Shown here: piece by piece, positions 1 through 64,000 of the stretch
Layout: each line of letters begins with the position of its first letter
Numbering within the stretch: position 1 is the first letter of the stretch
Notes under the pieces: generated by a model
Told to the model about the DNA's origin: nothing
The model's input: only the letters and a program-made list of their open reading frames with translations
Database searches by the model: none
Position numbers and translations under genes: made by a program
Assembly: GCF_034424315.1 (NCBI RefSeq)
Contig: NZ_CP139972.1
Span: 7,386,501-7,450,500, forward strand
DNA: 64,000 nt
From: Chitinophaga sancti
GTDB taxonomy: Bacteria > Bacteroidota > Bacteroidia > Chitinophagales > Chitinophagaceae
Direction of reading: 5' to 3'

Positions 1-545
1 ATCAGGATAAAATCGGTGATAGCAGGCGAGTAAACGGCCCCTCCTGCACATGGCCCCATAATAGCTGAGATCTGCGGAATCACACCCGAGGCCCGGGTAT
101 TGCGATAAAAGATATCTGCATAGCCACCCAGGCTTACCACCCCTTCCTGTATGCGAGCCCCGCCACTGTCATTCAAACCAATGACAGGTGCACCATTTTG
201 CATAGCCAGGTCCATGATCTTACAGATCTTGCGGGCATGGGGTTCAGAGAGGCTGCCGCCATAAACGGTAAAATCCTGCGAAAAAACGTAGACGAGACGG
301 CCATTGATAGAACCAAAACCAGTGACTACGCCATCTCCGGGAAATTGTTCCTGGTCGTCGGTTATGCCACGGTTACGGTTATGTACAAACATGTCCAGTT
401 CTTCAAACGAACCATCATCCATGAGTAATTGTAATCTTTCACGAGCTGTCAGTTTTCCTTTTTTATGCTGCGAGGCGATACGGGCTTCGCCTCCGCCGAG
501 CATAGCTTCGGCTATTCTGTTTTGGAGTTCCGTGGTCTTATCCAT
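1..545 (-). CDS. Acyl-CoA carboxylase, carboxyltransferase (beta) subunit, N-terminal part
   Basis: This is the 5' end of a gene that runs off the left edge of the window; about 181 residues are visible, starting [16 protein letters not shown] at 545. The sequence matches the N-terminal half of propionyl-CoA/methylmalonyl-CoA carboxyltransferases. It has the [17 protein letters not shown] segment, the [20 protein letters not shown] strand region, and a glycine-rich segment ([11 protein letters not shown], then [12 protein letters not shown]) typical of the crotonase-like acyl-CoA site. The family transfers carboxyl groups from carboxy-biotin to propionyl-CoA or a related acyl-CoA in the cytosol. 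Substrate choice cannot be decided from this part, and no biotin carboxylase or carrier gene is visible. A hairpin terminator lies just upstream and separates it from the lipoprotein gene on the same strand. Confidence 0.9.
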
Positions 546-600
546 TGTATCAAGGTGTTAAATAACGCGCGAACACTAAATATCGGGGAAAAAAACATAA

Positions 601-633
601 AAAAACGCTTTTACCAGCGGTAAAAGCGTTTTT
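601..633. terminator. Bidirectional hairpin terminator
   Basis: Two 15-base arms (601-615 and 619-633) are perfect reverse complements around a 3-base centre (AGC). An A-run on the left and a T-run on the right are built into the arms, so the hairpin has a U-tract in either direction. It lies 26 bp past the stop of the minus-strand lipoprotein gene and so probably ends that transcript before the carboxylase gene. Confidence 0.85.
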
Positions 634-658
634 AATAATAAGGTATATAAGTATATAT

Positions 659-1105
659 TTAATTCTGAGGGTATACTACCTGCAATTTAGGTGTGACGAT
701 GGTATCGCTATAATTCCCTGCGTCATCCTGTATGAATACCAGGTAGTGCACGCTGTCCTTTTTTATCGGATTATCAGCAATTTGCGGAAAGTCAGTGTTA
801 ATCAGGTGAAGAACAACCTCGGCGGTCAGCTTGGTACCTTTGTGGGCATCCAGTTTGGGCATCGGGCGGGATGTGAATGGCGTGTCCAAAGGTTTCACAT
901 CGTAGATAGCTGCGAAATTGAACGTATTTTCAATGTCCCCGTCTCCGTCGGTTACATTAAATGTAATATCCATTCCGGCATCAGCAGAAACGGGAGAAGA
1001 AGAATAAGATTTGAAGGTGATCACCGGTTTGGTGCCTATTGAATCTTTCTTACAGGCACCAATAGCCAGTAAAGAAAAGAGGGATAAAAAAGCTATTTTC
1101 TTCAT
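659..1105 (-). CDS. Small lipoprotein, function unknown
   Basis: The protein has 148 residues. The N-terminus is a lipoprotein signal peptide: a Lys pair, a hydrophobic stretch and the lipobox IGAC with Cys18. KKD follows the Cys, a charged start that in Bacteroidota often accompanies export to the outer membrane surface; that last point is family knowledge and is not proven here. The mature part is beta-rich, with an Asp-rich DGDGDIE segment (about residues 53-59) and a second motif, QDDAGNYSDT, near the end. These look like an immunoglobulin-like or cadherin-like fold, but I do not recognise a named family. The gene is monocistronic: a -7-like element sits just upstream and a strong terminator downstream. 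Function unknown. Confidence 0.75.
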   Translation of the reverse strand: MKKIAFLSLFSLLAIGACKKDSIGTKPVITFKSYSSSPVSADAGMDITFNVTDGDGDIENTFNFAAIYDVKPLDTPFTSRPMPKLDAHKGTKLTAEVVLHLINTDFPQIADNPIKKDSVHYLVFIQDDAGNYSDTIVTPKLQVVYPQN

Positions 1106-1109
1106 ATAA

Positions 1110-1117
1110 CAAACCTA
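1110..1117 (-). promoter_or_regulatory. Possible -7 element (TAGGTTTG)
   Basis: On the minus strand this reads TAGGTTTG, matching the Bacteroidota -7 consensus TAnnTTTG. It ends only 4 bp before the lipoprotein ATG, so the transcript would be leaderless or nearly so. I see no good -33 element, so support is limited. Confidence 0.35.
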
Positions 1118-1267
1118 CATTATTTTTTTAACTCTATCTAGTTTTAACTCTTCCTGGTAGTGTTTCAGTTTGATTTTCAAGCAGGCCGCAGGCCATTTAA
1201 AAACCAACAAGATTCCCCCCGAATCCTAATAACGTTGAATTCGCATTTTTTGTTACGTCTTTCCCCC

Positions 1268-1275
1268 TAACTTTG
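1268..1275 (+). promoter_or_regulatory. Possible -7 element (TAACTTTG)
   Basis: TAACTTTG matches the Bacteroidota consensus TAnnTTTG and lies 23 bp before the ATG of the LuxE-type gene. The nearest TTG upstream is at 1250-1252, closer than the usual -33 spacing, so only the -7 part is convincing. Confidence 0.5.
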
Positions 1276-1298
1276 TACGGTTTTACTAATCAGTGTTT

Positions 1299-2282
1299 AT
1301 GAGTGGCATTTCTACAGCAGCAATATTTTCTTCAGACGGATCGGACCTGGAAGCATTGTCCCTTGAGGCCTTTCGTTTCCAGTATCGTGAAAATGCATTA
1401 TATCGTGCTTACACAGATGCCCTGCGCATTCAGCCGGACAAGGTCCGTTCCCTGGCGCAGATCCCTTTCCTCCCTATCCAGTTCTTCAAAACCCACCAGG
1501 TCACCTGTGGTACCTTTGAGCCCCAGCTGGTATTTGAAAGCAGTGGTACTACCCAGACCATCAATAGCCGTCACCTGGTAAAAGAGGCTGTCATTTATGA
1601 GCAGAGTTTCCTGACCGCCTTTGAGCGTTTTTACGGCCCTGTTACGGATTTTGTAGTAGTTGGCCTGCTGCCTTCCTACCTGGAAAGAAAGCACTCCAGT
1701 CTGGTTTACATGGTGCAGAACATGGTGAAGCGCAGTGCTCACCCTGCCAGCGGTTTTTACCTGTATGAACATGACAAACTCTACCACCAGCTGCAGGAAC
1801 TGGAAGCACGTGGGCAGAAAACCCTGCTCATCGGGGTTACCTTTGGTCTCCTGGATTTTGCAGAGCAATATGCCCTGCAGCTCAAACATACCATCGTGAT
1901 GGAAACGGGGGGTATGAAAGGCAGGAGAGAAGAATGGACCCGTGAACAGGTGCATGCCTTCCTGAAGGAACGACTGGGTTGCAGCCAGATTCATGCAGAA
2001 TATGGCATGACCGAGTTACTATCCCAGGCATACAGCTATGGACAGGGTTTATTCAATACTCCACCCTGGATGAAGGTATTGGTCAGAGACGAAAATGACC
2101 CATTCCAGCTCTATACCGAAAAAGCTGCCGGTGTGATCAATGTAGTAGACCTTGCTAATGTGTATTCCTGTTCTTTCATTGCTACGGAAGATATAGGCCG
2201 CTTGCATGAGCATGGTACTTTTGAAGTATTGGGCAGGCTTGATAATTCTGCTTTAAGGGGGTGTAGTTTGATGGTAAGTTAG
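1299..2282 (+). CDS. LuxE/PaaK-type acyl-protein synthetase
   Basis: The protein has 327 residues, starting at the ATG (MSGISTAAIFSS); a GTG two codons upstream is less likely. It resembles the LuxE family, which activates a fatty acid as acyl-AMP and passes it to a protein thiol. Visible adenylate-forming motifs are the phosphate-binding FESSGTTQ (about residue 80), the YGMTELLSQAYS segment in the second half and the late ATEDIGRL motif. The length fits stand-alone LuxE-like proteins of Bacteroidota, which usually lie near polysaccharide or lipid genes and have no luciferase partner. Here there is no luxCD and no acyl carrier protein alongside. Its stop codon overlaps the stop of the convergent gene at 2279-2977. 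The acyl acceptor is unknown. Confidence 0.75.
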   Translation: MSGISTAAIFSSDGSDLEALSLEAFRFQYRENALYRAYTDALRIQPDKVRSLAQIPFLPIQFFKTHQVTCGTFEPQLVFESSGTTQTINSRHLVKEAVIYEQSFLTAFERFYGPVTDFVVVGLLPSYLERKHSSLVYMVQNMVKRSAHPASGFYLYEHDKLYHQLQELEARGQKTLLIGVTFGLLDFAEQYALQLKHTIVMETGGMKGRREEWTREQVHAFLKERLGCSQIHAEYGMTELLSQAYSYGQGLFNTPPWMKVLVRDENDPFQLYTEKAAGVINVVDLANVYSCSFIATEDIGRLHEHGTFEVLGRLDNSALRGCSLMVS

Positions 2283-2977
2283 GTGCTGATTAATTGTACT
2301 TTTTTCAATATTGTTCCCGCTTCTTGCGTAGTGAGTTCCTGCATATATGGGAAACTCTCGTGATCCATTCCGAATTTTTTCATTAGGTACCGGTCTATTA
2401 ATGTTAATGAGGGATGTTGTAGTGTCAGTTGGGATAAAAAGTCCTTAAAATCGTCCAGTTCATGATCTGGTAACAGTGTTAAGGCGACCTTTTGTTGTGT
2501 GGGCGAAGCGCCGGGATATTCCAGGATTTCCAATGCCCGTCTGCACATGTACGGCGACAATAGATCGTCGTTTGCCGACAGAAAGTCCAGGCAAAAGTAT
2601 TCTACCGTAAAGTCTTCAAAAATTCCTGCGCTCAGCTGGTCATCATCTAAGCTGTACCAGTGTGCCCATTCCATGAATTCTTTTAATGTAATTTCTTCCG
2701 CCAGCAGGGCGCTGAGGTGGTGTATCAGGCCTTTGCGCGTAGGCACCGTGTCCGCATCATAATTGATGTGGGTGATGATGTCTGTGTAAAAGTCTTCGTT
2801 CATTTCCCTGGCGACTGTAGTAAGCAGGTATGTAACATCTGTTTGATTGATGCTAGATAAATGTAATACGTCGGCAGTCTCGGAGATGATTTCAGGTCGT
2901 GTTTTGGTGCCCTGTAACCATGATTTGATCAGGGATATGAAGTAAGTGCTTGTAATGAAATGTGTCTGCTTTTTCAT
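2279..2977 (-). CDS. Hypothetical protein, mostly helical
   Basis: The protein has 232 residues, starts MKKQTHFITSTYF, and has no signal peptide or membrane segment. It is acidic and Leu-rich with a predicted all-helical character, for example ITLKEFMEWAHWYSLDDDQ in the middle and DYL/DFL repeats. I recognise no family. Size and composition recall self-protection (immunity-like) proteins or cytoplasmic DUFs, but no toxin gene is adjacent, so this is only a resemblance. It is convergent with the LuxE-type gene (stop codons overlap), and a long repeat-bearing intergenic region lies upstream. Confidence 0.6.
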   Translation of the reverse strand: MKKQTHFITSTYFISLIKSWLQGTKTRPEIISETADVLHLSSINQTDVTYLLTTVAREMNEDFYTDIITHINYDADTVPTRKGLIHHLSALLAEEITLKEFMEWAHWYSLDDDQLSAGIFEDFTVEYFCLDFLSANDDLLSPYMCRRALEILEYPGASPTQQKVALTLLPDHELDDFKDFLSQLTLQHPSLTLIDRYLMKKFGMDHESFPYMQELTTQEAGTILKKVQLIST

Positions 2978-3126
2978 ACTTACTTACAGGCCTGGCATAG
3001 GTGCCTCTGCCTGCAATGTATTCAAAATAATGCGAAGGAAAAAGTTAAAGAATGCTATTGCCGGGCCTGGAGGCGATTTAATATAAAAGACAGCTTTTGG
3101 CCCAAACGATCTTAGGCTTTAAAGGG

Positions 3127-3181
3127 AGATAACCCGCAGATAACCCGCCTATATCCCGCCTATAAGCCGCCTATAACCCGC
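3127..3181 (+). repeat. Five tandem 11-bp repeats
   Basis: Five consecutive 11-base units (3127, 3138, 3149, 3160, 3171) follow the pattern (A/C)(G/T)ATA(A/T)(C/G)CCGC; the first two are identical (AGATAACCCGC). The third unit can pair with the downstream stretch GGCGGGATAT: 3151-3161 with 3192-3202 is an 11-bp perfect stem. No ORF of note covers the stretch. Confidence 0.8.
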
Positions 3182-3215
3182 ATCTTTAAAGAGGCGGGAT
3201 ATCTACGGCTCATTC

Positions 3216-3274
3216 CCGAAAAACCTGCGACTTATGTCAGGAAAAGCTGCGGTTGGTTCCCGGAAAAGCTGCGG
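3216..3274 (+). repeat. Degenerate 22-bp tandem repeat
   Basis: GGAAAAGCTGCGG occurs at 3240-3252 and again at 3262-3274, 22 bp apart. A diverged relative, GAAAAACCTGCGA, lies about 22 bp earlier (from about 3218). The array directly follows the 11-bp repeat array, so two short tandem arrays occupy 3127-3274. Confidence 0.65.
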
Positions 3275-3424
3275 CTTTAAAATATTTTTCACTCCTTACT
3301 GCGCACTTTTTACCCCCTGAGATCACCCCTCTTATTAGCGCCCTACTTAAACAAGGGAAGGGTCGGACAACCTCGTCAGTATCAGAAAATCATATGTTAA
3401 TATATGTTGTAATTAAATAAATTG

Positions 3425-3432
3425 TATATTTG
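3425..3432 (+). promoter_or_regulatory. Possible -7 element (TATATTTG)
   Basis: TATATTTG matches TAnnTTTG in an AT-rich stretch. Transcription from here would give a leader of about 160 nt before the ATG of the secreted SprB-repeat protein at 3602 and would include the hairpin at 3470-3514. Confidence 0.4.
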
Positions 3433-3469
3433 TATCACCTGAGAATGCAATAGCCAGGAAACCTTATAA

Positions 3470-3514
3470 AGGATGCTGAGATTGGGAGTGCCACCCTCAA
3501 TTTGCCTGCATCCT
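3470..3514 (+). other. Hairpin in the 5' leader of the T9SS-secreted protein gene
   Basis: AGGATGC (3470-3476) pairs perfectly with GCATCCT (3508-3514). Inside, ATTG and CAAT can pair around GGGAGTGCCACCC. There is no T-run, so it does not look like a terminator. It lies 88-132 bp upstream of the start at 3602. It could be a leader RNA structure; it matches no riboswitch class I know. The rest of the 2978-3601 gap apart from this and the repeat arrays shows nothing I can name. Confidence 0.35.
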
Positions 3515-3601
3515 GACCTATGAAAATGATTCATTCCATGCTCCAATACTTCGGGCATAGTGTGTTGTTGGCTTTTCATCCGTTATCTAAAATCGTATCC
3601 T

Positions 3602-5197
3602 ATGTCTATTCCTGTATTTGCAAGAATACGGGTAGCTCACCGCCATGTCCATAAGGCGCGTGTGTTAATCCGTATATTGTATATCCTGACGGTGAACCTT
3701 TGTATGTTTAAAATTGCGGGTGCCCAGGTAATTGAAATGAGCAACCCATCCATGGAAGGAAATATTGGCAGGGATAGCGTGCCTGCAGGCTGGATAGCGG
3801 CCTCAAACACGCCGGATGTATTACCCGGTCCGCTCAATATCTATAAGCGGCCTGCTGATGGTAAGGCATATGCCGGCCTGCATAGCGGCCCTGCGTACAG
3901 GGAAGGTTTAGCCCAGTTGCTGTCATCTCCCCTGGAAAAGGGATTAGCCTACGCTATTTCTGTAGACCTTGCCTATGCACCCAGGTACCTGCAGGCTGCC
4001 TGTTATGGAAACCTGACCATTTATGGCGGGAATAGTCCAAAAGATACCGCACAGCGCCTCTGGTCATCGGGGCCTTTTACAGATACCAGCTGGCGACGGT
4101 TTTATGCAATATTGGAACCCACTGCCAGTTATAAATACATTTCGCTCTGGGCTGACCCTGCTGAGCCCTGTGCTGCCAGTAATATTGGTACGGCAGTGCT
4201 GATCGACAATTTCTCCAACATCCGCCAGGTTATCAAAACTACGCTGACGGCTACACCGAGTTGTAACAATGCCAGCACAGGCACTGTCCAGGTAAGTCCT
4301 GTAGATTATCATACGACTTATACTTATCTCTGGACACCCGGCAACTATAGCACTGCAAAAGTTGATCAACTGCCGCCCGGTGAATACACCGTTGTGGTCA
4401 CCGCAGCAAATGGTGCTACAGGTGCCGGTACGGTTGTAGTAGGTGGATCTACGCTCACCACTACAATGACTACGCTGCCTGCTACCTGTGCGGGTAGTCA
4501 CAATGCAGAAATTCATGTAGCCGTTAGCGGTGGTATGCCACCCTATCGTTTTGTACTGGATGATAATACCCCTGTGAAAGAGGGTGTGTTCAAAGGACTG
4601 ACTGAAGGCAGGTACCAGGTATATGTGAGAGATGCGCAGGTTTGTACAGATACACTCACTGCATTGTTGCAGGCTCCGGAAGCCCTGGTACTGAAACAGG
4701 TGGAAGTAAAACCCTGTAGCTGTGATGATACACGGGATGGTAAGCTAGGCTTGCAGATAGCGGGTGGTACACAACCCTATAAATATCATATTGAGAACGA
4801 GGCATGGCAAACAGATAGTATCCTTACATCTTTAAAAGCCGGTCACTATATATTTGAAGTAGCCGATACCAATGGCTGTAGTATTAGTGGTACTGCGAAC
4901 ATTGGGTCTCCGTTTAAGCGTTGCCTGGTAGTAATGCCGACGGCATTCAGTCCGAATGGAGATGGGAACAATGACGTGTTCAAACCAAAATTATACGATG
5001 TACTGACCAGCTATGAACTGCGTGTGTTTAATCGCTGGGGAGGATTGGTATTTAGCACCAATGATCCGCAGGCGGGTTGGGATGGTTATATAAAAGGAGT
5101 CATACAGGATCAACAGGCATTTATATATGTCTGCAGTTTCAATGACCGGAACAATGAGCGGAAGGAGCTCAGAGGTTCAGTGGTGCTGCTCCGCTAG
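3602..5197 (+). CDS. T9SS type B sorting-domain protein with SprB-like repeats
   Basis: The protein has 531 residues from the ATG at 3602. The N-terminus has a basic segment and a hydrophobic stretch (ILYILTVNLCMFKIAGAQ), a plausible signal peptide. Residues about 30-190 are a jelly-roll-like domain (NPSMEGNIGRDSVPAGW, later WRRFYAIL). SprB-type repeats follow, each with a T-x-P-x-C-N/A-G start and a PGEYTVVVTAANGATGAG-like end. The last 90 residues are the gliding-motility C-terminal domain: FSPNGDGNNDVFKP, YELRVFNRWGGLVFS, then GWDGYIKG. This is the type B signal that sends proteins through the type IX secretion system to the cell surface or medium. It is probably a surface adhesin-like protein. 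The upstream start at 3560 would add 14 poorly suited residues. Its 3' end overlaps the convergent response-regulator gene by 29 bp. Confidence 0.85.
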   Translation: MSIPVFARIRVAHRHVHKARVLIRILYILTVNLCMFKIAGAQVIEMSNPSMEGNIGRDSVPAGWIAASNTPDVLPGPLNIYKRPADGKAYAGLHSGPAYREGLAQLLSSPLEKGLAYAISVDLAYAPRYLQAACYGNLTIYGGNSPKDTAQRLWSSGPFTDTSWRRFYAILEPTASYKYISLWADPAEPCAASNIGTAVLIDNFSNIRQVIKTTLTATPSCNNASTGTVQVSPVDYHTTYTYLWTPGNYSTAKVDQLPPGEYTVVVTAANGATGAGTVVVGGSTLTTTMTTLPATCAGSHNAEIHVAVSGGMPPYRFVLDDNTPVKEGVFKGLTEGRYQVYVRDAQVCTDTLTALLQAPEALVLKQVEVKPCSCDDTRDGKLGLQIAGGTQPYKYHIENEAWQTDSILTSLKAGHYIFEVADTNGCSISGTANIGSPFKRCLVVMPTAFSPNGDGNNDVFKPKLYDVLTSYELRVFNRWGGLVFSTNDPQAGWDGYIKGVIQDQQAFIYVCSFNDRNNERKELRGSVVLLR

Positions 5198-5561
5198 TCT
5201 GGAGCAATTGCTGGATATTGGCATTCAGGTTGGCAAACAGGAAGGGTTTGTTGATATAGGCTGCTGCACCTTTTGCCAGGGCCAGGTTTACTTCTTCTGT
5301 GGCTGATCTTGCGCTGAGGATGATCACAGGAATAAAACGCAGTTGTTCATGCGCCTGGAATGCTTCCAGTAACTGATATCCATTTAATACCGGCATGTAG
5401 ATATCACTGATCACCAGGTGGGGCAGGTGTTCTGTAGCCAGATGAATGCCTTCTTCGCCATTTGCGGCGGTGATTACCTGGTATTGGTGTAGCTCCAGCA
5501 GGCTTTGTAAAGTATCTCTTAAACCTGTTTTATCCTCTATTAATAAGATGGTATGTTGCAT
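5169..5561 (-). CDS. Single-domain response regulator (CheY-like)
   Basis: The protein has 130 residues, a receiver domain with no output domain. The phosphoacceptor is Asp53 (ISDIYMP), the acidic pocket is Glu9/Asp10 (LIEDK), the switch Ser is in ILSARS (Ser83) and the conserved Lys is Lys105 (AYINKPF). It lies 9 bp downstream of the histidine kinase gene on the same strand, so the two are very likely an operon and a cognate pair. With no DNA-binding domain, it probably acts by protein contact or phosphotransfer. Its C-terminal coding end overlaps the convergent T9SS-protein gene by 29 bp. Confidence 0.88.
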   Translation of the reverse strand: MQHTILLIEDKTGLRDTLQSLLELHQYQVITAANGEEGIHLATEHLPHLVISDIYMPVLNGYQLLEAFQAHEQLRFIPVIILSARSATEEVNLALAKGAAAYINKPFLFANLNANIQQLLQTSGAAPLNL

Positions 5562-5570
5562 AGCTTTTCT

Positions 5571-6371
5571 CTATAGAGAATCCGAATGATATAGAAAGGA
5601 AAGGGTGAATGTACTGCCTTCACCAACTACACTCTCTACAGTAATAGTGCCATTATTTTCCTGAACAAATGTTTTAACAATTGACAACCCTAATCCTGTA
5701 CCTGCAATTTCATTTACATTACTTGCCCTGAAGAAGGGCGTGAATAATTGCGGGAGGTCTGCGGCAGGAATACCTATACCATCATCAGTAACCCGGATCG
5801 TTACCTGCTGCGCTTCAAAATCTACTGTGACTACCGGTGCTTTTTCTCTTGAAAACTTAAAGGCATTTCCCACAAGGTTCATAAAAATCCTGGTCAGCTG
5901 ATTAGTGTCGGCATATATACCCTGCGGAATACCTGTTACAAGGAGTTCGAAGCTACGGGTATCTTCCGGATCTGCAAAGTAATTAGACCGCAGTGTTGTG
6001 AGCAGCTGAACGAGGTCAATCACTTGTTTGTTCAATGACATGCGACCAGACATGATACTATTGATCGTAAGCATTTCATCGAGCATGCTATTGAGTCTGA
6101 AAATTTCTGTTGTAATACGCGACAGGTTTTTCTCATAGAATGCATCCATTTGCTGGCTGGAATGCAGTCTTGCTGCCAATAATTCTACAACAGCTGATAT
6201 GGCGGTCAGCGGCGTTTTAAATTCATGCGATGTAATAGCAATGATATTGCTGGCGTTATTCAACAAATTAGCTGCATCAGCTGATGTAATAGTTTCTTCT
6301 CTTTTCATGTGCCTACGGTTAACGTGCATCTGCTGATTTGTGGTATGCACGACTTGTAGAAAATTGTTCAC
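5571..6371 (-). CDS. Soluble sensor histidine kinase (HisKA-HATPase)
   Basis: The protein has 266 residues and no membrane segment or recognisable sensor domain; the first 40 residues form only a short leader. The dimerisation/phosphoacceptor helix carries His49 in TSHEFKTPLTAIS. The ATPase domain shows the N box (MNLVGNAFKFSRE), the G1 box (VTDDGIGIP), the F box region (LFTPFF) and the G2 box (GTGLGLSIVK). This is a complete kinase core, so input must come from a partner or the cytosol. It is paired with the receiver-only protein 9 bp downstream. It diverges from the exopolysaccharide locus across a 376-bp gap, so a role in controlling that locus is possible but unproven. Confidence 0.85.
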   Translation of the reverse strand: MNNFLQVVHTTNQQMHVNRRHMKREETITSADAANLLNNASNIIAITSHEFKTPLTAISAVVELLAARLHSSQQMDAFYEKNLSRITTEIFRLNSMLDEMLTINSIMSGRMSLNKQVIDLVQLLTTLRSNYFADPEDTRSFELLVTGIPQGIYADTNQLTRIFMNLVGNAFKFSREKAPVVTVDFEAQQVTIRVTDDGIGIPAADLPQLFTPFFRASNVNEIAGTGLGLSIVKTFVQENNGTITVESVVGEGSTFTLSFLYHSDSL

Positions 6372-6747
6372 ATAGTAATTAAACTAATATTTGTTACGGG
6401 TGTTGTGGGGGTAGCCTTTTAATTAAGATGGACAAGATAATCATTAACTATTTAATTATAAAGCTAAAAATCTCTCATAAAATCATTAATTTTAAACTAC
6501 CATTTAAATATAGCTAAACAATTTTTTTGCCAGAACGTTAACCAAAGTAGACACATAGAATTTTTTGCAATAGCAACAATAGAATAGTGAAGATTAAACC
6601 ATAATATGTAAGGTTCTGCTCGGTTGTTAATTAAAATTTCATACCCGTCCCGGCTATTCTGGAATCATTTTTGTTTGAATGAGTTTGTAATAATTTTAGA
6701 ATAGACCATATCATATTGGGATAAATAACCAAGTTAATTAAGCACCT
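6372..6747. other. AT-rich divergent intergenic region upstream of the exopolysaccharide locus
   Basis: This 376-bp gap separates the leftward histidine kinase gene from the rightward regulator. It is strongly AT-rich (TTAATT, TTTAAATA and similar runs) and should hold promoters for both directions. I see no convincing TAnnTTTG/-33 pair, no clear hairpin and no credible ORF. Confidence 0.5.
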
Positions 6748-7437
6748 ATGATCAACATCGGAATTATAGAGGACAACTATTTCCAGTTGAATAACTATCG
6801 GGAATTTCTCGAGGATTTCCAGGAATGTAAAGTTGTTTTCGCATGCAAATCTATGGAGGAGTTTAGAGAGCTCTCCTTCAGGGAGGTAGATGTAAATGTT
6901 ATTCTTTTAGACATCTCCCTGCCCGGAGAATCAGGCATACAAGGGATGCAGGAGCTGCGTCGGGTATATCCTGAAGCCAAGATCATTGTTCTTTCCGGAC
7001 ATGATGGTAAGCACTATGTAATAGAGTCGATTCGCAACGGTGCGAACGGGTATATCATTAAGACAAGTCGCCTGATGGAGATCTATCATTCGATATTAGA
7101 TGCTATCAGTGAAGGAGGAACATTGTCCCCAAAAGCAGCCCACTTGTTGATTAACCATATTAATAAAGATCCATTAGAAGATGTCAGGCATAAACTCACA
7201 AAAAGGGAATATGAATTACTGGCGCTGCTCAAAGAGGGCTACTCATATAAGGAAATGGCAGACAAGTTATTTGTTACTGTCTTTACTGTCAACCAACATC
7301 TGAAAAAAGTATATCAAAAATTAAATGTTGCTACAAAATCCGAGTTGATTTCAAAAATCTGGTCGAATAGCCTGTGTACAGCCCTGTTATTTGTGGGTTT
7401 TACGGGATTTTATTCAAATCAGTTTTTCGGATTATGA
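6748..7437 (+). CDS. NarL/FixJ-type response regulator with hydrophobic C-terminal tail
   Basis: The protein has 229 residues. The receiver domain (1-125) has Glu8/Asp9, the phosphoacceptor Asp55 (ILLDISLPGESG) and Lys105 (GYIIKTS). A LuxR-type HTH occupies about 148-205: LTKREYELLALLKEGYSYKE, then VNQHLKKVYQKLNV. Typical family members end soon after this helix. Here about 22 more residues follow, LCTALLFVGFTGFYSNQFFG, which are hydrophobic enough for a membrane or hairpin anchor. It is the first gene before the wza/wzc genes and is read in the same direction, so it is the natural candidate regulator of the locus. The tail is seen directly; membrane attachment is inference. Confidence 0.87.
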   Translation: MINIGIIEDNYFQLNNYREFLEDFQECKVVFACKSMEEFRELSFREVDVNVILLDISLPGESGIQGMQELRRVYPEAKIIVLSGHDGKHYVIESIRNGANGYIIKTSRLMEIYHSILDAISEGGTLSPKAAHLLINHINKDPLEDVRHKLTKREYELLALLKEGYSYKEMADKLFVTVFTVNQHLKKVYQKLNVATKSELISKIWSNSLCTALLFVGFTGFYSNQFFGL

Positions 7438-7590
7438 GCTGTGTTGCCTGTATAGGCACTACTTTCTCTAGTACACACGTTTGTGTTAATACTCCGATTT
7501 ATACTCTAGTAAGTAATAGTGTCAGAGGGCTTGATAAACTAATATTGTAGTACGGAAAGCGCGGAAGAAAAACCTAAATAATAATTGGAA

Positions 7591-8388
7591 ATGTCTTTAA
7601 GTAAGGATTATTTAACCCGAATCGTTTTTCCGGTCCTTATCTGCTGTTTCTTTATGTCTTGTGTTAGTACGAAGCAGTCTGTGTATTTTCACGATTTGCC
7701 CGATACCGTATTGGCACCCATAACAGGAAATTTTGAGCCGGTAATACAGAAAAATGACATTCTGCAAATCACGGTTAGTTCAATGAACGCGGAGGATGCA
7801 GTAATCTACAACACGCCTAGTATGGCGGCCGTGGGCGGAACTGCGAGTAGCGGACCCCAGGCAACAGGATTTTTAGTAGATGATGCAGGATATATACAGT
7901 ATCCTGTATTAGGCCAGGTAAGGGTCACAGGGCTCACGAAAGCCCAGCTTACCAAAACAATACGTGATCAGCTTACAGAACGTAAGTTACTCGTAGATCC
8001 GGTAGTCAGTGTACGATTCCTTAATTATCGTATAACCGTAATCGGGGAAGTTGCCAGACCACAGGTTGTGAATGTCAGTAATGACAGGGTCACCGTGTTG
8101 GAAGCACTGGGCTTAGCCGGCGATATTACGACATTCGGTAAGAGAGATAACGTAATGCTGATCCGTGAAAGCGACGATGGAACCAGAACAGTGAAGCGAC
8201 TTAATCTAAATGACAGATCGCTGTTATCATCGCCTTATTATTACCTGCGTTCCAATGATGTTGTGTATGTGGAGCCTACCAAAGCAAAGGTGGCCAGCAC
8301 CAATACAACAAGACAGGTATTACCAATCATTATTAGTAGTATTTCACTGCTGGTAATTATTTTAGACAGGTTAGTGATACATAATTAG
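7591..8388 (+). CDS. Wza-type polysaccharide export lipoprotein
   Basis: The protein has 265 residues from the ATG at 7591 (MSLSKDYL); a TTG two codons earlier is possible. A lipoprotein signal peptide ends at the lipobox FMSC. The polysaccharide biosynthesis/export domain follows (IQKNDILQITVSSMN, then GYIQYPVLGQVRVTGLT), with an SLBB-like region (ITVIGEVARPQVVNVSNDRVT). The C-terminal stretch VLPIIISSISLLVIILDRLV is a hydrophobic helix, as in the Bacteroidota branch of the family. The protein would form the outer-membrane exit channel for the polysaccharide. It lies upstream of the Wzc-type kinase, its usual partner, with a 113-bp gap and no terminator. Confidence 0.9.
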   Translation: MSLSKDYLTRIVFPVLICCFFMSCVSTKQSVYFHDLPDTVLAPITGNFEPVIQKNDILQITVSSMNAEDAVIYNTPSMAAVGGTASSGPQATGFLVDDAGYIQYPVLGQVRVTGLTKAQLTKTIRDQLTERKLLVDPVVSVRFLNYRITVIGEVARPQVVNVSNDRVTVLEALGLAGDITTFGKRDNVMLIRESDDGTRTVKRLNLNDRSLLSSPYYYLRSNDVVYVEPTKAKVASTNTTRQVLPIIISSISLLVIILDRLVIHN

Positions 8389-8501
8389 AGACACAAAGCT
8401 ATTGATTTTATTGAGGAACTATGCAACCGGACCTGGCAGGTCTCGTTAAGTGTCATGCTTATTACTAACCCCATTCTTTATTAACACCCTGGCAGAATTA
8501 C

Positions 8502-10880
8502 ATGCAAAGAAAGAAAACCGATATCCGTAAGCAGCAGGAGGATCAGACCAATCTGCTGGAACTGCTCAGAAGCCGTTATCAGCCTTACTGGCCTTTATTT
8601 GTGCTGGCTGGCCTGATTGCTTTTGCAGGTGCATTTGTTTACCTGCGTTACGCTACTCCTGTATACAGGATCACAGCCTCTCTGCTCATAAAAGATGATG
8701 CAAAGGGCATGGATGGCTCTGTGCTTTCTTCGCTGGACATCTTTGGCTCCGGTAAACAGATAGATAATGAAATTGAAATATTGAAATCCAAAACACTGGC
8801 CAGGCAAGTAATTCAACACTTAAACCTGTATGGCGAAGTAGTGGAAGACGGTAAGATCAGAGACGTGGTAGTCTATCAGCAAACACCTGTAAAAATGGTG
8901 TTCCTGGACCCCGGTCATGTAGCGCCGCTGGAGAACAGAAGGCTGCCGCTCAAAGTAAACGATGCCACACAGCAGGTGTCAGTAGGTAATAATACTTATC
9001 ACCTGGGCGATACCGTTCAAACCCAATGGGGTCGTATGATTTTCCTGCCTGGAAATGTGAACGATAATGGTAAACACAACTATTTTGTACACATCTCCGG
9101 TGAGAAAGTTCTTACTTTACAAATGATCGCTAACCTCAAAGTTGGACAGGCAAATAAACAGGCAAATGTGATCAGCCTTGAATACAACGATGTGGTACCT
9201 GCGAGAGGTGAAGCGGTGCTGAATGAACTGATGAAAGTATATGATGCTGCAGCTATCGATGATAAGAATAGAATGAGCGCCAAAACCATGGCATTCGTAG
9301 AGGAACGCCTTCGCATCGTGACCAATGAACTGGGGCAGGTAGAAGGTGAGATCGAAAAGTTTAAAACGGATGAAGGATTAGTGGATATCGGCGAACAAAG
9401 CAAAATGTTCCTCGAAAGTGTAAAAGACAACGATACAAAACTGAGCGAAGCGAATATGCAGTTGTCAGTTTTACAATCGATAGAAGATTATGTAAAAGGC
9501 AGAAGGGAAGATGAAAATATGGTGCCGGCTACACTGGGTCTGACGGATCCTGTATTGCTGGAACTTGTGAACCGTCTTTCTGAAACTGAAATGCAGCTGA
9601 CTAGACTGAAGAAAACAACGGGAGAAAACAGCCCGCTCCTGGCAAGCCTGGCAGATCAGAAAAAGAAACTGGCACCTGCTATCCTGGAGAACATCCGCAG
9701 CCTGCGTGCAAACCTGGAAGCCGGTAAGCAAAAGCTGGTGGTGGATAATGCAAAGTATAGCAGCATTCTCAGAACTGTTCCCAGCAAAGAAAGAGCACTG
9801 TTGGCCATCAGCCGTCAGCAGGTCATTAAGAATAATATTTACACCTTCCTGCTGGAAAAGAGAGAAGAAACTGCCCTGCAATATGCTGCGGCTATTTCAG
9901 ACAGCCGTATCGTAGATGCAGCAGAAGCAGATTCTTTCCCTTTCAGCCCGCGGAGGTCCATGATACTCGGTCTCGCTGTAATCGGAGGTATTGCGGCAGT
10001 AGCCGGATTTATCTCCATCAAGGATATGTTCAACAGGGATGTATTGTTCCGTGTTGACATTGAGAAGGCTACTTCAGCACCCATAGTGGCAGAAATTATG
10101 CAGGACGACAAAGCCCATCCGATTGCCATCACTGAAAATCGCCGTACAGCAGTAGCGGAACAATTCCGGGCATTGCGTACATCCCTCAGCTATATTGGCA
10201 TTAATGGGCCAAATAAGACCATTATGGTCACTTCTTCTATCTCAGGTGAGGGTAAGAGCTTTATTGCCATTAACCTGGCTATAAGCCTCTCTTTGATGAA
10301 AAAGAAGGTAGTGCTGCTGGAATTTGACCTGCGCAAGCCAAAGGTAAGCAAGATGCTGGGGGTATCTCATACACCCGGGATCAGCAATTACCTGATTGGT
10401 CAGGCAGTATTGGGTGAGATCCTGAAGAAACCACTGGAAGGAAACGAGTATTTCCACGTGCTGTCATCCGGGGTGATCCCTCCAAATCCAACAGAGCTGA
10501 TTCTGAATGGCAGGCTGGAACAGTTATTAGCGTCGCTTAGTGCAACTTTTGATTATATCATCCTTGATACCGCACCGGTAGGTCCGGTAACAGATGCCCG
10601 CCTGCTGGCGCCATTTACAGATGCAACCCTGTATGTGGTACGTCACCAGCGCACACCTAAGTTCCATCTCCGCATGATAGATGAGTTATATCACACACAG
10701 GAACTGGGAAAACTAAATATCGTATTCAACGGTATTAAAATGAGGGGTATACCGGGTTATGCCTATGGTTATGGCAATGGCTATGGCTATGGTAATGGCA
10801 ATGGGTATGGCTATGGGTATACAGACGAACATCAGAACGGTTCTACAAATAAAAAAGGGCTAACCCGCTTATTTAAATAA
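8502..10880 (+). CDS. Wzc-type polysaccharide co-polymerase / tyrosine autokinase
   Basis: The protein has 792 residues. An N-terminal Wzz domain begins at about residue 30 with a membrane helix (FVLAGLIAFAGAFVYLRY). A long coiled-coil periplasmic part with a GNVR-like end and a second helix (about 485-505, MILGLAVIGGIAAVAGFISI) follow. The cytosolic BY-kinase domain has Walker A SSISGEGKSF (about 576-585), Walker A' LLEFDLRKPK and Walker B YIILDTAPVG. The tail (about 752-773) is a Tyr-Gly/Asn-Gly repeat with eight tyrosines. Such clusters are autophosphorylated in this family and control chain length and export. It acts with Wza and Wzy in the Wzx/Wzy pathway. The repeat is coded by near-identical hexamers and may vary in length. 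Confidence 0.93.
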   Translation: MQRKKTDIRKQQEDQTNLLELLRSRYQPYWPLFVLAGLIAFAGAFVYLRYATPVYRITASLLIKDDAKGMDGSVLSSLDIFGSGKQIDNEIEILKSKTLARQVIQHLNLYGEVVEDGKIRDVVVYQQTPVKMVFLDPGHVAPLENRRLPLKVNDATQQVSVGNNTYHLGDTVQTQWGRMIFLPGNVNDNGKHNYFVHISGEKVLTLQMIANLKVGQANKQANVISLEYNDVVPARGEAVLNELMKVYDAAAIDDKNRMSAKTMAFVEERLRIVTNELGQVEGEIEKFKTDEGLVDIGEQSKMFLESVKDNDTKLSEANMQLSVLQSIEDYVKGRREDENMVPATLGLTDPVLLELVNRLSETEMQLTRLKKTTGENSPLLASLADQKKKLAPAILENIRSLRANLEAGKQKLVVDNAKYSSILRTVPSKERALLAISRQQVIKNNIYTFLLEKREETALQYAAAISDSRIVDAAEADSFPFSPRRSMILGLAVIGGIAAVAGFISIKDMFNRDVLFRVDIEKATSAPIVAEIMQDDKAHPIAITENRRTAVAEQFRALRTSLSYIGINGPNKTIMVTSSISGEGKSFIAINLAISLSLMKKKVVLLEFDLRKPKVSKMLGVSHTPGISNYLIGQAVLGEILKKPLEGNEYFHVLSSGVIPPNPTELILNGRLEQLLASLSATFDYIILDTAPVGPVTDARLLAPFTDATLYVVRHQRTPKFHLRMIDELYHTQELGKLNIVFNGIKMRGIPGYAYGYGNGYGYGNGNGYGYGYTDEHQNGSTNKKGLTRLFK

Positions 10881-10967
10881 AAGGGTTACATACACACCGT
10901 TCAAAGTCTGCAATGCAATATTTACTGAAACGCTTTAAGACACTCATGTGACTGAGGAGGCGAAGCT

Positions 10968-11600
10968 ATGCCTTCCACTCAGCATCCATGCCCACCGCTT
11001 GTCTTTGTAAATTCCACCAAACACAGCCTCGATTTTTTAACCGTTAAAACCATTCCCATGGAACAGAATCTGAAATCCTGGTATGCGGTGTATACCAAAC
11101 CCAGATGGGAAAAGAAAGTCGCAGAATTGCTAATTCGTAAGCAGATCGAAACTTACTGCCCTATCAACCGTGTCACACACCAGTGGAGTGATCGTAAGAA
11201 AGTAATTGAAGAACCATTGTTTAAATCTTACGTGTTTGTGCGTATTCCTGAGAAGATGAAAACGATTGTGCGGGAAACAAGTGGTATCGTAAATTTCGTA
11301 TACTGGCTGGGTAAACCTGCCTGTATTCCTGAGCATGAGATTGATCTGATCAAACGCTTTCTGCATGAATACGACAATGTGGAAGTTGAAAGTTTCCCGA
11401 TTCACCAGAACGATTTTATCCAGATCACAGCAGGCCCACTCATGCATCAGCGTGGCAGGGTAGTAGAAGCTGGTAAAAATACGGTGAAAGCTGTGTTGTA
11501 CAGCATGGGATTTGCCCTCACTGCTACTGTTAAAAAAAGCGAACTGGTGCTCATCAACAGCAATCAATACAGGCAACACCCTTCTAACGTTTCGCTTTAA
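10968..11600 (+). CDS. UpxY/NusG-like transcription antiterminator
   Basis: The protein has 210 residues from ATG 10968, or 180 from ATG 11058. The NusG N-terminal domain is clear from SWYAVYTKPRWEKKV onward, with YVFVRIPEKMKTIVRETSG in the middle. A C-terminal KOW-like segment follows (GRVVEAGKNTVKAVLYSMGF). Specialised NusG paralogues of this kind (UpxY in Bacteroides, RfaH in enterobacteria) keep RNA polymerase processive through long polysaccharide operons, which fits the 23 kb of co-directional genes downstream. Start choice is open: 10968 is preceded by GAGGAGG at a 7-base spacing, a strong Shine-Dalgarno motif and unusual for this phylum. The domain itself needs only the 11058 start, and the 30 extra residues look non-conserved. 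Confidence 0.85.
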   Translation: MPSTQHPCPPLVFVNSTKHSLDFLTVKTIPMEQNLKSWYAVYTKPRWEKKVAELLIRKQIETYCPINRVTHQWSDRKKVIEEPLFKSYVFVRIPEKMKTIVRETSGIVNFVYWLGKPACIPEHEIDLIKRFLHEYDNVEVESFPIHQNDFIQITAGPLMHQRGRVVEAGKNTVKAVLYSMGFALTATVKKSELVLINSNQYRQHPSNVSL

Positions 11601-11610
11601 CCCGCTTTCC

Positions 11611-12630
11611 ATGCAACATATACTCCTTTGTGGCGGATCTGGAACCCGCCTCTGGCCGCTGTCTAATAAACAGACGCCTAAACAACTGCTGCCCTTATTT
11701 GACGGTCAGAGCTTATTGCAGCTCACCTGGCAGCGTAATGCGTTTGCCTGCGACAGCGTGCTGGCCATTGTAAATGAACAACAGGTTACTACTGTTACAG
11801 ATCAGCTGCATAATTCAGGTGCCGAACATGCCCGCTGGATTGCTGAACCTGTAGGTAGAAATACCGCTGCTGCCATTGCTTTAGCTGCTTTCATCGCCGA
11901 TCCTGAAACGATCCTCCTTATTACACCTGCAGATCACCTCATTGGTACGCCAGACGTCTATGCACAGACAATTTTCCAGGCAGAGAAACTGGCGGCAGAT
12001 AATCACCTCGTTACGATCGGCCTTCGGCCCGCTTATCCTGAAACAGGCTACGGGTACATTCAATATGATGGCAATGATGTACTCCGCTTTACTGAAAAGC
12101 CGGACCCCCTTACTGCCGAAGCTATGCTCGACAGCGGAGACTACCTCTGGAACAGCGGGATCTTTTGTGGTAAAGCAAACGTATTGTTGCAACAGCTGGA
12201 ATTGTATGCACCTGCTATCTATACCGCCGCTGCCATTGCTGCTGATGAATTCCTGGAATCAGGACGGATCCTGCAAACGACCATGGAAGCAATTCCTGCT
12301 GACAGTATTGACTATGCCGTGTTAGAGAAAAGCAATATTGTAAAAGTAATACCCAGTACAATGGAATGGAGTGATGTAGGAGGGTATGAAGCTCTGGCCG
12401 AAGCGCTCGCCAAACATTACCAGTACAGCAACAACCAGGCTGTCTTTATCCAGAGTGACCCTGTGAACAGCATGGTACTTGGCAAAGATAAACTGGTAGC
12501 ACTGGTAGGGGTGGAAAATGTAGTGGTAGTGAACACACCTGAAGCCTTACTCATTTTGCAAAAAGGCAAAGGACAGGAAGTGAAGCAGCTACACCAGTGG
12601 GTAAAAGAAAACAGACCGGAATTACTTTAA
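11611..12630 (+). CDS. manC: Mannose-1-phosphate guanylyltransferase
   Basis: The protein has 339 residues from ATG 11611, 10 bp after the antiterminator stop; starts further upstream lie inside that gene. The nucleotidyltransferase signature is at the very N-terminus (GGSGTRLWPLSNKQTPKQL, residues 8-26). Further motifs are EPVGRNTAAAIALA, LITPADHLI, ETGYGYIQY and FTEKP. It makes GDP-mannose from mannose-1-phosphate and GTP in the cytosol. The protein ends after the beta-helix region, without the phosphomannose-isomerase domain found in longer bifunctional forms. It supplies GDP-mannose to the gmd and fcl products in the same operon. Confidence 0.93.
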   Translation: MQHILLCGGSGTRLWPLSNKQTPKQLLPLFDGQSLLQLTWQRNAFACDSVLAIVNEQQVTTVTDQLHNSGAEHARWIAEPVGRNTAAAIALAAFIADPETILLITPADHLIGTPDVYAQTIFQAEKLAADNHLVTIGLRPAYPETGYGYIQYDGNDVLRFTEKPDPLTAEAMLDSGDYLWNSGIFCGKANVLLQQLELYAPAIYTAAAIAADEFLESGRILQTTMEAIPADSIDYAVLEKSNIVKVIPSTMEWSDVGGYEALAEALAKHYQYSNNQAVFIQSDPVNSMVLGKDKLVALVGVENVVVVNTPEALLILQKGKGQEVKQLHQWVKENRPELL

Positions 12631-12639
12631 ACTATCACT

Positions 12640-13581
12640 ATGCAACTAAATGATAAAATTTATATAGCAGGTCACCGCGGCATGGTAGGCGGTGCTATCA
12701 AAAGAAGATTGCAAACTTTAGGGTATAATAACCTGCTCACCCGTAGTTCTGTGGACCTGGACCTGCGTAATCAAGCGGCTGTTGACGGGTTCTTTGCCAG
12801 CGAACAACCGGATTACGTATTCCTTGCTGCGGCAAAAGTAGGTGGAATCTATGCCAACAATACTTACCGTGCAGAGTTCCTGTACGATAACCTGATGATG
12901 GAAGCCAACATCATCCATGCTGCTTACAAACACGGTGTTAAAAAACTGATGTTCCTGGGTAGCTCCTGCATCTATCCAAAGCTGGCACCTCAGCCACTCA
13001 CAGAGGATAGCCTGCTGACAGGGCCACTGGAAATGACCAATGAGCCTTACGCCATTGCCAAAATTGCGGGTATCAAACTCTGTGAAGCATACCGTGACCA
13101 ATACGGTTGCAATTATATCAGCGTGATGCCAACAAATCTCTACGGCATAGGGGACAATTATCATCCTGAGAATTCACACGTATTACCAGCACTGATCCGC
13201 CGCTTTCATGAAGCAAAAGAAGCGGGTAAACCCAGTGTATCCGTATGGGGTAGTGGTACGCCCCGCCGTGAATTTTTGTTTGCAGACGACCTGGCAGCTG
13301 CCTGTGTATACCTGATGCTGCACTATGATGGCAAAGAACTGGTAAACATTGGCACCGGCGAAGACCTGAGCATCAAAGAACTGGCTGAAACGGTGAAAGA
13401 TGTGGTTTGCTATGATGGCAAAATTGTATTTGACCCATCCAAACCTGATGGCACTCCACGTAAACTGATGGATGTTTCCAAACTGCATAGCCTGGGATGG
13501 AAACATACGACCGGGTTGAAAGAAGGATTGGTACAAGCGTACGCGGATTTCCTGAAGAAGCGACATATGGCCGTTAGCTGA
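12640..13581 (+). CDS. fcl: GDP-L-fucose synthase
   Basis: The protein has 313 residues, the normal length. The extended SDR fold shows the NADP motif [10 protein letters not shown] (residues 11-20) and the catalytic triad Ser108 (FLGSSCIYP), Tyr137 and Lys141 ([10 protein letters not shown]). The family signature [14 protein letters not shown] is intact. It carries out epimerisation and reduction of GDP-4-keto-6-deoxymannose to GDP-L-fucose, following the gmd product encoded 1.5 kb downstream. It lies 9 bp after manC, so the two are probably co-translated. The presence of fcl with gmd says the exported polymer contains fucose. Confidence 0.95.
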
Positions 13582-13620
13582 GTTTTTTCTATTGCTCACA
13601 AATGATAATCAAGTAAACTG

Positions 13621-14955
13621 ATGAAAGTAATTGTTATAGGTACCGGCTATGTCGGTTTAGTGACCGGCGCATGCCTGGCAGAGGTTGGAACTGAAGTAGT
13701 GTGTGTGGATGTGAATAGAACAAAGATCAGGAACCTGGAGCAGGGTATCCTTCCTATTTATGAACCCGGCCTGGAAGAAATTGTGACCCGCAATGCAGCC
13801 AATGGCAGACTGTCTTTCAGCACTAACCTGGCAGCGGTGATTCCCGGTGCAGCGGTTGCTTTTATTGCGGTAGGTACACCTCCGGGTGAAGATGGTAGTG
13901 CAGACCTGCAATACGTATTGCAGGTGGCAAAAGAGATCGGGCAGTCTATGACTGACTATCTCGTAGTAGTGACTAAGTCTACAGTACCGGTAGGTACTGC
14001 GGTGAAAGTGAACAGGGAAATTAAACAGGCCCTGCAACACCGCGATACACTCCTTGATTATGATGTGGCCTCTAATCCTGAGTTCCTGAAAGAAGGTGCT
14101 GCCGTGCAGGATTTTCTGAAACCGGACAGGATTGTGGTGGGTGTGAATAGCGATAGAAGTAAGGAAGTGCTGGAACAATTGTACAGACCTTTTTTGCTGA
14201 ATGGAAGGCCGATTATTTTCATGGACATCGCATCTGCAGAAATGACAAAGTATGCAGCGAATGCGATGCTGGCAACGAAAATTTCTTTTATTAATGATAT
14301 AGCCAACCTGTGTGACCTGGTAGGCGCAGATGTGAATATGGTGAGGAAGGGGATTGGCTCTGATGCACGTATTGGTACCAGTTTTATTTACCCGGGAATT
14401 GGATATGGGGGGAGTTGTTTCCCGAAAGATGTGAAAGCCCTGGTAAAAACAGGGAAAGAGTATGGGCATACGCTGCGTATTCTGGAAGCGGTGGAAGCGG
14501 TGAATAATGACCAGAAGCTGGTACTGTTTGATAAGATCAGGAATCATTATGATGGCGAGCTGGCCGGGGTAACGTTTGGTATCTGGGGCCTGTCGTTTAA
14601 ACCTGGTACGGACGATATGAGAGAGGCGGCAAGTCTGGTACTGATCAGTGCATTGCTGGAAGCAGGTGCGATAGTGAGGGTGTTTGATCCGGTAGCAATG
14701 GAAGAGGCGAAGCATACGCTGGGAGATTCCGTGGTATGGTGTGAGGATATGTATCATGCGGTGGAGGGTGCAGATGCGGTGGCCTTAGTGACGGAGTGGA
14801 ATGATTTCAGATTGCCGGATTGGAGCAGGATGAAGGGAGTGGTGGTGTTTGATGGAAGGAATATTTACGACTTACCTTATTTGAAGAAGAAGGGGATAGT
14901 TGCCTACGGCATCGGCACTACGCAGCCAAATGCAATTGAGGTAATTACAAAATAA
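13621..14955 (+). CDS. ugd: UDP-glucose 6-dehydrogenase
   Basis: The protein has 444 residues. The N-terminal NAD-binding motif is VIGTGYVGLVTGACLAEVG (residues 5-23). The catalytic Cys266 lies in GIGYGGSCFPKDVKAL. The C-terminal domain has GLSFKPGTDDMREAAS and a second Rossmann fold (VRVFDPVAM). The enzyme oxidises UDP-glucose twice to UDP-glucuronate, giving the acidic sugar of many exopolysaccharides. It sits between fcl and gmd in one reading direction. Together the three enzymes point to a fucose- and uronate-containing polymer, as in colanic acid. Confidence 0.95.
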   Translation: MKVIVIGTGYVGLVTGACLAEVGTEVVCVDVNRTKIRNLEQGILPIYEPGLEEIVTRNAANGRLSFSTNLAAVIPGAAVAFIAVGTPPGEDGSADLQYVLQVAKEIGQSMTDYLVVVTKSTVPVGTAVKVNREIKQALQHRDTLLDYDVASNPEFLKEGAAVQDFLKPDRIVVGVNSDRSKEVLEQLYRPFLLNGRPIIFMDIASAEMTKYAANAMLATKISFINDIANLCDLVGADVNMVRKGIGSDARIGTSFIYPGIGYGGSCFPKDVKALVKTGKEYGHTLRILEAVEAVNNDQKLVLFDKIRNHYDGELAGVTFGIWGLSFKPGTDDMREAASLVLISALLEAGAIVRVFDPVAMEEAKHTLGDSVVWCEDMYHAVEGADAVALVTEWNDFRLPDWSRMKGVVVFDGRNIYDLPYLKKKGIVAYGIGTTQPNAIEVITK

Positions 14956-15036
14956 GTAAGAAAAACTCCGGGGGAGCCTCCGGCGGTTTTGCGGAAATGC
15001 AAATAAAATTTAAACAACTCTAAAAACTCATATAAT

Positions 15037-16134
15037 ATGAAAGTGGCCTTAATAACCGGTGTTAACGGACAAGACGGAGCCTACCTGTCAGAACTATTAT
15101 TAGAAAAAGGATACATGGTTCATGGTATCAAACGCCGTGCTTCCCTGATCAATACCGATAGAATCGACCACCTTTACCAGGACCCTCACGACCCGAACGT
15201 GCGTTTCAAACTGCACTATGGCGATATGACAGACAGCACTAACCTGATCCGCATCATCCAGGAAACACAACCTGATGAGATCTACAACCTCGCTGCCATG
15301 AGTCATGTAAAAGTAAGCTTTGACACACCTGAATATACTGCCAATGCTGATGGTATCGGTACCCTTCGTATTCTCGAAGCCCTCCGCATCCTGAAGCTGG
15401 ACAAAAAGACCCGCGTGTACCAGGCCAGCACTTCAGAACTCTATGGTCTGGTGCAGGAAGTACCTCAGCGCGAAACCACACCATTCTATCCACGTAGCCC
15501 CTACGCAGTGGCAAAACTGTATGCTTACTGGATCACTGTAAACTATCGTGAAGCTTACGGTATGTTTGCCTGCAATGGCATTCTCTTCAACCACGAAAGT
15601 CCGCTGCGTGGTGAAACTTTCGTAACCCGCAAGATCACCCGTGGGGTAGCTGCTATCGCCCTGGGCCTGCAGGATAAAATGTACCTCGGTAACCTGGATG
15701 CACGTCGTGACTGGGGCCATGCAAAAGATTATGTGGAAGCCATGTGGCGCATCCTCCAGCAGGATACGGCCGAAGACTACGTGATTGCAACCGGTATTAC
15801 TACGCCTGTGCGTGATTTCGTAAGAATGGCATTTGATGAACTGGGTATTGAACTGGCTTTCACCGGCAAGGGTGAAAAAGAAGTTGCGGTTGTAACTGCC
15901 TGCCGTAATAAGGAATTTGTATTACCAATTGGCAAAGAAGTAGTAGCTGTAGATGCTGCTTACTTCCGTCCTACAGAAGTAGAACTGCTGATAGGCGATC
16001 CTACCAAAGCAATGACAAAACTGGACTGGCAGCCAAAATACGATCTGCCTGAACTGGTGAAGGAAATGGTAGCGGCAGATGTTGAGCTGTTCCGCAAAGA
16101 ATCCGTTGCACAATTTGAACATCTCATTGGTTAA
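15037..16134 (+). CDS. gmd: GDP-mannose 4,6-dehydratase
   Basis: The protein has 365 residues. It has the NADP motif [20 protein letters not shown] (residues 7-26), the [16 protein letters not shown] segment specific to Gmd, the catalytic TSELYG and [10 protein letters not shown] motifs, and [17 protein letters not shown]. It converts GDP-mannose to GDP-4-keto-6-deoxymannose for the fcl product. The 81-bp gap from ugd contains a GC-rich inverted stretch (CTCCGGGGGAGCCTCCGG), but no clear T-tract, so the operon probably continues through it. Confidence 0.95.
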
Positions 16135-16143
16135 TTAAAAAAT

Positions 16144-17325
16144 ATGGCGAAGCTATTACCGGTTAAGACCAATCTTTCCTTTCTCGATGGCCTTCGCGGG
16201 CTGGCAGCCCTGTACGTTGCTACAGGGCATGCCCGCTGGCTACTGTGGGAAGGAGGTGAGGGGTTCAGGCAGGCGGGCGATGCGTATGGTGTGACCGGCA
16301 AAGCATTTGCATTGGGTATGTCTGTGTTCAAGTTTGGACATGAGATGGTCCTGTTTTTCTTTGTGCTTTCTGGTTTTGTGATCCATCTTAAGTATGCGTT
16401 ACAGTTAGCTAAAGGTCCGGATACACATTTCAGCTTCGGGGCGTACTTTATGAAGCGCCTGAAGCGTATTATGCCACCTTACCTCTTTGCCCTTCTGCTG
16501 ACGATCGTATGTGATAGCCTCGTGGCGCATTACCAGTTTTCGATTTACACGCATACTACACCTTTAGCACTTGTCAATCAGAATATCACCTTTTACCATT
16601 CATGGACATCCCTGGTCGGGAATATCTTTTTCCTCCAGGATGCCTATGTACCGGTATTTGGTTCAAATGGTAGTATATGGTCGCTGAAATATGAATGGTA
16701 TTTCTACATGTTGTATCCAATACTGCTGCTAACGAACAAAAAGTTTCAAAAGCTGACAATCCTTGGTGTGGCAGCCATTTTCGGGCTCTATGTAGCAGGC
16801 TTCCAGACAAGGTTCATTCTTTTTGACCAGGTAGTGGCCTGTTTATTCTCCTGGTGGGTAGGTGCATTTATTGCAGATATCTATACCGGCAGGGTAAAGG
16901 TAAACCGCTGGCTCATCTACCCGCTGATAGTGATCGTTCCATTGATCCCGTTCATTCACACTTCTGGTATACCTACACTGGTAAAAGATCAGATCGTGGC
17001 CTTTGGCTTCAGCGGACTGTTGCTGTTGCTGCTGGACTACCGGGAGAAGAAAGCGGTTCAGGGCTTTGGCCGCCTGAAATGGCTGGGCGATTGCTCTTAC
17101 ACATTATATCTCATTCATGCACCCATATTGATTTTAGCGAACGGAATACTATTGCGTGTAAACCATAACCAGATGCCAAGAACATTTCTGTTTGTATGGC
17201 TGGCGGTTGCCTTTGTGGTGCTGCTCGCTTATGCATTACACTTTATCCTTGAAAAACCGTTTACCTCAACAGCCAAGAGGGTACCATTAAACCATCCGGA
17301 GGTCATGCCGGCGATGGTAAAATAA
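16144..17325 (+). CDS. Acyltransferase-3 family membrane O-acyltransferase
   Basis: The protein has 393 residues, an integral membrane protein with about ten hydrophobic segments. The family start is clear: FLDGLRGLAALYVATGHARW, with the conserved His. FFFVLSGFVIHLKYAL, RRIMPPYLFALLL-like RLKRIMPPYLFALL and NGSIWSLKYEWYFYMLYP follow, all typical of acyltransferase 3. Such proteins transfer acetyl or other short acyl groups to sugars of lipid-linked or surface polysaccharides. It is one of three acyltransferase-3 genes in this locus, which suggests several acyl decorations. The specific sugar is unknown. Confidence 0.9.
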   Translation: MAKLLPVKTNLSFLDGLRGLAALYVATGHARWLLWEGGEGFRQAGDAYGVTGKAFALGMSVFKFGHEMVLFFFVLSGFVIHLKYALQLAKGPDTHFSFGAYFMKRLKRIMPPYLFALLLTIVCDSLVAHYQFSIYTHTTPLALVNQNITFYHSWTSLVGNIFFLQDAYVPVFGSNGSIWSLKYEWYFYMLYPILLLTNKKFQKLTILGVAAIFGLYVAGFQTRFILFDQVVACLFSWWVGAFIADIYTGRVKVNRWLIYPLIVIVPLIPFIHTSGIPTLVKDQIVAFGFSGLLLLLLDYREKKAVQGFGRLKWLGDCSYTLYLIHAPILILANGILLRVNHNQMPRTFLFVWLAVAFVVLLAYALHFILEKPFTSTAKRVPLNHPEVMPAMVK

Positions 17326-17336
17326 ATAGAATCTGT

Positions 17337-18341
17337 ATGAAAATCTTAGTCGAGAACTCCACCTGGAACAATATAGGTGATGGGTTTTACCAGAGCGCAC
17401 TTTTCGTGTTAATAAGAAAACTCTATCCGGAAGCCAATGTATTAATGGAAGAAGGGCCGATCTTCAGAGCATTTCGCCCGAAGAGTGACTGGCAAAAAAA
17501 GAATGCCCTTCATCTGATGGATTATCAATCTGCCGATTTGCATATTTTCTCCGGTCCAATGATCCGCCAGATACTGACGAATTATAAAGACAAGATCAAA
17601 CAGATCAAAGAAAGAGGCGAACAGTATGCCCTGATCAGTGCATCCAGCGCCGGTATCTCTGATTCTTTGCGTATTGAAACCGGGGAGTTTTTCCAAAAGT
17701 ACCAGCCTTTGTTCTTATCATCCCGCGACCAGGAAACGTACCTGAAGTTTAAGGATTATGTAAAGAATTCTTACAACGGTATCTGCACCGCCTTCCTGGT
17801 GAACAAGATGTTGCCGGTAGATCAGCTGGATAACAATTTCAAGTTCTTCATCAGTAGTTTTTACAGGGAACTGGAACCTTTGTATAAGATAAATGGGGAG
17901 GTAGAAATTAAGAACGTAGAACTGGATCGTAAGGAGACCTTTTTTGGACTCAGTCACCGCTTTAGCCGTCACCTGAACCGTTTCCGCCCTGTGCAGGAGA
18001 GTGTGAAGGGATATAAGATTGTAAGGGTGAACCAGGAAGTGTCCACGAAGTTTAACCATATCAATTTTGCATTGCCTAATTCGTTTTTGAGTTTTAACCT
18101 CCTTTCTTACCTGGCATTGTATAAGTCGGCAGACTTCACTGTATCAGACAGGGTACATTCCTGCGCAGTGAGCCTGGCATTTGGCAAGCCTGCCCGTTTG
18201 TTCACCAACAGCCCAAGGGCAGGGATCTTTAACAGACTAGGCTTTGATCACAAGAAGGATAATGGAATCATGTATCCTAATCTTGAGGTCATCGATACAG
18301 AAGAGGAGAAATTATCTTCATTCATTAAGTCATCTATTTAG
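17337..18341 (+). CDS. Polysaccharide pyruvyltransferase-family protein
   Basis: The protein has 334 residues, soluble. The start, MKILVENSTWNNIGDGFYQSAL, has the N-[IL]-GD element of the family. The later segment SADFTVSDRVHSCAVSLAFG followed by KPARLF carries the family's conserved R-x-H near a surface-exposed helix. These GT-B-like enzymes add a pyruvate ketal from phosphoenolpyruvate to a sugar residue, as with WcaK in colanic acid. The middle part is diverged, so pyruvylation is inferred from fold-level similarity and context. It begins 11 bp after the acyltransferase and 2 bp separate it from wzx. Confidence 0.72.
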   Translation: MKILVENSTWNNIGDGFYQSALFVLIRKLYPEANVLMEEGPIFRAFRPKSDWQKKNALHLMDYQSADLHIFSGPMIRQILTNYKDKIKQIKERGEQYALISASSAGISDSLRIETGEFFQKYQPLFLSSRDQETYLKFKDYVKNSYNGICTAFLVNKMLPVDQLDNNFKFFISSFYRELEPLYKINGEVEIKNVELDRKETFFGLSHRFSRHLNRFRPVQESVKGYKIVRVNQEVSTKFNHINFALPNSFLSFNLLSYLALYKSADFTVSDRVHSCAVSLAFGKPARLFTNSPRAGIFNRLGFDHKKDNGIMYPNLEVIDTEEEKLSSFIKSSI

Positions 18342-18343
18342 TT

Positions 18344-19834
18344 TTGAACAAAAAGAATCTTTCAGGATCGCATGTATTTAACAGCATCAGCTGGATGTTG
18401 ATGCAGACAGGTGCTACTAAGTTGACCTCTATCTTGGGTCAGATCGTACTGGCCTGGTTGCTGGAACCTGCGCAATTTGGTCTCATCAGCCTTGTGTACA
18501 CTGTAACCAGTATTGGTCTGATCATTCAGCAATTTGGTTTGAACGATGTACTGATCAGGCGACAGAAAGCCTTTAGCAACTGGCTTCCCTTATCTTTTGG
18601 CATCTCATGGGTATTCGGATTTGTCTCCTGTATCTTTCTGCTGGTGCTGGGTTATGTGGGAAGCCTGGTCTATAAGGATCACAATATTTTCATTCTTGTA
18701 GCATTCTATGCGCTGACTACGCCTATGGATGCACTGAGTGTAATTCCCCTGACCAAATTGCGTATTGAGTTAGATTTTAAAACGCTTTCCGTGATCCGTA
18801 TCATGGAGACGGTGCTCACCATGGTCATGACAGTGGCACTGGCTTATATGGGATTTGGGGTGTATAGTTTTGTGATACCTCCACTGATTGTATCTGCTGT
18901 ATCACTGATCGTTAAATACCGGGTAACGCACCTGAAGGTTCATTTCAATCTGCACCTGCGCCGTTGGAAATACCTGACTGTAAGCAGTTCCTGGTCGCTT
19001 GTAAATTCTATTGTACAGCGTATCATGGATCAGGCAGATTATATTGTGCTGGGCCTTTGGGTGAGCAAAACGATTGTAGGTATTTATTATATGGCCTTCA
19101 GTTTGTCCATCCAGGTAATTGGTTTTGTGGCCAACAATCTGCCCAGTGTATTGTTCCCCAGCCTGGCATCTATCAAAGACAGTCAGCGTGCAAAGGATAT
19201 GTTTAAAAAGAGTGTGACCTATCTCTCCGTTTTTGGTGCGGCATTTGCTATCTGGCAGGGTGCCACCGCTTACTGGATTGTACGTGTGTTCCTTTCTGAC
19301 AAGTGGGTGCAGACGACAGCACTGGTAGAAATTCTGTCAATAGGAATGGCCTTCCGCGCAGTTGCATGGTTATGGTCTACGCCATTCAGACTGAAAGGGA
19401 AGTTTGCCGATATGGCGAAGCAATCTTTTTATTCGCTCATATTGATGGTGATCCTCATTGTAGCTGCCACGCTGCCCTGGGGTGTGTATGGTACAGCAAC
19501 AGCAGTATCATTCTACTATGTGGTGATTAGCCCGATCTGGCTGTACAATGGATTTAAGCTGCTGGGAGGTACATGGAAAGAGACCTTGTCGATGTTTGTG
19601 ATTCCCATTCCTTTGGCTTTGCTCTGCTACGGCAGCTGCTGGTACTTCTTCCGTTTTCTTTATCTGGGAGCTAATCCCATCACGGTCATGGTCCTGATTT
19701 CCACAATTGGTTCAGGATTATACCTGGGTGGTATTTACCTGGCTATGCCTGATACATTCGCAGAGATTAAGAGATTACTGTTTGAGAAAATTCCCGTTGC
19801 CAACGGAGTTAAACGCTTGCTCACAAGGAACTAA
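18344..19834 (+). CDS. wzx: Wzx-type polysaccharide flippase (MOP superfamily)
   Basis: The protein has 496 residues and 12 or more hydrophobic segments. The start is a TTG 2 bp after the preceding stop. It gives the proper N-terminus NSISWMLMQTGATKLTSILG; the ATGs further in would remove the first helix. The family hallmark LAWLLEPAQFGLISLVYTV follows at about residues 37-55. It would flip the undecaprenyl-linked repeat unit across the inner membrane. Wza, Wzc, Wzy and WcaJ are all in the same locus, completing a Wzx/Wzy-dependent pathway. Confidence 0.88.
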   Translation: MNKKNLSGSHVFNSISWMLMQTGATKLTSILGQIVLAWLLEPAQFGLISLVYTVTSIGLIIQQFGLNDVLIRRQKAFSNWLPLSFGISWVFGFVSCIFLLVLGYVGSLVYKDHNIFILVAFYALTTPMDALSVIPLTKLRIELDFKTLSVIRIMETVLTMVMTVALAYMGFGVYSFVIPPLIVSAVSLIVKYRVTHLKVHFNLHLRRWKYLTVSSSWSLVNSIVQRIMDQADYIVLGLWVSKTIVGIYYMAFSLSIQVIGFVANNLPSVLFPSLASIKDSQRAKDMFKKSVTYLSVFGAAFAIWQGATAYWIVRVFLSDKWVQTTALVEILSIGMAFRAVAWLWSTPFRLKGKFADMAKQSFYSLILMVILIVAATLPWGVYGTATAVSFYYVVISPIWLYNGFKLLGGTWKETLSMFVIPIPLALLCYGSCWYFFRFLYLGANPITVMVLISTIGSGLYLGGIYLAMPDTFAEIKRLLFEKIPVANGVKRLLTRN

Positions 19835-19841
19835 GTTAACT

Positions 19842-21080
19842 ATGAAAAGTATTATTTCTACAGGACAAGGCAGACTACACCTGATACAGTCTGCTATCGC
19901 CATTAAGGAGCAGGGGGTAGATGTGGAAGTGATTACAGGTTGGGTACCCGGCAAGCATTTTCCTGATAAATTTATTAATGCAATGGGGAAGCTGGTGGGC
20001 CGGAGCAATCTGGCCTACGGCTTGCGCAAGCGCTCTCCTAAAGGGTTTCCGAGAGAGCAGATCCGCACATGCAGCTTCTCTGAATTTTATATCCAGTTCC
20101 TGTTTATCCTTACCGGGAAGAAATTTTTAACGAGAGATAAGGCGGCAAGAATGGGCTGGAAAGCGTTTGGTACTGAATCAAGAAAGTACATCCGCAATAG
20201 CGAGATCTTTCATGTACGCAGTGGTGCAGGCCGCGCAGGTGCGATAGAAAAAGCCCGTGCACAAGGCATGAAGGTGGTCGTTGACCATAGCATTGCACAC
20301 CCCGGTGAAATTAAAAGACAACTGGACAAACTATTGAGTGAAAGTAAGGATTCAAAATACATCAACATCTCTGATGGCTTCTGGAACAATGTGTTGAAGG
20401 ATTGTGAAGAAGCGGATGTAGTGCTGGTGAATTCTGATTACGTGAAAGACACTTTTGTGGCGCATGGCTTCGATGCAGATAAGATTAAAGTGATTCACCT
20501 GGGTATCGATGAGAGCTTTCATTCATTGAAAAAATCTTATGAATCAGGTACGCTTCGTTTGGTCTTCACAGGCAATTTCGGGGTACGTAAGGGGGCTCAC
20601 CTGATTGTGGCAGCGATCGAAGAACTGGTGCAAAAAGATTTTCCTTTTACACTGGATGTGATTGGAAACGTGTCAAACGAATTTTCCATTCCAGACTGGT
20701 TCAGGAATCATCCGGGTATCACCCTGCATGGTTCTATGCCACAGGATCAGTTGAAAACATTCCTTGCAAAAAGTGACCTGTATATTTTTCCCACATATGT
20801 AGAGGGCGCTGCACAATCTGTGAAAGAAGCAATGGCAGCAGGCCTGCCGGTGATCACTACTGTAAATAGCGGGGCACCGGTTACTCACCTGGAGAATGGT
20901 TTTTTAATACCCGATGATAATGCCCCGGCGCTGGCAGCTGCTATTGAGCAACTGGGCGCGGACCTGTTCCTCAGAAAGGAAATGGGGCTCAAAGCTGCAG
21001 AAACGATCCGCACAGGGCATACCTGGGAACGATATGCACAGGAAGTAACTGAACTATATAAAAGTATGATCAGCGCATGA
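19842..21080 (+). CDS. Glycosyltransferase, GT4-like (GT-B)
   Basis: The protein has 412 residues from ATG 19842 (MKSIISTGQGRLHL), 7 bp after wzx. An N-terminal Rossmann domain is followed by VLVNSDYVKDTFVAHGFDAD and VIHLGIDESF. The donor-binding domain has VFTGNFGVRKGAHLIV. The EX7E motif is in PTYVEGAAQSVKEAMAAGLP, and DNAPALAAAIEQL follows. It would transfer a sugar from a nucleotide donor to the growing lipid-linked repeat unit on the cytosolic side. Its 3' end overlaps the next start by 4 bp (ATGA). Donor and acceptor are not predictable. Confidence 0.9.
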   Translation: MKSIISTGQGRLHLIQSAIAIKEQGVDVEVITGWVPGKHFPDKFINAMGKLVGRSNLAYGLRKRSPKGFPREQIRTCSFSEFYIQFLFILTGKKFLTRDKAARMGWKAFGTESRKYIRNSEIFHVRSGAGRAGAIEKARAQGMKVVVDHSIAHPGEIKRQLDKLLSESKDSKYINISDGFWNNVLKDCEEADVVLVNSDYVKDTFVAHGFDADKIKVIHLGIDESFHSLKKSYESGTLRLVFTGNFGVRKGAHLIVAAIEELVQKDFPFTLDVIGNVSNEFSIPDWFRNHPGITLHGSMPQDQLKTFLAKSDLYIFPTYVEGAAQSVKEAMAAGLPVITTVNSGAPVTHLENGFLIPDDNAPALAAAIEQLGADLFLRKEMGLKAAETIRTGHTWERYAQEVTELYKSMISA

Positions 21081-22414
21081 ATTTATCCAGGAACAAATCG
21101 AATATAAAGATCGTATTGTACTCTCTGCTCAGTTCTGTGCAGATGTCATTTGTCGGTACGCTTATTATGAGTGAGGTTTATGCAGGTCTCAACTCCCTGA
21201 ATTTTGGTCGTATCAAACAATTGTATCGCAACAATCCTGATGTGAAGAAGGTACAACGGGCGATGTTTATATTCCTGGTGATACAGGTTGTGAGTGATGT
21301 GATCAACGACAACAGTATGAACAACATGCTGAGAGGTTGGGCGGCGATTGGCGTATCCCTGGTGGTTTTCACGTTTATGTTCAGGATGTTCGACGATACG
21401 CCAAAGATCATCCTTGCCTTTATGTGTGCCGAAGTGGTCAGGTTGATTCTCTTTGGCAGTTCGAACCTGGAGGGAGATGCCTCTTCGATGATGGAAGACT
21501 ATTCACTCTTTAAGTTCAGGATTGCGCCGATTACCAATAATATCATTTTACTGATCACTTTCTACACCTATAATAAGCGAAAGGACATGCTCACGGTGGC
21601 CATCATCATGACGTATGGCCTGGCAAATGTGGCACTGGACTTTCGCTCTAACGGGATGTTCTTTCTTTTTTCCGGGTTGATCATTCATTTCCGCAAGGTG
21701 CTGATGAATATGACGCTTGCAAGAAAGCTGGGCCTGACCATTTTTGTAGTGATCTTCTTTCAGGTCCTTTATATGTTTTACGTGAATGCGGTGCTATCCG
21801 GTGAGTTTGGCGGTAAGCATGCGGGAGATCAGTTATCAGAAGCAAGTAATCCTTATAATCCAATTTCACTGATGGGGCAGGGGCGCGGGGAATTCTTTGT
21901 AGCGATCGAAGCCGTGAAAGATGCGCCCTGGTTAGGGCATGGTTCCTGGGCGGTAGATGAAGATAACCATTACCGCAGTCTCATGTTCAAGGACCTGGAT
22001 AAAGACAAGAGCCGCTTGCTGGCATTGAATAACAGTGGTGTGATACCCAGTCACTCTATCTTATTGGGGGCCTGGGTGTATGGCGGCATTATTGCTGCGG
22101 GCTGTATGTTTTACATCTTCTTCCTGACCATGAAGCGGGGATTCTCACTCATGATGGATGAAAGAGCGATGGAAACTCCTTACTACCCGATCCTTGTATT
22201 TTTTACGATAGAGTTACTCTGGATCTTCCCATTTTCGCCTTTGCCACATATCCGGAGCACACTGCCACTTACAATCGCATTTATTCTTACCATTTACCAT
22301 TCATTAAAAAACGACGAATACGATGAAGAAGAAGATCTGCTTCCTGACGACGGGGGATATCACGACGATAGCTACTATGAAGCGCGCCCTGGGAATGGCC
22401 AATCCGTTAGCTGA
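21077..22414 (+). CDS. wzy: O-antigen/exopolysaccharide polymerase (Wzy-like)
   Basis: The protein has 445 residues with about ten to twelve hydrophobic segments. The large loop near residues 270-330 carries GQGRGEFFVAIEAVKDAPWL, GHGSWAVD and VIPSHSILLGAWVYGG, a pattern typical of Wzy/O-antigen-ligase proteins. It would polymerise repeat units on the periplasmic face. It starts inside the previous gene's stop (ATGA). The last 31 codons (22323-22414) are read in a second frame by the following glycosyltransferase. The tail they encode is strikingly acidic (DEYDEEEDLLPDD). Confidence 0.82.
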   Translation: MNLSRNKSNIKIVLYSLLSSVQMSFVGTLIMSEVYAGLNSLNFGRIKQLYRNNPDVKKVQRAMFIFLVIQVVSDVINDNSMNNMLRGWAAIGVSLVVFTFMFRMFDDTPKIILAFMCAEVVRLILFGSSNLEGDASSMMEDYSLFKFRIAPITNNIILLITFYTYNKRKDMLTVAIIMTYGLANVALDFRSNGMFFLFSGLIIHFRKVLMNMTLARKLGLTIFVVIFFQVLYMFYVNAVLSGEFGGKHAGDQLSEASNPYNPISLMGQGRGEFFVAIEAVKDAPWLGHGSWAVDEDNHYRSLMFKDLDKDKSRLLALNNSGVIPSHSILLGAWVYGGIIAAGCMFYIFFLTMKRGFSLMMDERAMETPYYPILVFFTIELLWIFPFSPLPHIRSTLPLTIAFILTIYHSLKNDEYDEEEDLLPDDGGYHDDSYYEARPGNGQSVS

Positions 22415-23456
22415 TCTGGGATGGGAAGTATCCATCATCGCGATGGATTGTGCTGAGAACAGGGAAAGAGCCGGTATCGAGTGTGGCCCGGAGGTAGCTG
22501 TTTATTATTATAAACCAGCTAACATGAATGGTGAGGTAGAACAAAAGATTATGCTGCTGAAAAAGATCCGCCCTGACTATATTTATTTCTGCTCTTTTGG
22601 TTTCCGTAACTGGATCCGGAAAGGCGCACTTGGATTCAATCCGCAGATGGTGATCGAACACTCCGAACTGCAATCAGGGATCCCTGATAACAAAGGATTG
22701 AAGAAGATCATGGCCCACTTTATTGAATCACTCTCTGTAGTATATGCAGATAAGCTGATTTGTGCCAGCCGTTACCTGGAGACTTTCTATCGTAAGAAAT
22801 CAAAACAGTTCATGCGTCGCCGTATGTCCGTGCTGTATTCTCCATATGCTTACAGTACAGAAGTGATCGATGCCCCGAAACTGCACCTCGATGAACTGCG
22901 TGCAAAATATGCCGGTAGAACAGTGCTCATTTATATGGGAACAATGACCCGGAACTATGGACTGTTCACTATGATAGATGCGATCAAAGCAGCGGTGAAA
23001 ACAACACCTGCTATCAAATTATTGTTGCTGGGCAGGGGCCGGCATTTGGACGAAGCAAAGGCCTATGTGACTGCGAATGGACTTGATGAATATATTGAGT
23101 TTCTGGGTTATGCACCTGAGACCATGCTGAGCTCTTATTTTGAACTTGCCGATGCATTCATTTCTCCATTGAACGATACTGTACAGGATTGGGCACGTTG
23201 CCCCAGCAAGATCTACATGTACATTCCATTTCATAAACCGGTATTCACCTGCAATATTGGTGAGCCCAAAGAGATATTTGGTGACGAAGGGTACTACTTC
23301 GACAATAATCAGCCAGGTTCCCTGGCTGATTTGATCACGGGACTTGTTCGGCAGCAGCTGGAGCGTGTGCCATTGGACGTTACAGCGCATAGCTGGACAA
23401 CCCGTTCCCGTGAATTTTCCAACTGGATACTACAAAAAGAACCGATGTATGCATAA
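22323..23456 (+). CDS. Glycosyltransferase, GT-B fold
   Basis: The protein has 377 residues, starting MKKKICFLTTGDITTIATMK, a normal first beta strand for this fold, so the start inside wzy is credible. An ATG at 22377 would cut that strand. Further motifs are VIEHSELQSGIPDNKGLKK, ICASRYLETFY, LIYMGTMTRNYGL, IKLLLLGRGRHLDEAKAYV and the late WARCPSKIYMYIPFHKPVF, which corresponds to the donor-site region of GT4-like enzymes. It shares 92 bp with wzy in a different frame and overlaps the next gene by 8 bp. Donor and linkage unknown. Confidence 0.87.
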   Translation: MKKKICFLTTGDITTIATMKRALGMANPLADLGWEVSIIAMDCAENRERAGIECGPEVAVYYYKPANMNGEVEQKIMLLKKIRPDYIYFCSFGFRNWIRKGALGFNPQMVIEHSELQSGIPDNKGLKKIMAHFIESLSVVYADKLICASRYLETFYRKKSKQFMRRRMSVLYSPYAYSTEVIDAPKLHLDELRAKYAGRTVLIYMGTMTRNYGLFTMIDAIKAAVKTTPAIKLLLLGRGRHLDEAKAYVTANGLDEYIEFLGYAPETMLSSYFELADAFISPLNDTVQDWARCPSKIYMYIPFHKPVFTCNIGEPKEIFGDEGYYFDNNQPGSLADLITGLVRQQLERVPLDVTAHSWTTRSREFSNWILQKEPMYA

Positions 23457-24834
23457 AGCTGTTTTACTTTCTAAGGGAGAAGGAAACTTTTATTTCGGTT
23501 TCCATGACCTGGTCGCATGGAATAATGCTGGCGATAAACTATTGGCCTTAAGGATCGATGATATGCTCACTCCTCCAAATCCGGATGTACCCTGTGATAT
23601 CGGGTACCTGGACAAGGAAGGGAAGTATCATAAGATGGGAGAGACGTATGCGTACAATTACCCACAGGGTGCGCGCCAGCAATGGATCGGTAAAACAGAC
23701 CTCTTCATTGTAAATGATAAGATCAATCATGCATGGCGTTCTAAGATCTATAATACCAGGACCGGGGAATGTACCCCACTGGAATTTCCGACCCATGTGA
23801 TCACGGATGATGGCTGGGCTTTTGGCCTGGACTATGCAAGATTATTCAGGGTAGGTGGCTATGGCTACACCGGTTTGCCGGATGCATATGCCAGTGAAAA
23901 TGCACCTTCAGGTTCAGGGATCATAAAGCACAATGTATATACAGATGAAGAAACATTGATCATTTCTGTAGCAGAGGTAGCGAGTTACCAGATGAACGCG
24001 AACCTGGGGAATAACCATTACTTCACCCACCTGTTACTGAATCCATCTCAAACAAGAATTGCTTTTTTACATCGCTATAAACTGAAAGATGGTGGTGAGA
24101 CAACACGTCTCATGACGATCAATACAGATGGATCTGAATTACATTGCCTGGCAACCGGATTTTTAAGTCATTTCGACTGGCAGGATAATAATCACATTGC
24201 CATCTGGGGGCGTACAGGAAGTAGTGTGGAGAAGCTGCGTAGCTCATTGTTGTATCGCATGCTGCCAACCGGGTTAGTAGGTAAGGGTAAAAAAATAATT
24301 AAAAAGCTATTGTATAAACCTAAAGCTGGTGTAAACAGTAACCCGGGTTTCAACTGGTTATTATTTACAGATGCAGAAGGTGCACCCTATTCATTGCTGG
24401 CAAAGGATGTGATTACAGAAGATGGGCATCCGATGTTTTGCCCTGCAAACAGGGATTGGATGATCTGTGATACTTATCCGGACAGTGAAGGCATCCGCAC
24501 CTTGTTTTTATTTCAATACAGTACACAGCGCCGCGTGGATCTGGGCACTTATAAAATGCTGGATCAGCAGCCTGACCTCGATAAATCTATGCCTTACCTG
24601 CAGGGAGTGGACAAGATGGTATTGAAAGCATTTTCGCCTCAGCAGATGGCTTTTACACGCAGTGGTTTGCACTGTGACCTGCATCCAAGATGGAAAGGAG
24701 ATGGTACGATGGTAGCGTTTGATTCCATCCACGAGGGCAGCAGGCAGATTTACGGATTCGATGTAAGTGATATTATTAAATCAAAAGACACAACCCCTGC
24801 TCATGAACGACAGGCAGCACATTACGGGGTTTGA
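23449..24834 (+). CDS. Beta-propeller-like protein of the exopolysaccharide locus
   Basis: The protein has 461 residues from ATG 23449, which overlaps the previous stop by 8 bp; longer starts run back into the glycosyltransferase. It has no signal peptide or membrane helix. Repeated blade-like strands are visible: FHDLVAWNNAGDKLLALRID, LLLNPSQTRIAFLHRYKL and GLHCDLHPRWKGDGTMVAFD, followed by SRQIYGFDVSD. The H-P-R-W and F-D-S pattern recalls TolB-like propellers and oligogalacturonate-lyase-like (PL22) propellers. A cytosolic propeller could act on repeat-unit intermediates or be a scaffold, but this is a guess. No function is assigned. Confidence 0.72.
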   Translation: MHKAVLLSKGEGNFYFGFHDLVAWNNAGDKLLALRIDDMLTPPNPDVPCDIGYLDKEGKYHKMGETYAYNYPQGARQQWIGKTDLFIVNDKINHAWRSKIYNTRTGECTPLEFPTHVITDDGWAFGLDYARLFRVGGYGYTGLPDAYASENAPSGSGIIKHNVYTDEETLIISVAEVASYQMNANLGNNHYFTHLLLNPSQTRIAFLHRYKLKDGGETTRLMTINTDGSELHCLATGFLSHFDWQDNNHIAIWGRTGSSVEKLRSSLLYRMLPTGLVGKGKKIIKKLLYKPKAGVNSNPGFNWLLFTDAEGAPYSLLAKDVITEDGHPMFCPANRDWMICDTYPDSEGIRTLFLFQYSTQRRVDLGTYKMLDQQPDLDKSMPYLQGVDKMVLKAFSPQQMAFTRSGLHCDLHPRWKGDGTMVAFDSIHEGSRQIYGFDVSDIIKSKDTTPAHERQAAHYGV

Positions 24835-25786
24835 TTTTATCAGGCCTATTGCCGCTCTTAGTGTTGTATGGATCCATGGTTGTGCCGGCAGTATCTGGAC
24901 GAAAAAATTAAACCCATTGAATAGTTATGCGGTACCCGTGTTTATCGCCATTTCAATGTTCCTCTTTGCCTGGCAGATCATCGGAAAGGGGCGCCGGAAC
25001 TTTAGAGAGATGCTGGTGACCCGCATCCAGCGACTGATGATTCCTTTCTTTTTGTGGACCCTCATTTACCTGGCCATAAGATTGTTCAAAGCAAGGTTTA
25101 TACACGAGCCTTTTGAAATGAAGTGGATAGAAACTTTCGTGTTCAAAGGCAGCTCTTACCAGTTATGGTATTTGCCGAACCTTTTCTACCTGAGTATCCT
25201 GTTCTTTCCATTGTTGAATGTAGCTGTGCGAAACAGGAAGACGGCAAATACGGTGATCTGCAGTATTGTGCTCATTGCTGCTGTTGTGCTGTGGTATACG
25301 CCGGCAGATATTAAACAGGCAGACTGGTTTACACGGCATATCCTGTTATACTTCGTGCCTTCGCTGATTTCTGCATCTATAGGGATGCTGTTTTACATCA
25401 ACTACGAAACGGTGAAAGCGAAGTATGGTTCCAGCTTACAGATCCTGGTACCGGTATGGGCACTGGCGCTGTTCTTTGCCCAGCTGTTTATACCACATGT
25501 ATTGACCGGTCTTGCTTTTGTAGCGGTGCTGTTTCCATTGCTCTTATTCCAGGTGAATGGTAGCTATCCGGGTATGATGGTGTTGTCCAGGAATTCAATG
25601 GGCATCTACCTTGTACACGGTGTGTTCCTGGAAGGCATTAAAACGGGGATGCAGCTGATTCATCACCCGGTACAGGGGCTGGCGCTCACACTGGGATCCA
25701 TTATTGTGACTTACCTGCTCAGCTTTGGTGTGTCAGAGATCCTATCGAGGAATGACATATTGAGAAAGTACCTGATGGGCAATTAA
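24803..25786 (+). CDS. Acyltransferase-3 family membrane O-acyltransferase
   Basis: The protein has 327 residues from ATG 24803, 32 bp inside the preceding gene; a start at 24767 would add 12 atypical residues. The N-terminus reads GFDFIRPIAALSVVWIHGCA with the conserved His. RIQRLMIPFFLWTLIYLAI and SYQLWYLPNLFYLSILFFPL follow, typical of acyltransferase 3, with about ten membrane helices. It is shorter than the copy at 16144 and closer in type to the OafA/WcaH-like short branch. It probably acylates one sugar of the repeat unit. Acyl donor and target unknown. Confidence 0.87.
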   Translation: MNDRQHITGFDFIRPIAALSVVWIHGCAGSIWTKKLNPLNSYAVPVFIAISMFLFAWQIIGKGRRNFREMLVTRIQRLMIPFFLWTLIYLAIRLFKARFIHEPFEMKWIETFVFKGSSYQLWYLPNLFYLSILFFPLLNVAVRNRKTANTVICSIVLIAAVVLWYTPADIKQADWFTRHILLYFVPSLISASIGMLFYINYETVKAKYGSSLQILVPVWALALFFAQLFIPHVLTGLAFVAVLFPLLLFQVNGSYPGMMVLSRNSMGIYLVHGVFLEGIKTGMQLIHHPVQGLALTLGSIIVTYLLSFGVSEILSRNDILRKYLMGN

Positions 25787-25795
25787 ACTTTTACC

Positions 25796-26902
25796 ATGAT
25801 CGCCATTTTGCAACCATATATACCTCACTACAGGGAGGAGTTTTTCGACATGCTGCAGGAGCAGTTGCCAATGGACCTGTATTGTTATGAGAAGCAGGCT
25901 GAAATTGGCAAAGATCATTTCAAGGTTGGCAATACAAAGGTGATTCCATTACCTGCGATTGTAAAAGGACCTTTTGTTTTTTACAACCCGTTTCCCCTGC
26001 TGAACAGGAAATACAATGTGCTGGTGCTGATGCTGAACTTCGGTCACCTGAGCACCTGGCTGATCCTGTTGTTGCGGCCTTTTATTAAACAAAAGATTGT
26101 GCTGTGGGGTCATGGCATTTCTGTGAAGCGATATGTGAAGGAAGAAAAGAAACCAGATTTCTTATTGCGCTGGATGATTGCATTATCTGATGGTGTGTGG
26201 TTTTATACAAAGAAAGAACTGGATGTGTGGAAAACGTTTATGCCAAAGATGAACGGACATGCATTGAATAATACGATCTCTGGTGTGGAGGCCATTCTTG
26301 ATCTGAATATACCTGATAAGCAGGCGCTCAGGGAAAGATATGGTATTACTCAGCAAAGAGTGCTGATCTATTGTGCAAGATTCAATGAGCCAGGCAGGAG
26401 AGTGGATCTGCTGGTTGAACTGATTGAAACACTGTCACCCGAAGCATTTGCTTTTGTGATTATCGGGGATGGCAGGCTGAAACCGGATTTCTCAGCTTAT
26501 CCACATGTACGTGATTTTGGGGCGCTCTATGACAGGAAGGTGAAAGATGAGTTGTTCAGCATGGCTGACATTTATTTTCAACCGGGATGGGTGGGCTTGT
26601 CGATCGTGGAAGCGATGTCTTATGGCAAACCCATATTCACCTTCAAACGTTCTGCATCCATTTTACAATGTGTGGAATATAGTTATATCAAACATGGGCA
26701 CAATGGTATGGTCTTCGACAGTATGCGGGATTGTGTGGATACCTTGTCGCTGACTACGGAGAAAGAGATTGGCAGGATGGGAGAGAATGCCCGTGCCTAT
26801 GTAAAGCTGGAGTTAACCATGGATACAATGGCGGATAATGCGGTGACTGCAATCCGGCATATTTCTTCACCGAAGCAGGTAGTACATGAAGACGCAAAAT
26901 AA
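25796..26902 (+). CDS. Glycosyltransferase, GT4-like
   Basis: The protein has 368 residues, starting MIAILQPYIPHYREEFFDML, typical of GT4 enzymes whose N-terminal loop binds the acceptor. KIVLWGHGISVKRY and GVWFYTKKELDVWKTF follow. Then come LIYCARFNEPGRRVDLLVEL, FVIIGDGRLKPDF and the EX7E-type region FQPGWVGLSIVEAMSYGKPI. It presumably acts on the lipid-linked repeat unit at the inner membrane. The gene starts 9 bp after the acyltransferase and its 3' end overlaps the next acyltransferase gene by 17 bp. Confidence 0.88.
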   Translation: MIAILQPYIPHYREEFFDMLQEQLPMDLYCYEKQAEIGKDHFKVGNTKVIPLPAIVKGPFVFYNPFPLLNRKYNVLVLMLNFGHLSTWLILLLRPFIKQKIVLWGHGISVKRYVKEEKKPDFLLRWMIALSDGVWFYTKKELDVWKTFMPKMNGHALNNTISGVEAILDLNIPDKQALRERYGITQQRVLIYCARFNEPGRRVDLLVELIETLSPEAFAFVIIGDGRLKPDFSAYPHVRDFGALYDRKVKDELFSMADIYFQPGWVGLSIVEAMSYGKPIFTFKRSASILQCVEYSYIKHGHNGMVFDSMRDCVDTLSLTTEKEIGRMGENARAYVKLELTMDTMADNAVTAIRHISSPKQVVHEDAK

Positions 26903-27959
26903 GTTATGGCCACTGGAGGTATGCAGGGGATTGGCAGCTTTGTATGTGGTGATGCATCACTCAAGGGAATTGTTGCCTGCGCCGGTACGGCCTTTGTTAT
27001 TATTTGGCCAGGAGGCCGTGATCCTGTTCTTCCTGCTGAGTGGTTTTGTGATCCATTATAACTACAGCACGAAGTCTGCATTTGATAGAAAGGATTTTCT
27101 CTGGAAACGATTTGTGCGCATCTATCCCATTTTCATCGTGGTGATGATATTGAGTGTGGGGATTGATTATTTGACGGGCAGTGCAGATGCACATACTGAC
27201 CTGCCCAGTTTCGTGTACAACCTGCTGGGCTTACAGGACTCACAGCTGCAGAAACCGGGAATCGGGTATGCAACTTTTGGTGACAATGATCCGTTGTGGA
27301 GCCTTGGTTATGAAGTGTGGTTTTACCTGTTTTATGCTGTCACAGGTACAGCGCGGTTCAACAGGAATTTACTGGCAGTCACTGTCATTGCTGTTTTATC
27401 TGCAGTGGTATTTTCCTTTTTTCCAAACAAGGCAAGCCTTACATTATTATACCTGCCTATCTGGTGGTTGGGCGCTGCGCTGGCGGAAGCATCTTTGCGC
27501 GATACGAATGTGCCATTTTTTAAAGGTCTGGGTAGTTTATTGATCACGCTGGCAGCGTATGTACTTGCCAGTTACCCACAGATCAGGGCCAGCCATAGTA
27601 CAATAGGTTTGCATCCGTTCATTGAGATCAGGCATTTTGTGGCGGCTATTGGTTTTGCAGTCGTGTGGATGGCAGCAGCGCGCTTTGTGCCGGCAGAAAA
27701 ATTCAGGTGGATGGAGCCTTTGTCGTTCCTGGCACCCATCTCTTACGGGATTTATATTGTACATGTGCCCCTGTTAAGATTTGTAAAGCACTATATGGGG
27801 CCAGGTGCACTAACATGGATCTGTTTTGCAGGACTCACTTTAGTGATGGCTTACCTGTTAGAGATTCATTTTCAAAAGAGAGTGGCTATGCCTTTATTGA
27901 TTAAAAAACGTAAGAAAGCAGCGGTCACCCTACCGGTGATCAGCGCAAAAGCATCATAA
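26886..27959 (+). CDS. Acyltransferase-3 family membrane O-acyltransferase
   Basis: The protein has 357 residues and about ten hydrophobic segments. Diagnostic segments are LEVCRGLAALYVVMHHSREL (with the catalytic His), ILFFLLSGFVIHYNYS, KRFVRIYPIFIVVMIL and NDPLWSLGYEVWFYLFYAV. It is most similar in layout to the copy at 16144. The start overlaps the preceding glycosyltransferase by 17 bp and the stop shares one base with the next ATG, so translation is probably coupled. It would decorate the polymer with an acyl group. Confidence 0.89.
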   Translation: MKTQNKLWPLEVCRGLAALYVVMHHSRELLPAPVRPLLLFGQEAVILFFLLSGFVIHYNYSTKSAFDRKDFLWKRFVRIYPIFIVVMILSVGIDYLTGSADAHTDLPSFVYNLLGLQDSQLQKPGIGYATFGDNDPLWSLGYEVWFYLFYAVTGTARFNRNLLAVTVIAVLSAVVFSFFPNKASLTLLYLPIWWLGAALAEASLRDTNVPFFKGLGSLLITLAAYVLASYPQIRASHSTIGLHPFIEIRHFVAAIGFAVVWMAAARFVPAEKFRWMEPLSFLAPISYGIYIVHVPLLRFVKHYMGPGALTWICFAGLTLVMAYLLEIHFQKRVAMPLLIKKRKKAAVTLPVISAKAS

Positions 27960-29107
27960 TGAAAATCTTATTTATTGTTCCTTCTTACAAGCCGGCATTT
28001 ATATATGGCGGACCCATTGTGGTGATAGCCAGGCTGGCTGAGCGGCTGGTACGCCTTGGGCATGAGGTGACTGTATACACTACTACTGCAAATGGTCATG
28101 AAGAACTGGCAGAAGCTGTGAAAACACCGGTGCTGGTAGATGGTGTGTCGGTGTACTACTTTCCAAGAATTACCGGCGATCATACTCATGTATCTCCTGC
28201 CTTATGGAAGCATACCTGGAAAACGGTTAAGTCATATGATGTAGTTCATATTCATTCATGGTGGAGTTTCCTGGTGCTGGGTGCTTCGCTCATGTGCAGG
28301 CTGAGAGGTATTAAGCCGGTGCTTTCTCCACATGGTATGTTCTGCGATTATGTGCTTACGGCAAAGAACCAGGCAAAGAAGAAAGTATTGCACAATGTGA
28401 TTGGTAAGCGCCTGCTGAAGCATACTTACCTGCATACCTCTTCTCCTATGGAGTGGAACGAATGTTTGCGCATCAACCATAGCTGGAAGGGTGCCAATGT
28501 ATTCAACCTGGTAGACCTGCCAACAGTAACGTATCCCCGTCAGGAAAACGATGTGTTCACAATTAGTTTTCTCTCCCGTGTGGATCCTAAAAAGGGTTTG
28601 GATATTCTGCTCCTTGCATTGTCAAAAGTGCCATTTAAATACAAACTACAGATAGCTGGTTCCGGTGAAGAAGCGTATGTGACTGAGTTGAAAACGATCG
28701 TATCTACATTGAAAATAGAAGAACATGTAGAGTGGGTGGGATGGAAGAATTCAGAAACGAAGTTCCCCTTCCTGGCGAATACAGATCTGTTTGCACTCAC
28801 ATCACACAATGAAAATTTTGCTATCGTAGTGATTGAATCATTGTATGTGGGTACGCCGGTACTGATCAGCAATCATGTTGGATTATCCGGTTATGTGGAG
28901 CAAAACAGGCTGGGATGGATCACCGGGATCCATGATATAGAGGAAGTGCGGGCAAAGCTGACACTGGCATATAATGACAAGATGGAGCGGAACCGCATTA
29001 CAGCTACAGCAAGAGATATCATTACCAGGGATTTTAATGAGAACAAGCTGGCAGGAGATTACGTCACATTGTACCAAAGTTCCGGAACAGCGAAAAAGGT
29101 TATTTAA
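27959..29107 (+). CDS. Glycosyltransferase, GT4 family
   Basis: The protein has 382 residues, a clear GT4 enzyme. The N-terminal glycine-rich loop is PSYKPAFIYGGPIVVIARLA, followed by VVHIHSWWSFLVLGASLM and LSPHGMFCDYVL. The C-terminal domain has ISFLSRVDPKKGLDILLLAL, LQIAGSGEEAYVTEL and the EX7E motif in SHNENFAIVVIESLYVGTPV. It uses a nucleotide sugar and retains the anomeric configuration, as the family does. It overlaps the preceding stop by one base and lies 1 bp before the GT2 gene. Confidence 0.92.
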   Translation: MKILFIVPSYKPAFIYGGPIVVIARLAERLVRLGHEVTVYTTTANGHEELAEAVKTPVLVDGVSVYYFPRITGDHTHVSPALWKHTWKTVKSYDVVHIHSWWSFLVLGASLMCRLRGIKPVLSPHGMFCDYVLTAKNQAKKKVLHNVIGKRLLKHTYLHTSSPMEWNECLRINHSWKGANVFNLVDLPTVTYPRQENDVFTISFLSRVDPKKGLDILLLALSKVPFKYKLQIAGSGEEAYVTELKTIVSTLKIEEHVEWVGWKNSETKFPFLANTDLFALTSHNENFAIVVIESLYVGTPVLISNHVGLSGYVEQNRLGWITGIHDIEEVRAKLTLAYNDKMERNRITATARDIITRDFNENKLAGDYVTLYQSSGTAKKVI

Positions 29108-29108
29108 T

Positions 29109-30017
29109 ATGGATCTGGCAGTCATTATTCTTACATACAACGAAGAGAAACATATTGGCCGTTGCCTGGAAAGCATGCGGCAGGTATCTGATGAGATTTA
29201 TATCGTAGACGCATTTTCTACGGATGATACGGTGGCGATAGCAGAACATTATGGTGCAAAAGTAGTCCGGCACAAGTGGGTGAATTATGCACAGCAGTTT
29301 CAATGGGGCCTGGACAATTGCGGGATCAAAGCGTCCTGGGTGATGCGCATGGATGCTGACGAATACCTGGAGCCTGCATTGATCAGCGAGATCAATGAAA
29401 AGGTAAGTGTGCTGCCGGCAGATGTGAGTGGCGTGTACATCCGCAGAAAGGTTTTGTTCAAAGGCAAGTGGATTAAGCATGGGGGTTTCTATCCGCATAA
29501 CCTCCTGCGCATCTGGAGAAAGGGTGTTGGTAGTATAGAGCAGCGCTGGATGGATGAGCACATCGTATTATCACAGGGAAAGACGGTGCAGTTCAAAGAG
29601 CATATAGTGGATTACAACCTGAATGCGATTCACTGGTGGGTGAACAAGCATAATAACTATGCGATCCGTGAAATGGTGGACCTGCTGAATATTAAATACC
29701 GCCTGCTGGATGCTGATAAGCGGTTGCTGGAAATGGAAAGTACGCAGGCAAAGCGAAAGAGGTTCCTGAAAGAGCGGGTATATTCTTCTTTATCACCAGG
29801 TATGCGGGCTTCTTTTTACTTCCTGTACCGCTATGTGTTGCGCTTTGGTTTTATGGATGGTTATCATGGATTTGTATTTCACTTTATGCAGGGATATTGG
29901 TACCGCTTACTGGTGGATATAAACCTGGAAGAGTTTGAGCGGAAGCTGAACGGAGATACGGGGAAGGAAAAAATGCTCGCTGTGTTGAAGGAAGATTACA
30001 ATATCGTGCTTAACTGA
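29109..30017 (+). CDS. Glycosyltransferase, GT2 family (GT-A)
   Basis: The protein has 302 residues from ATG 29109; longer starts lie inside the previous gene. GT-A motifs are AVIILTYNEEKHIGRCLESM (residues 4-23), YIVDAFSTDDTVAIAEHYGA and the metal-binding DxD motif in VMRMDADEYLEP. The C-terminal half has RFLKERVYSSLSPGMRASFY and conserved aromatic residues, as in the WaaE/KdtX-like branch. It is an inverting enzyme acting at the membrane. Its stop shares one base with the VanZ gene's start. Donor unknown. Confidence 0.92.
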   Translation: MDLAVIILTYNEEKHIGRCLESMRQVSDEIYIVDAFSTDDTVAIAEHYGAKVVRHKWVNYAQQFQWGLDNCGIKASWVMRMDADEYLEPALISEINEKVSVLPADVSGVYIRRKVLFKGKWIKHGGFYPHNLLRIWRKGVGSIEQRWMDEHIVLSQGKTVQFKEHIVDYNLNAIHWWVNKHNNYAIREMVDLLNIKYRLLDADKRLLEMESTQAKRKRFLKERVYSSLSPGMRASFYFLYRYVLRFGFMDGYHGFVFHFMQGYWYRLLVDINLEEFERKLNGDTGKEKMLAVLKEDYNIVLN

Positions 30018-30469
30018 TGTGGATGAAGAAGAAGATTTATTTGAGTGCGGGCTATTTTGTGCTCTTATTTTATATCGTGTTTTGGGCCCCGTGGAGAAAG
30101 GGCGCGAAGTATTCAGCAGCAGAGCGATTGAGATTACATCCGGTTGTAGACAGTGTAAAAGAGTTGTTTAACAATCATGGGGGAACCTGGTGGGTGCATG
30201 CTTTCTATTTCTGCAGCAATCTTTTTGGCAATATCATTTTGTTCCTTCCTTTTCCATTTGTGATGATGTGGATATTCAATATGAGGAGTGTAATGAGAAT
30301 AGCCCTGCTGGCATGTTTGTTAAGTCTGACCATTGAAATTACACAGTACTATACAGGAACCGGCGTCGCTGATGTTGACGATGTATTGCTCAATACGACA
30401 GGAGCTATTGCCGGGTTTTATTTATGCCGCTTTTTTCAAAACCATTCAAAATATTTCATACACCGATGA
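30017..30469 (+). CDS. VanZ-family membrane protein
   Basis: The protein has 150 residues and four hydrophobic segments. VanZ hallmarks are NLFGNIILFLPFPFVMMW and SLTIEITQYYTGTGVADVDD followed by VLLNTTGAIAGF. The family takes its name from a teicoplanin-resistance gene, but most members, including those in Bacteroidota polysaccharide loci, have no proven role. Its position in the middle of the locus suggests a part in membrane or lipid-carrier steps, which is inference. It overlaps its neighbours by 1 bp and 4 bp. Confidence 0.85.
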   Translation: MWMKKKIYLSAGYFVLLFYIVFWAPWRKGAKYSAAERLRLHPVVDSVKELFNNHGGTWWVHAFYFCSNLFGNIILFLPFPFVMMWIFNMRSVMRIALLACLLSLTIEITQYYTGTGVADVDDVLLNTTGAIAGFYLCRFFQNHSKYFIHR

Positions 30470-31014
30470 ACACCGATCTATCCAGGTTTAACACAGGTAA
30501 CTATGCAGCCGGACCCAAGTGGAAAATCGGATTATGGTACCTGGTTAACTATTACGTTTTTAACAGTGCTTTGCCATGGCCCTATGGTATTAAAGTAAAA
30601 CTGTTGCGCTCATTTGGCGCGAAGGTGGGCAAAGGTCTTGTGATCAAGACCAAAGTTAGGATTAAATATCCGTGGCGCTTATCAATTGGTGATCATTGCT
30701 GGATTGGGGAAAGTGTGTGGATTGATAATTTGGAAAATGTATACATCGGTAATCATGTGTGTATATCACAGGGGGCGATGTTGCTGACAGGTAACCACGA
30801 TTACAATCGCAGCGATTTCCCATACAGGCTGGGGGGCATCAGGATAGAAGATGGCGTGTGGATTGGTGCGCAGTCAGTTGTATGCCCGGGAATAGTGTGT
30901 GGCTCCCATGCGGTGCTGACGGTGAAGTCGGTGGCAGCAAAAGATATGGATGCCTGGAGTATTTATGCAGGGAACCCTGCTGTTTCAGTACGTAAAAGAA
31001 AGATACTAGCATAG
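30466..31014 (+). CDS. wcaF: WcaF-like colanic-acid-type acetyltransferase (left-handed beta-helix)
   Basis: The protein has 182 residues from ATG 30466 (ATGA overlap with vanZ). The N-terminus has the WcaF signature: DLSRFNTGNYAAGPKWKIGL, then LPWPYGIKVKLLRSFGAKVG. Hexapeptide repeats follow (LSIGDHCWIGESVWIDNL, YIGNHVCISQGAMLL, TGNHDY, GVWIGAQSVVCPG), forming a beta-helix with a catalytic His. The family uses acetyl-CoA to O-acetylate a sugar, fucose in the colanic acid case. Its presence beside a WcaI-like and a WcaJ-like gene strengthens the colanic-acid comparison. Confidence 0.9.
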   Translation: MNTDLSRFNTGNYAAGPKWKIGLWYLVNYYVFNSALPWPYGIKVKLLRSFGAKVGKGLVIKTKVRIKYPWRLSIGDHCWIGESVWIDNLENVYIGNHVCISQGAMLLTGNHDYNRSDFPYRLGGIRIEDGVWIGAQSVVCPGIVCGSHAVLTVKSVAAKDMDAWSIYAGNPAVSVRKRKILA

Positions 31015-31016
31015 TT

Positions 31017-32246
31017 ATGTCCAAGCGAATATTACTCATAGGCGGGAATTTTTCACCGGAACCTACCGGGATAGGGAAATACAATGGTGAGATGATGAAA
31101 TGGCTGGCAGAGAATGGATATGACTGTACAGTGATCACCAGTTATCCTTACTATCCGGAGTGGAAGGTGCAGCCCCCTTACGACAAGAAAAAGAACTGGT
31201 ATACCAGGGAGAAACAGGGTAAGCTAACGGTATACAGATGTCCGCAATACGTGCCGGCAAAGCCTACGGGCAAGACACGCATCATGCTGGATTTTTCATT
31301 TGCCGTGTCTGCATTTTTTAGGTTGCTGACATTGCTGCCCCGGAAAAAATATGATGTGGTGATAACGGTAGTACCGCCTTTTCACCTGGGCCTGCTGGCG
31401 GTGATCTATAAGAAACTGAGAGGTGCGAAAGTATTTTATCATATACAGGATATGCAGATAGAGGCCGCGAGAGATCTGAAAATGATAGCATCGCCGAAAC
31501 TGATCAATATACTCTTCAAAATGGAGCGGTACATCTTCAGGCAGGCTGATATGGTAGGCAGTATTTCTGATGGTATGATGAAGAAGATCCAGGAGAAGGC
31601 GAAGAAGGATATTTTCTTTTTCCCGAACTGGGTAGATGTGAATAAGTTTCATCCTATTGAAGAACGGTTGTTGCTGAAAACGGAATATGGATTTGCAGCG
31701 ACAGATAAGATTGTGTTGTATTCCGGTGCGATCGGGGAGAAGCAGGGCCTGGAATCTATACTACAGGCAGCGCAGGCACTGAAAGAAGACAGGCATCTGA
31801 AATTTCTGATCTGTGGTTCCGGACCTTATAAAGAGCGCCTGGTAATGCAGGCAGCGGAGATGGGTTTAGAGAATGTGATCTTTTTCCCTTTGCAGCCATT
31901 TGAGCGGTTTAATCACTTTTTGAATATGGCAGATGTGCATTTGGTGATCCAGAAAGCAAATGCCAGTGACCTGGTGATGCCAAGCAAGCTCACAACAATT
32001 TTGGCAGTGGGGGGGCTGGCGCTGATCACAGCCAACAGTGGAACAAGTTTGCATGACCTGGTGAGTACACATAACATGGGCATTCTGGTAGATGCAGAAA
32101 ACCAGGCGGCGCTCAATGAAGGGATCCTGCGGTCAGTAAATGAGGATGTAAGGGAAATAGCGGGGAACGGCAGAGCGTATGCAGAGAATTATTTGTCAGT
32201 GAGCAGAATTATGGGTCGGTTCGAAGAACATGTAGTAGTAGGATAA
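31017..32246 (+). CDS. wcaI: WcaI-like glycosyltransferase (GT4)
   Basis: The protein has 409 residues. The start, RILLIGGNFSPEPTGIGKYN, is highly typical of WcaI, followed by SYPYYPEWKV and DVVITVVPPFHLGLLAVIY. FYHIQDMQIEAARDLKMI and DMVGSISDGMMKKI also fit. The donor domain has KIVLYSGAIGEKQGLESILQ, FLICGSGPYKERLV and DLVMPSKLTTILAVGGLAL. In colanic acid loci WcaI is a glycosyltransferase of the repeat unit. The gene starts 2 bp after wcaF. Confidence 0.92.
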   Translation: MSKRILLIGGNFSPEPTGIGKYNGEMMKWLAENGYDCTVITSYPYYPEWKVQPPYDKKKNWYTREKQGKLTVYRCPQYVPAKPTGKTRIMLDFSFAVSAFFRLLTLLPRKKYDVVITVVPPFHLGLLAVIYKKLRGAKVFYHIQDMQIEAARDLKMIASPKLINILFKMERYIFRQADMVGSISDGMMKKIQEKAKKDIFFFPNWVDVNKFHPIEERLLLKTEYGFAATDKIVLYSGAIGEKQGLESILQAAQALKEDRHLKFLICGSGPYKERLVMQAAEMGLENVIFFPLQPFERFNHFLNMADVHLVIQKANASDLVMPSKLTTILAVGGLALITANSGTSLHDLVSTHNMGILVDAENQAALNEGILRSVNEDVREIAGNGRAYAENYLSVSRIMGRFEEHVVVG

Positions 32247-32257
32247 AACTTATTTTT

Positions 32258-33643
32258 ATGTTAAACCGTTATTTAAAAATATGCAGCATTCAGATCCTGA
32301 TCATGGATTTCTTCTGTCTGAATGGATTTTTCTTTTTTGTTTCCTACTGGTTACAGCAAAAAGAGGTACCAGTACACCTGGACAGGGATACTTTTTTACT
32401 CGCTTCAAATATTGCGTGGGTTATTGCGTTGTATACTACGGGGATTTATTTCATGAGTCAGCAGATGAGTTATGAAAAGATAGCCCGGAAAACGATTCAG
32501 GGCATCCTGCTATACCTGCTATTGATATTGTTGTTTGTATTTCTGAACAAAGAAGCCTATAACCGTATCTTCATCATTACGTATTGTGCGCTGTTCCTCA
32601 TCATTGTGCTGGCAGACAGGCTTTTCTTTTATATGCTGACGCATTATTTGCTGCAGCGGAAAGAGATAGAGCGTAAAGTGGTTATCGTGGGCTATAACGA
32701 CCTTTCGAAGCAATTGGTGGATAACCTGCTGGGCAGGAAAAGTAACCTCCGTTTTGAGGGTTATTTTGAGGAATACAGCAATGTGCATGAGCTGTCGTAT
32801 TACCCCGTGATCGGTAATTTGCAGGAATGTATCAATTATGCACAGTCAAATAACATCAGGGAGATCTATTCCACTTTATCACCGGAGCAGTTTCCTTACC
32901 TGTATACCCTGGCGCATGAGGCGGAGAAGCATTTTATCCGTTTCCGTTTTGTGCCTGACTTCAGGATGTTTGTGAACCGGCAGATCTACATTGATTACCT
33001 GGATGATATTCCCATCATTTCACTTCGCTCGGAGCCGCTGGATGATATTGCGAACAGGATCAGGAAACGTTTCTTTGACCTGGTATTCAGCCTGGGGGTA
33101 ACGATCTTTTTACTAAGCTGGCTGATACCTTTGCTGGCATTGCTGGTGAAGCTGGAGAGCAAGGGGCCGGTATTTTTTATACAACACAGAACCGGTCGTA
33201 ACAATAAGACTTTCGGCTGTCTGAAATTCAGGAGCATGTATGTGAATAATGATGCGAACAATAAGCAGGCAACGCGAAACGACAAGCGGTTTACCAGGCT
33301 GGGGAAATTTATGAGGAAGACGAACCTGGATGAGATGCCGCAGTTCCTGAATGTATTGTTAGGGGATATGTCGATAGTAGGGCCAAGACCGCATATGCTG
33401 AAGCATACAGAGGAATTTTCTGCTATCATTCAGCGGTATATGATCAGGCATTTCTTAAAACCGGGCATTACGGGCTGGGCGCAGGTGAATGGATACAGAG
33501 GAGAGATTACGGACGATTTACACCTTGCAAAGCGTATAGAGCATGATATCTGGTATATGGAAAACTGGTCGGTGTACCTGGATCTGAAGATTATTTTCCT
33601 GACGGTATTTAATACTATCAGGGGTGATAAAAATGCATTTTAA
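32258..33643 (+). CDS. wcaJ: Undecaprenyl-phosphate glucose phosphotransferase (WcaJ-like)
   Basis: The protein has 461 residues. Four N-terminal membrane helices are followed by a CoA-binding-like cytosolic domain (RKVVIVGYNDLSKQLVDNLL). Another helix precedes the bacterial sugar transferase domain: KRFFDLVFSLGVTIFLLSWL, PVFFIQHRTGRNNKTFGCLK, NLDEMPQFLNVLLGDMSIVG followed by PRPHM, and KPGITGWAQVNGYRGE. It moves a hexose-1-phosphate, usually glucose, from UDP-sugar to undecaprenyl phosphate and so starts the repeat unit. It is the last biosynthetic gene of the locus. Confidence 0.93.
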   Translation: MLNRYLKICSIQILIMDFFCLNGFFFFVSYWLQQKEVPVHLDRDTFLLASNIAWVIALYTTGIYFMSQQMSYEKIARKTIQGILLYLLLILLFVFLNKEAYNRIFIITYCALFLIIVLADRLFFYMLTHYLLQRKEIERKVVIVGYNDLSKQLVDNLLGRKSNLRFEGYFEEYSNVHELSYYPVIGNLQECINYAQSNNIREIYSTLSPEQFPYLYTLAHEAEKHFIRFRFVPDFRMFVNRQIYIDYLDDIPIISLRSEPLDDIANRIRKRFFDLVFSLGVTIFLLSWLIPLLALLVKLESKGPVFFIQHRTGRNNKTFGCLKFRSMYVNNDANNKQATRNDKRFTRLGKFMRKTNLDEMPQFLNVLLGDMSIVGPRPHMLKHTEEFSAIIQRYMIRHFLKPGITGWAQVNGYRGEITDDLHLAKRIEHDIWYMENWSVYLDLKIIFLTVFNTIRGDKNAF

Positions 33644-33853
33644 CTTTTTTTGAATATAGTGAAAGGTAGTTTGGTTGTATAATAATTATAGCGGACATGC
33701 TCTAATCTTGAGAAAAACCATCAGATTGGCCATATTTTACTAATATAAGTAATAATGTTAATAGAAAACAACAGGCATTAAGTGTTAGTTTTACACTCTG
33801 GCATCATTGTTAAGCCGACGACCAACTTAGGAAGCCTGTAAACAGCGTAGTAA

Positions 33854-34528
33854 ATGAAAACTTCTGTGTCAGTACAAAATTTCCTTGAGGACAACCGGCT
33901 TATTGAGGATATCTTTCATGAACTGAAATCTATTGTAGCGAGTATCCTATCCAGCGTAGAGCTGATAGCGTTATATGATGGAAAACAGGTTGAAGGGAGA
34001 ATAACCCGTCAGACGGAGGCCATCAAATCGCAGGTGATCGAGCTGGACTTTCAGTTGCAAAATGTGCGTATAGTACAATATATGCTAAACAAGCGTTTTG
34101 CGTTTAATAGAAAGCAGACGAGCCTGCACTTGTTTTTGAATCAGTTAATCCGGGATGAACCGTATGATAAAGTTTTGCAGCCCGTCACTGAATTACCAGC
34201 TGTAAAGAAAGTGATTGACGCTTATATCGATGAGTTTGTGATCCGCCAGCTGGTATTGAATCTTTATTTCTGGATGAACCGGCATTCTACAAGTCATCAG
34301 TTACCTAAGCTCTTATTTAGTTTTGAAGAAAGCTATTTTGAGATCAGGGGGAATTTTTATGCGAATTATTTCAGGGATACTGATAATGAATTGCTCAACC
34401 AGCCGGTGTGTTATTTAATGTCTTATATGGCGGCCTTGCATGAGGGGAGTTTTGACCTGGTAATGGAGCCGGGGAAGAATGTGAATGTGGTGGTGAGGAT
34501 ACCGTATAAGGCGGGTGGGTTGAGATAG
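33854..34528 (+). CDS. Degenerate histidine-kinase-like protein
   Basis: The protein has 224 residues and no membrane segment. The start resembles a HisKA helix (EDIFHELKSIVASILSSVEL), including a His in the right place (His22). The region after about residue 120 looks like a worn-down HATPase domain: FVIRQLVLNLYFWMNR stands where the N box should be, and the end (GSFDLVMEPGKNVNVVVRIP) resembles the last strands. The G1 (DxGxG) and G2 (GxGLG) motifs are absent, so ATP binding is unlikely. It may act as a phosphotransfer or scaffold protein for the regulators at 5.2-7.4 kb. It is co-directional with the locus, 210 bp after wcaJ, and ends at a strong terminator. Confidence 0.7.
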   Translation: MKTSVSVQNFLEDNRLIEDIFHELKSIVASILSSVELIALYDGKQVEGRITRQTEAIKSQVIELDFQLQNVRIVQYMLNKRFAFNRKQTSLHLFLNQLIRDEPYDKVLQPVTELPAVKKVIDAYIDEFVIRQLVLNLYFWMNRHSTSHQLPKLLFSFEESYFEIRGNFYANYFRDTDNELLNQPVCYLMSYMAALHEGSFDLVMEPGKNVNVVVRIPYKAGGLR

Positions 34529-34578
34529 AAGATATTTAATGAAGTCTCTTAGAAACAATAAGATAAGGTTAAAACAAA

Positions 34579-34598
34579 GGGGGTATATCCATACCCCC
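34579..34598. terminator. Bidirectional hairpin terminator
   Basis: GGGGGTAT (34579-34586) and ATACCCCC (34591-34598) form a perfect 8-bp stem with the loop ATCC, followed by TATTTTATTTTA on the plus strand. It is placed between the end of the exopolysaccharide locus and the convergent mqo gene, so it can serve both. Confidence 0.85.
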
Positions 34599-34610
34599 TA
34601 TTTTATTTTA

Positions 34611-36098
34611 TCAGTCTTTTAGTTCGAGTACATTGTTAGCCCATGATCTCACCTGCGCCAGCATTTCAGGTTCATCCGCCAGTTTCTTACCATAAGACGG
34701 AATCATCTGCAACAGCTTATTCCTCCATGCCTCAGTGGCTAGCTCTTTCTTAAAGCACCTGTTCAGCAGTTCCAGCATAATAGAAACAGCGGTACTTGCA
34801 CCAGGACTAGCACCCAGCAAAGCAGCAATACTTCCATCTGCTGCACTTACCACCTCAGTACCAAACTCCAGGATACCACCATGCTCAGGATCCTTCTTAA
34901 TCACCTGCACACGCTGTCCTGCTACTTCCAGCTGCCAATCTTCCATCTTTGCTTCGGGCAGGAAATCCTGCAATGCCTGCAATCTTTCTTCCGGAGACTG
35001 ACGTATCTGGTCGATCAGGTATTTAGTCAAAGGAAGGTTATCGAGACCAGCTGCCAGCATTGGACGGATATTATTGAACTTGATAGAGCGTGGCAGATCC
35101 AGCCATGAACCTTTTTTCAGGAACTTGGTAGAGAAACCGGCGTAAGGACCAAACAGCAATGCCTTCTTACCATCGATCACACGGGTATCGAGGTGAGGTA
35201 CAGACATTGGTGGTGCACCTACTGACGCTTTACCATATACTTTTGCAGCATGTTTTTCTACGATTGCCTGGTTGTTACAAACCAGCCACTGACCACTTAC
35301 AGGGAATCCACCGAAACCTTTACCTTCTTCAATGCCTGATTTTTCCAGCAGTGGGAGTGAACCACCACCTGCACCAATGAATACAAATTTCGCCTGTAGT
35401 GTTCTTTTTTTACCATTTTTCAGGTCCTTCACTTTCAGTTTCCACCTGCCATCTTCGTTCTGGTCCAGATCTTTCACTTCGTGTTCGAGGTGGAGGTGTA
35501 CACCCGGCTGTCGCTGCAGGTATGCAATGAGTGAGCGGGTGAGGGCGCCAAAGTTGATGTCAGTACCAGCATCCATACGGGTAGCTGCTACTTTTTCGTT
35601 AGGGTCACGGCCTTCCATTACCAGGGGGATCCAGTTTTTGATCACCTCGGGGTCTTCTGAAAATTCCATGCCTTTGAAGAGATTATTAGCGGAAAGCGCC
35701 TGCTGGCGTTTTCTGAGGTATTCTACGTTTTTTTCTCCCCATACAAAGCTCATGTGAGGAACGCCTTGTATAAAGTTGCCCGGCGAGTTTACGCAACCTG
35801 CCTGTACGAGGAATGACCAGAACTCTTTTGAGATTTCAAAAGATTCGGCAATCTTAATCGCTTTTCCGATGTCGATAGATCCATCCTGCTTTTCAGGCGT
35901 GTAGTTCAACTCACAGAAGGCAGAGTGGCCTGTACCGGCATTATTCCAGGCATCCGAGCTTTCTCCGGCGATCACGTCCAGTCGTTCGAAGATTTCTATT
36001 GTCAGCTCCGGTTGTAATTCTTTCAGCAATACGCCTAGCGTTGCACTCATTATGCCCGCACCGATCAGTACGATGTCAGGCGCCGATTTAGGAGACAT
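34611..36098 (-). CDS. mqo: Malate:quinone oxidoreductase
   Basis: The protein has 495 residues from the ATG at 36098; ten residues further upstream ([10 protein letters not shown]) look non-coding. The FAD motif is [20 protein letters not shown] (residues 7-26), and [20 protein letters not shown] and [15 protein letters not shown] are typical of Mqo. The C-terminal part has [20 protein letters not shown]. It is a peripheral membrane flavoenzyme that oxidises malate to oxaloacetate and reduces the quinone pool, replacing or supplementing NAD-linked malate dehydrogenase. It stands alone, with a shared terminator downstream and 270 bp to the nitrate genes upstream. Confidence 0.95.
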
Positions 36099-36369
36099 AT
36101 TATTATTTTTACGCGATTTGCAGCGCAAAAATAATACTTAATGATCGGATTTTGTAGTGCATTTACCGTTTTTTGATCCTTTTTATAGGGGGAAGAGGAT
36201 GAGAATGGTGTGGAAAGTAGTGGGAGAGGCTGTATTGTAATAATGCAAATGTATTGTTAAAGCCATGAGAGCATAAATGGAACTGGCCTGCGGCAGCATG
36301 CAAGATGGGCCATTGTTTGAGGAACTGAGTAAATTGGCCTTGCATGCCTGTATTTGGGAGGAGATGCTA

Positions 36370-37740
36370 TTATGCCATTAATGTGGAATATGCGACCCTG
36401 GTAAAAGCGCCTGCAGGCTTATGGCAGAGCGGACACTGATAGTGGCTGGTTATTAGCTCAAATGGGGTATTGGGCATGATTTCCTGTTCAGGATCTCCGA
36501 TCTGTTCATCATAAATACTCAGGCATGCAGGACACTGATGCACATATTTTTCTACAGGTGGTGCCGGTGCTGTATGCGCTGCAACATAGCCTGGCAGCGG
36601 ATCGTCGGTATTGTGTCTTTCATAAAAGTATTTGCAGAGTGAGGTGATATACGGCCCCAGATGCTCTTTGGCTACACCTGAACGGTAATTGATCAGTGTA
36701 CCGGAATTAGGATTGAAGTCCGGCGTATAGCTGATATCGTAGCGCAGCTGTCCTTTGAGCGCTGTCTTGTATTTCGCCTCCTGCTGTGTGATCACAATAC
36801 CTCCAAAGCAATGATGCCCTACACTGAAGCAAAGCCCGTAAGTACGTACATCCGCACTATCAAAGTGCCTGATGATGTGGCGTTTGAGTACCAGAGCATC
36901 TTCATTGTTATCCGGAATCTGCCAGTTCAGTTCATTGGCCGCATGTCTTACATTGATACCATACTTCCCTAAAAGATAATCCCAGAGCGGGCGGTGCTCC
37001 TGTTCAATATTCCTGATGATCAGTGATTTCCAGGGTGTAGCATAGAGCTGCCCTGTCTTCGTTTCAAGGCAGATATGACAAAGTCCTTTCAAAAACGAAA
37101 CAGGAAAGTATTCATTGCGGCGGTAAATGCCCAGCCAGTAATACTGGTCGTATTTATTAAAGCCTTCGTAGTAAGGCAGGTGAAAGTCTGGTAGTTTCAG
37201 GTCTTTCTCCACAGGCACGCCGGTAACAGGTTCGTTGTTCAGCAGCTGTGTTTCCAGCTGTTTGCTTAACTCACCAATATGATTGGTATACAATAATTCC
37301 GGCCAGGCAAAGAGCTGATTACTCTTAGGGTAGCGGATCACAAGGTGCCAGTAATTAGGCTGTGTGCCAGCTATCCAGTTCAGGTGCCCTGTAAAGAAAG
37401 GGGTGAAGCTGTTCCGGCTGTCACATACATTGATCTTGAGTTTGGGCTCCCAGTTCAGCATTTCGAAGACATCTTTATAGATCCCTTCAGACAACCAGCT
37501 GTTAGCAATGAAGATCCCGGTGGCAGGATATGAACTGATGATATTAGGTGTCGTGCTGACATGATCCCCGAATAATGGGGCTGTTTTGGCAGATACTTCG
37601 ATGATCAGTTGTTGCCGCTGTCCAAAGCGGACATCAGAGATCTTTGCCGCTTCCGCAATCTCTAATATAGACAGGAGATAACCGGGAGAGATGATTCCCC
37701 CGGGGAAATTGATCTGTATGGTTTGCGTTTTCTTTAGCAT
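36370..37740 (-). CDS. Nitrite/sulfite-reductase-like protein with C-terminal rubredoxin domain
   Basis: The protein has 456 residues. Residues 1 to about 390 look like a diverged nitrite/sulfite reductase scaffold: the ferredoxin-like half-domain INFPGGIISPGYLLSILEIA, then VRFGQRQQLIIE. The paired cysteines that hold siroheme and the 4Fe-4S cluster (C-x5-C and C-x3-C) are missing; the nearest Cys cluster is CFSVGHHCFGG. The C-terminal 55 residues form a rubredoxin-type iron site with CPAC and CPLC. The protein is therefore unlikely to reduce nitrite and could pass electrons to the nitrate reductase. Its gene overlaps the fused nitrate reductase gene by 7 bp, so the two are translationally linked. 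Role inferred. Confidence 0.75.
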   Translation of the reverse strand: MLKKTQTIQINFPGGIISPGYLLSILEIAEAAKISDVRFGQRQQLIIEVSAKTAPLFGDHVSTTPNIISSYPATGIFIANSWLSEGIYKDVFEMLNWEPKLKINVCDSRNSFTPFFTGHLNWIAGTQPNYWHLVIRYPKSNQLFAWPELLYTNHIGELSKQLETQLLNNEPVTGVPVEKDLKLPDFHLPYYEGFNKYDQYYWLGIYRRNEYFPVSFLKGLCHICLETKTGQLYATPWKSLIIRNIEQEHRPLWDYLLGKYGINVRHAANELNWQIPDNNEDALVLKRHIIRHFDSADVRTYGLCFSVGHHCFGGIVITQQEAKYKTALKGQLRYDISYTPDFNPNSGTLINYRSGVAKEHLGPYITSLCKYFYERHNTDDPLPGYVAAHTAPAPPVEKYVHQCPACLSIYDEQIGDPEQEIMPNTPFELITSHYQCPLCHKPAGAFTRVAYSTLMA

Positions 37741-40700
37741 GGTTGTAATACCTTTTCGAGGATCGCCTTTACTTCCGGTCTGCAGCTACCGCAGCCCGCA
37801 CCTGCGCCAGTGGCCTGGCAAACAGTTTCCAGCGTATGCATTCCTTCTTTGATCTTTTCTTTTATATTGCCTTCGCCCACACTGCCACAGCTGCAAATGA
37901 GTTTTCCTATTACAGGTGTGGCTTTCTTGTTAGACCGCAACAAGGCTAATCGTTTCTCAGATAATTCAATCTTGTTGGCAATCAGGTCTCTGAACTCCAG
38001 GAATTCGGACTTGTCACCGATCAGGATAGCGCCAATGAGGCGGTCATTGTGAATGACACACTTTTTATAATAGCGTTTTGATTTGTCGATGAACACCACT
38101 TCTTCATAAGCAGGATCATTCGGTGTTTCTACTGTACCCATGGCGCAAAGATCTGTGCCATGCATCTTCAGGATGTTCATAAAGAGTGAACCCTGGTAAT
38201 AAGTACTGATATCGCCGCTCAGAAATTTCGCTACCACAGCAGCCTGTTGCTCTGCAGCAGCAGTGATACCATAGAGCGTACCTTTGAACTCTGCGATTTC
38301 GCCGATAGCAAATACGTCAGGATCGCTGGTTTGCATATAATCATTGACGATCACGCCCCTGTTGCAGTTAAGCTGCGAAGCCTGTGCCAGCTCTATGTTT
38401 GGTGTAGTGCCTATGGACAACACCACTGCCTGGCAGGGCACATGACGACCACTTTTTAAGCGGATGCCATCTAAGTGCTGTATGCCGGTAAATCTTTCTA
38501 TCTCATCATTGTACAAGATTTCAATACCTCTGTCAGTCAGTTCTTCGTACAATAACTGGCTACCTAATTTATCCAGTTGTGCAGACATGAGGCGGGAAGT
38601 ACGTTGTAATACGCCTACTTCTATCCCGATCTCCCGCAGAGAGGCGGCGAGTTCTATACCCAGGAGCCCTCCACCCGCAATCATCACCTTTCCTTTGGCG
38701 GGATCTATATGTTTCATAAAAGCATCGGCATCCAGGCGGTTACGCATGGTGAACACACCGGGTAAGGGTGGCACTCCTTTGAGCATGGCAGCCCTGGAAC
38801 CCATGGCCAGGATCAGGATATCGTACTGGTGCTCGTTGCCCAGGCTATCGGTGACTGTCTTGTTCCTGCGATCAATGTCTACAATGCTGATGCCCCTGAG
38901 CAGGTTGACATTTAAGGAAGCTTCTTCTTCATCCGTCATTTTTACTAATTGCTGCCATTGCTGGGTACCACTGATATAGTCAGGCAGCATCACCCTGTTA
39001 TAGAAAGGAAAGTTCTCCTTGCTGAATACGGTGATATCATCAGTGGTATTGAGTGCGCGATAGGATTTTACAAATCCGCAGGCACCGGCTCCCGCACCAA
39101 TGATGAGGATGCGCTGTGCAGGCTTTTGATAACGTTGTACCTGCACAGCACTGTATTTAAGGTCAGGTTGTTTTGAAATAGGATCTACCAGTGTATGCGT
39201 TAGGTTATTGGCCCTGTTCAGGTCACTGTTCAGGGTTTTGCCCCAGTGCATGGGCAGGAATACAACACCTTTTTTGATGTTGCTGCTGATCTGTACTTTC
39301 ACACGTACGTTACCGTTATCATTGAAAACTTCTGCAATATCATCTGCTTTGATATCTCTTTCAGCAGCATCTTCAGGATGAATTTCCAGCAGTGGAGCAG
39401 GAATGTGTTGTTTGAGTTTACTCACTTTCCCAGTCTTACTCATGGTATGCCACTGATCGCGGATGCGGCCTGTGGTAAGTATGAGCGGGAGTTCCGGGTC
39501 AGGAGGTGTTGAATTATTTCCATCCGGGAAGGAATGGATCATTGCCTTACCGGTTTTGGTATAGAAGCTATGATCTGTGAAAAGGCGTGGTGTACCATAG
39601 TCCTTAGCTCCCTGTGGATAAGGCCATTGCACGCTACGTTTTTCCTGTAAGGTAGTATAGTTAAGACCACTTACATCTATGTTGGTACCAGCTGTGAGGC
39701 GGCAATGTTCGGCATAGATAGCGGCTGCATTTTCGTAGTCAAAGCCATGGAAGCCCATTTTGCGGGCAAAGCGACAGATGATTTCTGCATCAGGCAGTGC
39801 TTCGCCGGGGGGCGTGGTTAGTTTTTGCAGGTAACTGATACGACGTTCTGCATTGGTCATAGTACCTTCCTTTTCTGTCCAGGCAGCAGCAGGAAGTATG
39901 ACATCTGCATATTGCAGGGTTTCAGGACGATTGGATATTTCCTGTACCACTACAAACTTTGCTTTCTTTAATGCAGCTTCTGCCAGGCGTGCATCAGGTA
40001 AGCTTACGAGGGGGTTTGTGCACATGATCCAGATGGCTTTCAGTTTACCATCGTTCAATGCAGTGAACATCTCTGTAGCGGTGAGACCGGGTTTTTCAGA
40101 AAGAGGAACACCGCCCCAGAATTCCTCTACTTCTTTACGATGTGCAGGATTGTCCAGAACACGATGTGCCGGCAATAGGTTGGATAAGCCGCCTACTTCG
40201 CGGCCCCCCATGGCATTGGGCTGACCTGTGAGTGAGAAGGGGCCTGCACCGGGTTTACCTATCTGCCCTGTGATAAGATTCAGATTGATCAGACTCAGGT
40301 TTTTACGCACACCTACTACGCTTTGATTGAGGCCCATGGTCCAGAGGGTCATGAAGCCTGAAGCGTTGCCAATCATGGTTGCTGCTTCGTAAATAGCTGC
40401 TGCTGGTATATCGCAGATATCCGCAGCACTGGCTATACTCCGTTCCATCACAATATCCCTGTATTGCTGAAACCCATCTGTATGATCGCGAATGAATGAG
40501 GGATCGACATGGCCCTGTTCTATCAGGATACGACCAATGGCGTGGTGTAATACAATGTCAGTACCCGGATGGATCTGCAAATGGAGATCTGCTGTAGCGC
40601 AACTTTGTGTAACACGGGGATCGCTGACGATGATCTTCAGATCAGGATTGGCAGCTTTAGCAGCTTCCACACGGCGCCAGAGAATGGGATGACACCATGC

Positions 40701-41222
40701 AGGATTGGCACCGGCCACGAATATACAGTCAGCGAGTTCAAGGTCATCGTAAGCGCCGGGTACACTGTCTTCGCCGAGCGCCAGCTTGTAAGCAGCAACA
40801 GCGCTGCTCATACAGAGCCGTGAATTGGTATCGATATTATTACTCCCGATGAATCCTTTGATGAGTTTATTAACTACATAGTATTCTTCGGTAAGGCATT
40901 GCCCGGATGCGTAGAAGGCTACAGCATCCGGGCCATATTGTTGAATGAGTTGTGTAAACACGGCAGCCGTGCGGTCCAGTGCCTGATCCCACGATACGCG
41001 TTGCCTGGGTAAGTGGCGGTTGTAGCGCATTTCAGGATAATGTAACCGGTCGCTGGTATCCATGACGGTATAGTGCAGGTTCATCCCTTTGGAGCAGAGC
41101 ATGCCCCTGTTCACAGGATGATCTTTATCTCCTTCTACCTGGATTTTTCCCTGACGGTCCTGATGCACAACAATTCCGCATCCTACTCCGCAATAGCAAC
41201 AGGTTGTTTTATATGCAGCCAT
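37734..41222 (-). CDS. nasA: Assimilatory nitrate reductase fused to NAD(P)H flavoprotein and [2Fe-2S] module
   Basis: The protein has 1162 residues. The N-terminal [4Fe-4S] site is C8/C11/C15 with C43. The molybdopterin domain follows, with the Mo-ligand Cys137 in TNSRLCMSSAV and the dinucleotide-binding end IHPEDAAERDIKADDIAEVF at about residues 610-630. After about residue 700 a second enzyme begins: RILIIGAGAGACGFVKSYRA (FAD), IAGGGLLGIELAASLREIGI (NAD) and FAIGEIAEFKGTLYGI, like the N-terminal half of NirB. A BFD-type [2Fe-2S] domain ends the protein (ICSCGSVGEGN, then CQATGAGAGCGSCRPEV). NasA and a NasB-like electron-input protein are thus one chain. It would reduce nitrate to nitrite in the cytosol with NAD(P)H. 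Its first 40 bp overlap the narK end. Confidence 0.9.
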   Translation of the reverse strand: MAAYKTTCCYCGVGCGIVVHQDRQGKIQVEGDKDHPVNRGMLCSKGMNLHYTVMDTSDRLHYPEMRYNRHLPRQRVSWDQALDRTAAVFTQLIQQYGPDAVAFYASGQCLTEEYYVVNKLIKGFIGSNNIDTNSRLCMSSAVAAYKLALGEDSVPGAYDDLELADCIFVAGANPAWCHPILWRRVEAAKAANPDLKIIVSDPRVTQSCATADLHLQIHPGTDIVLHHAIGRILIEQGHVDPSFIRDHTDGFQQYRDIVMERSIASAADICDIPAAAIYEAATMIGNASGFMTLWTMGLNQSVVGVRKNLSLINLNLITGQIGKPGAGPFSLTGQPNAMGGREVGGLSNLLPAHRVLDNPAHRKEVEEFWGGVPLSEKPGLTATEMFTALNDGKLKAIWIMCTNPLVSLPDARLAEAALKKAKFVVVQEISNRPETLQYADVILPAAAWTEKEGTMTNAERRISYLQKLTTPPGEALPDAEIICRFARKMGFHGFDYENAAAIYAEHCRLTAGTNIDVSGLNYTTLQEKRSVQWPYPQGAKDYGTPRLFTDHSFYTKTGKAMIHSFPDGNNSTPPDPELPLILTTGRIRDQWHTMSKTGKVSKLKQHIPAPLLEIHPEDAAERDIKADDIAEVFNDNGNVRVKVQISSNIKKGVVFLPMHWGKTLNSDLNRANNLTHTLVDPISKQPDLKYSAVQVQRYQKPAQRILIIGAGAGACGFVKSYRALNTTDDITVFSKENFPFYNRVMLPDYISGTQQWQQLVKMTDEEEASLNVNLLRGISIVDIDRRNKTVTDSLGNEHQYDILILAMGSRAAMLKGVPPLPGVFTMRNRLDADAFMKHIDPAKGKVMIAGGGLLGIELAASLREIGIEVGVLQRTSRLMSAQLDKLGSQLLYEELTDRGIEILYNDEIERFTGIQHLDGIRLKSGRHVPCQAVVLSIGTTPNIELAQASQLNCNRGVIVNDYMQTSDPDVFAIGEIAEFKGTLYGITAAAEQQAAVVAKFLSGDISTYYQGSLFMNILKMHGTDLCAMGTVETPNDPAYEEVVFIDKSKRYYKKCVIHNDRLIGAILIGDKSEFLEFRDLIANKIELSEKRLALLRSNKKATPVIGKLICSCGSVGEGNIKEKIKEGMHTLETVCQATGAGAGCGSCRPEVKAILEKVLQPC

Positions 41223-42481
41223 GATTTCGCAGGTTTACTGATGAATCTTGTAAGCATCACAATGAGCGAGACAGCTATTACGATGTAGCCAATGTATGTG
41301 AAGGCTTGTATATAGGAGATAGATTCGGACTTAAACAGGAAGCCGAAGAGCATACCTCCCAGGTTGCCACCTGCGCCTACGATACCACTTACCAGTCCGA
41401 TGTTTTTTTCATTGATGAAAGGTACGATGCCGTAAGTAGCGCCATTGGCCATTTTGAGAAAGAGCGCGAAGCTGAGCATTGAAATAATAGCGAGTGTAAG
41501 GTTTCCTGCCTGTGCGAAGAATAGCAAGCCTATTCCTTCCAGTAATAATACAATCGCCAGCAGACGGCCTTTTCCTTTCAGGCCAAAGCGTGCACCTACC
41601 TTATCAGAAACGATACCACCCATGGCACGGGCAAAGAGGTTCATGAATCCAAATACACCTGCCCAGAATCCTGCGCTGCCCTGGGATAAATGAAAGGTAT
41701 CCACAAAGTGAAGTGAAGCCACATTATCGAAGGTGATCTCCATGCCAAAGCACATGGCATAAGCAAGTGTCAGTGCCCAGATGCGCCAGTCAGCAAGAAT
41801 GGAATAATCAGTTTTGCTTTCACTGGCATGATGATTTATCTCATCGAAATTACCGTTCGGTGTATCTTTTGTAAAGCGGGCATACAGGAATGCTACGATC
41901 AGCATCATGATGCCGGGAATGATCATTGCGTACCGCCATGCTTCAGACTTCGTAAATCCAAAGCCTACTATTGTTGCGAAAATAACCGGCATCACCATGT
42001 TTGTCACCCCACCACCCAGGTTACCCCATCCACCGGTTACTGCATTGGCAGTGCCTTTGATATTTGCTGCAAACATCATGGAAGTATGATATTGTGTAAC
42101 TACAAAGGAGGCACCTATCACGCTGATGGCTAAGCGAAAAAGGAGGAAGGTGGTATAATCCCTGCTCAGGCCTACAAGAAACACTGGTAGTGAACCAGCA
42201 ATCAGCAAACGGATAGCCGTTCTGCGCGGACCCCATATATCACAGAGTTTACCTATGATAAGGCGGGCAAGGATGGTACCCGATACAGAGGCAATAATAA
42301 TATTGCCTACCTGTGCCTTGGAGAGGCCCAGGTCTTCACGGATGGTTGGCATAAGCGGTGCAAGACCGAACCAGCCAAAGAAGCAAACAAAGAACATGAG
42401 CCATGTAATGTGAAAGGTGCGCATGTTAATGCTATTCAGAGAGAATAGCGGGAGAGTTGTGAGCTGGTTGTTTTGCGACAT
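41183..42481 (-). CDS. narK: Nitrate/nitrite transporter, NarK/NasA family (MFS)
   Basis: The protein has 432 residues and 12 membrane segments. Both nitrate-signature loops are visible: AVTGGWGNLGGGVTNMVMP in the fifth helix region and VSGIVGAGGNLGGMLFGFLF in the eleventh. The first helix has TWLMFFVCFFGWFGLAPLMP. It imports nitrate, or exchanges it with nitrite, across the inner membrane. It overlaps the start of the fused nitrate reductase by 40 bp in another frame. It follows the porin gene by 113 bp, a gap with a small palindrome (AACCGGTT, 42537-42544). Confidence 0.95.
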   Translation of the reverse strand: MSQNNQLTTLPLFSLNSINMRTFHITWLMFFVCFFGWFGLAPLMPTIREDLGLSKAQVGNIIIASVSGTILARLIIGKLCDIWGPRRTAIRLLIAGSLPVFLVGLSRDYTTFLLFRLAISVIGASFVVTQYHTSMMFAANIKGTANAVTGGWGNLGGGVTNMVMPVIFATIVGFGFTKSEAWRYAMIIPGIMMLIVAFLYARFTKDTPNGNFDEINHHASESKTDYSILADWRIWALTLAYAMCFGMEITFDNVASLHFVDTFHLSQGSAGFWAGVFGFMNLFARAMGGIVSDKVGARFGLKGKGRLLAIVLLLEGIGLLFFAQAGNLTLAIISMLSFALFLKMANGATYGIVPFINEKNIGLVSGIVGAGGNLGGMLFGFLFKSESISYIQAFTYIGYIVIAVSLIVMLTRFISKPAKSWLHIKQPVAIAE

Positions 42482-42594
42482 AGTGCAATGAGTTTTTTTT
42501 GGTTGAGTGATGGCATGGTGATACCGTAACCGAATAAACCGGTTAATTTTTCTTTTGATTCAATCTTATTTTTCGGAACGGCTTTCTTAATCTT

Positions 42595-43950
42595 TTACTT
42601 GAAAATGAAATCCGGTTTGATGATGATCATTAAGTAAGCCCAGTTACTATTGCTTTTGGCGTTTGCGACATTTTTAACGCCTGCGGATGTTAATGCATTT
42701 GTGCTCCAGAAATGGCTATAGCCGGCTTCGAAGCTCACTACTTTTGTAAGTGCAAGGTTGCCAACTATATCCAGCTCTTCCCCAAAGCGACGGGTGTCAT
42801 ACCCTGGAATTTCACTGCTGGCGAGGAATTCATGAATATCCCCGGTCAATGTCCATTTGGTATTTGGTTTGAACTTCGTTTTGAGATAGTAGTCCTGCAG
42901 GCCCCTGTTGCCAAACGGACTGCCTACATAGAAGTAGTCCATATAGCCCCAGTATTTATGTGGGGTACCATAAAGGAAGTCGAAGGCATTGCTGGTCTTG
43001 CCATCTGAAGAAGTACCTCCTGTTGCAAAGTCCAGACCCGTTCCTGCGCTGAAAGGTTTAGTTAGCTGGTACATGAAGTTTGCATTCAGGGTAGCTGCAC
43101 TCAGTTTCAGACCGGTAGCACCATGTCCGAACTGGTAGTAGCCGGAGGCTGATACCGTCCACCTGTCGAAGGTGTTGGTGTAAAACAGCCCGGTGGTCAA
43201 ACGGGTCTGTGTAGCCTGTTCGTATACTTTTGTCGCTACCCCATTCACCGTATCTGTGTGATACCTGGAAAACTGGTCAGCGAAGAAGAGGAAGGACATA
43301 TTTCCTTTCTTAAATTTCTTGCCGGCATAGAGGAATTCCATGCCTTTGTACATGGTACCTGCATTGGTGGTAGCGGTATAGTTGCCCGGAGGGGTTTCAT
43401 TATAGATCGTACCGCTTGTGTTTTCCTTGTTCTGGTTAAAGCCGCCTCCCAGGTGTAACTGGAAAGGACCTGTTTCATACTTCAGGATAGCAGCATCATG
43501 GCGGCGACCTTGTTGCAGCCAGTCCAGGTTACCTAATAACCGCATATCGTCATAGGCGATTTCCTGTCTGCCGACTTTCAGGTTCAGTATTTTGTTTTTG
43601 TACACGGTGTCCAGCAGCATGACTTCTGCCCAGGCTTCGTGTACCATCAGGCCATTGAGGTCCTGTGTTGTCGTTCTGTTAATCATAGATACATCCTGGC
43701 CCCATACTCTTACGTCCTGGATAGTAGCGCCCAGTTTAAAACGGTAACCGGTGAACCCTGCCATGAGGCGGGTACGCTGAGATGTAAATACGGCGGGATT
43801 CGATCCCTGTGGAAGCGGAGCTCCCTGTCCATCACGATACTCAGTACGGGTTCTCAATTGTGCCCCGATAGAAAATTGCGCATCTGCGTTGAGGTAGGAG
43901 ATGGCGCTTAGTAAAATGGAGAATGCTCCGGCGCGGAACAGTAGCTTCAT
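42595..43950 (-). CDS. Outer-membrane beta-barrel, alginate-export-like
   Basis: The protein has 451 residues with a signal peptide (LLFRAGAFSILLSAISYLNA|DAQ). The mature part is a long series of amphipathic beta strands with alternating aromatic residues: FSIGAQLRTRTEYRDGQGAP, NLKVGRQEIAYDDMRLLGNL, GRRHDAAILKYETGPFQLHL and a C-terminal strand ending in Phe-Lys. The GRQEI.YDD.RL.G pattern is characteristic of the alginate export/AlgE-like porin family in Bacteroidota. Here it sits between nirD and narK in a nitrate operon, so it probably lets nitrate or nitrite through the outer membrane; that role is inference from position only. Confidence 0.85.
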   Translation of the reverse strand: MKLLFRAGAFSILLSAISYLNADAQFSIGAQLRTRTEYRDGQGAPLPQGSNPAVFTSQRTRLMAGFTGYRFKLGATIQDVRVWGQDVSMINRTTTQDLNGLMVHEAWAEVMLLDTVYKNKILNLKVGRQEIAYDDMRLLGNLDWLQQGRRHDAAILKYETGPFQLHLGGGFNQNKENTSGTIYNETPPGNYTATTNAGTMYKGMEFLYAGKKFKKGNMSFLFFADQFSRYHTDTVNGVATKVYEQATQTRLTTGLFYTNTFDRWTVSASGYYQFGHGATGLKLSAATLNANFMYQLTKPFSAGTGLDFATGGTSSDGKTSNAFDFLYGTPHKYWGYMDYFYVGSPFGNRGLQDYYLKTKFKPNTKWTLTGDIHEFLASSEIPGYDTRRFGEELDIVGNLALTKVVSFEAGYSHFWSTNALTSAGVKNVANAKSNSNWAYLMIIIKPDFIFK

Positions 43951-44024
43951 AAATCCTGGTTGAGTGGTGTTAGTTACAATTGTTTCACTGTAGTCATTCA
44001 GTACATGACAGGTACAATCGTAAT

Positions 44025-44396
44025 TTACATGATCGCTACCGGATTATATACTCCTATATATACTTTATTTTCAATCACTTTCACCGGGTAAGTAGTGATG
44101 CTGCATTCATGTTCATCGGTAAGGCAGCGTCCGTCTTTCAGTGAAAAGGTCTTTTTATGGAAGGGGCAGGCCACTTTGGGCTCTCCTTCCTGGGTGCCTG
44201 TCATGCCTCGGCTCAGGGCCATTTGCTGGCGGTGTGGGCAAAGGTTCTGGGTGGCATACCATTCGTTTCTGCGGGCAAAGTAGAACAGGGCTATCTGTTC
44301 ATCGCCCAGTTTTACACATACGCCACCATTAGCAGGCACGTCGGTGGTGTGGCAGGCAAGTACCCAATCTTTCTGTGTGTCTGTAGTTACTTCCAT
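44025..44396 (-). CDS. nirD: Nitrite reductase small subunit, Rieske-type
   Basis: The protein has 123 residues. The Rieske [2Fe-2S] ligands are Cys53/His55 (LCPHRQ) and Cys77/His80 (ACPFHKKTFSL), followed by GRCLTDEHECSITTYPVKV, as in NirD. It supports the NAD(P)H nitrite reductase NirB, which makes ammonium from nitrite in the cytosol. The start overlaps the nirB stop by 10 bp, so both are made together. In some NirD proteins the cluster ligands are lost; here they are intact. Confidence 0.94.
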   Translation of the reverse strand: MEVTTDTQKDWVLACHTTDVPANGGVCVKLGDEQIALFYFARRNEWYATQNLCPHRQQMALSRGMTGTQEGEPKVACPFHKKTFSLKDGRCLTDEHECSITTYPVKVIENKVYIGVYNPVAIM

Positions 44397-46873
44397 TCGG
44401 CAGCTTTTTTTTGTTCTCTGAGATGATCGAATTTTATAGTCGGATCTTTTTCGCCAGGGGCGTTTACGAAGTGATTAAATCGTTTGCGCAGTTCAGGATT
44501 GTCAACTACTTCTTTCCATTCGCATTTATACCTGTCTACGAGTGATTGCATTTCTGCTTCCAGTTGACCAGCAATACCCAGACTATCGTTCACCACTACA
44601 TTACGGAGGTAAGTGATGCCGCCATCCAGTTTGTTGAGCCAGGTAGCAGTACGGGTGAGCGGATCAGCGGTTTTGATATAGAACATCAGGAAGCGGTCTA
44701 TATAGCGGATGCAGGTTTCACTATCCAGGTCCGAAGCGAGGAGGATAGCGTGCTGTGGCTTGGAACCGCCATTACCACCTACATACAGGTTCCAGCCTTT
44801 TTCGGTGGCGATGATGCCGAAGTCTTTGCTCTGGGCTTCTGCACATTCACGGATACAACCTGATACGGCAGACTTGATCTTGTGAGGTGCCCGCAAACCA
44901 CGGTAACGTTCTTCGATCTGAATGGCAAAGCTTACACTGTCGTGCAGGCCAAAACGGCACCAGGTAGAGCCTACACAACTCTTCACGGTGCGGAGTGCTT
45001 TACCATAGGCATGGCCGCTTTCGAAGCCCGCAGCGATTAACTCTTCCCAGATGGAAGGCAGATCGCTGAGGTGAGCTCCGAAAAGGTCTATACGCTGACC
45101 ACCTGTTATTTTGGTGTAGAGATTGTATTTAAGGGCCACCTGTGCGATGACCAGTAATCTGGCAGGGGTGATTTCGCCACCGGGAATGCGGGGTACTACG
45201 GAATAGGTACCACCTTTCTGGATATTGGCGAGGAAGCGGTCGTTGGAATCCTGTACGGTGTCATTGCCTTTGTCGAGAATGAGTTCATTCCAGAGGCTGG
45301 CGAGGATGGAGGCGACTACAGGTTTGCAGGTTTCGCAGCCATCGCCGTGACCGTAGGTATCCAGTACTTCGTCGAAAGTGTAGAGCTGCTTTACTTTGAT
45401 CAGGTCATATAATTCCTGGCGGGAATAATGGAAGTGTTCACAGAGCACATTGCGGATGTATTTGCCCTGTGCTTTCATGGTAGAGGTGATCAGGTCTTTG
45501 ACCATGGGTACACAACCTCCGCAGCAGGTGCCGGCTTTAGTACATTTCTTAACATCATTGAGGCTTTCATGACCAGCTTCCACTGCCTGGCAGATGGCGG
45601 CTTTGGTCACGCTTTCGCAGCTACAGATGATGGCATCGTCCGGCAAACCTAATACGCCAGGGCCGGCTTCAGTAGCACCGCCGCGTGCGCCGAGCAGTAC
45701 ATCTTCGGGATTGGGTGGCAGTACAACTTTGTTTTTGGCGGTTTGCAGGAGCATGTTATAGGCTTCTGCTTCGCCAACGAGGATACCACCTATTAATGTT
45801 TTACCATCGTCGGAGACATTGATACGTTTGTAAATGCCTTTCATGGTGTCTTCATATACAATAGGACGGCCGGTGAAAGGATCGCCGAAGCTGGCAACGT
45901 CTACGCCGATGAGTTTGAGTTTGGTGCTCATGTCGTAGCCGGTAAAAGATTTGTGGCCACCGGTAAGGTTGGTGGCTACAACTTCGGCCATTTCGTAACC
46001 GGGGGCTACCAGGCCATAGACCATACCATTATGCAGGGCACATTCACCGATTGCAAAGATGGCAGGGTCGGTGGTTTGCAACTGGTCGCCTACTACGATT
46101 CCTCCCCTGTGGCCGGTATCCAGTCCGCAGAGTTTTGCGAGTTCATCCCTGGGTTTGATCCCAGCGGAGATCACCAGCATATCTGCTTCAAGAATGGAAT
46201 CGTCGGCAAACTGTAATCCTGTGATGGTGTCTTCACCTAATATAATAGAGGTGTTCTTATTAGTATGGATTTCGAGGCCCAGTTGGTTGAGTTTGGACTG
46301 AAGGATGCGGGAACCTGCATCATCAATCTGGCGGGGCATGAGCCGGGGTGCAAATTCGATGACGTGGGTATCCGGAATACCGAGGTCCAGCATGGCTTTG
46401 GCAGCTTCCAGGCCCAGGAGGCCTCCGCCTATAACTACGCCGCGTTTTGCTTTGGGCGCAAAGTCGCGCATGAGTTCCAGGTCTTCGATGGTGCGGTAAA
46501 TGAATACGCCTTTTTTGTCAACCCCTGGAATGGGGGGAACAAAAGCGGCTGAACCTGTGGCGAATATGAGATAATCATAAGATTCGTTGATACCTTTGTA
46601 GGAATGCACGGTCTTATTTTCACGGTCGATTTGTTGAACAGGATCTCCCAGGTGCAGGCGGATATTATTATCGCTGTACCAGGAGGAGGGGGCGAGCAGG
46701 AGATCATCTGCCGTTTTGCCGGCAAAAAACTCGCTTAGATGCACCCGGTCGTAGGCGGGGCGGGGCTCTTCGCCAAATATCGTGATCTGAGGTGGTGTTG
46801 AGTGTGTCTTTGAGAGGAATTTCTCACAAAACTTGTAGCTCACCATTCCGTTGCCAATGATTACTATTTTCAT
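44387..46873 (-). CDS. nirB: NAD(P)H nitrite reductase large subunit
   Basis: The protein has 828 residues, a normal length. The N-terminal FAD/NAD domain shows IVIIGNGMVSYKFCEKFL and VIGGGLLGLEAAKAMLDLGI. Two BFD-type [2Fe-2S] segments follow (CSCESVTKAAICQAVEAG with CTKAGTCCGGC, and GDGCETCKPVV). The C-terminal siroheme/[4Fe-4S] site has SCVGSTWCRFG and GCIRECAEAQ, the C-x5-C and C-x3-C pairs. It reduces nitrite to ammonium by six electrons. Siroheme is supplied through the divergent cobA/sumT gene. It is the first gene of the minus-strand nitrate operon, with a 182-bp divergent control region. Confidence 0.96.
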   Translation of the reverse strand: MKIVIIGNGMVSYKFCEKFLSKTHSTPPQITIFGEEPRPAYDRVHLSEFFAGKTADDLLLAPSSWYSDNNIRLHLGDPVQQIDRENKTVHSYKGINESYDYLIFATGSAAFVPPIPGVDKKGVFIYRTIEDLELMRDFAPKAKRGVVIGGGLLGLEAAKAMLDLGIPDTHVIEFAPRLMPRQIDDAGSRILQSKLNQLGLEIHTNKNTSIILGEDTITGLQFADDSILEADMLVISAGIKPRDELAKLCGLDTGHRGGIVVGDQLQTTDPAIFAIGECALHNGMVYGLVAPGYEMAEVVATNLTGGHKSFTGYDMSTKLKLIGVDVASFGDPFTGRPIVYEDTMKGIYKRINVSDDGKTLIGGILVGEAEAYNMLLQTAKNKVVLPPNPEDVLLGARGGATEAGPGVLGLPDDAIICSCESVTKAAICQAVEAGHESLNDVKKCTKAGTCCGGCVPMVKDLITSTMKAQGKYIRNVLCEHFHYSRQELYDLIKVKQLYTFDEVLDTYGHGDGCETCKPVVASILASLWNELILDKGNDTVQDSNDRFLANIQKGGTYSVVPRIPGGEITPARLLVIAQVALKYNLYTKITGGQRIDLFGAHLSDLPSIWEELIAAGFESGHAYGKALRTVKSCVGSTWCRFGLHDSVSFAIQIEERYRGLRAPHKIKSAVSGCIRECAEAQSKDFGIIATEKGWNLYVGGNGGSKPQHAILLASDLDSETCIRYIDRFLMFYIKTADPLTRTATWLNKLDGGITYLRNVVVNDSLGIAGQLEAEMQSLVDRYKCEWKEVVDNPELRKRFNHFVNAPGEKDPTIKFDHLREQKKAAEWK

Positions 46874-46960
46874 GGTTGATAAGAAGCAGAAGGTTATTTA
46901 TTATGAAATAGTTAATATGATAACTTTTTCGGTACTGACTATTAAAATAATTCCGTTATC

Positions 46961-46976
46961 TGTGATTTATGTCATG
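46961..46976. promoter_or_regulatory. Crp/Fnr-like palindrome, nirB-proximal
   Basis: TGTGA-N6-TCATG fits the general Crp/Fnr pattern TGTGA-N6-TCACA with one half-site change. Its centre is about 95 bp upstream of the nirB start. A Crp/Fnr-family gene lies 0.8 kb away in the divergent operon. Binding is inferred. Confidence 0.55.
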
Positions 46977-47013
46977 AAAATAAGAAGAATGAATGTATTT
47001 TTATAGTGATTGT

Positions 47014-47029
47014 TATGATTTATATCACA
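47014..47029. promoter_or_regulatory. Crp/Fnr-like palindrome, cobA-proximal
   Basis: TATGA-N6-TCACA is the mirror-like partner of the site at 46961. The centres are 53 bp apart, close to five helical turns, so both sites face the same side of the DNA. This one is centred about 35 bp before the cobA ATG. The rest of the 46874-47055 gap is AT-rich and shows no clear TAnnTTTG element. Confidence 0.55.
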
Positions 47030-47055
47030 TATAATTATTTGTAATATTAAAGAGT

Positions 47056-47820
47056 ATGGCAAAATTATCCCTTGTAGGTGCTGGGCCGGGTGATCCGGAG
47101 CTGATTACGCTGAAGGCCATTAATGTTTTAAAAAGGGCAGATGTAATTCTTTATGATGCGTTGGTAAATGAAGAATTGCTGAGTTATGCAAAGCCGGCGG
47201 CGGTATTGCAGTTTGTGGGCAAGCGGTATGGATGTCATTCCCTGTCACAGCAGGAGATCAACCATCTGATAGTGGAATATGCTTATAGTCATGGGCATGT
47301 GGTAAGGCTGAAGGGGGGAGATCCGTTTGTATTTGGCCGTGCCGGGGAAGAGATTGCAGCGGCGAATGCTGCGGGGATACAGGTGGAGGTGATTCCGGGT
47401 ATTTCCAGTGCCCTGGCGGCAGCGGAGTCCCAGATGATACCGCTTACCAGCAGGGGGGTAACTGAAAGTTTCTGGGTAACAACGGGTACTACGCTCACGG
47501 GTGATATATCAGGAGATATTGAGCTGGCGGCCCGGTCTACGGCGACTGTTATTATATTGATGGCCATGAGTAAACTGGAGGCGATTATGGAGATCTTTAC
47601 CGAGCATGGTAAAAAGGATCTGCCGGTGGCTATCATCCAGGAGGCGACTACGGGCAGGGATAAAATGGTTGTCGGTACAGTAACTGATATCTATTATAAG
47701 GCTCAACATGAAGGAATGGCAAATCCTGCTGTGATTGTAGTGGGAGAAGTAGTACGTTTGCGTAATATAGCTGCCGAAGTGCAGGCATTGATCAAAAAGA
47801 AGAACAATGAAGAAAGATAA
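47056..47820 (+). CDS. cobA: Uroporphyrinogen-III C-methyltransferase
   Basis: The protein has 254 residues, a stand-alone SUMT. The SAM-binding glycine motif VGAGPGDPELITLKA is at residues 7-21. VVRLKGGDPFVFGRAGEEIA, EVIPGISSALAAAESQMIPL and LTSRGVTESFWVTTGTTL are diagnostic. It methylates uroporphyrinogen III twice to precorrin-2, the precursor of siroheme, which NirB needs. No dehydrogenase/ferrochelatase domain (as in CysG) is attached, so those steps are coded elsewhere. It diverges from nirB and its last 14 bp overlap the Crp/Fnr gene, so cofactor supply and regulator are expressed together. Confidence 0.94.
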   Translation: MAKLSLVGAGPGDPELITLKAINVLKRADVILYDALVNEELLSYAKPAAVLQFVGKRYGCHSLSQQEINHLIVEYAYSHGHVVRLKGGDPFVFGRAGEEIAAANAAGIQVEVIPGISSALAAAESQMIPLTSRGVTESFWVTTGTTLTGDISGDIELAARSTATVIILMAMSKLEAIMEIFTEHGKKDLPVAIIQEATTGRDKMVVGTVTDIYYKAQHEGMANPAVIVVGEVVRLRNIAAEVQALIKKKNNEER

Positions 47821-48496
47821 ATCGGGTTGTAATTTAAGCACCTGTATGTTCTGCCGGCTTTGTGTACCTGAATGGACACCTGCTATACAGGCGCACAAGC
47901 AAACTTATACTGTTAAAAAAGGCGGGTTGTTATTTAAGGAGGGAGATCCTGTACAGGGAATTTTCTTTTTATATAGTGGATCCGTGAAAGTGCATAAGCA
48001 CTGGGGAGAGGAAAAGGAATTGATTGTACGTTTTGCCCGTAGGGGAGACATTGTCGGGCATAGGGGGGTCGGTACCACTCAATTTTATCCCGTATCAGCT
48101 ACTGCTTTGGAGGCTGTGGAAGTTTGTTTTATTCCCCTTGATTTTTTCCAGGTCACACTGAAGGTGAACCATGATTTCCTGTATGCCATGATGCTTTTCT
48201 ATGCTACTGAACTACAGGAATCAGAAGAGAAGATGCGGAACCTGGTAAACATGCCGGTGAAGGGTAGGGTGGCTTACGCTTTATTATTACTGGCTGAGAA
48301 GTTTGGGCAGGATGCTGAGGGAAATATAGACCTGATACTAAGCAGGCAGGACCTGGCTTCTTATACAGGAACGACGTATGAAACCGCCTTCAGGGTGATG
48401 AGTGAGCTGATCCAGGAGCAGGCCATCGCTGTATCCGGCAAGAGTATAGCTGTGACAGATACAGCGAAGCTGCAGGTATATTCCCGCTTACAATAG
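47807..48496 (+). CDS. Crp/Fnr-family regulator with N-terminal Cys cluster
   Basis: The protein has 229 residues. An N-terminal Cys cluster (C8, C13, C16, C19 in GCNLSTCMFCRLC) precedes a cyclic-nucleotide-binding fold (KKGGLLFKEGDPVQGIFFLY, then VRFARRGDIVGHRG). A C-terminal winged helix follows, with the recognition segment LSRQDLASYTGTTYETAFRV. The Cys spacing differs from E. coli FNR, but four cysteines near the N-terminus could hold an iron-sulfur cluster and sense oxygen or NO. It overlaps cobA by 14 bp and is the natural candidate to bind the two palindromes between nirB and cobA. Its 3' end overlaps a convergent regulator gene by 9 bp. Confidence 0.88.
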   Translation: MKKDKSGCNLSTCMFCRLCVPEWTPAIQAHKQTYTVKKGGLLFKEGDPVQGIFFLYSGSVKVHKHWGEEKELIVRFARRGDIVGHRGVGTTQFYPVSATALEAVEVCFIPLDFFQVTLKVNHDFLYAMMLFYATELQESEEKMRNLVNMPVKGRVAYALLLLAEKFGQDAEGNIDLILSRQDLASYTGTTYETAFRVMSELIQEQAIAVSGKSIAVTDTAKLQVYSRLQ

Positions 48497-49114
48497 TTTG
48501 TATTCAGCCGCGAGTTTTACAACCGAAGTCGTATTGTTCACACCAAACTTTTCCATCAGGTTCTTACGATGGCTTTCTACTGTATGGGTACTGATAAATA
48601 ATTGTTCTGCTATCTGGATAGTGGTCAGGCCTTTGCCTATGAGCTGGAGGATTTCCTTTTCGCGGCGGGTAATGCGCGGGATGGCTTTTAGCATGTCCTG
48701 GTCAGCGCTTTTCAGTGCTTCGCGGGTACTGGTACAAAGGTATTCTTCTCCATCCATCACGGTATTGATGGCTTTGATGATTTCATTGCCCAGGGCATTT
48801 TTCAATACATAGCCACTTGCACCGTTTTGGAGCATACTGTGAATAACAGGTTGCTCATCGTGCACACTGAGGGCGATGATCTTGATATCTTCGTACTTCT
48901 TTTTAATCTCTGTGGTCAGGTTTATGCCACTTACATCCGGAAGGTTCACATCCATGAGGATGACATCCGGGTGATCTTTTTCTTCCAATGCCTGTAGTAC
49001 GCTTTTACCATTGCCATAATCCCCGATCACATCAATGGTCAGGTCAGTACGCAGTATGTTCTTCAGTCCTTCCACCATAATGGGGTGGTCTTCAACAACT
49101 ATAACCTTTATCAT
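48488..49114 (-). CDS. NarL/FixJ-family response regulator
   Basis: The protein has 208 residues. The receiver has Glu8/Asp9, phosphoacceptor Asp55 (ILMDVNLPDVSG) and Lys105 (GYVLKNALG). The LuxR-type HTH is near the end: ITRREKEILQLIGKGLTTIQ, then TVESHRKNLMEKFGVNNTTS. It is normal in length, unlike the regulator at 6748. The gene starts 4 bp inside the histidine kinase stop (ATGA) on the same strand, so they form a cognate pair. Its neighbours are the nitrate genes, so a nitrate-responsive role like NarL is possible but not shown. Confidence 0.93.
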   Translation of the reverse strand: MIKVIVVEDHPIMVEGLKNILRTDLTIDVIGDYGNGKSVLQALEEKDHPDVILMDVNLPDVSGINLTTEIKKKYEDIKIIALSVHDEQPVIHSMLQNGASGYVLKNALGNEIIKAINTVMDGEEYLCTSTREALKSADQDMLKAIPRITRREKEILQLIGKGLTTIQIAEQLFISTHTVESHRKNLMEKFGVNNTTSVVKLAAEYKLL

Positions 49115-51156
49115 GCATCATTTTTTTCGCTTGTTGCACATTCGATTGTGATGGTGGTTCCTGTTCCTATTTCTGATTGAATTTCCATTTTTCCACCGAG
49201 GAAGTCTACACGGGCCTGGATATTGGCGAGGCCGGCGCCTTTTAATTTATTTCCCTGCGTGGTATCAAAGCCTGCTCCATCATCTTCTATCGTCAGGAAG
49301 ATGGTGTTGTCTGTTTGCTGCAGCAGTACAAGGATCTGGGAGGCATTTGCATGCTTGATAGCATTGTTGACAAGCTCCTGCATAATTCTGTACAGTACTA
49401 CCTGGCGGGTATGTTTCATACTGTCTGTATGGAAATTGTATACCTGGCAGACGATATTATTTACGCCGGTTTTTTTGAGGCCACGGCAGTATTCTACGGT
49501 TGCTTCACCCAGTCCGTATTTAATCAGGATTTCAGGCATCATGCTGCGGGCTATACGGCGCAGTTCATCCATGGCGCCATCCAGTCGCTGGAGTGTATTA
49601 TTTACTTTATCGTGCTTGATCTCGATATCATCTATGGTAGGGATCGTAGATAGCTCAAGTTTGATACCAGATAATAATCCTCCCAGTCCATCGTGCAGAT
49701 CTCTGGCCAGGCGGGTACGTTCCTGTTCCTGTCCTTCCAGCATTGCACTCAAGAGGGAGATGTGATGTTCCTGGCGGATGCGGTCTACTTCGAACTGGTG
49801 CAGTTGTTCCTGTTGTGTGAGCAGTTTGCGTCCGTTGCGGTAAAAGAGATAACTCAATCCTGCTACGACCAGCAATGAGATCATTATCACGATCATCAGG
49901 GAAATCAGCAACCTGTTTTTCTGCAGGGCAAATTCCTGTCTTTCGTTTTCATGTTGCAGTTGCAGGATGCGTCTTTCTTTTTCAGAGGTCTGGAACTGGG
50001 TTTCCAGTTCGTGCAGTTTGGCGGTCACTTCCTGTTCCTGCATGCTGTCGGCAAGGGTAATATATTGTCTCAGGAAGCGGTATCCCTGATCTGAATTACT
50101 TTGTTTGTAGGCGATATCGGCCATGAGGTCCAGTGCTGGCATGTGCAGGGGATAATCCCTGAGAGAGGATGCCAGTGCTGTATATTCGTTCATAAATGAC
50201 ATGGCTATATCATACTGGCCAAGTCGGTTATGCAATTTTGCCAGGGAATAGAGGTTCTGACAGATGGTGGTGTTATCCTGGTAGCGGCGGGCGATAGACA
50301 ATCCACTGTTGAACATGGTGGTGGCATGTACATACATCTGGTGTTTCTGATCCAGCTGCCCCTGGTAGTCGAACCAGGAAGCCCAGAGGTTGGAAGAGTC
50401 TCCCGGCATGGAGTCCAGTTTCTTTTTGGCATCGGAGAGGTGCTGCTGCATTTGCTGCAGGCTATCGAGGTAGAACATACAGCTGGACAGGTTCAGGTGC
50501 CGGCTGATGATGTCGTCTGTGAACACTGCGGAGTCGGCATATGTTTCCAGGCTCTTATTATAATATGTAGTGGCAGTTTTGTATTGTGCCTTATTAAAGA
50601 AGATGTCTCCCAGGCTCTGGTAGGTGGATCCCAGTATTTTGGGCTCATTGAGTTGTTCGATAATGGGGATAGCATTCAGGTATTCTTCTACCTGTAGCTG
50701 GGTATAGCCTTTGTCGCCCATGACCGTGGCGATATTAATCCGTGTCATGGCCATGAGCTTGCGGCTTTCCCTGGCCGTATCCTTTTTAAGGGCCTCTTTT
50801 GCCAGGATCAGGTACTTTTCTGCTTCCTGGGGATCACGGTAGGTTCGGTACCATTCACCCAGGGCAAGATGAGCACTGGCGATTCCGAGTTTGTTATCCC
50901 GTTTTTCTTCCAGTTTAAGTGCCTGTTGTATGTAAGAGAAGGCTAAAGCGCTGTCGGTGGTCTGCAATTTTTTTGCAAGCCGGAGAAATAATTCCACCCT
51001 TGAAGCTTCGTCGGGAACCCTTCGGATAGCGTTTTGAAGGCTATCCAGGTAGGTCGGTTTGGACCTGGAGCAGCTGGTGAAGAATGTGCTGTTTGCAATT
51101 AACAGCATGATAATGAGTATGCTTAATACCCGCTTGTAAGTAAATAATGTTCCCAT
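49111..51156 (-). CDS. TPR-containing sensor histidine kinase (HisKA_3)
   Basis: The protein has 681 residues. The N-terminus is a lipoprotein-like or anchor signal (VLSILIIMLLIANSTFFTSC). About 360 residues of tetratricopeptide-like helical repeats follow (AFSYIQQALKLEEKRDNKLG, ATTYYNKSLETYADSAVF). A membrane helix (LISLMIVIMISLLVVAGLSY) and a coiled coil come next. The HisKA_3 dimerisation domain has His488 in RLARDLHDGLGGLLSGIK. The ATPase domain shows MQELVNNAIKHANAS, IEDDGAGFD and GAGLANIQARV. Periplasmic TPR input with a cytosolic kinase is a common Bacteroidota layout. It is coupled to the downstream LuxR-type regulator by a 4-bp overlap. Ligand unknown. Confidence 0.92.
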   Translation of the reverse strand: MGTLFTYKRVLSILIIMLLIANSTFFTSCSRSKPTYLDSLQNAIRRVPDEASRVELFLRLAKKLQTTDSALAFSYIQQALKLEEKRDNKLGIASAHLALGEWYRTYRDPQEAEKYLILAKEALKKDTARESRKLMAMTRINIATVMGDKGYTQLQVEEYLNAIPIIEQLNEPKILGSTYQSLGDIFFNKAQYKTATTYYNKSLETYADSAVFTDDIISRHLNLSSCMFYLDSLQQMQQHLSDAKKKLDSMPGDSSNLWASWFDYQGQLDQKHQMYVHATTMFNSGLSIARRYQDNTTICQNLYSLAKLHNRLGQYDIAMSFMNEYTALASSLRDYPLHMPALDLMADIAYKQSNSDQGYRFLRQYITLADSMQEQEVTAKLHELETQFQTSEKERRILQLQHENERQEFALQKNRLLISLMIVIMISLLVVAGLSYLFYRNGRKLLTQQEQLHQFEVDRIRQEHHISLLSAMLEGQEQERTRLARDLHDGLGGLLSGIKLELSTIPTIDDIEIKHDKVNNTLQRLDGAMDELRRIARSMMPEILIKYGLGEATVEYCRGLKKTGVNNIVCQVYNFHTDSMKHTRQVVLYRIMQELVNNAIKHANASQILVLLQQTDNTIFLTIEDDGAGFDTTQGNKLKGAGLANIQARVDFLGGKMEIQSEIGTGTTITIECATSEKNDA

Positions 51157-51250
51157 CCGGATGGAAATATATAAAAATTTTTATAAATATAGCTACTTGG
51201 TTGAGATAATTGGATTTAGATTGTTTTTAATATGATCAGGGAAGAAAACC

Positions 51251-51284
51251 CCTGTTTTCCGGGATTTTTTTCCGGGAGAACAGG
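51251..51284. repeat. Imperfect inverted repeat before a small transcription unit
   Basis: CCTGTTTTCC (51251-51260) pairs with GGAGAACAGG (51275-51284), nine Watson-Crick pairs and one G-U. GG and CC inside can extend the stem around a T-rich loop. It lies between the kinase start and a -7-like element, so it may be an operator or a hairpin of a divergent transcript. Confidence 0.5.
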
Positions 51285-51287
51285 CTG

Positions 51288-51295
51288 TACTTTTG
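51288..51295 (+). promoter_or_regulatory. Possible -7 element (TACTTTTG)
   Basis: TACTTTTG matches TAnnTTTG. It ends 2 bp before an ATG (51298) and about 120 bp before a strong terminator, so it could drive a short RNA or a nearly leaderless small ORF. No matching -33 element is obvious. Confidence 0.45.
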
Positions 51296-51297
51296 TG

Positions 51298-51456
51298 ATG
51301 TCGAAAGGGAAATGTGAAAATGAAGATAAGCCGGAAGGCTACAACAATGACGATATACTAATCAAAAATATTCACGAGGCCATAGATTTTATTGAACAAA
51401 CCCCAGAGATGACAAGGCAGCGGGATTCGTACACCCGCTGCCTGTATTTATTTTAA
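51298..51456 (+). CDS. Small ORF (52 aa) or small RNA candidate
   Basis: A 52-residue reading frame starts MSKGKCENEDKPEGYNNDDI and continues with IHEAIDFIEQTPEMTRQ; it is hydrophilic and acidic. An upstream start at 51232 would add 22 unconvincing residues. The last 14 codons run through a perfect terminator hairpin (51415-51443), so the reading frame may be accidental and the unit may be a small RNA of about 150 nt. No family recognised. Low confidence as protein-coding. Confidence 0.35.
   Translation: MSKGKCENEDKPEGYNNDDILIKNIHEAIDFIEQTPEMTRQRDSYTRCLYLF
51415..51454 (+). terminator. Strong rho-independent terminator
   Basis: AGGCAGCGGG (51415-51424) and CCCGCTGCCT (51434-51443) form a perfect 10-bp GC-rich stem with a 9-base loop. 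The tail GTATTTATTTT follows. It ends the short unit that begins near 51296. Confidence 0.85.
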
Positions 51457-51536
51457 AACGATCTTCTCTTTATATTATTGTTTCCACAACCATTTTATAT
51501 TTCATATTCTGAGCTGACCAAAGGACCTGTTACACA

Positions 51537-51962
51537 TTAGTGTTGATAGTGTCCTGTTTTTATTTCAGGATTATAGCCCACAAAGAAGGCAAGCCAGATG
51601 GTTCGGGAAATACGCATGATGGGTGGCTGCAGGAGAACGAGCAGGACTGCGTTGATGCCAATCCACCAGAATATTCTGTTGTCATCAAGTGAGAAACCGA
51701 TCAGCACATACCAGGCTACGAAGGTGGCCACACTAAATGCCACGGTGAGCGCATAACTTACATAGCCTGTACCAAAGTAGAACCCGATTTCCCTTTGCAG
51801 ATCTTCTCCACATACGGGGCATTTCTCGTTCATTTCTGTAAAATGCTTCAGGTTATAGGCATTGTCTGTCTTAAAAAGTTTTCCTTTACGGCAGGCGGGA
51901 CATCTGTTTTTCCAGATACTAAGGAAGAAGTTGGGCCGTTTTTCGATTTTTTCTGCACACAT
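51537..51962 (-). CDS. DUF983 family membrane protein
   Basis: The protein has 141 residues. Two zinc-ribbon-like Cys pairs (RCPACRKGKLF and KCPVCGEDLQREIG) precede two or three hydrophobic segments (YVSYALTVAFSVATFVAWYV, GINAVLLVLLQPPIMRISRT). This arrangement matches DUF983, a widespread uncharacterised family. It lies 2 bp after the AraC-type gene on the same strand, so the two form a small operon. Function unknown. Confidence 0.87.
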   Translation of the reverse strand: MCAEKIEKRPNFFLSIWKNRCPACRKGKLFKTDNAYNLKHFTEMNEKCPVCGEDLQREIGFYFGTGYVSYALTVAFSVATFVAWYVLIGFSLDDNRIFWWIGINAVLLVLLQPPIMRISRTIWLAFFVGYNPEIKTGHYQH

Positions 51963-51964
51963 AG

Positions 51965-52849
51965 TTATTGAGTAATAAATTTCTTTCTGAATTCTTCGGG
52001 TGTGATCCCCTCATAATTTCTGAAGAAACGGGTGAAGTAAGAGTTGTCCTTAAAATTAAGATCGTACGCGATTTCGAGAATGCTCATATCTGCATTGGTA
52101 AGCAGTCGTTTAGCTTCCAGCAGGATCCTGTCACGGATCACGTCGCCGGCTGTTTTGCCCAGCAATTCCCTGCACAATGCATTGAGATGATTGGGTGTTA
52201 TGTACAGCAAAGCGGCATAATCTTTCGGCAGTCTTTTACTACGAAAATACTGATTGATAAGCTGTTGGAAGTTGCGAAGCTGCATGGAAGTATGTCCTGT
52301 CAGGGCCGCGGTTCCCGGTCTGGTGGTATGTCGTTCTACAGTGATGAAGAGCTCCAGCAACCGCAGGCAGATCATGTCCAGGTTAAGCTGAGGATGCTGG
52401 TTTGCTTCCCGTAACAGTCTTTCGAACAGTTCGGTGACTTCCGGATAAATGTAAGCCGGTAGCTGGCAAACGGATTGCTGGCTGTTGCCACTGAAGAAAC
52501 TGAACTGATCCAGGTAATTAGGATTGAGCAGGAAGGATCGGAAGAAGTCGGCGGCGAAGTGAATAATATATCCGTCGGTACGGCTTGTAAAATCCCAGCT
52601 GTGAACCTGGCCTGGAGCCATAAAGTAGACCTGGAAGGGTTGTACATCGAATTTGACAAAGTCGATGGTGTGGGATCCGCTACCTTTTGTGAACATCACC
52701 AGGTGATAGAAACCATGCCTGTGCGGATGATGCCTTGCCTGGTAGTGTTTGTCGAGGTATCCGGCAAAGTCTTCTACCATCAGGTGCAACGGTTGCCCGT
52801 TCTTGTCTATGGTACAGACATCGTAGACCGGTATTGTAGCGCGAGCCAT
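51965..52849 (-). CDS. AraC-family transcriptional regulator
   Basis: The protein has 294 residues. The N-terminal half is a cupin-like sensor domain (HHPHRHGFYHLVMFTKGSGS, YFMAPGQVHSWDF). The C-terminal ~100 residues form the double HTH: SKRLPKDYAALLYITPNHLN, then SILEIAYDLNFKDNSYFTRF and YEGITPEEFRKKF. Such proteins bind a small ligand and control nearby or distant genes. It is followed by the DUF983 gene with a 2-bp gap. A 222-bp gap separates it from the divergent AsmA-like gene. Ligand and targets are unknown. Confidence 0.92.
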   Translation of the reverse strand: MARATIPVYDVCTIDKNGQPLHLMVEDFAGYLDKHYQARHHPHRHGFYHLVMFTKGSGSHTIDFVKFDVQPFQVYFMAPGQVHSWDFTSRTDGYIIHFAADFFRSFLLNPNYLDQFSFFSGNSQQSVCQLPAYIYPEVTELFERLLREANQHPQLNLDMICLRLLELFITVERHTTRPGTAALTGHTSMQLRNFQQLINQYFRSKRLPKDYAALLYITPNHLNALCRELLGKTAGDVIRDRILLEAKRLLTNADMSILEIAYDLNFKDNSYFTRFFRNYEGITPEEFRKKFITQ

Positions 52850-53017
52850 TGTGCGATTGTTATTGATTGTACAAAATTACCGGATTTTATGAGTATCTGG
52901 TGGTATAATAAGGGGGTAATATGGTACTTTTTACTGATTCGGTAAATAGTAGGGGTAATTAGCCCTGGGAAGCGTCATATATACATATAAAATATTTTTA
53001 TTTTATAGGGTTCTGGT

Positions 53018-53025
53018 TAATTTTG
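53018..53025 (+). promoter_or_regulatory. Possible -7 element (TAATTTTG)
   Basis: TAATTTTG matches TAnnTTTG and lies 46 bp before the ATG of the AsmA-like gene, downstream of a T-rich stretch. A proper TTTG -33 box is not seen at the expected spacing. Confidence 0.5.
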
Positions 53026-53071
53026 CGGAATTCAATTATATAAGTCTCAACCTACATCATTAAAAAGAAGC

Positions 53072-56000
53072 ATGAAGACACGGAAACGTATTTTTCGTAT
53101 CCTGTACGTTGTATTGGGTTCTATGCTGGCATTATTAGGGATTGCCTCTCTTATTCTGTATACGCAGCAGGAACGATTAACACAAATGGCACTGAGGGAG
53201 CTGAATAAGCAGTTGCCCGGTGACCTCGTAGTGGGAGGTAGTAACATCGCTCCATTTGAAAATTTCCCTTACGTATCTATTGGGCTGAAGAATGTAACAT
53301 TTTATGCTAACAAACAGCATACTGGTAAACCTTTGTATCAGGTGGAGCGGTTGTTTGTCGGGTTCAGTTTGCCGGATATTATCTTCCAGAAATATAATGT
53401 AAAGGTACTGGTGGTGAAAAACGGGTACCTGCACCTGGTAAAGGAGCGGAATGGGAAGATCGATATTGTGGAAGCAAACAGGATCAAATCGGATGCTGCG
53501 GTGGCAGATAGTGGTGAATCTTCGCCCATGAACCTGGATATAAAAAAGATCATTCTGAGAAACCTGGATATCTCGTATACCGATAAGGTGATGGGATCAC
53601 ATATTGCTACGCATATTGATAAGATCAAAACATCGTTCAAAATGGATGGTGATGTGATCAATGCCAGCATGGAAGGTAAGCAGTTGGTGGATTATACTAC
53701 TCCGGCAGATACGGTATTGTTCAGGCGTAAGCATATTGAGACTGACCTGCAATTAAGTTTTGATAGTAAGAAACAGTTGCTGAATATGCCTAAGGGCAAG
53801 TTGAAAATGGAACAGGCCAGTTTTAATGTAACCGGTTCCCTGGATATGTCTCATGGCAACCTGGTAGACATAAAACTGGAGGGAGATAAGCCGGATATTA
53901 ACGTGTTATTATCCTTTGCACCAGCGAGTGTTAATGAACAGTTAAGTCATTTTAAATACGATGGCCGGATTTCTTTCAAAGGGATTATAAAGGGAAAACT
54001 GGGAGATGGTGTGATGCCTTTTATCTCAGTTACTTTCGGTTGTGAAAACGCATACTTCCTGAACCCGGATGCGAATAAAAAGGTAGACAGCCTGAGTTTT
54101 AAAGGATATTATACGAATGGTGCAGCACGTTCGCTCAAAACCTCTGAACTGCACATCCTGAATATGAGTGCACTGCCTGAAAAAGGAGTTTTCAAAGGCA
54201 ATTTTGTGATGCGTGACTTTACTGATCCGAAGATTGTGATGCAGCTGAATTCGGAACTGGAACTGGAATTTATCGGGGCCTTCCTGGGTATCAAAGACCT
54301 GCAAAAGGTAACAGGACATATCAGTCTGAACATGAACTTCAAGGAACTGGTAGACATGCAATTGCCGGAAGCTTCCCTGGGTAAACTGAAAGAAGGAATC
54401 CAGAGTGAACTAACGGTGAGTAACCTGACCTTCCGGATCCCCAATTATCCGCATATGGTGCGTAATATGAACCTGCATGCGAACATGAGGAATGGGATGG
54501 TGACCCTGGACAGTCTTGCATTGCGTGTAGGGCAATCAGATATTATGCTGAGTGGTTCCCTGAGTGACCTTCCGGCCGTGTTTCATAAGCACCAGCAACC
54601 GGTGAAAGTGACCTTGAATGCGCATAGTAACAGGATACTGATGAGTGATATCCTGGCTTTTGATTCTGCTAAAGCAAGGCAGGCGAAAGAGGTGATCAAT
54701 GGATTCAATATTGCATTGTCTCTGGAGACATCAGTACACCAGTTGCTGCATCCGGCGCCATTACCGAAAGGCACTTTCAAAATGGAGAAACTGAATGCTG
54801 CATTTAAATATTATCCGCATGCATTTCATGATTTTGGCACGGAGGTAACAATCAACGATACTGCATTGCTGATGCGTAATTTTGGTGGATTGATCGATAG
54901 TACTGATCTGAAACTGAGTGCAAGAGTGATTAATTATCAGTTGTGGTTTGAGAAGGTAAAGAGGGGTAAAACCCAGGTTGCATTTGACCTGAAATCACAA
55001 CACCTGGCCATGAATGATCTGCTGGGAAAGATCAGCAGAAACTATGTGCCGAAAGACTATCAGCATGAGGTGGGCAGTAATATCTGGTTGCGTGCCAAGT
55101 GCGATATGAAGTACGATTCTATCTTCAAATTTGCCAAACTCCATATTGCGAATATATCCGGATCATTGAAAGTTCATCCGATCGACATGGACAAAATCAA
55201 TGGTACGATCATGTATGGTAATAACCGTTTTGTACGCATTGATACGCTGACGGGAAGAATTGGGAACAGTGATTTTGATATCAGTGGCCGCTTATTCTAT
55301 GGAAAGGATACAACGCTGAAGAAGAAACCTAACTTCCTTACGTTTAAATCCCGGAAACTGGATGTGGATCAGCTGACGAATTATAAATTATCAGGTGTGG
55401 AAGAGGATGAAGATAAGCCACTGGTAGCACCTGCGGCCGTGAGAAATACGGTGACGGATTCTATTCATAAGAGTGCGTTCAACATCTTCAATGTACCGTT
55501 TACCGATATCACTGTAGATGCGGTAGTGGGTAAGGTAAAGTACCATCATTTGTGGATAAAGGACTTTACCACGAAGATGCGGATGCAAAGAGATCATCAC
55601 CTGTATATCGATACCCTGGGTATGCATATTGCGGAAGGTACGATTGGTATGAGGGGGCATTTTAACGGGTCTGATCCGGCTAAGATCATGTTCAGGAGCA
55701 GGATTCGTTTCAATGATGTGAATATTGAGAAGATGATGTTGAAACTGGATTATTTTGGGCAGGATTATGTGATCAATAAGAATGTGAAGGGAAGGTTATT
55801 CGGACAGGTGAGATGTCGTGTACTGATGCACCCTGATCTAACACCGAGACTTGAAGACTCAGAAGCTACGCTGGATGTGGATATCAGGAATGGTAGTCTG
55901 GTGAACTTTACACCCATGAAGGCGATGGCGAGTTACTTCAAAGACAAGAATCTGAACAAGATCAACTTTGATACGCTGAGAAATAAGCTGACTTTAAAGA

Positions 56001-56296
56001 ATGGCGTATTGGAGATCCCAAAAATGAATATCAACTCCTCACTTGGGTTTATTGAAATATCAGGTAAGCAGGGATTGGATTTTAGCATGGAGTATTACCT
56101 GAGAGTGCCGATGAAGGTAGTGACAAGTGCGGGCTGGCAGGGATTATTTGGCAGGAAGAAAGAAGAGGTAAATCCGGATCAGGAGGATGCGATTGAGTAT
56201 AGAGACAAGAACAAGACGGTCCGTTTCATGAATATTAAAGTGACCGGTACGCCGGATAAGTTTAAAGTCGGATTAGGGAAAGCGAAAAAAGCGTAG
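53072..56296 (+). CDS. AsmA-like large inner-membrane/periplasmic protein
   Basis: The protein has 1074 residues. One N-terminal membrane helix (ILYVVLGSMLALLGIASLIL) is followed by an AsmA N-terminal domain (MALRELNKQLPGDLVVGGSN, then FPYVSIGLKNVTF). A very long region of beta strands ends in an AsmA-like C-terminal domain: LEDSEATLDVDIRNGSLVNF, PMKAMASYFKDKNLNKINFD and NGVLEIPKMNINSSLGFIEI. Such repeating-beta-groove proteins are thought to carry phospholipids between membranes or act in outer-membrane assembly; that is family knowledge. It stands alone between a putative promoter and the MITE-like element. Specific cargo unknown. Confidence 0.85.
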   Translation: MKTRKRIFRILYVVLGSMLALLGIASLILYTQQERLTQMALRELNKQLPGDLVVGGSNIAPFENFPYVSIGLKNVTFYANKQHTGKPLYQVERLFVGFSLPDIIFQKYNVKVLVVKNGYLHLVKERNGKIDIVEANRIKSDAAVADSGESSPMNLDIKKIILRNLDISYTDKVMGSHIATHIDKIKTSFKMDGDVINASMEGKQLVDYTTPADTVLFRRKHIETDLQLSFDSKKQLLNMPKGKLKMEQASFNVTGSLDMSHGNLVDIKLEGDKPDINVLLSFAPASVNEQLSHFKYDGRISFKGIIKGKLGDGVMPFISVTFGCENAYFLNPDANKKVDSLSFKGYYTNGAARSLKTSELHILNMSALPEKGVFKGNFVMRDFTDPKIVMQLNSELELEFIGAFLGIKDLQKVTGHISLNMNFKELVDMQLPEASLGKLKEGIQSELTVSNLTFRIPNYPHMVRNMNLHANMRNGMVTLDSLALRVGQSDIMLSGSLSDLPAVFHKHQQPVKVTLNAHSNRILMSDILAFDSAKARQAKEVINGFNIALSLETSVHQLLHPAPLPKGTFKMEKLNAAFKYYPHAFHDFGTEVTINDTALLMRNFGGLIDSTDLKLSARVINYQLWFEKVKRGKTQVAFDLKSQHLAMNDLLGKISRNYVPKDYQHEVGSNIWLRAKCDMKYDSIFKFAKLHIANISGSLKVHPIDMDKINGTIMYGNNRFVRIDTLTGRIGNSDFDISGRLFYGKDTTLKKKPNFLTFKSRKLDVDQLTNYKLSGVEEDEDKPLVAPAAVRNTVTDSIHKSAFNIFNVPFTDITVDAVVGKVKYHHLWIKDFTTKMRMQRDHHLYIDTLGMHIAEGTIGMRGHFNGSDPAKIMFRSRIRFNDVNIEKMMLKLDYFGQDYVINKNVKGRLFGQVRCRVLMHPDLTPRLEDSEATLDVDIRNGSLVNFTPMKAMASYFKDKNLNKINFDTLRNKLTLKNGVLEIPKMNINSSLGFIEISGKQGLDFSMEYYLRVPMKVVTSAGWQGLFGRKKEEVNPDQEDAIEYRDKNKTVRFMNIKVTGTPDKFKVGLGKAKKA

Positions 56297-56298
56297 CT

Positions 56299-56334
56299 AT
56301 GAAGACAGCAATCATCCAGGCAGCTGGAAAATAG
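56299..56334 (+). pseudogene. Possible remnant of a dehydrogenase gene start
   Basis: An 11-codon frame (MKTAIIQAAGK, then TAG) follows the AsmA-like stop by 2 bp. It resembles the first residues of zinc-type/quinone alcohol dehydrogenases (MK-A-I-QAAGK). It stops 2 bp before the 112-bp inverted-repeat element, and nothing that continues the gene follows on the other side. It could be a gene cut off by insertion and deletion, or chance. Confidence 0.25.
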
Positions 56335-56336
56335 AT

Positions 56337-56448
56337 AACGAGGGTGTATTAAAAGTAAAATTTCCGGATTTAATTCGGTACCTGGCAGAAAGTATTATTA
56401 TTAATGCAATGCTCAATGCCTTCAAGTTACTTTTAATACAACCTCGTT
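56337..56448. mobile_element. MITE-like element with 22-bp inverted ends
   Basis: The left end (56337-56358) and right end (56427-56448) are 22-bp inverted repeats with one mismatch, enclosing 68 bp with no coding capacity. The ends carry the core GAGGTTGTATTAAAAGT (right end read inward) or GAGGGTGTATTAAAAGT (left). This resembles the GAGG-tgt-AAAAGT type ends of IS1182-like elements as I remember them; the match is not verified. No clear target duplication was found. It fills most of the gap between two genes and might also fold as a terminator-like hairpin. Confidence 0.6.
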
Positions 56449-56458
56449 TAGTAAGATG

Positions 56459-57577
56459 TTAGTGCCTGGTTGCGCGACCGCTATTACGACCACCGCCGTT
56501 GCCACCGCCATTGTTAAAAGTCCTGCCGCCACCGGATTGTCTGCTACCACCGCCATAGTTGTTGTTCACCCTGTTTGGTGTATAGTTGGATCCGCCATTG
56601 CTTCTACCGCCACCGTAGTTTCTGTCACCGCTGCTAACGGGAGCCCTGCCACCGGTATTCACTCTTTCGGATGGATAGTAACCACCTCTGTTGCCACCAC
56701 CGTTGTAATAGGTTCTGTTTGGTGCGTAGTTGCCACCTCTGTTTCCGCCGTAATAACCCTGACGATAATCCTGGCGGTATCCGCCGCGGTATTCGGGGCG
56801 GCTGTTGCGATAGTTGTTTACTATCACCCTGTTACGCTGAATTACAGTAACGGAAGTAATGCGGGAAGGTCTGTACATAACCATGGCAGGCTGAATTCTG
56901 CGGGTAGGTACTACTACATAGCGGGTGTTGTAGTGAACGCAATAGGGGTGGTATGCATAATAAGGCATTGGGCGCCATGGACGCCACCATCCCGGGTGAG
57001 CTACCCAGGTAAACGGAGACACCCATACTGTATAGGCTGGGGCATATACATAGCGAACACAAGGCCAGAACCATACGTTCACAATAATACCTTCGGGGCT
57101 TGATACAGCGGGACCATGAGAAGCCGGGCTATAGTTAAAAGCATTCTCGGCTTCAGGTAATGGTTCAGCAATGGTAGATTCACCATAGATGTCATCATCA
57201 CCTTCTATCTGGATGACGGCATTGTCCTGACCTGTTTTCTGGAGGGAGATCACGGCTACGTCCTGGCTTTCGCTGGGAGACACCAGGGCCTGGAGTACAA
57301 AGATCTGCACATCATCCTGTTTTTTTCCTGTAACACGCACATAATCAATCTGTCCGTCTCCATTCAGGTCGAGGTTATTGACTTTATTATCCTGAGTATT
57401 TAATAATTTTTCGAATTCTTCGGGTGATCCTGCTTTTTTAAATAAATCCAAGGCTCCCTGTAAACTGAAATTGTCCCCGGGTAAACCGGTAGAATCTGCT
57501 TCCTGATCCTGCGCGCTGGCAGTAGCTGCTATTGTAAAACACAGGAGCAGTGCAGAGATGGTTTTTGAAAGGTGCAT
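56459..57577 (-). CDS. Secreted Gly/Asn/Arg-rich protein with EF-hand-like motif
   Basis: The protein has 372 residues with a signal peptide (ISALLLCFTIAATASA|QDQ). An acidic region carries DLNGDGQIDYV (about residues 75-85), similar to a dockerin/EF-hand calcium loop. A Trp/Tyr/Pro-rich middle follows (VNVWFWPCVRYVYAPAYTVW, HPGWWRPWRPMPYYAYHPY). The last 130 residues are Gly-Asn-Arg-Tyr repeats (YRGGYRQDYRQGYYGGNRGG). Proteins of this layout occur in Bacteroidota, but I know no function. The low-complexity tail suggests an extracellular or periplasmic adhesive or RNA-like binding role, which is a guess. It is convergent with the AsmA-like gene. Confidence 0.78.
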   Translation of the reverse strand: MHLSKTISALLLCFTIAATASAQDQEADSTGLPGDNFSLQGALDLFKKAGSPEEFEKLLNTQDNKVNNLDLNGDGQIDYVRVTGKKQDDVQIFVLQALVSPSESQDVAVISLQKTGQDNAVIQIEGDDDIYGESTIAEPLPEAENAFNYSPASHGPAVSSPEGIIVNVWFWPCVRYVYAPAYTVWVSPFTWVAHPGWWRPWRPMPYYAYHPYCVHYNTRYVVVPTRRIQPAMVMYRPSRITSVTVIQRNRVIVNNYRNSRPEYRGGYRQDYRQGYYGGNRGGNYAPNRTYYNGGGNRGGYYPSERVNTGGRAPVSSGDRNYGGGRSNGGSNYTPNRVNNNYGGGSRQSGGGRTFNNGGGNGGGRNSGRATRH

Positions 57578-57818
57578 ACGATGTATTTTAGATCGTTAGG
57601 GAAGTGAAATTACAAATAGTTTAATTGTATTATATAAAAACTGTGCCAATTGGGGGCAGTTGGTGCTTTTGAGCGTTAACTACTTGATAATTAATGATAA
57701 AAATCCAGAACGTATAAATAATTTTTGTTTGTCTATTTGATTGTATTTCTTGATGGTTTAGATTTTTTTTTGATTTTATTACAGTTTTTTTCCTAATTTG
57801 GTGCCGTCAATCATAGGG

Positions 57819-57832
57819 TCCGGGCTTCCGGA
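57819..57832 (+). other. Small hairpin before the first 33-nt repeat
   Basis: TCCGG and CCGGA form a 5-bp stem around GCTT, ending 7 bp before the first 33-nt repeat. It mirrors the hairpin that precedes the second repeat. The stretch 57578-57818 is AT-rich and shows nothing I can name. Confidence 0.4.
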
Positions 57833-57839
57833 ATGACTA

Positions 57840-57872
57840 CTTAAACCGCAACTCGCATACTGTTTTTGGGCC
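57840..57872 (+). repeat. 33-nt direct repeat, copy 1 (upstream of sphingolipid operon)
   Basis: The copy begins CTTAAACCGCAACTCGCATA and ends TTTTTGGGCC. It is 31/33 identical to copy 2 (57966-57998), which starts 126 bp downstream. The 23-base first part is identical in both. Both copies are in the same orientation and neither lies in a credible ORF. Confidence 0.85.
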
Positions 57873-57939
57873 ACCAAATTATGACATTGTTTGACGATAA
57901 CAAGTCACCGTTTTGTTTTCAAACATAGTTAAATATTAA

Positions 57940-57963
57940 CTGTTTACGATTTTTCGTGAACAG
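57940..57963 (+). other. Hairpin before the second 33-nt repeat
   Basis: CTGTTTACGA (57940-57949) and TCGTGAACAG (57954-57963) form a 10-bp stem (one G-U pair) with a TTTT loop. It ends 2 bp before copy 2. A shorter palindrome, GTTAA-ATA-TTAAC, precedes it (57928-57940). Confidence 0.55.
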
Positions 57964-57965
57964 CG

Positions 57966-57998
57966 CTTAAACCGCAACTCGCATACTGCTTTTGGACC
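57966..57998 (+). repeat. 33-nt direct repeat, copy 2 (upstream of sphingolipid operon)
   Basis: This is the second copy, differing from copy 1 at two positions (C for T after CATACTG, and A for G near the end). A run of T (TTTTTTTT at about 57999-58006) follows directly. It lies 162 bp before the serine palmitoyltransferase start. Confidence 0.85.
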
Positions 57999-58072
57999 TT
58001 TTTTTTAACGCTGCATTCAGTGGTGTGGTACTGGCTTTTCAGTCTGTTATCGCAGAAATTAAATACTGTCAA

Positions 58073-58101
58073 TTATGATCTGAAAAAGGTGCAGATCATA
58101 A
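58073..58101 (+). other. Perfect hairpin in the sphingolipid operon leader
   Basis: TTATGATCTG (58073-58082) and CAGATCATAA (58092-58101) form a perfect 10-bp stem with a 9-base loop, 59 bp before the ATG at 58161. No T-tract follows, so it is more likely an operator palindrome or a leader RNA hairpin than a terminator. Confidence 0.55.
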
Positions 58102-58151
58102 GGCATGGTATCTGAAATTGCACAGGTATCGTGTTATAACAACCGATTTAG

Positions 58152-59387
<1,236 letters not shown>

Positions 59388-59414
59388 CGCCTGTAACTAA
59401 TAAAGCAAAAAATA

Positions 59415-60593
59415 ATGGACACTATACAGACACCTTCCGTTTCCGCCACAACCACTGTAGTCAGAGGAAGCGCACCTGTTATCGAACAGGTGAGCACAAA
59501 ACAGCAAATGAAACTGTTCATCGACTTCCCGCATGACCTATACAGCAATGATCCGCTTTACGTGCCCGAGTTGTTTATAGCACAACGCGACCTTTTAACA
59601 CCGGGCAAACATCCTTTCCACGAACATTCAGAACTACAACTGTTTCTCGCTTTACGTGACAAAAAAGTAGTTGGCCGTATAGCCGCTATCAACAATCGCA
59701 ATCACAATGCCTTTAATGGCACCAACGATGGTTTCTTTGGCTTTTTCGAATGCATTCCTGATCTGACAGTGAGCAATGCCCTGTTCGATGCAGCAGCAGA
59801 ATGGCTGAAGAAGCAGGGTTTATCGACCATCATTGGACCGGTGAATTTTTCTACTAACGAAACCTGTGGTTTACTGATCGAGGGATTTGACAGTTCACCT
59901 GTGGTGATGATGACCTATAATCCTCCCTATTACATAGAGCTGATTAAGGCTGCTGAGATGACGGTAAACGTGACACTGATTGCATGGCAGGTAACTGCCG
60001 AGGCAGTAGAAGATAAGCCATTGCGTATGATGCAGATGCTGGAGAACAGACTCGCCCAGCGGAATATTGTCATACGCAAAATAAACCTGAAGAAGTTCGA
60101 CGAAGAAGTAGTGAAGATCAGGGAGGTTTATAATAAAGCGTGGGACAAGAATTTTGGATTCGTGCCCATGACAGACAATGAGTTCGCGTATCTGGCAAAG
60201 GACCTGAAATTAATAATGGATCCTGATTTATGTATCGTAGCAGAAAAGGAAGGACAAATAATAGGTTTTTCCCTGTGTATTCCAGATTTGAACAAGGTAC
60301 TGATCAAGGTTCGCAGAGGACGGTTATTGCCTACCGGTCTTTTCAAAATCCTGCTGGGCAAGAGCAAAATCAAGGGGGTACGTGTAATAGCATTGGGGGT
60401 ATTGGAGCCATTCCGTAAGCTGGGTGTGGAAGCTGTATTCTATGGCCGTGTTATCAAAGAAGGCCGCAGGAAAGGTATTAATGTGGCAGAAGCCTCCTGG
60501 ATCCTTGAACAAAATGACCTTATGAACAGCGCGATCCAGGCTGTAAATGGGGTACCATACAAGCGATACAGGATTTACGAGAAAGCGATATGA
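59415..60593 (+). CDS. GNAT-fold acyltransferase, candidate ceramide synthase
   Basis: The protein has 392 residues, soluble. An N-terminal domain (MKLFIDFPHDLYSNDPLYVP, then GRIAAINNRNHN) and a C-terminal GNAT-like domain (LCIVAEKEGQIIGFSLCIPD, then GVRVIALGVLEPFRKLGVEA) are visible. The GPVNFSTNETCGLLIEGF segment is a strong family mark in Bacteroidota. In Caulobacter the bacterial ceramide synthase is also annotated as a GNAT protein next to Spt; that is recalled knowledge. Here it follows spt by 27 bp and overlaps the reductase gene by 4 bp, so N-acylation of the sphingoid base is the likely reaction. Not proven by sequence alone. Confidence 0.75.
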   Translation: MDTIQTPSVSATTTVVRGSAPVIEQVSTKQQMKLFIDFPHDLYSNDPLYVPELFIAQRDLLTPGKHPFHEHSELQLFLALRDKKVVGRIAAINNRNHNAFNGTNDGFFGFFECIPDLTVSNALFDAAAEWLKKQGLSTIIGPVNFSTNETCGLLIEGFDSSPVVMMTYNPPYYIELIKAAEMTVNVTLIAWQVTAEAVEDKPLRMMQMLENRLAQRNIVIRKINLKKFDEEVVKIREVYNKAWDKNFGFVPMTDNEFAYLAKDLKLIMDPDLCIVAEKEGQIIGFSLCIPDLNKVLIKVRRGRLLPTGLFKILLGKSKIKGVRVIALGVLEPFRKLGVEAVFYGRVIKEGRRKGINVAEASWILEQNDLMNSAIQAVNGVPYKRYRIYEKAI

Positions 60594-61570
60594 GGAAAGT
60601 ATTGATTACAGGTGCAAGCGGATTTCTGGGCTTCCATTTAATCGAAGCCGCGCTGGCAGAGGGAATGGAAGTGCACGCAGGAGTAAGGCCCTCCAGTGAT
60701 GTTGCGCATTTGCAACATTTGGAGATCTCTTTCGTGAACCTTGATTTTCGCGATGTGTCTGGCATGGCAGCCTTGCTACAGGAGCAACAATACACAGACA
60801 TTATTCATGCTGCAGGTGCCACCCGTGCAAAAAATGAGGCAGCTTTCAATGAGATTAATGCAGGATACACTGAGAATCTTCTGAAAGCGATCGTACAATC
60901 TGGTATTGAACTGAACAGGTTCGTTTATTTCAGTAGTCTGGCAGCAGTAGGGCCAAAAGCTTATGAAGCGGAATGGCCGGAGCAGGACGAGGTATCACCC
61001 GCTCCCGTGACGTTGTATGGCAAGAGTAAGTTGCTGGCAGAACAATTGTTGAAGCAATACGCCCGGGTTCCCTGGGTCGTATTGCGGCCTACGGCCATCT
61101 ACGGCCCAAGGGACAAGGACCTGTTCGTATTGTTCAAAACTTATGGCTGGCGATTGGAGCCGTATATGGGAAAGGGGCCCCAGCAGCTGAGTTTTGTTTA
61201 TGTAAAAGATGTGGCACAGGCTGCCATTCGCGCATTAAACGGACAATTTATACATACCTGTTATGATGTTTCTGACGGTAACAGTTATGACCGTTATGCA
61301 TTAGCCAAAGTGACAAAGGGTTTGTTAGGCATCAGGACATTACGTATTCACATGCCATTAACATTGATCCGGTGGATAGCCGGAATAGCCGAAGCAACAA
61401 GTAAGGGCATGCCGTTGTTAAATAGGGACCGGTTAAATGAGTTAACTGCCCAAAACTGGAACTGTAGCATAATACGTATACAAAGAGAACTTGGATACCA
61501 ACCTGACTTCACACTTGAAAAAGGGATGAGGGAGACCCTGGATTGGTATACCGGGAACCACTGGTTATAA
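60590..61570 (+). CDS. NAD-dependent epimerase/dehydratase, candidate 3-ketosphinganine/ceramide reductase (CerR-like)
   Basis: The protein has 326 residues, extended SDR. The nucleotide motif is LITGASGFLGFHLIEAALAE (residues 5-24). The active site shows YFSSLAAVGP and the YxxxK in TLYGKSKLLAEQ. VVLRPTAIYGPRDKDLF is the usual substrate-side segment. In Caulobacter a similar 'epimerase' (CerR) reduces the keto group in ceramide synthesis. The context (spt and GNAT immediately upstream, 4-bp overlap) supports this. Sugar epimerase activity is the main alternative but has no context here. Confidence 0.75.
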   Translation: MRKVLITGASGFLGFHLIEAALAEGMEVHAGVRPSSDVAHLQHLEISFVNLDFRDVSGMAALLQEQQYTDIIHAAGATRAKNEAAFNEINAGYTENLLKAIVQSGIELNRFVYFSSLAAVGPKAYEAEWPEQDEVSPAPVTLYGKSKLLAEQLLKQYARVPWVVLRPTAIYGPRDKDLFVLFKTYGWRLEPYMGKGPQQLSFVYVKDVAQAAIRALNGQFIHTCYDVSDGNSYDRYALAKVTKGLLGIRTLRIHMPLTLIRWIAGIAEATSKGMPLLNRDRLNELTAQNWNCSIIRIQRELGYQPDFTLEKGMRETLDWYTGNHWL

Positions 61571-61611
61571 CAAACGTTCACTAATTGAAAAACAAAGAGG
61601 CAAAAGATTTT

Positions 61612-62937
61612 ATGAAACATCAAATTAAAGACGCAAATGGGAAGCTGGGAGTACTGATGCCAGGCCTTGGCGCTGTAGCAACCACTTTCATAGCAGGAGT
61701 CTTATCTGTGACCAAGGGCTTTTCTAAGCCAATCGGGTCAGTGACACAAATGGGGCATATTCGTCTGGGTAAGAGAACAGACAATAAGAATCCATTGATT
61801 AAAGACTTTGTTCCCCTGGCAAAGCTGGAAGATATTGTATTCGGCGGTTGGGATGTTTATGCTGATAACGTGTATACAGCAGCGGTAAAAGCTGAAGTAT
61901 TGGACAGATTTCAGATAGAAGCAATAAAACCCGAACTGGAAGCCATCGTACCGATGAAAGCAGCTTTTGACAAAAACTTTGTTAAAAACCTGGATGGCAC
62001 ACATGTAAAGGATTTTAAAACGCGTTATGATCTGGCGCAGATGGTGATGGAAGACATTAAAACCTTCCAGGAGAAGAATAAGGTAGAACGTGTGGTAATG
62101 GTATGGTGTGGTTCTACAGAAATTTATCATCAGGCAGCAGATGTACATAATTCATTGGCAGCATTTGAGCAGGGATTGAGAGATAATGATGCGAGGATTG
62201 CCCCAAGTATGATTTATGCGTATGCGGCACTGAAGTTGGGCGTACCTTTTGCGAACGGTGCACCTAACCTGACCTGCGATATTCCGGCATTGGTTGAGCT
62301 GGCTCACCAGACAAAAACACCGATTGCAGGTAAAGACTTCAAGACTGGTCAGACCCTGATGAAGACAATTCTTGCACCGGGTCTGCAGGCAAGGGCCCTG
62401 GGCATGGAGGGCTGGTTTAGCACAAATATCCTCGGAAACCGCGATGGATGGGTGTTAGATGATCCTGATAACTTCAAAACCAAGGAAGTTTCCAAGCTTG
62501 GCGTTTTGGAAGATATTTTAAGTCCGGAAGAATATCCTGATCTTTACGGTGACCTTTACCACAAAATCCGTATTAACTATTATCCGCCGCGCAAGGATAA
62601 TAAGGAAAGCTGGGATAACATTGACATCTTCGGCTGGTTAGGGTATAAAATGCAGATTAAAGTAAACTTCCTGTGCCGTGATTCAATTCTGGCCGCACCG
62701 ATTGTACTGGACCTCGCATTATTTATTGACTTTGCTAAGCGTGCAGGCATGAGCGGCATTCAGGAATGGCTTTCATTCTACCTGAAATCGCCTCAAACTG
62801 CTCCTGGCTTACGTCCTGAACATGATATTTTCAAACAGCTTATCAAGCTGCAAAATACCTTGCGCTACCTGATGGGTGAGGATCTGATCACGCATCTGGG
62901 ATTGGACTATTACGAAGGAATTTTTGATACTGAATGA
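61612..62937 (+). CDS. ino1: Myo-inositol-1-phosphate synthase
   Basis: The protein has 441 residues from ATG 61612; a TTG at 61585 would add nine residues. It has the glycine-rich NAD site KLGVLMPGLGAVATTFIAGV (about residues 11-30) and the family segments VFGGWDVYADNVYTAAVKAE, ASMIYAYAALKLGVPFANGA-like PSMIYAYAALKLGVPFANGA and AGKDFKTGQTLMKTILAPGL. DSILAAPIVLDLALFIDFAK lies near the end. It converts glucose-6-phosphate to inositol-phosphate, the head-group precursor of inositol lipids. Its place behind the ceramide genes suggests inositol phosphorylceramide or phosphatidylinositol-type products, as known in Bacteroides. Start supported by the match to the family N-terminus. Confidence 0.92.
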   Translation: MKHQIKDANGKLGVLMPGLGAVATTFIAGVLSVTKGFSKPIGSVTQMGHIRLGKRTDNKNPLIKDFVPLAKLEDIVFGGWDVYADNVYTAAVKAEVLDRFQIEAIKPELEAIVPMKAAFDKNFVKNLDGTHVKDFKTRYDLAQMVMEDIKTFQEKNKVERVVMVWCGSTEIYHQAADVHNSLAAFEQGLRDNDARIAPSMIYAYAALKLGVPFANGAPNLTCDIPALVELAHQTKTPIAGKDFKTGQTLMKTILAPGLQARALGMEGWFSTNILGNRDGWVLDDPDNFKTKEVSKLGVLEDILSPEEYPDLYGDLYHKIRINYYPPRKDNKESWDNIDIFGWLGYKMQIKVNFLCRDSILAAPIVLDLALFIDFAKRAGMSGIQEWLSFYLKSPQTAPGLRPEHDIFKQLIKLQNTLRYLMGEDLITHLGLDYYEGIFDTE

Positions 62938-63386
62938 TAAGAATACACAAATTGATCGCTACCAGCCTGGGCATTGGCTATATAGGCAAGGGCGGAGGAA
63001 CGGTTGCAGCCGCAGTCGCCGCACTGGTTTGGTACCTTGTACTGGCTGGTAGCAATCCTGCCAACTTTTGGCCATTACTTTTAACAGTGGCAATCACATT
63101 ATTAGGCATCTGGTCTGGCACGGAAGTAGAACCCTACTGGGGCAAAGACGACAAGAAAGTCGTGATCGACGAGGTTGCAGGGATGATGATAAGCGTGCTG
63201 TTCGTACCTGTCACCCCGGCATACATATTGGCTGGTTTGGTTTTATTTCGTTTTTTTGATATAGTAAAACCTTTGTATATCAGGCGCACAGAGGCTCTTC
63301 CGGGCGGTGTAGGCGTAATGATGGACGATATTGTTGCGGGGATCTATTCCAATATATTGTTGCAACTGGTAATACATTTGATATAG
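62934..63386 (+). CDS. pgpA: PgpA-like phosphatidylglycerophosphatase A
   Basis: The protein has 150 residues and four hydrophobic segments. The family pattern is clear: LIATSLGIGYIGKGGGTVAA, KKVVIDEVAGMMISVLFVP, FRFFDIVKPLYIRRTEALPG and GVGVMMDDIVAGIYSN. It is a membrane phosphatase that removes phosphate from phosphatidylglycerol phosphate or, in the inositol-lipid loci of Bacteroides, from a phosphorylated inositol lipid. The 4-bp overlap with the inositol synthase gene favours the second role here. This is inference. Confidence 0.88.
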   Translation: MIRIHKLIATSLGIGYIGKGGGTVAAAVAALVWYLVLAGSNPANFWPLLLTVAITLLGIWSGTEVEPYWGKDDKKVVIDEVAGMMISVLFVPVTPAYILAGLVLFRFFDIVKPLYIRRTEALPGGVGVMMDDIVAGIYSNILLQLVIHLI

Positions 63387-63423
63387 AGTTATTGGGTACG
63401 CGTTTTGCAGAATTGTAGACCAT

Positions 63424-63792
63424 ATGCGTTTTATTAAAGCACAAGCTTCGGCACTGGTGGCGACCGGAGTTCAATTTATAGTATCCTTTTTACTATTACA
63501 TACATGGGAGGGATATGGTGTAGCTGCCAATGTGACAGGAGTGATCTGTGGAGGTATTACCAACTTTATAATAAACAGAAGGTGGGTATACCAAAAAGGG
63601 AACGACACATGGAACTGGCAAGCTATGAAATATATCATTGTCTGGTTCGGAAACCTGATAGTCAATACTACCTGCTTTTGGGTATTGGCAAATTATACCG
63701 CTATTGATCAGCGTGTGGCTATGGTCATGGCATCGGTTATCACCGCCGTCGGGTATAACTACGGAATGCAAAAGCGGTTTGTTTTTAAATGA
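63424..63792 (+). CDS. GtrA-family membrane protein
   Basis: The protein has 122 residues with four membrane helices. GtrA motifs are MRFIKAQASALVATGVQFIV, GVICGGITNFIINRRWVYQK and AVGYNYGMQKRFVFK at the end. Family members help move undecaprenyl-phosphate-linked glucose or otherwise modify surface polysaccharides or lipids. In this operon it may act on a glycosylated or inositol lipid. It lies 37 bp after pgpA and 9 bp before the next gene. Confidence 0.88.
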   Translation: MRFIKAQASALVATGVQFIVSFLLLHTWEGYGVAANVTGVICGGITNFIINRRWVYQKGNDTWNWQAMKYIIVWFGNLIVNTTCFWVLANYTAIDQRVAMVMASVITAVGYNYGMQKRFVFK

Positions 63793-63801
63793 TTTTGGTT
63801 A

Positions 63802-64000
63802 ATGAATGGATTTAAACATATAGTATCCGGAATTTTTTTACTGCTCGTCTCTGGCTTTAGTTCGGTAATCGCACAAACGACCACCACCGTTAAAGGTACT
63901 GTTACTGATAGCCGTACCGGGGCCCCCTTACCTTTTGTTAACGTTTTTATTCCGGGCACTAGTATCGGTACTGGTACTGACGCTGATGGTAAATATCAGC
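63802..64000 (+). CDS. Carboxypeptidase-regulatory-domain outer-membrane protein, N-terminal part
   Basis: About 66 residues are visible before the window ends. A signal peptide (MNGFKHIVSGIFLLLVSGFS, then SVIAQ) is followed by a CarboxypepD_reg-like beta-sandwich (VKGTVTDSRTGAPLPFVNVF, then GTSIGTGTDADGKYQ). This domain begins many Bacteroidota outer-membrane proteins, including DUF5686 and TonB-dependent types, so the full identity cannot be told. It follows the GtrA gene by 9 bp in the same direction. Confidence 0.8.
   Translation, partial: MNGFKHIVSGIFLLLVSGFSSVIAQTTTTVKGTVTDSRTGAPLPFVNVFIPGTSIGTGTDADGKYQ

Follow-up and report, generated by a model that had tools for sequence, protein, structure and literature searches.

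What do two nearly identical copies of a 33-nt sequence do in the long gap in front of the serine palmitoyltransferase gene (spt) of Chitinophaga sancti? The window, by which we mean the whole 64,000-nt stretch analyzed here, is part of an 8.4-Mb genome assembled as one contig (G000). A first-pass annotation had described two same-strand copies preceded by hairpins, with a further hairpin closer to the start codon. Both copies were found, identical at 31 of 33 positions (94%) with a start-to-start distance of 126 bp, and all three hairpins could be read from the sequence (Table 1). The assignment of the gene as spt was also correct, its product matching NF047600 above the cut-off; the closest solved chains are 8guh and 3a2b.

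Table 1. Features of the spt locus, in window positions.
Feature	Position	Strand	Basis
Start of the divergent gene, other boundary of the spt upstream gap	57577		
Promoter-like block: TTTG (57769-57772), 21 nt, TAATTTGG (57794-57801)	57769..57801	+	
Hairpin preceding copy 1, TCCGG-GCTT-CCGGA	57819..57832	+	read from sequence
First 33-nt copy, with its core TTAAACCGCAACTCGCATACTG at 57841-57862; site 1 of the proposed antisense docking pair	57840..57872	+	
Hairpin preceding copy 2, CTGTTTACGA-TTTT-TCGTGAACAG, 10 pairs, one of them G-U	57940..57963	+	sequence
Second 33-nt copy, with its core at 57967-57988; site 2 of the proposed antisense docking pair	57966..57998	+	
Perfect 10-pair hairpin in the 3' part of the leader, TTATGATCTG-N9-CAGATCATAA	58073..58101	+	sequence; in the clade's predicted folds
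Second stem-loop, 13 pairs including several G-U, ending about 25 nt upstream of the start codon	58102..58135	+	predicted fold
spt, serine palmitoyltransferase, 408 aa, ATG at 58161	58161..59387	+	NF047600, 690.5 bits (cut-off 640)
Downstream genes in the same direction: GNAT-like, SDR-like, inositol-1-phosphate synthase, PgpA-like, GtrA-like	59415..63792	+	

The promoter-like block resembles the Bacteroidota -33/-7 promoter as given in the part of the source available to us, TTTG/TANNTTTG plus T at -12 and G at -5 (PMC6847099), from which it departs at one place in the -7 box. It also recalls the SM5 box of F. psychrophilum, TAnnTTGY in the accessible part of that study, again with one departure (PMC9723704). 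A BLAST DNA search matched the stretch 57766-57812 in most other clades, and CTAATTTGGTGCC is present at 0-1 mismatch in 21 of 21 spt leaders. The block predicts a transcript start near 57806, and because it is conserved and precedes the copies, these probably lie within an spt leader of about 355 nt; the leaders of F. psychrophilum, for comparison, average 65 nt and have a median of 24. No terminator-like site was found on either strand between 57700 and 58200. One clade (leaders L045, L049-L052, L054, L056 and L064) has a second promoter-like sequence, TAAATTTG, about 90 nt upstream of the start codon. In the same leaders a hairpin follows the last copy, and its loop, mostly GTATG or GTATGC, is by eye complementary to GCATAC of that copy; this complementarity fails in L023.

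The 22-nt core of the unit, with up to 3 mismatches, occurs in the C. sancti genome at the two spt copies only (reversed control, 0), and the repeats are thus not generic sequences scattered over the chromosome. We searched 79 Chitinophaga genomes, one per species and related by descent, and found the core in 22 of them at the same threshold (4 hits for the reversed control). It lies upstream of spt in 21 of these 22; the exception, G314 (L019), has a site with 3 mismatches, no adjoining spt and no close Spt. The genomes with a close Spt (76-100% identity) are the identical set of 21, while the four with a divergent Spt (72-73%) all lack the core pattern and the remaining 54 have weaker Spt relatives only (E 2e-80 or worse). 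The first-pass proposal of a tandem cis-regulatory module tied to spt, for which conservation in front of spt homologues had been suggested as a check, is therefore supported by 21 of 21 close-Spt Chitinophaga genomes, although, as the species share descent, this count represents one locus kept over divergence and not 21 cases. Confinement to two places in the C. sancti genome, together with retention upstream of spt in relatives, is more than chance. The restriction of close or divergent Spt to just 25 of the 79 genomes suggests repeated loss or gain of sphingolipid synthesis in the genus.

Eighteen of the leaders contain two copies and three contain three, 45 in total, with start-to-start spacings of about 44-128 bp. 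The total excludes a second, identical locus in G308, where spt is found twice with equal scores (G308:C22 and G308:C23) and was counted once; this genome has an estimated contamination of 7%, and the doubling is perhaps due to a mixed assembly. The last copy is nearly invariant, though Spt falls to 76-80% identity between clades and much of the leader does not align. In earlier copies a head resembling CTTARACCRCAAC is retained, then a spacer and CTGTT; one of them, in L046, lacks a clear tail. Between CAAC and CTG there are 7 nt in 34 copies, 8 in nine and 6 in one; no tail was found in the remaining one.

Exact 18-mer matches were obtained in public contigs named C. pinensis YS-16, C. silvisoli, Chitinophaga sp. 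YR627 and [Flexibacter] sp. ATCC 35208. A Porphyrobacter bin and a Beijerinckiaceae bin each had one further match, at loci without a detected spt gene. Outside Chitinophaga the core was seen in four genomes with 3 mismatches each, against six hits of the reversed control, which is chance level. A sequence-only profile built from 30 distinct spt units (R1) matched none of 31 further loci, namely 28 spt loci of other genera and three of the four divergent Chitinophaga ones. Seven of the 28 upstream regions from other Chitinophagaceae carry a palindrome, GACCAAAATACG-TTTTAGTC (L083, L085, L088, L095, L096, L106 and L108), at about -54 to -76 in six of them and at -394 in L096. In L099 and L104 a TetR-like ORF, recognized by eye, ends upstream of spt, and a TetR-type operator may therefore control spt outside Chitinophaga.

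Is the leader itself a structured, cis-acting RNA? In predicted folds the copies are mostly unpaired, with a mean percentile of 0.84 among the 22-nt windows of their own leader, and 43 of 45 are less paired than the median window. Hairpins precede the copies, but their sequences differ from clade to clade and they show a few double changes within clades; the one before copy 2 has a single G-C to A-U double change in five close relatives. Among the folds listed none is common to all clades, so that in place of the shared, covarying fold of a riboswitch we find local hairpins with occasional double changes. Four pairings noted by eye each fail in some clade: the tail of copy 1 with the head of copy 2, the seed against a hairpin, the loop GUAUGC with GCAUAC, and the repeat with the spt start region. 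No Rfam family matched the leader at its cut-off; two snoRNAs and wcaG appeared far under it. The first-pass option of a duplicated structured RNA, understood as a riboswitch-like element, is not upheld by these results.

A different relation emerged when profile R1 was run over the genus. After the spt copies, 35 of the 41 non-spt matches listed in genomes G294-G325 were sites of one 22-mer, TAAACCTACAACTGTTACACTG. Two of the other six belong by eye to the same class (L191 and L194), one lies at an ORF start (L185), one within an ORF (L193) and one between genes (L196), the sixth being at G302:C1:2048551. In L185 (G315:C5) the motif-like stretch at 1486-1510 overlaps the start of an ORF for a probable membrane protein of 509 aa, a position that could be that of a small-RNA target or could be due to chance. 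With up to 3 mismatches, the 22-mer is found in all 79 Chitinophaga genomes at 1-10 sites each, against three reversed-control hits over the 79. In the rest of the family it is found in 17 of 282 genomes, always with 3 mismatches, against seven reversed-control hits. The C. sancti genome has five exact sites (C1:200239, 2088845, 5321609, 5377726 and 5990478) and two with 2-3 mismatches, one within a long ORF (L171) and one that we regard as chance (L172). Searches of this genome with looser patterns of the spt motif, aimed at a regulon, returned the spt copies, the sites just listed and hits that we took for chance (12 against 5 reversed, and 12 against 2). In one divergent-spt genome the element stands at 1510-1531 of L197 (G315:C2:347150-351300), after a gene that looks TetR-like by eye and about 2.5 kb upstream of spt.

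Where does this element lie? We compared 35 exact loci, consisting of the best match of each of 30 genomes (L136-L165) and the five C. sancti sites. In 35 of 35 the nearest upstream ORF is on the same strand as the reverse complement of the motif, which gives the element a fixed orientation in the sense RNA, although many of the loci are orthologous and they do not amount to 35 independent cases. The stop codon is 14-49 nt away in 34 loci and 190 nt away in one, and in none of the 35 does the element fall within an ORF of at least 120 aa. In the sense RNA the stop codon is followed, usually after 14-49 nt, by a hairpin (for example GUUAC-UAACAGU-GUAAC), then by AGUUGUAGGUUUA, 6-8 nt and a terminator hairpin, after which a T-rich tail is present in 34 of 35 loci; the terminator scan detected a terminator in L168. 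Placement after a stop codon and ending at an intrinsic terminator are what a 3'-UTR-derived trans-acting RNA would show. The five C. sancti hosts are genes for an AraC-type regulator, a LuxR-type response regulator, an MFS transporter and two AcrB-type pumps; judged from ORF ends only, hosts in other genomes are RND-like, EmrB-like, ABC-2-like, MarR-like and TetR-like.

The stem of the first hairpin scores at least 4.5 in 33 of 38 elements; over 300 shuffles the corresponding number averages 8.5 and never exceeds 17. The 3' arm showed no compensatory change (own 4.55, foreign 4.74), and covariation found no support in a column test whose structure string fitted the alignment columns poorly. 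The stem recurs and changes in its 3' arm go uncompensated, and the hairpin is accordingly supported by recurrence and not by covariation. Folding predictions for 15 elements leave GUUGUAGGUUUA wholly or partly unpaired, depending on the flanks. The element also contains a TGTTACA...TGTAACA dyad, with about 4-7 nt between the arms in most cases. In eight loci searched, no Rfam family matched at cut-off, and the Rfam version used may not contain FopS. Hits under cut-off occurred only in L168 (L20_leader, E 0.0015, 26.1 bits against a cut-off of 58.7; CsrC, CyaR, rli61 and BTnc231), and we took them for terminator-like likeness.

Since the element reads as the reverse complement in the sense RNA of its gene, the spt copies are antisense to it. 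The head of a copy, UUAAACC-R-CAACU, is complementary to AGUUG-U(A)-GGUUUA of the element, and the tail, ACUGUU, to the hairpin loop UAACAGU. The stem has no counterpart in the copies, and the spacer of variable length stands opposite it. This antisense relation was not visible to the first-pass reader, whose interpretation is supported as regards a tandem module linked to spt and not supported as regards structured-RNA copies.

We quantified the complementarity in several ways. The nearest to unbiased is a shuffle test of six elements, although these were chosen from profile hits and their neighbours; the pairing tests that follow it are not independent of how the element was discovered. The six elements score 9.6-16.8 bits against the spt profile, and between 0 and 4 of 200,000 shuffles of matched composition score as high. 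With the C. sancti MFS element, each of the 45 copies pairs at -19.6 to -34.0 kcal/mol, compared with -18.1 for the best of 1295 other leader windows; in C. sancti itself copy 1 gives -28.0 kcal/mol and copy 2 -24.4 kcal/mol. In nine of the 21 genomes the leader was paired with an element of the same genome, which gave -29.7 to -39.0 (z -3.7 to -6.8, 0 of 200 shuffles in each), against -12.2 to -18.8 for the opposite strand of the element. The C. sancti leader beats 45 of 45 control regions, taken upstream of mechanically listed ORFs of the same genome, for four of its five elements, and 1-5 of 300 shuffles reach the leader. For the fifth element (L170) it is reached by five of the 45 regions and 30 of 300 shuffles, so that complementarity to the target is above chance for all C. 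sancti elements but this one. The upstream regions of spt in other Chitinophagaceae (28 regions) reach -13.0 to -21.8 and three divergent Chitinophaga ones -20.1 to -21.9, compared with -25.4 to -34.3 for the 21 leaders; none of the 28 is at the level of the weakest leader. Changes in the heads of the copies are of both kinds, some keeping the pairing (A to G, C to U) and others breaking pairs (copies in L044, L048, L046, L054 and L023), and substitutions alone therefore do not decide.

Calculation establishes the sites, their orientation, their conservation and the complementarity between the spt copies and the 3' element. The explanation we prefer is pairing between RNAs, the spt leader serving as a tandem docking platform, and we give a probability of roughly 0.55 to the proposal that the copies are antisense docking sites for the 3'-UTR RNAs of efflux and regulator mRNAs. 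The leader would be transcribed from the distal promoter, and the 3' ends, as released small RNAs or within their mRNAs, would pair with it in the cell. A seed contact may form between the head UUAAACC-R-CAACU and single-stranded AGUUGUAGGUUUA, and a second one between the tail ACUGUU and the loop UAACAGU, with the spacer opposite the stem. Pairing would then lower or gate spt expression while the pumps are expressed. Because the sites are about 160-320 nt upstream of the start codon, pairing would be less likely to block the start site directly than to act through RNA stability, the folding of the leader or sequestration. More tentatively, at somewhat less than even odds, we picture a genus-wide network in which the 3'-end element reports efflux and regulator expression in trans and the leaders of close spt genes read the signal by two-point contact. 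Since the element is present in 79 of 79 genomes, and 54 of these have neither a close nor a divergent Spt, it must owe its existence mainly to something other than spt; from this presence, the 3' ends are likely the older part and spt a client.

Several observations weigh against docking. All 3' loci come from one genus and many are orthologous, the spt leader is a single locus, the stem of the element is without compensatory support, L170 does no better than five of 45 other upstream regions, and several head changes break pairs. The main rival is a protein-binding site in duplex DNA: one protein would occupy sites close to the 3' ends of efflux and regulator genes and also the reversed, tandem copies that follow the spt promoter, where it would stop or slow RNA polymerase. 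The blocks TTAAACC, CAACT and ACTG kept at both kinds of place, the closeness of the tandem copies to the promoter, as in an operator, and the dyad of the 3' element all suit such a protein. We nevertheless consider it unlikely, because an operator would combine fixed geometry with freedom of orientation, whereas here the orientation is fixed at all 35 loci and distances vary, be it the 6-8 nt between CAAC and CTG, the 4-7 nt between most dyad arms or the 44-128 bp between copies. A DNA-binding protein explains the shared blocks but explains fixed orientation, loop geometry and loose spacing less well. RNA pairing, which we favour, accounts for the pattern of conserved and variable bases.

The same complementarity would serve if the leader were the acting RNA, its fragments targeting the 3' ends of efflux and regulator mRNAs in the manner of a sponge or small RNA and altering the stability of these mRNAs. 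A long leader with multiple sites suits a sponge, but the 3' element is kept in the 54 genomes that have neither a close nor a divergent Spt, and the stretch 57700-58200 offers no terminator-like site to release a short leader RNA, which makes this reading improbable. Still less probable is a cis-acting leader, riboswitch-like or protein-binding, that senses a sphingolipid-related signal and resembles the 3' element through common descent only. It would account for a long, conserved leader restricted to spt and for hairpins with some double changes, and has against it the unpaired copies and the lack of an Rfam match at cut-off, of a fold common to the clades among those listed and of an attenuator-like terminator. 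The least probable reading of all is that inverted 3'-end elements landed in the spt leader, were duplicated and persist as functionless remnants. The order of hairpin and motif in the leader is indeed that of the 3' element read on the opposite strand, but a remnant would hardly stay nearly invariant, as the last copy does, where much of the leader cannot be aligned and Spt is 76-80% identical between clades.

Should the pairing be real, the partner and the very bases that control a sphingolipid operon can be named, and a genus-wide class of 3'-UTR elements common to efflux operons is revealed. The complementarity of the RNAs suggests pairing and, with it, a link between drug-pump expression and membrane sphingolipids, which, if true, would tie sphingolipid membranes to drug efflux without a dedicated small-RNA gene. 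In the literature we searched, nothing was found on this 3' element or on RNA control of bacterial spt.

How does this arrangement compare with known systems? The FopS/GibS small RNAs of Bacteroides thetaiotaomicron, in the part of their description available to us, are multicopy, with several paralogues per genome, and pair with the 5' parts of operon mRNAs without an Hfq-centred system; FopS RNAs have one conserved single-stranded seed followed by an intrinsic terminator, are said to be deposited in Rfam and in one of 14 cases derive from a 3' UTR (PMC11697453). A member of the FopS family would have its own promoter in front of a 65-70-nt RNA. The putative Chitinophaga RNA is likewise multicopy, with a conserved seed before a terminator and a proposed pairing with the 5' part of an operon mRNA. 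Relative to the FopS features described there, it differs in that all 35 sites checked are in 3' UTRs, a hairpin precedes the seed, and its proposed targets occur in tandem, a long way from the start codon. BatR, also of B. thetaiotaomicron, acts on cell-surface genes and the stress response by pairing with 5' regions; it is a single dedicated gene with targets near start codons, and the accessible portion of that report contains no link to efflux 3' ends or tandem sites (PMC10861873). As far as these partial sources go, the mode described for FopS and BatR is covering of the ribosome site, and the distance of the spt sites from the start codon argues against simple cover of this kind; their position clear of the start codon also counts against docking by analogy with those targets. 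With tandem operators and tandem aptamers the spt locus shares repeated, conserved units in or before a leader, but neither a fixed spacing of its copies nor a common fold or Rfam match was found, and the same genomes contain a class of complementary partners.

In enterobacteria, CpxQ and MicL are mRNA 3' ends with a terminator that act in trans on envelope genes. Such RNAs mostly have one parent gene each, whereas the Chitinophaga element is repeated at the ends of several operons; a layout in which one element on many mRNA 3' ends is matched by one leader with tandem antisense sites would be unusual.
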